A program made the position numbers and the translations under genes. A stretch of DNA of 32,592 nucleotides from NCBI GenBank assembly GCA_003290465.1, contig CP030759.1, forward strand, positions 2,147,980 to 2,180,571, written 5' to 3'. Of this stretch, positions 1-32,592 are shown one piece after another. Below the pieces are notes generated by a model. It saw nothing but the letters and a program-made list of their open reading frames with translations, was not told the DNA's origin and did not search any database. Within the stretch, counting starts at the first letter, position 1, and each line of letters starts with the position of its first letter. Source of the DNA: Candidatus Sumerlaea chitinivorans. Its GTDB lineage: Bacteria; Sumerlaeota; Sumerlaeia; Sumerlaeales; Sumerlaeaceae.

Positions 1-1
1 G

Positions 2-1657
2 ATGCCGACCGGTCATGCCCGCCCACTTCCCCCGTGGCTGGGTGTGCCCGCAGGTGCGGGGCTGCTCGCTGCGCTGTTCGGAATTGGCACACTTTACCTG
101 CCGCCATTTCTGCGGCGTTTTGCTCGCACCCCTGAGTTTCTCACTTTATTTGCAATCACGTGGGCCACGCTCTTGGCGGCTTTGTGTGAGACCTTGGGCC
201 TCTCGAAAGAATTGGGGGCTTTCGTCGCGGGTCTGACCTTTGCCGCCAGCCCCTTCAAGGATACCATCAGCTCGCGCTTGGCGCCTCTACGCGACTTTTT
301 GATCCTTTTCTTCTTCCTCGATGTGGGGGCTCGTGTCGAGTTTGGGCTTCTTGGTGGCCAATTGGTGGCCGTTGGGCTCTACCTTGGCTTCACCTTGCTC
401 CTCAAACCAGCGATCATCTTCGGGATTCTTGCTCGGTCAGGTTACAGCGCCCGCACCTCGCTCATGAGCACCCTGCCACTCTTACCGATGAGTGAGTTCT
501 CGTTCTTATTAGCCGCCAACGCCATGCGTGCCGGTATTCTTCAGCCAACCGACGCAGGCGCTCTCACACTCGCAGGATTGGCCTCGTTTTTTGTCAGCCC
601 CTTTGTGCTGAACCGCGCCGAGGAAATCTACCGGTTCTGTCGGCCGTGGCTTGAGCGAAGTGAAAAGGGTCGGAAGGATCGCGAGAGCACACTTGCGACG
701 CACATAGCCGCCCCGACGCCGCCCGAAATCATTGTGATCGGCTTGGGGGAATATGGCATACGCCTCTGCGAGTTCCTGCTACGTCGGGGAAAAAGCGTGC
801 TTGGAGTAGATTTTAACCCGGATGTGCTTGCGGCGGCAGCCGCCCGCGGTATTCCGGTGCATTACGGCGACGCCGAGGACGATGGGCTTTACAACCATCT
901 CCCCCTTGAGAAAGCGCGTTGGGTCGTCGCTGCTTTTCGCTCCTCGCCACTCGCACAAACGGTCCTTGGTCTGCTCAAAGCGTGCGATTGGCACGGGCGT
1001 GTTGCCCTGCGCGCCGACAATGACGAGGTCGCCCGATTGTTGGAAGAAGCTGGGGCACACGTCGTCCTCCGTCCCTACTCGGACGCAGCTGAGCTGGCTG
1101 CCGACAGCATTACTGAGTCGTCGGACATTGTGTTCCATCTTGGTCGTTGGCCGATGGCGTTCCGCGAAGTACGACTTCCAAGCCACGCCGGTACGGTCGG
1201 GCAGTCCCTCGCGGCACTTCAGTTGCGCTCCACCACGGGGGCCAGCGTGCTTGCCATCAGCCGCGCGGGGCGGACGACACTCGATCCTCCCGGCGATTTC
1301 ATCCTTTACCCGAACGATCGCTTACTGCTCATGGGGGCCCCTCACGCCTTGGATGCTGCAGAAGAAGCTTTGACCAATCCTGCTCCCTCCTCGGTCGAGA
1401 GCGAATTTCAATTCGATGTGGCCGAAATCCGCTTGCCGGCCAACAGCCCAGTCGTCCATGAGACGCTTGAGCAGAGTCGTATTCGGCAAACGTACGGCGT
1501 CACAGTGGCAGCCGTGCTCCGCGAAGGTCGCTGGACCATCAATCCCGGCGGGAGCTTCTCACTGCTACCGAACGATTATGTGCTGGTTGTTGGGCCTGCT
1601 GACAAGGTCGAAGCGTTCCGATTGCTCCACACGCGGACGACCCAACCGCTCCGCTAA
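2..1657 (+). CDS. Kef/CPA2-type cation:proton antiporter with RCK (TrkA) domains, 5'-truncated
   Basis: C-terminal part of a monovalent cation:proton antiporter. The gene probably begins before the window, because the reading frame is open at its left edge and a full antiporter core needs several more helices. Residues are counted from the first Met in the window. About six hydrophobic segments lie in residues 15-205, including FLILFFFLDVGARVEF and a PMSEFSFLLAANA stretch like the transport core of the family. A soluble RCK_N domain follows at about 240-365 with a Rossmann GLGEYG motif (G247, G249, G252) and an acidic residue, D270, after strand 2, which fits NAD(H) or a similar nucleotide. 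Two RCK_C domains follow at about 385-455 and 470-545. The family moves K+ or Na+ against H+ across the inner membrane, gated by ligand binding to the RCK part. The two RCK_C copies are somewhat unusual. Cation specificity cannot be told. It ends 48 bases from the convergent kinase gene. Confidence 0.85.
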   Translation: MPTGHARPLPPWLGVPAGAGLLAALFGIGTLYLPPFLRRFARTPEFLTLFAITWATLLAALCETLGLSKELGAFVAGLTFAASPFKDTISSRLAPLRDFLILFFFLDVGARVEFGLLGGQLVAVGLYLGFTLLLKPAIIFGILARSGYSARTSLMSTLPLLPMSEFSFLLAANAMRAGILQPTDAGALTLAGLASFFVSPFVLNRAEEIYRFCRPWLERSEKGRKDRESTLATHIAAPTPPEIIVIGLGEYGIRLCEFLLRRGKSVLGVDFNPDVLAAAAARGIPVHYGDAEDDGLYNHLPLEKARWVVAAFRSSPLAQTVLGLLKACDWHGRVALRADNDEVARLLEEAGAHVVLRPYSDAAELAADSITESSDIVFHLGRWPMAFREVRLPSHAGTVGQSLAALQLRSTTGASVLAISRAGRTTLDPPGDFILYPNDRLLLMGAPHALDAAEEALTNPAPSSVESEFQFDVAEIRLPANSPVVHETLEQSRIRQTYGVTVAAVLREGRWTINPGGSFSLLPNDYVLVVGPADKVEAFRLLHTRTTQPLR

Positions 1658-1705
1658 GCGAGTTACCAGAATACCCTACGCCACCGGCTAAACCTGCGTT
1701 GTGGG

Positions 1706-4606
1706 TCAATTTCTCATCGCGTCGTTCTCAGAGCGCGTGGACTCGGCCGAACGCGAGTTTGCCAGCTTCCTAAGGAAGGGCGTCACCCACCGCCGCTTCT
1801 CGAGTTCAGCAAGGAGTGGTTCCGCCTCCGTGAGACGCCCCTCCAGAAGCAAGCGCTCCGCGGTTGCTTCGAGGTAGTCTGTTTCCTCACTGGGGAGGTG
1901 GAAACCCTCGGCAGATTCTGCAGCCACACGGCAGAGCGCTGAAACTTGGTCCTCTTGTCCTTGCTGCAACGCAAGATAGGCTTCAAGTAGTTTGGCCCTA
2001 CAGAAGACTTTCGCTGCCATCGGGTGGGACGGCGCTTGCTCGTAAGCTTCCTTCGCAACCGGAACCGCTTCGGCAGTAAACCTCTCCATGTGCTCGCGCG
2101 AGCCGTAAACCGCCATGAGCTCCGCAAGTTGGCTTGCCACCCGCGCGAAACTGATTTTCGCGTAAACGCTTTCGGGAGCTCGTCGCAACATAGTTCGGGT
2201 TACCACCAGAGCTTCGTTGAGCACAGGATCGGCTTCCACGATTTTGCCCAAAAGAAATAAGATTTCTCCCAGCAGGCTCAGCGCAAAAGCGAGGTCCCCA
2301 AGAGCGTTGACGTTTGAACTATCTTCGTGTGCCCGCCTCCGAAGAATGGGTAAATTCTCTTGGAATCGCTGCAGAGCTTCTTCGTATTCGCCCTTCACCA
2401 AGTGCATGAGCGCAAGGTTGTTGCGTGTCCACACCAACTCGTCGCGGCGCGGAATGTCGGCGGGGTCGCGCTCCATCAAACGCTCCCGCAGCGCAAGAGC
2501 TTCACGCGTGACGACGATCGCCGTATCCACCTCTCCCCGATCCCGATAAACGTTGCCCAGCGTCGCAAGCACAGCCGCCAGACTCGATTCATAGTCCTCG
2601 TTGTTGGAGTGTTTGAGTGTCAGCCTCCGAAGAATCGTTTCTGCTTCGACATGAAGCTGTAGCGCCTCATCAAGGTTCCGACACCGCCATTCGATGATTC
2701 CCCGCTTGTGCAACGAGCGCGCAAAGTTTGCCTCCGCCTCATCCCCAAATGCCACAAACAGCACCCGACGACGCAACTCCAACGCCATTTCGGAATGCGT
2801 GCGCGCCTCGTCGTACTTGCCTTGGTAGTACTCGATCGTAGAAATGTGATCGTAGCAGTCGGCCTTACGCGCCATCCAATACGGGTCATTCGGGTGAAGC
2901 TCGAGGGCATGGCTTGCCAACGCAATCGCGCGCTGACACATCTCGAGCCCCAGCCGCTTGTCGCCCTGCTCAGTGAACACCTGTGCAATGATCTGGTACG
3001 CCCCCATTCGGTTACGGCGAGTTTGCTCCGTTTCGACTTCCACGCTCACGTGCGAGAAGTAATTGTTGAGTTCGTCCGCGAGCTGCCGGAGGAGTTCCAG
3101 CCGCCCCACCCTGCGCAGCGAGCGATGAAAATGCCCGAGCAAAAACTCGATAATTTGCTCCGCGCGGTCGCGCTCATCGCGCACGAGTCTATTTGCCCGC
3201 TCGAGGGCTTCTGCTTGCCGACGCTGCATTTCTTCGAGTTCGACGACATGGGCCAAGAGCGTTTCGCGCTCACTCCCAGCAGGCAAACGTTCCGCTTGAA
3301 CCCGCGCCAGTTTGAGGTCGCGGTTTGCTAAAGCCAATCGGGCATAGGCAGCAAGCGCTTTGGTGCGAAGCTCTATGGCCTCCTGATAGTCCGGGTAGAG
3401 CTGGAGCGCACGATCCAAGGTATTGATGCATTCGGCGAGAACCGCATAATCCCGGGGCGAGGTAGCTAACCTCTCCGCCACACCTTCAACCAAAGTCATT
3501 GCCTGTTGGCGGTTTTTGGCTCCTGACATGCACCCCTGAAGCGCCTCGATGAACGCTCCGACCGAATGGGGACGATCCTTTGGGTCGTAGGAAAGGCAGC
3601 GCATGGCAAGTGCGGTCAGTCCGCTGGGCAACCGACGCCCTTTGGGTGCAGCCTCCTGCGGAGGAATGACGAGTCCCTGACGGGCGTACTCGAACGTTTC
3701 ATCCCCATTTTTCCCGGGGTGGGGTGCAGTGCCAGTTAGCAATCGGTACAAAATGGCCCCAAGCAGGTATATGTCCGTCCACGGGCCGAGCTTCTCCGGG
3801 GTAGCAATCGTTTGCTCGGGGGCCATGTAGGCCGGAGTGCCTGCCGGGTTCGTTGGATGGTTCAAAGGCGAGCGCGGATCGCGCAACCAAGGCGGCGCTT
3901 GCGGGTCAGAGGTGCGACGCGGATAAGCCATCGCAAGCCCCCAATCCATAAGCAGCACCTCACCAAATGCCCCAATCATCACCTGCGCAGGCTTCAAATC
4001 CCGATGCACCACCCCCTGCGAGTGCGCATAAGCGACCGCTTGCGCGACCGATAGAAGGATCGGGAGATGCTTGCCCAGAAACTCCTCAACCGAAAGGTGG
4101 GGAAAGTCCTCGCGGAGAAGGTCGCTCCACAACTGGCCCCGAACTCGTTTCATCACGAGCATCGGACGCCCCTCTTCGTCGTACGCCAAGTCGTACACCG
4201 GCAGGATGTTTGGATGCTCGAGATGGCCGGCGACGATCGCTTCGTGGCGAAACATGGCATGGACATGCGCCGAGGGCAGATGGATCCTCCGACCGCCCTC
4301 CTTCTCACCCTGAACCTTCAGTCGTTTGATGGCAACGACACGGCCCAGCGGCACCTGAAGTGCTTCCCAAATCTCAGCAAAACCGCCTTCCGCGATCCGC
4401 TGCTGAAGAATATAATCCACACTCGAGGGTTTTGACGAAAATTCATCTTCCTCGAAGACAACGCGGCCCACCGTGGGCGCTTCCGCATCCACAGCCGACT
4501 CCGCCTCGCCGTCGCTACTCTCAGGCACCGAGACCGCAGGTCGAAACGTCTCCTCAACGTCGCCCGGCAGGTCAAAAGAATGTTCTTCAAAACGCTGGTT
4601 GCTCAT
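1706..4606 (-). CDS. Serine/threonine protein kinase with C-terminal TPR region
   Basis: A 966-residue Hanks-type kinase. An acidic N-terminal leader (1-63) precedes the kinase domain at about 65-355: glycine loop IAEGGFAEIW, VAIK lysine K94, HRDLKP (D203), DWG in place of DFG (D221), then GTPAYMAPEQ and the TDIYLLGAILYRLLTG segment. The catalytic-loop Asn after HRDLKPA is Gln (Q208, codon CAG), so the usual Mg-binding Asn is absent. A probable coiled coil, rich in Glu, Arg and Gln, lies at about 450-490. About 400 residues of helical TPR-like repeats follow (for example YDEARTHSEMALELRRR and VDTAIVVTREALALRERL). No transmembrane segment is visible, so it is probably cytoplasmic, with the repeats recruiting partners. 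The ATG lacks a clear Shine-Dalgarno sequence. It is divergent from pbpC; a shared role in envelope control is only inferred. Confidence 0.9.
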   Translation of the reverse strand: MSNQRFEEHSFDLPGDVEETFRPAVSVPESSDGEAESAVDAEAPTVGRVVFEEDEFSSKPSSVDYILQQRIAEGGFAEIWEALQVPLGRVVAIKRLKVQGEKEGGRRIHLPSAHVHAMFRHEAIVAGHLEHPNILPVYDLAYDEEGRPMLVMKRVRGQLWSDLLREDFPHLSVEEFLGKHLPILLSVAQAVAYAHSQGVVHRDLKPAQVMIGAFGEVLLMDWGLAMAYPRRTSDPQAPPWLRDPRSPLNHPTNPAGTPAYMAPEQTIATPEKLGPWTDIYLLGAILYRLLTGTAPHPGKNGDETFEYARQGLVIPPQEAAPKGRRLPSGLTALAMRCLSYDPKDRPHSVGAFIEALQGCMSGAKNRQQAMTLVEGVAERLATSPRDYAVLAECINTLDRALQLYPDYQEAIELRTKALAAYARLALANRDLKLARVQAERLPAGSERETLLAHVVELEEMQRRQAEALERANRLVRDERDRAEQIIEFLLGHFHRSLRRVGRLELLRQLADELNNYFSHVSVEVETEQTRRNRMGAYQIIAQVFTEQGDKRLGLEMCQRAIALASHALELHPNDPYWMARKADCYDHISTIEYYQGKYDEARTHSEMALELRRRVLFVAFGDEAEANFARSLHKRGIIEWRCRNLDEALQLHVEAETILRRLTLKHSNNEDYESSLAAVLATLGNVYRDRGEVDTAIVVTREALALRERLMERDPADIPRRDELVWTRNNLALMHLVKGEYEEALQRFQENLPILRRRAHEDSSNVNALGDLAFALSLLGEILFLLGKIVEADPVLNEALVVTRTMLRRAPESVYAKISFARVASQLAELMAVYGSREHMERFTAEAVPVAKEAYEQAPSHPMAAKVFCRAKLLEAYLALQQGQEDQVSALCRVAAESAEGFHLPSEETDYLEATAERLLLEGRLTEAEPLLAELEKRRWVTPFLRKLANSRSAESTRSENDAMRN

Positions 4607-4629
4607 GCTTGCTGTAAGGCTAAATTTTA

Positions 4630-4644
4630 GACCACCCGGTGGTC
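4630..4644. promoter_or_regulatory. Perfect 15-nt palindrome between divergent kinase and pbpC genes
   Basis: GACCACCCGGTGGTC has two perfect 7-base arms around one central C. It lies 23 bases upstream of the kinase ATG and about 100 bases before the first pbpC start. On the minus strand it is followed by TAAAAT, which could be the kinase -10 element, so a bound protein would sit over that promoter. A role as an operator is inferred. Confidence 0.4.
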
Positions 4645-4742
4645 AACGCAAACCGTTTCAATAAGCGTTTCTGGACCTTCCAAGGTTCGCGACGATCTCG
4701 GTGCGATGCGCTTGAATTCTCCTGCTCAAACTCCACAGGCCT

Positions 4743-7322
4743 ATGGGATTTTATCTCTATGGGGCTTGCGTCGCGCGCGTTTCCGATGAGAAGATGGGTT
4801 TTGCGATGAGGATCTTCTGGACCGCGCTCTTAAAGGCGATCAACTGGCTGCGCGCTTCCCGGCTTCGCAGCTGGATGACTGGGGTTGCTGGAGTAGTACT
4901 CGTCACGCTCGTCGCTGGGGAGCTCTGGCTTCGACTCACGCCGTTCGACGCCGCCACGCTCTTTCCGGCTGCGACCTCCACGGCTGTCTTCGATCGCGAG
5001 CATAGCCTTTTGCGCCTTTATTTAGGTCAAGATGAACAATGGCGGTTGCCAGTGCGGCTGGCAGACGTTTCGCCGTGGGTCATTCATGCGACGGTGGCGG
5101 CTGAAGATCAGCGCTTCTGGCGTCACGGAGGGATAGACATGCAGGCAATTGTCCGTGCCGCCCTCCAGAACGTTCTTGCCGGCAGAATTGTCTCAGGCGC
5201 TTCCACGATCACCATGCAGGTCGTGGGGTTCAGTGAACCTCGCGAGCGCACTATGGGCCGGAAGATCCGCCAAATGGCGAAAGCGCTCTGGCTTGAGCGG
5301 CATGCCAGTAAGGAGGAGATTCTCGAGATCTATCTCACCAATGCGCCTTACGGTGGCAACATCTGTGGGATTGAGGCGGCGGCGCGTCGCTACTTTGGTA
5401 AGTCAGCGCGCGATCTCACCGCAAGCGAAGCCGCTTTACTTGCAGGCATTCCTCAGGCCCCAAACCGCTACCGCCCCGACCGAAACCCACAAGCGGCTTG
5501 GCGGCGGATGCAATATGTGCTGGCTCGCATGCGCGAGACTGGAGCTCTGGAGGAGGGCGAGTATCAGCGCCTGCGAGTGCAACGCCCCACAGTAAAAAGC
5601 GAGTCGCTGCGGGTGGCGAATGCCCCTCACTTCTGTGACATGGTGCGAAGCTGGTATCCCACTCGCCCCCACCTTGTCACGACCCTCGACCTCGATACCC
5701 AAACCATGGCAGAAAACATCCTGCGTGAAACCATCGCGCATTTGGCTCCGTCGGGCGTGACAAACGGTGCAGCAGTGGTTCTCCACAATCCAACTGGCGA
5801 GGTGCGGGCACTCGTAGGAAGTGTGGACTACTGGAATCCTGTCATCTCAGGGCAAGTCAATGGTGCGGTCGCTTCACGAGCTGCCGGTTCCGCTCTCAAA
5901 CCGCTCATTTACGCGACCGCTTTCGATCTGGGGCTACTTCTGCCGAGCAGTGTTCTTTATGATGTCCCGAGCATGTTTGGAGACTATGCGCCAGAGAACT
6001 TCGATCGCTCGTGGCGCGGTCTCATCCGAGCCGATAAAGCCTTGGCATGGTCGCTCAACATTCCGGCGATGGAGGTCTTAGAGCGCGTGGGGGTGGAGCG
6101 CATGCTCGCATACCTTGAACGGGCTGGCGTTCGCCCAACGAATCCTGAGAACCGCGACTATGGCCTCTCGCTCGCTGTGGGAACGTGTGGGGCGCGCCTT
6201 CTCGAGCTCACGAACGCGTATGCGGCGATCGCACGGGGCGGCGAGTGGCGACCCTATCGCGTTCTACTTGATGACCCCACCGTGGCGCAGTCCAGCACTC
6301 TCGCAGCTGCCGAGCGCTCGAACAAGGCGTGGCTTTCTAATTCGAATCGCACAAGTGCTACGCTTGAGTCTGCCCCCCAGACTCTCCACCCGACAACGCG
6401 CCTTTTCAGCGAGACGGCATGCTATTGGGTGACACGTGCACTTAGCGATCCTCGCCTTCGCTCTCCAGAGGAGCTTTCCCCCGAACTCCGAGGCTTTGCT
6501 GATGTCGCGTGGAAAACTGGAACAAGCAACGGATATCGGGACGCGTGGACTATTGCCTACGATGCGAACTTTACCGTTGGGGTTTGGTTGGGAAACTTCG
6601 ACGGTCGGCCAAGTCCGGCGCTCGTCGGCGCACGAGCCGCGGCGCCTGCAGCTCTGAAAATTCTGCGCGAGCTCCGTACGCGGCTGCCCATCCCCGAGCC
6701 GACGCGACTTCCCACCCCTCCAACGCATCTCGTTCCAGCAACGCTCTGCGCCGTCTCAGGCGAACTGGCCACTCCCGACTGCCCCACCACCCTGACTGGG
6801 GAATGCCTCGCCCTGCAGGCGAAGAGCGGGGGGGTTGGAGTCTCGCCACGATGCTCGATCCATCGGCGCATTCGCGTGGATACGGAAACCGGCGAACGAC
6901 TCTGCGCGCGATGCCCAACGGATCGCCTTTGGCATTACAAAGTGTTTGCCTTCTGGCCGGGGCCCGTGGCTGCGTGGTTGCGTGGCCAAGGACAGGTAGA
7001 AGAACTTCCGCCGCCGCATCTCCATTTGTGTTCGGCTGTGCAGGATCGCGCCGGCCCCTCCTTGCGCATCGTCACGCCACGGGCGGGCGAAACCTTCATC
7101 CTGAGCCCATCGCGTGATCGCACCTTCCAGAAACTGGCACTGGAGGCGATTGCCCCAAGCGCCACGCAGAAGCTTTTTTGGTTTTTGGACAATGAGCTGT
7201 TTGCGGTGAAATCCCCCCACGAGGTGGTCTTCTGGGTTCCAACCGAAGGCATCCACGAGTTGCGCTGCGTGGATGAACAAGGCGGAGCGGATGCTGTTCG
7301 CTTCACAGTTCGCGTGGAATAG
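4743..7322 (+). CDS. pbpC: Penicillin-binding protein 1C (bifunctional transglycosylase/transpeptidase-like)
   Basis: Class A PBP of the 1C type, which polymerises lipid II and may cross-link peptidoglycan in the periplasm. One N-terminal membrane anchor lies at about 44-66. The GT51 domain (about 85-270) has EDQRFWRHGG with catalytic E121, then GASTITMQ and the EEILEIYLTNAPYGG signature. The transpeptidase domain (about 340-650) has SALK (S383, K386), SLN (437-439) and KTGTSNG (591-593), so both active sites look intact. A Cys-bearing linker with LCAVSG and CARCP follows, then a BiPBP_C-type domain (about 770-858), as in Escherichia coli PBP1C. Length of 859 is somewhat above the usual 770-800. 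In-frame ATGs at 4743, 4794 and 4806 leave the start open; the last two would still keep the anchor. No partner alpha-2-macroglobulin gene is in the window. Confidence 0.93.
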   Translation: MGFYLYGACVARVSDEKMGFAMRIFWTALLKAINWLRASRLRSWMTGVAGVVLVTLVAGELWLRLTPFDAATLFPAATSTAVFDREHSLLRLYLGQDEQWRLPVRLADVSPWVIHATVAAEDQRFWRHGGIDMQAIVRAALQNVLAGRIVSGASTITMQVVGFSEPRERTMGRKIRQMAKALWLERHASKEEILEIYLTNAPYGGNICGIEAAARRYFGKSARDLTASEAALLAGIPQAPNRYRPDRNPQAAWRRMQYVLARMRETGALEEGEYQRLRVQRPTVKSESLRVANAPHFCDMVRSWYPTRPHLVTTLDLDTQTMAENILRETIAHLAPSGVTNGAAVVLHNPTGEVRALVGSVDYWNPVISGQVNGAVASRAAGSALKPLIYATAFDLGLLLPSSVLYDVPSMFGDYAPENFDRSWRGLIRADKALAWSLNIPAMEVLERVGVERMLAYLERAGVRPTNPENRDYGLSLAVGTCGARLLELTNAYAAIARGGEWRPYRVLLDDPTVAQSSTLAAAERSNKAWLSNSNRTSATLESAPQTLHPTTRLFSETACYWVTRALSDPRLRSPEELSPELRGFADVAWKTGTSNGYRDAWTIAYDANFTVGVWLGNFDGRPSPALVGARAAAPAALKILRELRTRLPIPEPTRLPTPPTHLVPATLCAVSGELATPDCPTTLTGECLALQAKSGGVGVSPRCSIHRRIRVDTETGERLCARCPTDRLWHYKVFAFWPGPVAAWLRGQGQVEELPPPHLHLCSAVQDRAGPSLRIVTPRAGETFILSPSRDRTFQKLALEAIAPSATQKLFWFLDNELFAVKSPHEVVFWVPTEGIHELRCVDEQGGADAVRFTVRVE

Positions 7323-7510
7323 CTTGTGTCCGACACCAAAAGGTTAGGCGAAAAGCGTGGGACAGGTGTACCGTTTTTCTTGGACTTTTTTCCGAAATCG
7401 TATGCATAAATGTTTGTCGCGTGGCTGCGATACGTCGGCGGCGCAATTTTGACGCCAAAGTGCGTCCCAGTTTTGAATCTTCATTTTTTCAATTCATGGA
7501 GAATTGACGC

Positions 7511-8695
7511 ATGAGCGAATCGAATGCGGGCAAGGAATCCGACAAGGCGCCCTCGGTAGCGTCGGGCCATCCCCGACCGCAGGTTTCCCAACCCGCCTCG
7601 CCGCTTGCTCCTATTTTGGGGCAATACCCGTGGATGCGTACGCTTCTCGACTCAGTGCCCTCGGTTCTTGCAGTGCTCGACAACACCCGACGCATCGTGT
7701 ATGTGAATCAGTCGCTGCAGAAAGTAGCACGCCGAGATTGTGAGGAAGAAGTCTGTGGGTTACGTTTGGGGGAGGTGTTGGATTGCCGCCACGCCCAAGA
7801 CCCGCCCGATGGCTGCGGCAGCACTCCCGCTTGCACTACCTGCGGCGCCGTCCGCACAATTACGGCTGCCCTTCAAGGGAAAAGCGCGACGGCCAACGCT
7901 CGCATCGTGCGCCGGGATGGCAGGGTTTTCGAGTTTCAAGCTCACTCGATCCCATTCAAAGATGGCGGCACCCCCTATGTGATTTTGTCGCTCTCCGACA
8001 TCACCCACGAGAACCGCCGCGCCACGCTGGAGTACTTGTTTGGCGACGATGTCCTGAATCTGGCTATACGAATTCATGGATTTGCGCAATTTCTCACCGA
8101 GGTTTCGCCGGATCGCCTCGCTGAGTTAAAAGAGCGAATCAGCAATCTCACAGGGCTACTGGTGGAGAAAATCGGCTCCTATCAAACGCTCCGTGCAGCC
8201 GAAGAGGGCACCCTCACCGTCCACCCAGTGAGCTTGGAAAGCCGCGGGCTGCTTGAGCAACTGGTCGAACGTTTCCGCGATAGTGACATTGCACGTGATA
8301 AAGTGCTTTTGATCCGCCCGGAGGCACAGAACGTGGTGTTTTCCTCGGACCGAACACTCCTTATGCAAGCACTTCGTGCTCTGACAGAGAACGCACTGGA
8401 AGCATCGGCGACGGGTGAAACGGTCACGCTGAGTTGTGGCCCCACCTCCCACGGTGTTGTCTTTGAGGTCCACAATCCCAGCGCCATGAGCTATGAAGCT
8501 CAGCTGCAGATTTTCGTCCGCGGCTTCAGCACGAAAGGGCGAGGCCGGGGGCTTGGGACCTATGCAGCACGCCTTTTTGTCGAATCCTATCTGGGCGGTC
8601 GCGTGGGATTTGTCTCGAATGCTGAGGCCGGCACGACGTTTCGCATCGAGCTCCCACTTCACCTTGCAGGGAGCGACGGCGCAGTGAGTGAATGA
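7511..8695 (+). CDS. PAS-domain histidine-kinase-like protein lacking the usual phosphoacceptor His
   Basis: A 394-residue soluble sensor. Residues 1-40 are a Pro/Ser-rich leader. A PAS domain at about 42-168 carries a cysteine group in its middle loop (C92, C102, C108, C111, with C77 and C82 nearby), which could bind a metal or Fe-S centre or act as a thiol switch. The segment that should be the dimerisation helix reads YLFGDDVLN (175-183). As I recall, related kinases have FFHDVLN there, so the His is replaced by Asp (D179) and I see no substitute. The ATPase domain (about 275-385) has an N-box ENALEAS, RGFSTKGRGRGLGTY and a GTTFRIELP end, so ATP binding seems likely. There is no membrane segment. 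An SD-like GGAG lies 9 bases before the ATG, and tlpA-like follows 27 bases later. It may be a pseudokinase or act through protein contacts. Confidence 0.8.
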   Translation: MSESNAGKESDKAPSVASGHPRPQVSQPASPLAPILGQYPWMRTLLDSVPSVLAVLDNTRRIVYVNQSLQKVARRDCEEEVCGLRLGEVLDCRHAQDPPDGCGSTPACTTCGAVRTITAALQGKSATANARIVRRDGRVFEFQAHSIPFKDGGTPYVILSLSDITHENRRATLEYLFGDDVLNLAIRIHGFAQFLTEVSPDRLAELKERISNLTGLLVEKIGSYQTLRAAEEGTLTVHPVSLESRGLLEQLVERFRDSDIARDKVLLIRPEAQNVVFSSDRTLLMQALRALTENALEASATGETVTLSCGPTSHGVVFEVHNPSAMSYEAQLQIFVRGFSTKGRGRGLGTYAARLFVESYLGGRVGFVSNAEAGTTFRIELPLHLAGSDGAVSE

Positions 8696-8722
8696 TTCAC
8701 CCTCAATCCACTAAGTACGTGC

Positions 8723-9262
8723 ATGAATCAGTTAGTTCCGAAAACCACCCGAAAAGTATGGTCCATTTTCGCCGTTCTTGCGGTTACTGCGATGTGCCTC
8801 CTTGCGTGCCGTGGCGGCACTTCCGATTGGCGCGTGTCGGAGGGACAGCTGCTCCCTGAATTTACGCTGCGCACGCCCGACGGCAAGTTGGTCTCAACTT
8901 CTGAGTACCGCGGCAAGATTGTCGTGATGACGCGTTTTGCGACGTGGTGCCCACCGTGTAAGATCGAGCTCGGAGAGCTTCAAAAACGCGTCTGGGAACC
9001 CATGAAAGATCGCGGAGTCATGGTCGTGGCGGTGTCGTCAGGCGAGGATCCGCAGACCGTTGCATCCTATGTGGAGCGCGAAGGGCTCACCTTCCCTGTG
9101 CTTGTGGACCCAAGCGGGGAATTTGCCCGTGGAGTGGGCGGCAACTCGATCCCACGCCTGATGCTCCTCGACCGTGATCAGTACATCCGCAAGCTTCACG
9201 TGGGCTATTACGAACCGGAATTCCAAAAGCTTGTGGAAGAAGTCGAGGCGCTTGCGCGCTGA
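8723..9262 (+). CDS. TlpA/ResA-type thioredoxin-fold lipoprotein
   Basis: A 179-residue thiol-disulfide oxidoreductase. The N-terminus is a lipoprotein signal: basic start, hydrophobic core, and a lipobox LLAC with the lipidated cysteine at C29. The mature part is an AhpC/TSA-Redoxin fold with GQLLPEFTLRTPDG, the redox-active WCPPC (C76, C79) and a cis-Pro region near NSIPRLMLLD. TlpA and ResA proteins reduce disulfides in exported proteins, typically apocytochromes c or cupredoxins; no such target lies in the window. It follows the PAS protein by 27 bases on the same strand and may be cotranscribed with it. It is convergent with the C39-like gene, 38 bases away. Its fold is certain, its client unknown. 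Confidence 0.9.
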   Translation: MNQLVPKTTRKVWSIFAVLAVTAMCLLACRGGTSDWRVSEGQLLPEFTLRTPDGKLVSTSEYRGKIVVMTRFATWCPPCKIELGELQKRVWEPMKDRGVMVVAVSSGEDPQTVASYVEREGLTFPVLVDPSGEFARGVGGNSIPRLMLLDRDQYIRKLHVGYYEPEFQKLVEEVEALAR

Positions 9263-9300
9263 CAGCTTGCGCGCCTAAGTCACGACTTCGCTGCACCCTA

Positions 9301-10665
9301 TTATCGGCGGCCTGCCTGGGTTTGACGACGGTTCGTACTTCTTGGCTTTTCGCCGGCTTTGGGCTGGGTGAACATCATGGCCACGCCACCTTTGTCGAAC
9401 CAAGCCTTTGCGAGCTGCGCGGGCGTCCATTCGTTGTACTGCCCCCAATCCTTACTTGCCGAGTCGTGCACAAGTAACGTCCCGTGGGGTGTGATCCCGA
9501 CGAGCACCACAATGTGGCCCTCGGTTCCGCGTCGCCGGTAGATTCGCGGGGGATTGGGGATCTCCCCGTGTTTGAATCGTATGGAACAGAGGATTACCGA
9601 GCCTTTTTCCAGCTCCCCGACAACATCGTCCCAATGCCGGAATCGCGTGATGTAGCCCCGCACCCCCTGCTGGGCCAACGCTTGTACCACGCGATGCCAT
9701 ACGCCGAACAGGTCACTGACGGGATCGTATATTTGCGCCGCGAGCTCCTGGGTGGGGAGGTCCAACCCGAAACCTGTTGCCGCCATCGCAGCACTTGCTG
9801 GCGCACAAATCCGCCCGATCCATTTCGTGTTTGCGATGACCTGTGAGCGGAATTTCACGGGTAAGAGCAACGTCGTGGCACGCTCATCGATTGCTATTCG
9901 CGCGGCACGTTTTGCTCTCCCAAACGACCGGAAGAGCTTCTCATCGCCAAGCGTGTTCGAATAAGAAAGAGCAAGTAGGCGCAGGGTCGGCGCAGACTGT
10001 CCACCGTGCTGGCGCACGAGTTCGACACGCACCTGCACGCGGTCGGCGGGCTCTCGCAGCAAGAGCGAATCGTATTCGTAGCGCCCCACACCTAAGTCGA
10101 AGACGCGTGTTGTGCCAAGATCCGTGGCAATGCCCCACGACCCCGCTTCGAACCAGTCGGTCCATGCTCGCCGTGACCCCACGCGCATCCAGACTCGAAG
10201 GCCGGTGCCCGGTGGCGTGGTTGCGTTCCACGACGGAATCGCTTCGTTGAAAGGAAAACGCAAGCGCCGCTCGCCAAGGGTGAGCACCCCCGTTGTCACT
10301 TCCGGAGCCAAGGTCACCCCGCTGCCATCGGTCTGCGGCACCACGCCCTCGGCCTGTGCACCCGACATCAGATCGCGCGCCCCTTCTACAATGAGGAGTG
10401 CATCCACAGAATAGGGCGGGTTGGTGAAGACGTTTGCCGGCGCTTGGCCTGCGGGAAGTAAGATGGCGAACACCAAAAGCGGCACAGCGACAAGCCACGT
10501 AAAGGGGTTTCGGCGCACTTGAACGCCTTTTTCAGCCTGCTCAAGCAGTGAGATGTTGCGAAGGCGCGCCCCCCAACCGTACGGCTCAGCGATGCTACGT
10601 GCTGCATTGCTTGCATAGCTCATGTCCGCTTCGGAGCCGACTCGGTATGTCTTTCCGCCAGCCAT
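9301..10665 (-). CDS. Membrane-anchored C39-like (papain-fold) peptidase family protein
   Basis: 454 residues from the chosen ATG. The frame extends 46 codons further upstream, but that part overlaps the pyrK-like gene. The ATG at 10665 lies two bases after the pyrK-like stop with a GAGG-type SD before it. A hydrophobic segment lies at about 54-72 (FTWLVAVPLLVFAILLPAG), followed by a beta-rich domain (PFNEAIPSWNATTPP) and a C39_2-like domain at about 270-435. The presumed triad is C287 in RICAPAS, H384 in GHIVVLVG and D401 in VHDSA. Family members are usually exported Cys peptidases or inactive relatives; substrates are mostly unknown. An alternative GTG start near 10518 would make the hydrophobic stretch a signal peptide. 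It is the last gene of the operon with the receiver and the PyrK-like protein, an unusual set. Confidence 0.8.
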   Translation of the reverse strand: MAGGKTYRVGSEADMSYASNAARSIAEPYGWGARLRNISLLEQAEKGVQVRRNPFTWLVAVPLLVFAILLPAGQAPANVFTNPPYSVDALLIVEGARDLMSGAQAEGVVPQTDGSGVTLAPEVTTGVLTLGERRLRFPFNEAIPSWNATTPPGTGLRVWMRVGSRRAWTDWFEAGSWGIATDLGTTRVFDLGVGRYEYDSLLLREPADRVQVRVELVRQHGGQSAPTLRLLALSYSNTLGDEKLFRSFGRAKRAARIAIDERATTLLLPVKFRSQVIANTKWIGRICAPASAAMAATGFGLDLPTQELAAQIYDPVSDLFGVWHRVVQALAQQGVRGYITRFRHWDDVVGELEKGSVILCSIRFKHGEIPNPPRIYRRRGTEGHIVVLVGITPHGTLLVHDSASKDWGQYNEWTPAQLAKAWFDKGGVAMMFTQPKAGEKPRSTNRRQTQAGRR

Positions 10666-10667
10666 TT

Positions 10668-11474
10668 TCAGTACCTCGCCAACTTCTCCAACAATTCTTC
10701 GAAACAGATTTCGTCCGCAGAGAACACCGGGCCTTCGCGACAGGTGGTCTTCAACCCTTGCTTCGTAGGGACCACACATCCAAGACACGCGCCGACACCG
10801 CACCCCATGCGGTTCTCAAGCGAGACGTAACAGGGCGTGCGGGGCTCAGCCACTTCCGCGACCGTACGAGCCACAGCCGCGAGCATCGGCGTGGGACCGC
10901 ACGCATACACCGCAAGGCGACCTTCTGCTACAAGTAAATCGCGCAAGGGATCGGTGGCCAGACCGCGTCGCCCAAGCGAGCCATCCTCCGTTGTTACGAT
11001 CACTCGGTCGAACGCAGCTTTCCATTCGGAAAGGAGGTAAACTGCATCTGCACTCCGCGCTCCGTAGATAAGTGTCCGGCGGTTGTGGTTGCTCACATTC
11101 CACCGAGCCAAAAAAGCCAGCGGCGCGATGCCGTATCCGCCAGCCACCATCACCGCGTCACGCGTGAAATCGTAGGGGAACGGATTGCCCAGCGGCCCGA
11201 CGAGATCCACTTCATCACCGATGCGGCGCGAAGCAAGTAGCGCAGTGCCCGTACGCACGACCTTGAACATGACCTCGACGTGTGTGTGCCCATCGCTCCA
11301 AAGGATGCTGATTGGGCGCCGCAGAAGCGGGGCGGTTTGCGGGCTCACGCGAATGTGCAAGAACTGCCCCGGCGCACACTCGCGTGCAATTTGCGGCGCC
11401 TCATACACATGTCGGAAAGTTGTTGGATCGAGCTCATGAGCCTCCACGAGCCGAGCCAGCACACGGTATTTCAT
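10668..11474 (-). CDS. pyrK: Dihydroorotate dehydrogenase B electron-transfer subunit (PyrK) family protein
   Basis: A 268-residue Fe-S flavoprotein. The FAD-binding barrel (about 1-98) has RRPISI at 52-57, and the NAD-binding domain has AGGYGIAPL (111-119) and CGP (192-194). The C-terminal [2Fe-2S] site uses C225, C230, C233 and C245 in the spacing typical of PyrK. The family passes electrons between NAD(H) and the PyrD subunit that oxidises dihydroorotate, but no pyrD or other pyrimidine gene is nearby. It may serve a distant PyrD or another partner. Its ATG overlaps the receiver stop as ATGA, and the C39-like gene starts two bases after its own stop, so all three are probably translated together. 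The symbol rests on family membership, not on a proven role in pyrimidine synthesis. Confidence 0.85.
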   Translation of the reverse strand: MKYRVLARLVEAHELDPTTFRHVYEAPQIARECAPGQFLHIRVSPQTAPLLRRPISILWSDGHTHVEVMFKVVRTGTALLASRRIGDEVDLVGPLGNPFPYDFTRDAVMVAGGYGIAPLAFLARWNVSNHNRRTLIYGARSADAVYLLSEWKAAFDRVIVTTEDGSLGRRGLATDPLRDLLVAEGRLAVYACGPTPMLAAVARTVAEVAEPRTPCYVSLENRMGCGVGACLGCVVPTKQGLKTTCREGPVFSADEICFEELLEKLARY

Positions 11475-11839
11475 CCCTCGCCCAGCGCCTTGCGGATCTT
11501 TGCTTTAAGGTCGTCCAGATCCACGGGTTTCGTGACGTAGTCGCTCACCCGCGCTTCCCAAATGGTAAAATCGTCTTTCAGGCCGCGGACCGCCGTGCAC
11601 ATGATCACAGGGAGATCCTCATATTTCTTACGCAGTTGCTCGAGGACCTCAATTCCCGTCATGTCGGGCATGCGGATGTCCAAAACTACGAGATCTGGTT
11701 GAAAAATATCAAGCTTGGCCAGCGCATCGGCCCCGCTGTCGGCCGTGGCGACCTCATAGCCCGCCTCTTCAAGTTCATCGCGAAAGAGAGTGCGAATGTT
11801 TTTCTCGTCATCAACGATGAGAATGCGTTTCTTTTCCAT
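11471..11839 (-). CDS. Single-domain response regulator (receiver only)
   Basis: A 122-residue CheY-like receiver with no output domain. It has the acidic pair D10/D11, phosphoacceptor D54 in VVLDIRMP, T82 in MCTA and K104 in TKPVD, so phosphorylation should be possible. The ATG at 11839 was chosen because GAGG lies six bases before it and the receiver fold starts at once (KKRILIVDDE). A longer frame to 11866 adds nine residues without need. It is the first gene of a three-gene operon and overlaps the pyrK-like gene by ATGA. Lone receivers act as shuttles or by contact with other proteins. The nearest kinase-like gene is the PAS protein at 7511, which seems unable to autophosphorylate in the normal way. 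Confidence 0.9.
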   Translation of the reverse strand: MEKKRILIVDDEKNIRTLFRDELEEAGYEVATADSGADALAKLDIFQPDLVVLDIRMPDMTGIEVLEQLRKKYEDLPVIMCTAVRGLKDDFTIWEARVSDYVTKPVDLDDLKAKIRKALGEG

Positions 11840-12062
11840 GGGCCTCGCCGCTTTTGACAGATTCACTCACGCGCTTTACCATTGCTGCTCTAATTCCCCT
11901 TACCCTCACAAGCAAGAAATTACAGCGTGCGGGCTGGCTGCATGTAGTTGCTGCAGTTCGCCTCGACGTTTTTCCCGCGGCGGCACACGCCAATCCAGCG
12001 GCACAACACTAAATTCAGCCGATCTGGCAAAGACTTCGGCGCCCTTTGCAAAGCTCGCGACA

Positions 12063-13511
12063 CTATCGTTTCGGAGTAGCCTTAGGGGTAGCTTTGCTTG
12101 CGGACGTTTTGGTCGGCGTCTTAGCCGGCGTTTTTGCCTCCGAGGAGCTGCGGCGGACATTCGCGGGCTCGATGCGCGTTGTGGCCTTGGGGCGCGGCGT
12201 CTGCGCGACACGCGGGCTCTTGCGCGACTCAACGCGCTCGGTCTGGCGCAGCGTGGCTGAAGGAGCCGTCGGCTTGACCGTCGGGCGCGTGGGCTTCGTG
12301 GCCGCTGGAGCAGTGGTTTCCGTCGCTTGGGCACTGCGGCCTCCGGCAACCATGGTCACAGTCGTATCCTCGACGCCAACCACCGATTTGTTGGCCTGCG
12401 GCACCGTCGCGGTCGTCGGCACATCGACCTTGCGCAATTCACCCCCCAACGTGATTTCGTAAAGCGTCTCTTCACGTGGCTCCTGATCTTCGGTCTCAAA
12501 GATTTCTTTCTGCACAAGAACGGTTTGGGAGTCTCGCCATTGGGTACGATACCGATACCCGCCAAAGTGTCCGAGGGGCTCCGTATCCGACGTTTCTCCT
12601 GCACTCGAATCTAACCCATTGGACTGCTCGCCACCGTCCGGCGTGTCCCTCAGACACGTGAGTTCCAGCGAGGAATCCAGCTCGAGCACCTTCACTTTGC
12701 TCAACGCATCGGCTGCATTCTCCGCCTGAAGAGTCGCAAGAATGAGCGACGGCTTGTCATTCACACATGCCAGCACTGCCATGTGTGTTTCCTCGGCATT
12801 GAAGGATTCCGTCGCCTCTTCGAGGCGCAGGTCGCTGACTTTATTCTTCTCGAGAAATTCCTGATACGCGTAGAGCGCTGCCCGAACCTGCTCAGCAAAC
12901 ACGAGCGGGAATGGATTGATTTCATACGGCGGCAGAGGGCGAAGCAACAGGGGAAAGACAGAACGCCCTCGGCGGGTGATGTTCGATACTCGCAGGACGC
13001 GCCCGGCATACAGGGTCGCATCAAAACTCGTGAGCTCGCGCTCCACCGTATCGGTGGCCGCTAAGCGACGCGTGAAAGCCACGAATTCCACCTGCACTGC
13101 TTCGCCGCTGTCCGCGTTGAAATAAACCACCCCGTTTGCATTCTTCGACACATTGTAGGTGAAGGCCGCCCAGTGCTCATCGAGCCAGAGGGGAGGATTG
13201 ATCAGGCGCACCTGACTTGCTTCGATGCGGCGTTGGCGTGTCACCGTACCCTGCGAATCGGTCACACGCACCAACATACGTCCCGAGTAGCGCTCCGGCT
13301 CGCCATTGATGATTCGCGAAATGTGGTCCACCACGAACATTCGCGATCCGTCCGGCGACGGCACAGGGCGGGTGCTCTCCACGATCGTGCGCACCTGCCC
13401 CCACACGCATACCGCCCACGCCCATAACACCGCTACTGCAAGCCACTGTGCCGCGCGCCCTGTACCACCGTTTCTTCTTCTCATGATTCCCATGCCATTA
13501 GCCGTGGTCAT
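12063..13511 (-). CDS. Exported protein of unknown function with Lys/Thr/Pro-rich C-terminal tail
   Basis: About 482 residues; not recognised. The N-terminus has basic residues, a hydrophobic core (AAQWLAVAVLWAWAVCV) and a plausible signal-peptidase site after VWG. The next 330 residues look like a beta-rich globular domain with motifs such as PSPDGSRMFVVD and NPPLWLDEHWAAFTYN, which recall WD40/TolB-like or propeller proteins without being decisive. The last 110 residues are low complexity, rich in Lys, Thr, Ala, Pro and Arg, ending in TP-K repeats like the tails of histone H1 or of bacterial H1-like proteins. In an exported protein such a tail might bind the cell wall, acidic polymers or DNA outside the cytoplasm. 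Start choices are a TTG at 13523 and ATGs at 13511, 13493 and 13484; I prefer 13511. It is divergent from the amidohydrolase. Confidence 0.75.
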   Translation of the reverse strand: MTTANGMGIMRRRNGGTGRAAQWLAVAVLWAWAVCVWGQVRTIVESTRPVPSPDGSRMFVVDHISRIINGEPERYSGRMLVRVTDSQGTVTRQRRIEASQVRLINPPLWLDEHWAAFTYNVSKNANGVVYFNADSGEAVQVEFVAFTRRLAATDTVERELTSFDATLYAGRVLRVSNITRRGRSVFPLLLRPLPPYEINPFPLVFAEQVRAALYAYQEFLEKNKVSDLRLEEATESFNAEETHMAVLACVNDKPSLILATLQAENAADALSKVKVLELDSSLELTCLRDTPDGGEQSNGLDSSAGETSDTEPLGHFGGYRYRTQWRDSQTVLVQKEIFETEDQEPREETLYEITLGGELRKVDVPTTATVPQANKSVVGVEDTTVTMVAGGRSAQATETTAPAATKPTRPTVKPTAPSATLRQTERVESRKSPRVAQTPRPKATTRIEPANVRRSSSEAKTPAKTPTKTSASKATPKATPKR

Positions 13512-13629
13512 TCTATCCGTCAACTACCGAGCTGCTGCAAAATCGTTCCAGCCGTTGCGCGCAATGCAGGCGGCACTTGACGTTTCCCCAGAATCCATTC
13601 CCAATAGGTAGCTTCCGTGGCGAGATTCA

Positions 13630-13649
13630 CCCCATAGCCTCGTATGGGG
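13630..13649 (+). promoter_or_regulatory. Inverted repeat in the leader of the amidohydrolase gene
   Basis: CCCCATA and TATGGGG form perfect 7-base arms around a 6-base loop, ending 23 bases before the ATG at 13673 and 14 bases before its purine-rich SD (AAAGAGA). It could be an operator or an RNA hairpin controlling translation. No U-run follows, so it is not a terminator on the plus strand. The function is inferred. Confidence 0.4.
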
Positions 13650-13672
13650 CCAGAAAAGCGAGCAAAGAGACC

Positions 13673-15088
13673 ATGACTGATACGATTCTAATCCGCCAAG
13701 TACGTGTGGTGGCCACATTTGATGACACTGGCCGCGAACTCGAGCAGTGCGACATTCTTATCCGGGGCAATCGCATCGCGGCAATCGGCCCAAACCTGAC
13801 CGCGCCCTCGGGCACGGAGATCATCGACGCCCACTCCATGCTTTGCCTTCCCGGCATGGTGAATTGCCATCATCATCTTTACCAAACTCTCACGCGCGCC
13901 GTACCACGTGTGCAAAACGCCGAACTTTTTGAATGGCTCATCAACCTCTACGAAATCTGGCGCGAGCTCACGCCGGAGTTTGTGTACGTGAGCGCGTTGG
14001 TTGGCCTTGGTGAGCTCCTGCTCACCGGCTGCACCACGACTACTGACCATCTTTACCTCTTTCCCCGGGGTCAGGATGGCCGGCTCATCGACGCAGAAAT
14101 TCGCGCCGCGCTTGAGCTCGGCATCCGCTTCCACCCCACGCGTGGATGCATGACCCGCGGCAAAAGCCATGGGGGGCTGCCGCCCGACGACGTCGTGCAA
14201 ACCGAGGAGGAAATCCTCGCCGACTGCGAGCGCTTGATTGCGACGTGGCATGATCCCGCTCCCGACGCCATGGTAAAGATCGCGTTGGCGCCGTGCTCGC
14301 CATTCTCGGTCGAAGAGCGCACCATGATTGAGCTTGCAGCACTCGCGCGTCGGCACGGCTTACGCCTCCACACGCATTTGGCGGAAACTCGTGACGAGGA
14401 GCGCTACTGTGCCGAAGTCTATGGCTTGCGGCCAGTCGAGTGGGCCGACAAAATTGGGTGGCTCGGCCCCGACGTCTGGTTTGCCCACATGGTCCACGTC
14501 TCCGATCAGGAAATCGCTCGCCTTGCCGCGACGGGAACCGGCGTCGCGCACTGCCCCGCCTCCAATATGCGTCTTGGGTCTGGCATCGCTCCGATCCCGG
14601 CAATGATTCGCGCTGGCGTGCCCGTGGGGTTAGGGGTAGACGGCAGTGCAAGTAACGACGCGAGCGACATGCTGGGTGAAGTGCGTCAAGCGATGCTCCT
14701 GCACCGCGTGATGGGCGGCGCGCGCGCCATCACTGCCCGCGAGGTCCTGCGCCTCGCCACGCGCGGAGGCGCCCGCGTGCTCGGCTACAGCGATCTCGGC
14801 TGTTTAGCGGAGGGAGCTTTAGCCGACCTTGTGCTCATCAACCTCGAACGCATTGGTTTCGCGGGGGCAATGCATGACCCCGTCGCCGCCGTCGTTTTCG
14901 CCGGCGATTCACACATCGTGGATTACTCCATCGTCAATGGCCGAATCGTGGTGCGCGACGGGCGGTTGGTGTCCGTTACTGAGCAGGAGATTGTGCGCCG
15001 CGCGAACGAAGCCGCTGCGGAAATGGTGCGAGGCGCCCAGCGAAAAACCGGAATCCGCTTTCTGGAGTTCCCCGAGGAAAATTCCTAA
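13673..15088 (+). CDS. Amidohydrolase, probable 8-oxoguanine deaminase-type purine/triazine hydrolase
   Basis: 471 residues in the metal-dependent amidohydrolase superfamily (ATZ/TRZ, SsnA-like branch). Metal and catalytic residues are in place: HxH at H66/H68 in NCHHHLY, H235 and E238 in LHTHLAE, H272 in FAHMVH and D323 in LGVDGSASND. The segments FHPTRGCM, KSHGGLPPDDVV and APCSPFSVEE and the pair CPASNMRL match, as I recall, the 8-oxoguanine deaminase family, which removes the amino group of oxidised guanine. Hydroxyatrazine-type or cytosine-type deamination cannot be excluded. The ATG at 13673 was chosen because AAAGAGA precedes it and the fold starts at once; the frame is open 32 codons upstream, but this covers the leader hairpin. 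It is cytoplasmic, monocistronic or cotranscribed with the mini-protein that follows. Confidence 0.85.
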   Translation: MTDTILIRQVRVVATFDDTGRELEQCDILIRGNRIAAIGPNLTAPSGTEIIDAHSMLCLPGMVNCHHHLYQTLTRAVPRVQNAELFEWLINLYEIWRELTPEFVYVSALVGLGELLLTGCTTTTDHLYLFPRGQDGRLIDAEIRAALELGIRFHPTRGCMTRGKSHGGLPPDDVVQTEEEILADCERLIATWHDPAPDAMVKIALAPCSPFSVEERTMIELAALARRHGLRLHTHLAETRDEERYCAEVYGLRPVEWADKIGWLGPDVWFAHMVHVSDQEIARLAATGTGVAHCPASNMRLGSGIAPIPAMIRAGVPVGLGVDGSASNDASDMLGEVRQAMLLHRVMGGARAITAREVLRLATRGGARVLGYSDLGCLAEGALADLVLINLERIGFAGAMHDPVAAVVFAGDSHIVDYSIVNGRIVVRDGRLVSVTEQEIVRRANEAAAEMVRGAQRKTGIRFLEFPEENS

Positions 15089-15157
15089 GCAAGTAGCCGC
15101 GGGGCCCGCGCTCGCCCAAATTCCCGCACGCAAAAATGAAGCTTCCGTGCGAACGAA

Positions 15158-15349
15158 ATGGGGCTGCGCGTCGTATTCCTGAGCATGTGGAAATTCATCA
15201 AGTCACTCTTTGCAGCCATCTTCAGCTCGGGCGAAACGCGCTTCCTTTGCGACACCTGTCGCTACGACTACGGCAACGCGTGTCGGCGGCCGGAGCGCCC
15301 CAATGCCACGAAATGCCCAGACTATAAACGCGCTGGTAACGCCGACTGA
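15158..15349 (+). CDS. Small four-cysteine protein (probable zinc-binding mini-protein)
   Basis: 63 residues, or 54 if translation starts at the ATG at 15185. A short amphipathic or hydrophobic N-terminal segment (WKFIKSLFAAIF) is followed by a compact motif CDTCRYDYGNACRRP and then KCPDY, giving C31, C34, C42 and C53 from the longer start (CxxC-x7-C-x10-C). The aromatic, Arg and Pro residues around the cysteines look selected rather than random. Four cysteines could hold one zinc ion. No strong SD is visible for either start. It follows the amidohydrolase by 69 bases on the same strand. I do not recognise the family; a role as membrane-associated adaptor or regulator is only a guess. Confidence 0.55.
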   Translation: MGLRVVFLSMWKFIKSLFAAIFSSGETRFLCDTCRYDYGNACRRPERPNATKCPDYKRAGNAD

Positions 15350-15533
15350 AGTTGAGAAGCGCCAAGTTCTTCCCGGGCGCCTCGTGAACCTGCCGTGAAA
15401 AGGCTTTTTCGCACGATGGAACGAGATATTTGAGTCGCACGAAATGAGCACTCTGTAGGCTTCGCCTCGTCCATAGGAGTTGGGACTACGAGGACAAGTA
15501 GCCATCACACAGAAGAGACCCTGTGCAAGCACG

Positions 15534-15557
15534 CCCCACTTTCAGCCGTGAGTGGGG
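15534..15557. repeat. Perfect stem-loop (7-bp arms) downstream of the nitroreductase gene
   Basis: CCCCACT pairs with AGTGGGG across a 10-base loop. It lies about 60 bases beyond the nitroreductase stop on the minus strand. It is followed by AAAAA on the plus strand and has no U-run after it on either strand, so it is not a textbook intrinsic terminator. It may protect RNA ends. The whole span 15350-15616 shows no convincing gene. Confidence 0.35.
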
Positions 15558-15616
15558 AAAAAGCGCCTCGCGATCTCTTCCCTCCCGAGCACCGACCTCT
15601 TCAATTTGCAGAGAGA

Positions 15617-16126
15617 TTACCAGTGGTTCCAGTGCACCCGATCCTCGCGGAAACGATCCTCTGGTTGTGGATGTTCGGCCGGATACCCCACAAAAACCAA
15701 GGAGAGCGGGACCACATGCTCTGGAAGCCCAAAAAGCTTGCGTGCCCCCTTCACCCGATCCTCACGTGGGTACACCCCCGTCCAGACCGCGCCTAAACCA
15801 AGATCGTGGGCGGCAAGGAGCAAGTTTTGTGTGGCCGCCGAGCAATCCTGAACCCAGTAGCCCTTGCGCTGCTCAAGCTCGAGGTCGCCGCATACCAGAA
15901 TTGCAGCGGGAGCCGTCTCCGCCATCTGCGCATACGGATGGAATTCCGGGATCCGCTTGAGAATTTGTCGGTTATCCACTACCACAAACTGCCACGCCTG
16001 CTGATTGCCCGCGGATGGGGCCTGCATGGCGGCTCGCACCAATTCCACTAAGACTTCCCGTTTCACGGGCTCGTTGATGAACACCCGCACACTGCGTCGC
16101 GTCCGGATTGCTTCCAACGTGTTCAT
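15617..16126 (-). CDS. Nitroreductase-family FMN oxidoreductase
   Basis: 169 residues, a typical length for the smaller nitroreductases. The N-terminal TRRSVRVF supplies Arg residues that normally grip the FMN phosphate. APSAGNQQAWQFVVV at about 36-50 and the central GLGAVWTGVYP are family hallmarks, and VPLSLVFVGYP lies near the C-terminus. These proteins use NAD(P)H and FMN to reduce nitro groups, quinones or flavin, and the true substrate cannot be told from sequence. It has a strong SD (AAAGGAGA) six bases or fewer from the ATG. It stands alone, with an imperfect inverted repeat 50 bases upstream that might be an operator. Confidence 0.9.
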   Translation of the reverse strand: MNTLEAIRTRRSVRVFINEPVKREVLVELVRAAMQAPSAGNQQAWQFVVVDNRQILKRIPEFHPYAQMAETAPAAILVCGDLELEQRKGYWVQDCSAATQNLLLAAHDLGLGAVWTGVYPREDRVKGARKLFGLPEHVVPLSLVFVGYPAEHPQPEDRFREDRVHWNHW

Positions 16127-16176
16127 GGCGTCTCCTTTCTCCCGCTTCCCACTTATTTGTCTGAAGTTACATTACT

Positions 16177-16210
16177 TGGTTCGCAAGGCAGAAAAGAACG
16201 TTTGCAACCA
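16177..16210 (-). promoter_or_regulatory. Imperfect inverted repeat upstream of the nitroreductase gene
   Basis: TGGTT-(C)-GCAA pairs with TTGC-AACCA, nine base pairs with one bulged C and a 15-base loop, starting about 50 bases upstream of the nitroreductase ATG. It could be an operator for a redox or MarR/TetR-type repressor. No promoter elements are clear, so the role is open. Confidence 0.25.
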
Positions 16211-16274
16211 AAACTTATGCGCCGCATCTCTCGGTCCCCCCCCTTTCGGTCAGAACACGCACAAGCGCTCAACC

Positions 16275-16315
16275 AAAAAAGAAGGTCCCCTACCGCACCT
16301 CTTGCGGTAGGGGAC
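16275..16315 (-). terminator. Rho-independent terminator of the secreted protease gene
   Basis: A perfect 13-bp stem (16285-16297 with 16303-16315) has a five-base loop. On the minus strand it is followed by CTTC and a run of six T. It starts 67 bases after the protease stop codon. This is the clearest intrinsic terminator in the window. Confidence 0.9.
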
Positions 16316-16381
16316 ATAACTTCACCTACTCACATCCGAGCTCAAATCGAGCCCTTGGTCAGCTCCTTTCTCGGCTGCGAC

Positions 16382-19300
16382 TTACTGCCCTTTCGGCAAC
16401 GTGACCATCGTCGGGAACTGTTGCTTCAGGGCCGCCGGGTTGGCGCGTAACGCTTTCAGCAAGCCAGTCGGCGCCATCTGGTTCGTCGCCTTGAAGCGGA
16501 AGTTGCCCGACGTGCCATTCTTGCCATCCACCGCGATCCAGTACTTACCCGGCGGTGCGATGAAGACCACGCGGCTGTTCGTATTCGAGCCCGGCGTGAT
16601 GTCGTCGTTGAACGCCACCGGTTGCAACGAACCCAAATTCGGCCCATTCTGATAAACCGCAAGCAGCGGATCGAAGTCCACTGGGTAGCAGCCCGCCTGC
16701 GGCGTGTTCGTATCAATCTCGATTGTAACGAGGCGCACGTCCTCATCCACAAGCGGCGTATCCTCGATTGTGAACGTGAACCACACACTGCGCTTGCCGG
16801 GGATCATCGCGTGGTTCGGCTCACTCTGCTCACGCGAAGCACCATTATTCGTCCGCGCAACGTCAATCGTCGCCGTTTCCGTGGTCCCATTCGCAGCCTC
16901 GAGACCCGGGAAATACGTCGGCTTGGAAATGTAGTCGTTCTCCGGCGCATATCCCACATCCCACGACAGGACAATGTTGCCCTGCGCCGCTGAGCTTCCC
17001 GAATTGAAGCCATCCACAAGGATCATGTACGTCTGTCCGGCCGTTGCGAGGAAGCTGAGCTGGCTCGTCTTCGTGTTCGGGCTGAGGTCTGGTTTTGCGT
17101 TATCATTGAACGCCAACAGTGACACCGAATTGATTGAGCTCCCCTGATAGACGCCCAATAGCGTGTCGAAATCACTGCCGCTCGTGTCGAAGGTCACCGG
17201 ATAAGTCGGATCCCCGGTAATTGGGGCGGTCCAGCGGAACCACACCGACGCACCGCCAGGATTGCCCGCATGCGAAGGCTCGTTCGGCTCAAAGCCCGCA
17301 CCCACATTCGAGCTCAGCACGCTGCCATCGCAGATCACCGGCAGCACCGTTGGTGCACCGAAGAAGTCATTGCTTGCTCCCGCTGAGTACTTCAGCGTGA
17401 AGTTGCCTGACTCGCCGTTGTAGCCATCGAGCGCAATTGCGTACTCCACACCCGCCGACACGGGGAAGACCACAGTACTGAAGGTTCCGCCGCTATCGGC
17501 ATCATCGTTCTCGGCCACGAGGGTCAGGTCGCCGTAGCCCGTTCCCGTGTAGACGGCGAGCAGAGTATCGAACCGGCTGCCTTCGGTCGTGAACATAGCG
17601 GCGCCCGAGCGTGGGGCCACCCAACGATACCAGACCGAATGGCCACCGGGGTTGCCAGCATGGTTCGGCTCGCCCACTTCCTTCGTGGCACAGAAGTTGA
17701 TGCCGTCCACGCTCCCTGAAGCACCGCTCAGGAGGGCTCGCGAGGCAAAGTCGTCATTGGTCGCCGCAACCGAGAAGTTGAGAGAAATGTTGCCTTGCGC
17801 CCCGTTCTTGCCATCCACGGCGATGTAGTAGGTATTGAGTGGCGTTGCTTCGAACTCCACCGAGCTCCGCGTATTTGTGCCCGGCGCGATATCGTCGTTG
17901 CCCGCCACAAAGGTCAAGGCATTCACCGCGATGCCGGTATAAATCGCGAGCAGGGTATCGAAGTTGCTGCCTACCGTGTCCAGCTTCACGCGCACGGGCT
18001 GAGGTGTTGCGGGGGCCACCCAGACGTACCACACTGAGGCTCCACCGATATTGCCCGCATGATAAGGCTCGCCAGACTCTTTGCTGGCAAAGCGGTTCGA
18101 GCCCGTGATGGGCGACGTCGGACACGTGCCCAGAACTTCTGCCGCTGCGAAATTGTCGTTCGACGGCGGGCTACCGATCGTAATCGAACGGGTGACAACA
18201 TTGTCCCCTTCATCCTGCTCAGCCACCTGATTCGACGGGTCGATCGTCACCGTGATGGTATGCGAGCCCGGGGTCAAAAGTCCGAGCGAGATATTGGTCT
18301 GCTGGGCTTGGGCCCGGCTCGCCAGACCACCAGGGTAGCTAATGGTTTGCACCACGACGCTATCCACTGCGATCGTAACCGAGAACGCGCCCGAGGCGAT
18401 GTTGCCTTCGTTCACAATGTTGTAGTTCACGTAGACGGGTCGCGTCGCGGTGAAGTTCGTTTCGTCGTTCGGCGAGTTCAGTGTCTGGTTGATGACCACG
18501 GCATCCTGCCACGTGGTGGGCTTGAGGAACTTCAAATTCACGAAGTTGAAAGCGCCCCCGCCTGCTCCTGCTGCAGCATCGGCGCTGATCAGGCCGGCGC
18601 CCGTGACATCATCCCAACCCGGCGCAGCACGGAAACCCTTCACATCCGTGGCTGTGACAACCAACCGCCGGGTCATTTCCGTTGGGGTAAGCAGCGGATC
18701 TGCGCTCTTGAGCAAGGCCCCCACCGCCGCGGCATTCGGCGCCGCTGCCGATGTTCCAAAGAAATTTGCGTATCCATCCGGCTCGCCGTCGGCAGGTGGT
18801 ACACTCAAGTCGCTTGAACCAAAGAACGTTGTGTTACAGCCGTCCACCGCTGCCAACGTCGGCGCACTCACCGTGCGGGGCGTACGCAAGGCTTTGCCGA
18901 GCGAATCGAAGAGGATGCTAAAGGTCCCACCCCGCGCCGTAAACAGCTCGGGATCAATCTCCGCGGTGGCTCCGTAGACCGTGGGGTAGAGAGCTTCCCA
19001 CCACGGAACCGCCGCGACCGACACGACCCCTTTCGCCAACGCATGGCCATACATCGTGGGCCCACCGTAAGCTGAGGTTGCATTCGTGATGCCTTGGACA
19101 CTCACCCCGCCACTGGTGAAGAACACGACACGGAACTCGAGGTTTACGCGACTGTTCTGCGGAATCCGCGTCGTGCTGCCTTGGTAATGGTCAATCGCGA
19201 AGAAAACTGTCTGATTCGGTCCGCCGGTAAACGTGAGGATTTCGACCGGGTCCCCCAAGGGCAAGTAGCTTGCGCCCTGCCCTTCACGGCTAAACGCCAG

Positions 19301-20527
19301 CGGCGTGGCAAACTCACTTGGAGAGGGCGAAGCTAAGAGGTACATGTCGAGGTCAATTTTGGAGCCCGATTTTCCCGGCACTGGATTCAGACTAAAGAAG
19401 GGTTGATTCCACTGCAGAACAATTGTCACCGAGCCGCCGCTTGGGCCAAAGGTAATCGGCAGGTAAGGGTTTCTCCCGCCCCAGTCATGGAGATCTTTGC
19501 CCGTCGGGGGCAGCTTTGCCTCTGACTGGCGACGATTGACGTCGCGATAGGGCGAACGGATGGCAAGGTTGCCCGCATTACCGGCGGCACTAAAGTAGGC
19601 CACATTCGCACCCGTTGCTGCTGCAGCCGCCTGCGCAACGAACCCATCCTGATACATGGGCTCCTTATAATAAATCACGTCATCCACAATGATATGGCAG
19701 CCGGCTTCCGTTCGCAGCCGGTGGATTGCATCCGCAAAACTCGCCTCACCACCTAAAGCCGTGTGGAATGCAATCGCCGCTCCCGGGGCGACATCATGAA
19801 TGAGCTCGGCCATCGCTGCGCCTTCGTCATTACCCGGCAGGTCATCGCGCACAATCGTCACACTCGACGGCAGGTCTCCGCTTTTCTGCGGCTTTGAGTT
19901 CTCCAGAATGCCGGCTTGCCCTTGAGCGGGCACCGTATCGGTATCGCGCACATTGCTCGTCCACGAGAAGCTATCGCTGATGACCCCAACGCGCACACCC
20001 CGTCCGTCTACCCCAAAGAGCGGTAAACTTTCCGCGCGAAGAGCGCGATCGGCGCGGCTGTCGGCGGCACCTTGGCTTGCAATGTGGGGCCGATAGACCG
20101 GCTCTACCATGGCCACCTCGGAGATCTTTGCGATCGCTGCGATTTCCTGAAGATCGCTCACCGCGAGGACCACGCGCTTGTATTGCGGATAATAGCCAAC
20201 GACTTCAACGCCGGGCAGTGCGAACTTGCGCAACACCGCATCATCGAGTAGCGTGCAGATGGCCTCCACTAAGAGCCCCTCGCCTGTGGCGTTGAGGCTA
20301 AAGAGAGACGCCTCAGGAGTGCTGCGCAAAGCTTCGCGCACCGTGGCCGCCCGCTTGACCCTCGCTGTCTCACCCAGGCGAAGAAGCTTCGTATTCACTT
20401 TTCCAAGATTTGGGTCGCCCCCTGCTTCCGGCGACTTTGGCGGTAGCTGAGCGTAGGCCGCAGCAAGGCTTAGCCCGACTCCGATTAGGAATGCGTTACG
20501 CAGTCTACTCCACACCCGACTTGACAT
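16382..20527 (-). CDS. Secreted subtilase-like protease with CARDB domain and four C-terminal repeats
   Basis: 1381 residues. The ATG at 20527 has GGAG nine bases upstream, while the ATG at 20542 lacks an SD. Signal peptide at about 1-26 (AFLIGVGLSLAAAYA). A presumed propeptide leads to an S8/S53-like domain at about 170-655: D185 in VGVISDSF, E235 in NDEGAAMAE, N317 in AAGNAG and S593 in FGTSAAAPNAA. The subtilisin His is thus replaced by Glu, as in the Ser-Glu-Asp sedolisin-type triad seen in an S53-like branch of subtilases. The domain is split by a beta-rich insert at about 335-475. A CARDB domain (about 670-785) follows, then four repeats (789-1348). It probably degrades protein outside the cell or on its surface. 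There is no LPXTG or typical sorting tail; the end is LPKGQ. Gene ends at a strong terminator and stands alone. Confidence 0.9.
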   Translation of the reverse strand: MSSRVWSRLRNAFLIGVGLSLAAAYAQLPPKSPEAGGDPNLGKVNTKLLRLGETARVKRAATVREALRSTPEASLFSLNATGEGLLVEAICTLLDDAVLRKFALPGVEVVGYYPQYKRVVLAVSDLQEIAAIAKISEVAMVEPVYRPHIASQGAADSRADRALRAESLPLFGVDGRGVRVGVISDSFSWTSNVRDTDTVPAQGQAGILENSKPQKSGDLPSSVTIVRDDLPGNDEGAAMAELIHDVAPGAAIAFHTALGGEASFADAIHRLRTEAGCHIIVDDVIYYKEPMYQDGFVAQAAAAATGANVAYFSAAGNAGNLAIRSPYRDVNRRQSEAKLPPTGKDLHDWGGRNPYLPITFGPSGGSVTIVLQWNQPFFSLNPVPGKSGSKIDLDMYLLASPSPSEFATPLAFSREGQGASYLPLGDPVEILTFTGGPNQTVFFAIDHYQGSTTRIPQNSRVNLEFRVVFFTSGGVSVQGITNATSAYGGPTMYGHALAKGVVSVAAVPWWEALYPTVYGATAEIDPELFTARGGTFSILFDSLGKALRTPRTVSAPTLAAVDGCNTTFFGSSDLSVPPADGEPDGYANFFGTSAAAPNAAAVGALLKSADPLLTPTEMTRRLVVTATDVKGFRAAPGWDDVTGAGLISADAAAGAGGGAFNFVNLKFLKPTTWQDAVVINQTLNSPNDETNFTATRPVYVNYNIVNEGNIASGAFSVTIAVDSVVVQTISYPGGLASRAQAQQTNISLGLLTPGSHTITVTIDPSNQVAEQDEGDNVVTRSITIGSPPSNDNFAAAEVLGTCPTSPITGSNRFASKESGEPYHAGNIGGASVWYVWVAPATPQPVRVKLDTVGSNFDTLLAIYTGIAVNALTFVAGNDDIAPGTNTRSSVEFEATPLNTYYIAVDGKNGAQGNISLNFSVAATNDDFASRALLSGASGSVDGINFCATKEVGEPNHAGNPGGHSVWYRWVAPRSGAAMFTTEGSRFDTLLAVYTGTGYGDLTLVAENDDADSGGTFSTVVFPVSAGVEYAIALDGYNGESGNFTLKYSAGASNDFFGAPTVLPVICDGSVLSSNVGAGFEPNEPSHAGNPGGASVWFRWTAPITGDPTYPVTFDTSGSDFDTLLGVYQGSSINSVSLLAFNDNAKPDLSPNTKTSQLSFLATAGQTYMILVDGFNSGSSAAQGNIVLSWDVGYAPENDYISKPTYFPGLEAANGTTETATIDVARTNNGASREQSEPNHAMIPGKRSVWFTFTIEDTPLVDEDVRLVTIEIDTNTPQAGCYPVDFDPLLAVYQNGPNLGSLQPVAFNDDITPGSNTNSRVVFIAPPGKYWIAVDGKNGTSGNFRFKATNQMAPTGLLKALRANPAALKQQFPTMVTLPKGQ
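16484..18163 (-). repeat. Four tandem protein repeats of 129-155 residues in the protease C-terminus
   Basis: Units lie at about 18163-17762, 17761-17375, 17374-16949 and 16948-16484. Each opens with NDxF or NDY, has E-x-HAG-x-x-GG-SVW(Y/F)-W-x-AP in the first half (HAMIPGKRSVWF in the last), FDTLLAVYTG or similar in the middle, then NDD and a final Y-IAVDG-NG-GN stretch. The layout resembles pre-peptidase C-terminal (PPC) beta domains, which in secreted enzymes aid export or polymer binding. The fourth is the most diverged. Confidence 0.85.
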
Positions 20528-20630
20528 GGTATCATGCTCCATTGAGGAGAATCACGCCGGCTCGATCGTCGTGCAGGCGTCCCGCCCGCAAGGCTGGGGC
20601 CGTTAGGTCAACTTTTCCTAATGCGGCCAC

Positions 20631-20669
20631 GTTGCACGCGGGATACATGCACGCAGCAACCCATCCCGC
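20631..20669 (-). promoter_or_regulatory. Interleaved inverted repeats in the leader region of the protease gene
   Basis: GTTGC (20631-20635) pairs with GCAAC (20656-20660), and GCGGGAT (20638-20644) pairs with ATCCCGC (20663-20669). The two pairs cross, so they form either a pseudoknot or two exclusive stems. They lie about 105-140 bases upstream of the protease start. Whether the region is transcribed is unknown. Confidence 0.3.
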
Positions 20670-20866
20670 CCATCCATTCCGGAGCGGGGAACCACTCCAA
20701 TCCATTGGGTCGTTCTGAGTTCACCAGCGTTTATGCCTGACTATGACCGCAAGGCGGAGCGTTACGTCAAGACTTCTTTCTCGCAGTCCGTCCTACTCCG
20801 AACCTAAGAGCCTTTTGCTGCGAAAAAATAAGCTCTGGGGGCGCCAGACGTTATTTCAACATTGGG

Positions 20867-21049
20867 TCAAGCCCAACACAATGCGGACTTGATGAAGATT
20901 CCTGAAGGGGTCACTTTTTCCAACTCAAAGGAAAGGGTTTGACAGTCACAACCGCGGCAACGGGGATGGCAGCAAGCCACCAACGCCGTCTTGTCCAGAG
21001 ACTTTGTGCCTGCTGATGAAAGCTCACAGCTGATACAAAGGGAGGCCAC
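20867..21049 (-). CDS. Doubtful 60-codon cysteine-rich reading frame
   Basis: A GTG start with GAAGG about seven bases upstream opens a 60-residue frame with seven or more cysteines, including SLCISCEL and CCHPRCRGCDC. I do not recognise it. Composition could arise by chance, and no conserved layout or neighbour supports it. It is listed because the region otherwise lacks genes. Confidence 0.15.
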   Translation of the reverse strand: MASLCISCELSSAGTKSLDKTALVACCHPRCRGCDCQTLSFELEKVTPSGIFIKSALCWA

Positions 21050-21309
21050 ACTATACCTTCAGCGGTTCATGGGCGCAAAGTCCCATGCTGTTTTTCTACT
21101 TGTCACCATCGCTTTACGATTGATCAATCGGTCCAAATCCGTAAAGAAGGCCTAAAAAGAGAGTTTCTGTTTTTTCGATGCGCCTAATTCGCATGAGGTG
21201 GGAAGGAGAACTATATCCTTAATAGTTAATGTCAGATGCGGGGGTGAGTAGTATTTAGCTCATTTTCGAGCGAAGCCGAGTAGCATAGCAGCACCGCCGA
21301 GGGGCAACT

Positions 21310-23199
21310 GTGAGCGAGCAGCGACCCGACAAAGCCGATAAAGAGCGCAAAGCCACGCAACCGAAGCGTGGCAAGAAGTTTCAACGTGCGCAAACATTCT
21401 CGGATGAGGGGCAGGAAGCTTTGCGAGTAGCCGCGATGGCAGGGGGGGCGCCAAGCGAAACGAATCCTGTAGATCTCTCATCTCTTGAGTTACCGCCGAA
21501 GGAGGCGGAAGCGCTCTCACACGAGGCGCGCGTTCTCGAAGCGCTCCCGCACCACATTGCTCTCCTTGATTCGACGGGCAGAATCCTCTGGGTGAATCGC
21601 GCGTGGCGCCATTTCGCGATCGCTAACGACCTCCCCAGTGCCACCTACGCCGTCGGTGCAAATTACGTCGAAATCTGCGAACGTGCCACCGGCCCTAACG
21701 CGACCGAAGCCCCGACGGTCGCGCAAGGGTTGCGTGATGTCCTGTCCGGTAAAGTCGACACTTTCTCAATGGAGTACCCGTGTCACTCTCCGACAGAAAA
21801 GCGCTGGTTCCGCGTTCTCATCACGCCGATTGAGGACGGATTGGCGCGAGGTGCAGTCGTTTCGCACATTAACATTACTGAGGAGATGCTTGCCCGACAA
21901 GCCTTGGAGGAGCACGAAGCCCGGCAGCGCCTCGGGCTCGAGGCGGCTCGGGCCGGGATTTGGCGAATTCAACTCGCCGAGGATACCATCGAGTTTGATG
22001 AGACGTGTGCAAAACTTTTGGGGTGGCAACACCCAAGTCGGTGCAGCCCATTCTCCGCCTTCTTACGCCTCGTTTTCCCTCAAGACCGAGACCACGTCCG
22101 TGCCGTTGCACGCTTAGCTCACAGTGCCGTGGATGTGTACGACGCATACTTCCGTGTGCGTTGGCGCGATGGCAGTATCCACTTTATCCATGCACGCGGC
22201 CACGCCTTGGCTTCCACACGCGACGCTGCGCCTACCTACGTTACCGGAATCCTGTTCGACGAGACTGAAAGCCAACGCCGTGCCCGTGAGCACGAAGCTG
22301 TGGTCAAGCTTTCCCGCGCTCTGCGCTCGGCAACCAATTTGGACGAAGCAGGTCGGGTGATTCTCGAAGAAATCGTGCACGCCATGGATGCCGAGGCCGG
22401 TCTTATCGCCCTCCGCGAAGGCGAAGAGGAAAAAATTGTGACGCTGGGTGCCATCGGCCGATGGGAGCCGCTCCAAGGGACGGATGCGACGTGGGAAGAG
22501 GGCATTTTGGGAAGAGTGGCATCCACTCAGACTCCCTATTTCTCGGAATCCGCGTGGGAAGACCCACAATGCCTTCGTCCGGACCTTCTCCGAGGCTTGC
22601 GGGGCTTTATGGCCTTGCCGCTCATTAGCCACCAGGAGCTTACGGGCGTCCTTGCAGTGGGCCGCACGACCCCGTTTGACGCTGAGGATGTCCAGCTGGT
22701 AACGGCTTTAGCAGATCTGGCCTCCAACGCACTCGCACGCATCCGCCATTACCGCGCCCTCGAAGAACGACTGGAGGAGCTGAGGGGTCTCCACGAGATC
22801 GATCTCGCGATCACCCATACCCTTGATCTTGACGAAGTCCTCTCACAGATTCTCGAGCATACGCTGCCGCGTTTGGGGATGGATGCGGGCAGCGTGTATC
22901 TGTTGGAAGGCGACAGCGACATCTTGGTGTGTCGGGCCGCGTTGGGCTTCAAGAGCCTTCACGTCTGGCATGCTCGGCCTTCCGTGGGCTTGGGTCTTGT
23001 GGGAGAAGTTGCCAAACGGCGCGCCCCAATCTTGCTGTCCGGCCACGAGGAACTCCTCAGAAAGTGCCGGCGTAGCGACATGCTCGCGGAAGAAGGCTTT
23101 AGCGCCTATGCGGGGCTTCCTCTGCTTCTTGGTCCCAAACTGATTGGAGTGTTGAACTTTTCTCGCGTCAGCCTCGCCATTTCACGCCCCAGTGGGTGA
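21310..23199 (+). CDS. PAS-PAS-GAF-GAF sensor part of a frameshifted HD-GYP protein
   Basis: 629 residues from a GTG start with GAGGGG six bases upstream. A charged leader (1-70) precedes PAS1 (about 73-190, LLDSTGRILWVNRAWRHF), PAS2 (about 200-322), GAF1 (about 327-480) and GAF2 (about 490-629), joined by helical linkers. No membrane segment is seen, so the signal is probably cytoplasmic or a diffusible molecule. The second GAF domain ends abruptly at LAISRPSG and a TGA, exactly where the frame used by the following HD-GYP sequence continues as FTPQWVSF. One lost base at about 23178-23181 would explain this; restored, the protein would be 852 residues. It may be a real mutation, a sequencing error, or a coupled two-protein arrangement. 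Confidence 0.8.
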   Translation: MSEQRPDKADKERKATQPKRGKKFQRAQTFSDEGQEALRVAAMAGGAPSETNPVDLSSLELPPKEAEALSHEARVLEALPHHIALLDSTGRILWVNRAWRHFAIANDLPSATYAVGANYVEICERATGPNATEAPTVAQGLRDVLSGKVDTFSMEYPCHSPTEKRWFRVLITPIEDGLARGAVVSHINITEEMLARQALEEHEARQRLGLEAARAGIWRIQLAEDTIEFDETCAKLLGWQHPSRCSPFSAFLRLVFPQDRDHVRAVARLAHSAVDVYDAYFRVRWRDGSIHFIHARGHALASTRDAAPTYVTGILFDETESQRRAREHEAVVKLSRALRSATNLDEAGRVILEEIVHAMDAEAGLIALREGEEEKIVTLGAIGRWEPLQGTDATWEEGILGRVASTQTPYFSESAWEDPQCLRPDLLRGLRGFMALPLISHQELTGVLAVGRTTPFDAEDVQLVTALADLASNALARIRHYRALEERLEELRGLHEIDLAITHTLDLDEVLSQILEHTLPRLGMDAGSVYLLEGDSDILVCRAALGFKSLHVWHARPSVGLGLVGEVAKRRAPILLSGHEELLRKCRRSDMLAEEGFSAYAGLPLLLGPKLIGVLNFSRVSLAISRPSG

Positions 23200-23867
23200 G
23201 TTTCGCGATGATGCTAGCCACCCAGACGACGATGGCAATCAATAACTCTCAGCTCCACTCGGAACTGCAGCTCGCGCATGCGGAGTTGATCGCCACCTAC
23301 GATAGCACGATCGAGGGCTGGGCACGAGCCATGGATTACCGCGACAGCGAAACGCTGGGCCACAGCGCGCGCGTCACCGGGATCACGCTCACGCTCATGC
23401 GGGAGTTCGGTGCGACTCCAGATGACCTTGTTATCATTCGGCGCGGCGCGCTTCTCCACGACATCGGGAAGATGGCGATCCCGGATTCGATCCTCCGCAA
23501 GCCGGGCCCACTGACGCCTGAGGAGTGGGAGCTCATGCGCAAACATCCGCTGATCGCCATCGAGCTGCTTCGCCCTATCAAGTTTCTGGAACCCAGTTTG
23601 CCCATTCCTGCCTACCATCACGAGCGTTGGGACGGCACAGGCTATCCGTTCGGGCTAAAAGGCGAGGAGATTCCGTTGCCGGCACGGGTATTTGCGGTTG
23701 TGGACGTGTGGGATGCGCTGATTTCTGACCGCCCCTATCGGCCCGCTTGGCCGCGAGAAAAAGCTCTCGAATATATCGCCGAGCAGGCCGGCAAGCAATT
23801 TGATCCCGAGGCTGTCCGCGTCTTTCTCGACCTCGCTCGAAAAGGCCACATTTTCACAGGAACATAA
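23196..23867 (+). CDS. HD-GYP domain c-di-GMP phosphodiesterase part of the frameshifted gene
   Basis: 223 residues if read from the GTG at 23196, which overlaps the upstream stop (GTGA) but has no SD. The first 35 residues are the end of a GAF domain plus a linker helix. The HD-GYP domain then has HSARVTG, LLHDIGKMAIPDSIL (H88, D89), the KHP motif, HHERWDGTGYP (141-151) and VVDVWDALISDRPYRPAW, so all signature residues for hydrolysis of cyclic di-GMP are present. It should be one protein with the PAS/GAF part. Its stop overlaps the next start as TAATG. Function of the domain is secure; whether it is made as a separate protein is not. Confidence 0.85.
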   Translation: MSFAMMLATQTTMAINNSQLHSELQLAHAELIATYDSTIEGWARAMDYRDSETLGHSARVTGITLTLMREFGATPDDLVIIRRGALLHDIGKMAIPDSILRKPGPLTPEEWELMRKHPLIAIELLRPIKFLEPSLPIPAYHHERWDGTGYPFGLKGEEIPLPARVFAVVDVWDALISDRPYRPAWPREKALEYIAEQAGKQFDPEAVRVFLDLARKGHIFTGT

Positions 23868-24286
23868 TGCAACGTTTACGGGCTCTGGGGCTCACAGCCT
23901 TCAGAAATGCTCTCAGTCGTCACACCAACAGCCCGCCGTTTGGAAGGTTGTCGAAACGAGCGGCGATCGGTACGCCCCTTTCCGAATATCCCTGCTTCCC
24001 CTCGGCTTTTGCACAAGCCCAGCTTCAACGTGTGGCATACCCTCGGCTAATTCTGGGCTTTCCAGAGTTTCAGCGGATACCAAACACACCACTGGGCCGA
24101 CGTGTGCCTCCGTACTCGCCAAGGATGTCGGCTGTGCTTTCCCTCGGAGATCGTGCGGAACAGTTGGCGCCAGCTCTCCGGAAAACCATGTTCTCCGCGG
24201 TTCCCCATCTCGCATCTGGCCAACCGGATTGGGCGCAAAAATCATTGCGTTCTCAGGTCCATTGGCCAAGCATGTGGAATTTATGA
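23867..24286 (+). CDS. Doubtful 139-residue frame linking the HD-GYP and chitinase genes
   Basis: The ATG overlaps the HD-GYP stop (TAATG) and has AGGA five bases upstream; the TGA overlaps the chitinase ATG (ATGA). Such junctions at both ends suggest a translated, coupled gene. Against this, the protein is rich in Arg, Pro, Ser and Leu, shows no motif, and the span 23868-24282 is open in other frames as well. If untranslated, this 415-base stretch is a spacer holding the chitinase promoter, with nothing else I can identify. Confidence 0.3.
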   Translation: MQRLRALGLTAFRNALSRHTNSPPFGRLSKRAAIGTPLSEYPCFPSAFAQAQLQRVAYPRLILGFPEFQRIPNTPLGRRVPPYSPRMSAVLSLGDRAEQLAPALRKTMFSAVPHLASGQPDWAQKSLRSQVHWPSMWNL

Positions 24287-25545
24287 AAGTCCAAGAAATT
24301 GATTTAGCGGGGTCCGGCTCCCGATCTCCTCTGAAACGTCTCTTTCCTCAGCTTTCGTTGTCCGCCTGTCAGTTGCGACGCCCTTGGCAGCTGGTTGTTT
24401 TGGGAGCGTGCTTTGCAACTCTCACTCCGGTGTGCGCCACGACGACGGTTTCCGCGAGCACAGCCCAGCCGCAAACGGATCCGCAATCCGAAAACCGTTC
24501 AACCGCCGGAGGCCGTCCTCCCATTGTCCTCGGCTACTACCCCTCGTGGCCATGTGGACTTGAACCGGCTCAAATCCGCTACGAGAACTTCACTCACCTT
24601 TGCCACGCGTTTGTGACCGCCACCCCTGACGGCAAACTCAAGACCGATGGCAACCTACCAAGCCGCGAACTGACCTCACGGGCGCATGCAGCGGGCGTCA
24701 AAGTACTCCTCAGCGTCGGGGGCGCCGACAGCGGAAAATACATGGGACCCATTGCTACTTCCGAGACGCTCCGCACGCAGTTTGCCCGCGCACTGGTGGG
24801 GATGGTGCGCGAATACGGCTACGACGGCATCGACCTCGATTGGGAGTTCCCGACAAATCCGACGGAAAAGGAGGCCTTCACGCAGCTTGCGCGAGAGCTC
24901 CGTGAGCTGCTCGGTCCGTCGTCGCAGGGGACCAATCTCCTCACGAGTGCTCAAGTCGGTGTGCCGGATGTGGTGCAAAACGTGGATATGCAGGCCCTGC
25001 GTGGAGTTATGGATTGGGTGGCGATCATGACCTACGACATGCATGGTCCATGGAGCAACCATGCGGGCTACAACGCAGCTTTTCGAACCCCCAAAGGCGA
25101 CCGAGAGGGGTGCACCTCGCGTTCACTGGTGGCGCAAATGGCAACGTGGCGCGATGCGGGTGGCTGGCCGCCCGAGCGGCTCCTTGTCGGAATCCCCTGC
25201 TACGGCCGGAGCTTCCCCGTGCGCCGCTGGCACGATCCGATGCCACCAAACACAAAACCCGCCCGCCCCTACCTTGCCTACAAAGACATCCTGCCGCTTC
25301 TCGAGCAAGGCTGGGTGCGCCATTTCGACAACTACGCCATGGTTCCATGGCTGGAGAAGCCGGGAGGAGGAGAGCTTCTCTCCTACGACGACGTCGAGAG
25401 TGTCCAACACAAGACGCGCTGGGCACGCCAAAATGGCTTTGGCGGTGTTTTCTTCTGGGAAATCTCGCAAGACCGGATGGGGGGCCGGAACGTCCTGATC
25501 GAGGCCGCACGCAAGGCGTGGGAAAGCAACTCACGCGAACCCTAA
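24283..25545 (+). CDS. Secreted GH18 chitinase
   Basis: 420 residues. The frame is open much further upstream, but that sequence looks non-coding, so the ATG at 24283 was chosen (GGA five bases before). Two basic stretches precede a hydrophobic core (WQLVVLGACFATLTPVCA, about 35-52), a somewhat long signal peptide. The GH18 barrel (about 80-415) has VLLSVGG (141-147), the catalytic DGIDLDWE (181-188, acid E188), MTYDMHG and a closing FFWEIS with the usual Trp. All residues of the DxxDxDxE motif are present, so chitin or other GlcNAc-polymer hydrolysis is expected, using substrate-assisted catalysis. No carbohydrate-binding domain is visible. It may be translated after the doubtful 139-residue frame and is convergent with the HAD gene. 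Confidence 0.92.
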   Translation: MKVQEIDLAGSGSRSPLKRLFPQLSLSACQLRRPWQLVVLGACFATLTPVCATTTVSASTAQPQTDPQSENRSTAGGRPPIVLGYYPSWPCGLEPAQIRYENFTHLCHAFVTATPDGKLKTDGNLPSRELTSRAHAAGVKVLLSVGGADSGKYMGPIATSETLRTQFARALVGMVREYGYDGIDLDWEFPTNPTEKEAFTQLARELRELLGPSSQGTNLLTSAQVGVPDVVQNVDMQALRGVMDWVAIMTYDMHGPWSNHAGYNAAFRTPKGDREGCTSRSLVAQMATWRDAGGWPPERLLVGIPCYGRSFPVRRWHDPMPPNTKPARPYLAYKDILPLLEQGWVRHFDNYAMVPWLEKPGGGELLSYDDVESVQHKTRWARQNGFGGVFFWEISQDRMGGRNVLIEAARKAWESNSREP

Positions 25546-25588
25546 CCAGTCGCGTCGTCGAGCTGAGCAGCCGAAAAAAGCTCCCTTG

Positions 25589-26587
25589 CTACTTTCCTAA
25601 GAGCAGCGGCAGCAAATCCGTGAGTGTTTCGGCATGCGCATTGACGATGCCCGCCAGCCCCGCGCTGCGATAATTCCCACCGGCCACGCCGACCGTATAA
25701 AAGCCAGCGAGCCGGATCGCGACAACCCCAGCGCCGCTATCCTCGATGCCGACGACCCTGTGGGCGCGCTCGCGCGGAATCCCAAGCCCGACCGTCGCCG
25801 TCTCGGCATAGAGCCAAGGATGCGGCTTGGGCTCAAGCTCGCCAAGCGTACCCACTTCCCCTTTTCGCAACGGTGTCCCGGCCGAGATGATGGAATCATA
25901 GAAATCCAACGGATTGCCCAAGTTCATGGTTCGAAATGCCGCCAGAATTTCTGGCCACGCCTTCTCAAAAAGACCGCTGGTCACGAGACCGATTTTCACG
26001 CCGTGGGCTTTGAGCTCGAGAAGGAAATCCTTGAGCCCCGGTGCCGGCTTGAACGCCTCCACATGGCCTCGGCCCTCTTCGATCTCCTTCAATTCACACC
26101 GCGTAAGCTCGAAGTAGACGTCGCGCGCCTGCTCAAGGGTAAATCCGGGGCAGTACTTTTCAATGCAATAGCTCAGGTGCTCGCTGACCGAGTGCCCGGC
26201 CACGTGGGGCAAATCCTCGGGGGTGAATTGGAAACTTTCATCCCCCAGCAGCCGTGCCACCGTGCGCTCAATGATCCACATCCACATTTCCTCGCTGCGC
26301 ACGCTCGTGCCGTCCAGATCCATCAGGACCGCCTCCACCGGCGGTTCAAACGCCACCTCGCGGACGGGATAAATCGCTGGGTAGCCCATCGCGGAACGCA
26401 CATAGGCGAGGGTTTTGTCGGCAAAAACGATGAACTCCACCTTTTGATCTCGCGGGACCAAGATGCACTCGACGCCGTCCCGCCCCACGCGCCATAGTCC
26501 ATCGCCCCCCACCTCGAGTTCCTCAAAATCACCATGGTATTCAGGCGCAATTGCTCCCAATCCGGGGATACGTTCAGGGATCGCCAT
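25589..26587 (-). CDS. HAD-superfamily phosphatase with N-terminal extension
   Basis: 332 residues from the ATG at 26587; a longer frame to 26626 adds 13 residues without support. Residues 1-84 form an extension of unknown function (VECILVPRDQKVEFIVFAD, then a YPAIYPVREV segment). The HAD domain runs from about 85 to the end: motif I DLDGT (D90, D92), a helical cap, motif II VTSG, a Lys near the PKPHP segment, and motif IV GIEDSGAG. This is the beta-phosphoglucomutase/phosphatase-like branch, which usually acts on sugar phosphates or similar small molecules in the cytoplasm. Its substrate is unknown. It is divergent from the GH38 gene over 401 bases, so a link to sugar metabolism is possible but inferred. 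Confidence 0.85.
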   Translation of the reverse strand: MAIPERIPGLGAIAPEYHGDFEELEVGGDGLWRVGRDGVECILVPRDQKVEFIVFADKTLAYVRSAMGYPAIYPVREVAFEPPVEAVLMDLDGTSVRSEEMWMWIIERTVARLLGDESFQFTPEDLPHVAGHSVSEHLSYCIEKYCPGFTLEQARDVYFELTRCELKEIEEGRGHVEAFKPAPGLKDFLLELKAHGVKIGLVTSGLFEKAWPEILAAFRTMNLGNPLDFYDSIISAGTPLRKGEVGTLGELEPKPHPWLYAETATVGLGIPRERAHRVVGIEDSGAGVVAIRLAGFYTVGVAGGNYRSAGLAGIVNAHAETLTDLLPLLLGK

Positions 26588-26988
26588 GCGGTCCAATGAC
26601 CTCCTCAAAGATTCTCGCGGGCACACACGTGCCTAAGCCATCACGCGCGAACAGTTACGAGGTGTGACCCACCGCGCGTGAATTGCGCAAGCGAAACTCA
26701 ACGCGATTGCCACTTGCCAGAAACCCAACGCTCGCGCCCGAACGCCGGCGGTCAAGAAGAGATGTGGGGGAAATTACTGCAATAAATAAAATGTTTTCTT
26801 GCTTGTGCCCACCACGACGTCTGCATTTCTTCATACCAACTCGACAGGCAGCATGCCAGTTGCCTTCGCACAAGCGCGAACTTGGCACACTGCGCGGCGC
26901 TGTGGGAAGCACTCGAAGAAAATCCCAGCGCCATACATAGCTTTGGAGCACGCTGCCGGACGCAATACCAAAGAGAGTGGAGACGACC
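26588..26988. other. 401-bp intergenic region between divergent HAD and GH38 genes
   Basis: It should carry promoters for both genes. An AT-rich segment at about 26775-26800 (AATAAATAAAATG) is the best -10 candidate for the plus strand. Short frames here have no recognisable content. I see no terminator, repeat or RNA gene. Confidence 0.45.
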
Positions 26989-29754
26989 GTGGACCAGACG
27001 CGCAAATGGCACTGTCACATCATTTCGAATACACACTGGGATCGCGAGTGGCGTTATCCCTTCCAAAGCTACCGGATGGACTTGGTGGAAATGATGGACC
27101 GCCTGCTCGATATCCTCGAGCGGCGGCCGGAGTACCGCGCCTTCTACCTCGATAGTCAGACCGTAATTTTGGAGGATTACCTCGAGATTCGACCCGAGAA
27201 TGAGGAACGAATGCGAAAGCTTGTGGCGCAGGACCGACTTCAAATCGGGCCGTGGTACACCCTGCCCGACATGTGGGCCTGCCCGGGCGAAGCCCTCGTG
27301 CGCAACCTCCTCATGGGCCACCGCGTCGCCATGCAGTTTGGGCGGGTCTCCAAGGTCGGCTACACGCCATTCTCCAACGGCCAGATTTCTCAGCTTCCCC
27401 AGCTCTACCGCGGCTTCCGCATTGATTCGTGCATGTTCTATCGCGGCATCGGCAAGCATGTGGCCAAAAGCGAGTTTGTGTGGGAAGGCGCCGACGGTTC
27501 ACGCATCTTTGGATTCCGTTTCGGCGACTATGCCCGCTACAACTACTACTATCTGCTCTATCGGCCGGGACTGCTCGGGCGCACCCCCGCCGACCGAGAA
27601 TACCGCTGGAACCCGGACGAGTTGCCCTACCACGTCGCCGTCACGCAGTCGCAGGATCGCCAATATGGCTACATGAATCTGCGCCTCAGGGTGCACGAAG
27701 AGCTTCTTGATCAAGCGCTGGCCGACGCTCTGCGCTTCACAGCAGCCGATGCCACGACATCCCAGCTCCTCTACATGATGGGACACGACCATTCCTACGC
27801 CGCCGAAGAAGAACTCGACCTCATCGAGGCTCTGCAACGCCGCGTGGCCGGCTCCAACCAAGAGATTTTCCATTCCTCTCTCGCTGAGTACATGGAAGCC
27901 TTCCGCAAGGAAGCACGCGACCTTCAGGTGGTCCGGGGGGAAATGCGCCATACGCTGAAGGAAGGGCTGTGGACAACCCTCATGGCGCTCATTTTGTCGT
28001 CGCGTACCTACCTCAAGCAACAAAATGCGCGCATCTGTACACACGTCCTTGCTGGTGCCGAACCGTTAGCCGCTATGGCGTGGCTTACGGGATCACCCTA
28101 TCCCACGCCGTTCTTTACCCAGATCTGGCGTCGCCTGCTCGTCAACCAAGCCCACGACGCGATCGGGGGCTGCAGTGTGGACCGAGTCCACACCGAAATG
28201 CAGGCACGTTGGGGAGAGGTGGAGACCATCAGCGATGAGATCATCCGCCGCTCGATGCGTGACGTAGCAGCCCGGATTGACGGACGCAGTTCGATCTCCA
28301 CGAACGATCTGCAGCTCACGGTTTTCAATCCCACGCCCTATCCGTGGAGCGGGCTGGCTGAGGTGATTATCGACCTCCCGCATGCCACGCCCGAGACCCC
28401 ATTCGCGCTCGAGCGCGCGGGCGGCGCGCCTGTCCCAATCCAAATCGTGGCTCAAGAACCCTACACGGCAACCATCGAGAGTGGCTACGAGCTCACGATG
28501 ACCTTCCCGGTGCAACGCTATCGCGCGCGCATCGAGCTGGAGAATCTCCCGGCCTTCGGCTACGAAGCACTGGCCGTACGCGTTGGCGCGGCTCCCGAGA
28601 AGCCTGCAGAGCTCCCCAAGCTCGCCCGCAGCGAGCGCGAACTGGAAAACGATTTCCTCGCAGCACGTTTTGAGGCCGATGGCACCTTCTCGATGCGCGA
28701 CAAAGCTACAGGCCGCGTCTTCGAGGGACTGGGCTTCCTCGAGGACTCTGCGGAGTTCGGTGACCCGTGGAACCGCGTGGTCCCACCGGGGGATAAGCCG
28801 ATCCTTTCCCGACGCAGCGCTCGCCCGACGTTCCGGATTGTCGAAAACGGCCCACTCTACGCTGCAATTGAGGCCACCTACGAGTTCTCCATCCCCGAGG
28901 GGAAAGGACCCGACGGCAAACGCAGCCGCAAACGCACGAGGCTTCCGATCTCGCTCACGCTTTCGTTGGAGCGCGGGGCGCGTGCGTTAGGCGTAACGCT
29001 ACGCCTTACGAACACCGCGGAGAACCATCGCCTGCGGGTGATGTTCCCGACAGGCCTCAGCCGCGCGACGCATTCGATTGCGGACGGGCAGTTCGACGTC
29101 CTCGAGCGCCCGATCCAGCTCCCTGACGCCACGGGTTGGAAGGAACCCCCGTACCCGACCCACCCCATGTGGAGCTTCGTGGATGTGTTCGATGGCGAAG
29201 CGGGACTGGCGGTGCTCAACGATGGTCTGACCGAATATGAGGTCGTGGATGAGCCCGCCCGCACGATCGCCATCACGCTCTTGCGGGCCTTTGGGACGTT
29301 TGTGTTCGGTCGCCCAACCCCCGGCGCCCAATGCAAAGGCACGCACGTTTATCGCTTCGCCTTACTCCCGCACCAGCGCCCATGGCACGAAGCTCGAGTT
29401 TTCGATGAGGTGCGGCGCCTCACCATTCCGCTTCAGGCGCTGCTCTCGGCTCCGACGGCTGGTTCCTTGCCTCGAAGTGCCTCCTTCATTCATCTCACCA
29501 ATCCACAGCTCGTGTTCAGTGCCGCGAAACCAGCGGAAAGTGGCGATAAACTGGTGATCCGTTTCTGGAACCCCACTGCCGAAACCCAAACCACATGCAT
29601 TGAGTTCGGACTCCCACTGAAACGCGCTCAACTTCTCTCGCTCGAGGAAATTCCGGAAGGAGATTTGGAGCTTCAGGACGGAGGCCGGCGCGTGGAGTTG
29701 TCGGCGGGACCGAAAAAGATTGTGACGGTGGGCATCGAGTGGATACTGGATTGA
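26989..29754 (+). CDS. GH38 alpha-mannosidase-like protein with altered nucleophile position
   Basis: 921 residues from the GTG at 26989, which has GGAG six bases upstream; a GTG at 26977 is possible. The GH38 catalytic part (about 5-300) opens with SNTHWDREW (H16, D18 as zinc ligands), and the middle domain has [16 protein letters not shown] (H389, the third His/Asp-type ligand). The normally invariant nucleophile Asp in LPDxFG is not there: the sequence is [16 protein letters not shown], with Phe128 at that place. Beta-rich C-terminal domains (about 480-921) are as in other family members. The rest of the fold looks intact, and the length is normal. It has no signal peptide, so it is probably cytoplasmic. 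It may be a variant with another nucleophile, a lectin-like protein, or an inactive enzyme. Confidence 0.88.
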
Positions 29755-29806
29755 GTGGCGCGTGGCTGTGCAACCCCAGCGCGTAAGGTGAAGGACAAAA
29801 AGAAAA

Positions 29807-29882
<76 letters not shown>

Positions 29883-29936
29883 TCACTGCCCATTCGGGCG
29901 TTTCGCTCGCCTATTACGCTTTTTCGGCAAATTTTA

Positions 29937-29950
29937 TTCGCACTTGCGAA
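29937..29950. repeat. Short palindrome upstream of tRNA-Gly
   Basis: TTCGCA and TGCGAA are perfect 6-base arms around CT, 55 bases upstream of the tRNA and 90 bases after the hydrogenase maturation protease stop. No U-run follows. It could be a weak terminator or an operator; nothing else was found in 29883-30038. Confidence 0.2.
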
Positions 29951-30038
29951 ATGGCCTTGTGCACTCGCTGTCGCGCTCAAAATTTACCGCTCGCCACACT
30001 CAAAAATTCTGCAACGAGATGACTGCGCAACACGTTGT

Positions 30039-30488
30039 TTACTCGTTTGCAAGCAGGGTCCGAATCTGCTCGCAGATCTCGTCCACGGTCACGGCAACCT
30101 GTGGACTCAGCCCTTCCGCGTGACCAAACACTGCCCCGCCGACAGAAATCAACCACGCCCGTGGCGCTTTCCCGTAAAGCTCACAACTCATCTGCAGTAA
30201 CCCGTACGGCGTGACGCGATGCGTGAAGCTCTCACTCGAATTGGAAGGGGCAATCTCAAGCGACTCGCACCGCACTTCCCCCGGCGCGAGGGTTGCGCTT
30301 GCATCCACGAATACGACCGTATCGGCCGTACTCAAGTCCTCAGCAAGCTCAGGCACCAGTTGAAAGAGTGCTCGGACTTCGGTGGAAGCGTCCGCATAGG
30401 AAGCAGCAAACCGCTGCGCCACGACTTGGCCTACGGCGTCGTCGCCGCGCAGCGGATTGCCATAACCGATGACCAACGTTTTCGGCAT
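30039..30488 (-). CDS. hoxW: [NiFe] hydrogenase maturation endopeptidase
   Basis: 149 residues from the ATG at 30488, which overlaps the hoxH stop as TGATG, so the two are translationally coupled. The N-terminus LVIGYGNPLRGDDAVG is the family signature with the conserved Asp pair used to sense nickel, followed by VVFVDAS. The middle His region FTHRVTPYGLL matches the second metal-binding area. These M52-type proteases clip the C-terminal tail of the large subunit after nickel insertion, which locks the active site. Its target is almost surely the HoxH upstream. The symbol is by context; hyaD/hycI-type naming would suit equally well. Confidence 0.9.
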   Translation of the reverse strand: MPKTLVIGYGNPLRGDDAVGQVVAQRFAASYADASTEVRALFQLVPELAEDLSTADTVVFVDASATLAPGEVRCESLEIAPSNSSESFTHRVTPYGLLQMSCELYGKAPRAWLISVGGAVFGHAEGLSPQVAVTVDEICEQIRTLLANE

Positions 30489-31912
30489 CAGTCGCGAGTC
30501 GCAACGTCGAGTACCTGACCGGTCGGCCCGACAAGCTCCACCCGCAATGGCATCTGCCCGACTGCATGCGTGGAGCAGCTCAAGCACGGGTCGTAGCAGC
30601 GGATCACCGCCTCCACACGGTTGAGCATTCCCTCTTCGATCTTGTCGCCACGCACGAAATGCTTGGCCGCCTGCAGGACCCCGCGGTTCATCGCCAAGTT
30701 ATTGTGGCCGGTTGCGATGATAAGGTTCGCCCACGTCACCAGCCCATTCTCATCAATGCGGTAATGGTGTAGGAGCATGCCCCGGGGGGCCTCGCTCACG
30801 CCCACGCCTTCAAACGCGTTCGCCCCAGCGTGTGCGCGCACGTGCGGGCTCAAGATGTCCGGATCGCGCAGCGTGCGCTCCATCTGTTCGAGCGCCGCGA
30901 TAATCTCAATCAGGCGCGCATAGTGATAATGGAACGAGCTCAGGACCACGCGGCGGTCCAACTCGCGGAACTCCGCCCACTCTTCGTCAGCGCGCGGCGT
31001 GTTGCACCGATCCGCAATGTTGAGCCGCGCCAGCGGCCCCACGCGGTAGATCCCCTCGGGGTAGCCGAGCGGTTTGTAGTACGGCGACTTGAGATAACTA
31101 TAGGGTTCCACCGCTTCGCCGATGAAGTCCTGATAATTTGCGATCTCAAGCTGATCCGCAATCACGTTGCCGGCACTGTCCACCACGCGAACCTTGCCAT
31201 GCGTGAAGGCCAAGTAACCGTCCTCATCCACCAGACCCATGAAGAGCGTGGGGAAGTTGGCAAAGGTTGCGATTTCCTCGCGGAACTGTTTGTACGTCTT
31301 CTTGTACCACTCGAGTGTGCGCGTGGCGATCTCCATCGCTTGCGGAATTTCGGCGAGGATCTCGTCGCGCGTTGCAGCATCCAGCGGATCACTCACGCCG
31401 CCCGGCACGACCCACGCGGGGTGAATCCGCTTGCCGGCAAGCCGCTCAATAACGCGCTGCCCGAACTTGCGCAGCGCGATTCCGTCGCGCGCGATCTGTG
31501 GATGCGATTCTGCCAGCGCGAATAGGTGGCGCTTCGCTGGATCCGCGTCCATGCCCAGCAGAAAATCCGGTGAGGAGAGATGGAAGAAGCTCAGGGCGTG
31601 GGACTGCACAATTTGCCCAAGGTTAAGTACGTGGCGCAACATTCGACCGGTGCGTGGCACCTGTACCGCCAGAAGAGCGTCGCAGGCTTTTGCCGAGGCG
31701 ATCAAGTGGCTCACCGGGCAGATGCCGCAGGTGCGCGCCATCAACGACGGCATTTCTGCGAACGGACGCCCCTCGCAGAGCTTCTCGAAACCTCGGTACT
31801 GCGTGACATGGAACTGGGCATCCTGCACGATGCCCTCATCGTTCAAGTAAATCGTGATCTTCGCATGTCCTTCAATGCGGGTCACGGGATCAATGGTGAT
31901 TTGTTTTGCCAT
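30488..31912 (-). CDS. hoxH: [NiFe] hydrogenase large subunit (group 3, HoxH-like)
   Basis: 474 residues. The ATG at 31912 has AGGAGA six bases upstream and gives the usual start KQITIDPVTRIEGHAK. The four nickel-iron cysteines are present: C62 and C65 in RTCGICPVSH, C443 and C446 in DPCLSCSTH. A 25-residue tail follows H449 and should be removed by the protease encoded next. The RIEGH and DPCLSCSTH forms and the small partner fit cytoplasmic group 3 bidirectional enzymes, linked to NAD(P)H, rather than membrane uptake types. It binds H2 or protons at the Ni-Fe site in complex with HoxY. It lies ten bases after hoxY and overlaps the protease start, so the operon is tight. Exact subgroup (3b, 3c or 3d) is uncertain. 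Confidence 0.93.
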   Translation of the reverse strand: MAKQITIDPVTRIEGHAKITIYLNDEGIVQDAQFHVTQYRGFEKLCEGRPFAEMPSLMARTCGICPVSHLIASAKACDALLAVQVPRTGRMLRHVLNLGQIVQSHALSFFHLSSPDFLLGMDADPAKRHLFALAESHPQIARDGIALRKFGQRVIERLAGKRIHPAWVVPGGVSDPLDAATRDEILAEIPQAMEIATRTLEWYKKTYKQFREEIATFANFPTLFMGLVDEDGYLAFTHGKVRVVDSAGNVIADQLEIANYQDFIGEAVEPYSYLKSPYYKPLGYPEGIYRVGPLARLNIADRCNTPRADEEWAEFRELDRRVVLSSFHYHYARLIEIIAALEQMERTLRDPDILSPHVRAHAGANAFEGVGVSEAPRGMLLHHYRIDENGLVTWANLIIATGHNNLAMNRGVLQAAKHFVRGDKIEEGMLNRVEAVIRCYDPCLSCSTHAVGQMPLRVELVGPTGQVLDVATRD

Positions 31913-31922
31913 GATGATTCTC

Positions 31923-32462
31923 CTATGCTCCGAACCGAGTCTTGTCGCTGATGTCAGGGATTCTCCCCTCGAGAAGCTCGCTGACGACGTAGAAAATGGT
32001 GTCCGCAGAGGGTGGACAGCCGGGCACGTGGACATCCACTTTCACGAACTCGTGCACGGGACGCGCCTTCGGCAGCAACTTGGGAATGACACTCGTCGGC
32101 ACTTGCTGATTGAGCGTTGCATTTTCGAGGTAAGCGCGGCTGAGAACGTCCTTCAGCGGGAAAGGATTGCGCATGCCCGGCACGTTTGAGGTCACGGCGC
32201 AATCTCCCAGAGCCACGAGAATGCGCGTGTGCTCACGGATCTTGCGGATCTTGGCCAAATCGTCCTCGCTGCTGACGGCGCCCTCGACAATGGTCACGTC
32301 CACCATCTCGGGGAATTCCTTCATATCGACAAGCGGACTGTAGACGAGCTCGGCCCTCTCCGCCACGGCCAACAGACGTTCGTCCAGATCCAGAAACGAC
32401 ATGTGGCAGCCCGAGCAGCCGTCCAGCCACACCGTTGCGATTTTTGCCTTGTTGTTGCTCAT
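31923..32462 (-). CDS. hoxY: [NiFe] hydrogenase small subunit (HoxY-like)
   Basis: 179 residues, the short form typical of HoxY, which holds only the proximal [4Fe-4S] cluster. Its ligands are C16 and C19 in DGCSGCHMSF, C88 in GDCAVTSN and C149 in VPGCPPSAD. There is no twin-arginine signal and no C-terminal ferredoxin part, so the complex stays in the cytoplasm. The cluster carries electrons between the Ni-Fe site in HoxH and the diaphorase side (HoxU and partners). A very strong SD (GGAGGAA) precedes the ATG, and the start overlaps the hoxU stop as ATGA. Confidence in family is high; the same fold also occurs in F420- or heterodisulfide-linked enzymes. Confidence 0.92.
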   Translation of the reverse strand: MSNNKAKIATVWLDGCSGCHMSFLDLDERLLAVAERAELVYSPLVDMKEFPEMVDVTIVEGAVSSEDDLAKIRKIREHTRILVALGDCAVTSNVPGMRNPFPLKDVLSRAYLENATLNQQVPTSVIPKLLPKARPVHEFVKVDVHVPGCPPSADTIFYVVSELLEGRIPDISDKTRFGA

Positions 32463-32592
32463 TCGTGTTCCTCCCGCATCATCGTCAGGTAAGGCAAGAA
32501 CTGGCGGCGCTTGGCCATCTCTGCCACGCTCTTACCTTTCTCGCTTAGCGCGCCAGTGGGGCACACGTGCACGCATTTGCTGCAACCCGTGC
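32459..32592 (-). CDS. hoxU: HoxU-like Fe-S subunit of the hydrogenase, C-terminal 43 residues only
   Basis: The end of a larger gene that continues beyond the right edge. The readable part has a ferredoxin-type CSKCVHVCPTGAL cluster motif, then KSVAEMAKRRQFLPYL and a final MREEHE. This matches the C-terminus of HoxU, the NuoG-like subunit that wires HoxY to the flavin subunit HoxF. The stop overlaps the hoxY start by ATGA. Any hoxF or hoxE would lie to the right. Confidence 0.8.
   Translation of the reverse strand, partial: TGCSKCVHVCPTGALSEKGKSVAEMAKRRQFLPYLTMMREEHE

Follow-up and report, generated by a model that had tools for sequence, protein, structure and literature searches.

The window analysed here is a 32,592-nucleotide stretch of the Candidatus Sumerlaea chitinivorans genome, which is assembled as a single contig of 3.29 Mb (CP030759.1). 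The gene of interest, P0001, is located on the forward strand at positions 26977..29754, begins with a GTG start codon and encodes a 925 amino acid protein whose close relatives are all found in 'Candidatus Sumerlaeota'. The protein is a full-length member of glycoside hydrolase family 38 (GH38), with PF01074, PF09261, PF07748 and PF17677 all scoring above their Pfam cut-offs. An AlphaFold2 model (pLDDT 84.4, pTM 0.88) matches solved GH38 structures along its length, the best PDB matches being 3lvt (Z 39.4), 5kbp (38.3) and 2wyi (37.7). The best NCBIfam match is the mannosylglycerate hydrolase MngB (NF007331) at 498.4 bits, which is far under the equivalog cut-off of 1138. The N-terminus lacks a signal-like segment, and thus the protein is predicted to be cytoplasmic. 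Divergent from P0001, on the reverse strand at 25589..26626, is the HAD-family gene P0002, whose 345 amino acid product carries an N-terminal extension.

Several other genes in the window can be assigned. A GH18 chitinase ORF is located at 23800-25545 on the forward strand, where the listed TTG start adds some 200 unlikely residues and the true start is probably downstream. The forward-strand region 21310-23867 encodes a GAF/PAS sensor protein followed by an HD-GYP-like protein with overlapping ends, which is likely a signalling pair. On the reverse strand, positions 30488-32035 encode a NiFe hydrogenase large subunit that is nearest to the F420-non-reducing hydrogenase VhuA (402 bits, under the cut-off of 800) and whose C-terminal part also matches VhuU. 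A small-subunit-like ORF is found upstream of it at 31923-32462 on the same strand.

In the GH38 enzyme of S. pyogenes (SpGH38), zinc is held by H13, D15, D125 and H351, with D125 also serving as the nucleophile and D232 as the acid/base (PMC2815779). The corresponding motif of P0001 (residues 127-142; 27355..27402, forward strand) aligns without a gap against LGYFPDTFGNMGQTPQ in the solved GH38s. The codon at the position of the nucleophile and fourth zinc ligand (27370..27372, forward strand; D125 in SpGH38, D204 in dGMII) is TTC, which encodes Phe132. The initial annotation had reported a phenylalanine here as Phe128; its residue numbers run 4 below those used here, as it takes the second GTG for the start codon, and the gap-free alignment shows the substitution to be real. 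It had also stated that the other zinc-site residues (its H16, D18 and H389) are kept. These are H20 and D22, encoded within the H20-W-D22 segment at 27034..27042 (SpGH38 H13/D15), and His393, which is followed by the sugar-hydroxyl contact Asp394 (28153..28158; SpGH38 D352). The general acid/base, Asp271, is encoded at 27787..27789 (SpGH38 D232, dGMII D341). All of these codons are on the forward strand, and each of the residues is present in 72 of 72 sequences of the wider clade described below.

P0001 therefore resembles the bacterial GH38 alpha-mannosidases (SpGH38, 2wyh/2wyi; the E. faecalis enzyme, 5kbp/3lvt) and MngB in its four-domain architecture, its whole-length fold, its H-D-H zinc ligands, its acid/base and its sugar-contact Asp. 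It differs from them in having no nucleophile Asp, in carrying Arg at the position equivalent to Tyr192 of SpGH38, and in the longer loop that follows this Arg. Thus, the protein belongs to GH38 by domain set, fold and zinc ligands. Compared with the retaining alpha-mannosidases of the family, it possesses the acid/base but has Phe132 in place of the nucleophile.

A replacement Asp elsewhere near the site, which the initial annotation had named as a finding that would undo its reading, was looked for, and none was found. D184, in the segment GDYARY, varies even between close paralogues. At position 206, in the loop, D or E is present in only 82% of sequences, and the remainder carry Q, S, F or other residues. 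All columns of the catalytic domain were scanned, and no clade-specific acid was found. An assembly error or a pseudogene is ruled out by conservation across independent genomes and by low pN/pS.

The motif GYTPFSNGQ is found in 12 of 12 intact Sumerlaeota orthologues, which share 55-71% identity with P0001. One further orthologue (G002; L015/L033) is split into two frames after the motif, owing either to an error in sequencing or to decay of this one copy. More distant paralogues (34-44% identity) also lack the Asp and carry F, C, T, A or S at the site. An alignment of Asp-less N-terminal halves, together with searches in related phyla, recovered members outside Sumerlaeota in which the motif reads, for example, GYSPFSWGQ or GYTPTSYGQ. 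The nucleophile Asp is absent from all 72 sequences of this wider clade, whereas H20, D22, D271, H393 and D394 are invariant, and such recurrence is much more than chance would produce. The clade spans at least five phylum-level groups, namely Sumerlaeota and four represented by G083, G117, G167/G242 and G221. It is present in only 4 of 202 sampled genomes of other phyla and in 20 of 82 genomes of the phylum of G083, and a single genome can carry as many as about seven copies. A scan of viral contigs with the Asp-less alignment yielded no viral relatives, and the matches in phage collections were records of about 29% identity.

In trees computed without the columns of the trait itself, and with an uncertain root, the Asp-less and canonical bacterial GH38 sequences are separated by one branch with a support of only 65. 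When distant eukaryote-type GH38 sequences are added, the Asp-less label requires two changes on the tree. The Asp may have been lost once or several times, or it may have been lost and then regained. The initial annotation had raised the question of whether TPFxxGQ defines a clade. In alignment and tree, TPFSNGQ marks a Sumerlaeota clade that is nested within the broader Asp-less group.

Nonsynonymous change is suppressed in these genes, with dN/dS values of 0.035-0.30 and, where synonymous sites are saturated, pN/pS values of 0.16-0.27. The clade is under purifying selection by these sequence measures and appears to be functional rather than decayed or purely structural, because the full acid and metal set would not otherwise be expected to persist. 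The initial annotation's statement that the protein is full length with no decay agrees with this, and all four GH38 Pfam domains are present. These data also bear on whether the protein could be a pseudoenzyme, or a sugar-binding or regulatory protein. Loss of the nucleophile is what such a protein might display, and the entries 3cv5 and 3czn describe dGMII with its nucleophile changed to Ala as a means of trapping substrates. However, all 72 sequences retain the acid/base, the three zinc ligands and D394, purifying selection is strong, there are several paralogues per genome, and the genes reside in operons with catabolic enzymes. We regard this as very improbable and as the least likely of the explanations considered. 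The binding protein that the initial annotation had offered as one reading is likewise disfavoured: no sequence of the clade departs from the acid/base or from the three zinc ligands, and the pN/pS or dN/dS values are low (0.04-0.30).

The loss of the Asp is accompanied by the gain of basic residues. Arg187 (27535..27537, forward strand) aligns with Y192 of SpGH38, and this position is R or K in 72 of 72 clade members. In a full-length alignment, the position is R or K in 37 of 37 Asp-less sequences versus Tyr in 26 of 26 canonical ones, and the same split is seen in 92 separately classified genes, with the exception of one frameshifted gene. Two further basic positions stand out in a scan of all columns that compares the clade with canonical bacterial GH38: Arg196 (27562..27564, forward strand; 69 of 72) and Arg181 (27517..27519, forward strand). 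The frequencies of R or K in clade and canonical sequences are 100% and 4% at position 187, 96% and 4% at 196, and 92% and 17% at 181. Arg196 lies inside a clade-specific loop of about residues 190-241 (27544..27700, forward strand), which also includes the conserved W211 (69 of 72), whereas canonical bacterial GH38 proteins have a short loop at this location. The loop holding R187 and R196 has a pLDDT of about 50 in the AlphaFold2 model, and the geometry of these two residues is taken from alignment to published structures.

In SpGH38, the Tyr at this position, Y192, hydrogen-bonds the nucleophile D125 (PMC2815779). Because the equivalent of Y192 contacts the nucleophile and switches with the loss of the Asp, the aligned sequences indicate a joint change of two touching residues, in which the Asp is lost and Tyr becomes Arg or Lys. 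The initial annotation had raised the possibility of a coherent subfamily that works by a different mechanism, and this is supported by the clade (with a branch support of 65) and by the coupled change. There is no clade-specific acid, and there are three clade-specific basic positions, which suggests that an anion probably occupies the former nucleophile site.

One possibility is that this anion is part of the substrate. Perhaps the enzyme is a hydrolase, or possibly a lyase, of an acidic sugar (uronic, sulfated or phosphorylated), wherein the Arg residues bind the charge of the substrate, and a zinc-bound water or a substrate group replaces the Asp. R187, R196 and R181 would suit any anion; in SpGH38 the nucleophile, R149 and the sugar O6 are close together (PMC2815779), and sulfatase genes are among the nearest neighbours of three clade members. 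However, this explanation does not by itself account for the loss of the nucleophile, there is no gained general base, and the link to the HAD family described below is left unexplained. We consider it unlikely. Another possibility is an inverting hydrolase in which a zinc-bound hydroxide takes the place of the Asp and attacks C1. The zinc ligands and the acid are indeed kept, and inverting and retaining members are described as coexisting in families such as GH97 (PMC2670981). This scheme is improbable, as no new general base has appeared and the invariant basic residue at position 187 would have no role.

The reading that we favour, at about an even chance, is that the anion is inorganic phosphate and that the Asp-less clade comprises inverting, zinc-dependent alpha-manno-glycoside phosphorylases. 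Inverting phosphorylases keep one catalytic acid, and phosphate stands in for the second catalytic residue (PMC8950772). As judged from its sequence, P0001 likewise has a single catalytic acid and neither a base nor a nucleophile of its own. R187, R196 and R181, which are conserved in the clade, are candidates for a phosphate-binding basic cluster at the nucleophile site, the loop with R187 and R196 being modelled at low confidence. The proposal mirrors the phosphorylase/hydrolase switch of GH130, where three basic phosphate-binding residues versus carboxylates distinguish phosphorylases from hydrolases (PMC4599007). By analogy, the Asp-less GH38 proteins would represent such an exchange in reverse, wherein a carboxylate and a Tyr are removed and Arg is gained, while the acid and zinc are kept. 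The GH130 mannoside phosphorylases and mannosidases differ from Asp-less GH38 in having an unrelated five-bladed propeller fold, in acting on beta-mannosides and in yielding alpha-Man-1-P.

In the proposed phosphorylase mechanism, zinc would grip O2 and O3 of a sugar of alpha-manno configuration that occupies subsite -1. The gap left on the beta face by the missing Asp would accommodate inorganic phosphate, with R187, R196, probably R156 and R181, and zinc as its binding partners. D271 would protonate the leaving group and phosphate would attack C1 in one step to yield a beta-sugar 1-phosphate, which the adjoining HAD enzyme would then isomerise or dephosphorylate. Subclades, distinguished by the residue at the nucleophile site (F, T, A, S or C), would use different sugars and aglycones. 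The list of substrate candidates includes an alpha-mannoside, a mannosylglycerate-like compound, an N-acetylmannosaminide and a manno-heptoside.

A beta-sugar 1-phosphate would require its own mutase, like the beta-phosphoglucomutase that follows GH65. The nearest named families to P0002 are PGMB/YQAB-type beta-phosphoglucomutases, with weak similarity (E about 1e-5 to 1e-7) and scores below the cut-offs of TIGR01990 (27.5 versus 189.4 bits) and TIGR02009 (30.6 versus 153.35). The family of P0002 shares the HAD core motifs DxDGT, T/S, K and ED with beta-phosphoglucomutase-type proteins (4gib, 4g9b), and differs from them in an extra N-terminal region of about 90 amino acids and in the cap motif PHxxG[HN]S. 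The GH65 inverting alpha-glucoside phosphorylases, which have an (alpha/alpha)6 fold unrelated to that of GH38, act on gluco substrates and contain no zinc. The logic that the two systems would share is the conversion of an alpha-glycoside and phosphate to a beta-sugar 1-phosphate and then the action of a HAD mutase, as in GH65 trehalose phosphorolysis, where a HAD beta-phosphoglucomutase acts next (PMC4336185).

The association of this HAD family with the clade is not restricted to the window. It adjoins Asp-less GH38 genes in G001, G007, G021, G032 and G034, and a longer version does so in three other phyla with differing gene orders (L127, L169, L191); profile comparison joins the short and long versions (hhalign 99%). 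For the clade, 12 of 113 nearest neighbours have the HAD motif; the figures are 0 of 58 among canonical GH38 genes and 7 of 659 in the background, which consists of other genes of the same stretches. Kinship of the genomes inflates these counts. PF00702 is the commonest neighbour family of the clade (11 of 101) and is absent from the top list for canonical genes. Outside Sumerlaeota, the HAD family is found in exactly the four sampled genomes that carry the clade (Fisher p about 1.5e-8, 201 genomes). In the phylum of G083, half of the clade-bearing genomes have it (10 of 20), versus 2 of 62 of the others (p 4e-6). Within Sumerlaeota, co-occurrence is not significant (17 of 20 versus 12 of 20, p 0.16), and the nearest neighbour is not a HAD gene at 46 of 58 Asp-less loci. 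We propose from these genomic associations that the HAD family is a dedicated partner that acts on a sugar 1-phosphate. Weighing against the phosphorylase interpretation are the weak resemblance of this family to beta-phosphoglucomutase, its possible action as a phosphatase instead, and the frequent occurrence of HAD enzymes in general.

Other gene contexts of the clade suggest a common thread of sugar phosphates and, in places, beta-manno 1-phosphates. The operon at L127 encodes NanE, a phosphoglucosamine/phosphomannomutase-type mutase, the HAD protein, Asp-less GH38, a GH94-family protein and GHL10, and at L165 a GH94 gene and a NanE-ROK kinase fusion adjoin the Asp-less gene. A beta-manno-heptose-1-phosphate adenylyltransferase is found with Asp-less GH38 in the operons at L182 and L186. 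PfkB kinase genes adjoin some clade members (L192, L194, L197); these would fit equally well with a hydrolase that releases free sugar.

The occurrences of NanE, a ManNAc-6-P epimerase, raise the question of whether the enzyme is a retaining alpha-N-acetylmannosaminidase. The 2-acetamido group of such a substrate, which is axial at C2 and trans to the alpha leaving group, would act as the nucleophile and make the enzyme Asp dispensable. Substrate assistance of this type explains the missing nucleophile in GH18, GH20 and GH84. However, NanE is near only two loci, no clade-specific Asp or Glu was found that could hold an oxazoline, zinc normally binds O2, and the Arg residues would be unexplained, which makes this explanation quite improbable. 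A 3-keto elimination with a GFO/IDH/MocA oxidoreductase was also considered and rejected, as that family accounts for only 2 of 101 nearest neighbours.

For the Asp-less clade, the label 'alpha-mannosidase, GH38', which is in wide use, is probably incorrect. Neither a GH38 member nor an alpha-mannoside phosphorylase is named in a 2022 review of glycoside phosphorylases (PMC8950772), and no report of a GH38 phosphorylase or of a nucleophile-less GH38 was found in the open-access literature. The broader claim, to which we assign slightly less than an even chance, is that the clade is a new phosphorylase lineage, the first on alpha-manno glycosides, in which a retaining zinc glycosidase became an inverting phosphorylase by trading its nucleophile and the Tyr that contacts it for a site that binds phosphate, and a dedicated, uncharacterised HAD family processes the beta-manno-type 1-phosphates. 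If the clade does consist of phosphorylases, it would fill a gap among the known glycoside phosphorylases, supply reversible enzymes for making alpha-mannosides and provide a natural case of the change from retaining glycosidase to inverting phosphorylase.

A few additional gene arrangements recur near GH38 genes. In two genomes of the phylum of G083, a tandem pair of Asp-less GH38 genes flanks a gene of about 400 codons (L166, 5378-12252, reverse strand; L175, 5689-12563, forward strand). The product of this gene has almost no Pfam match, and a homologue at L190 is weakly similar to deoxyhypusine synthase (E 8e-4). At L178 (7963-13986, forward strand), an Asp-less GH38 gene is followed directly by an Asp-keeping, eukaryote-like GH38 gene of 1050 codons, and the pair possibly performs two steps on one glycan. 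DUF4185 genes are repeatedly found by Asp-less GH38 genes of the TPTSYGQ type, both in the phylum of G083 (L167, L171-L174) and in Sumerlaeota (L193, L198), and one is located beside a canonical GH38 gene in Sumerlaeota (L203). At L193 and L198, a uroporphyrinogen-decarboxylase-like gene is located directly upstream of the GH38 gene.
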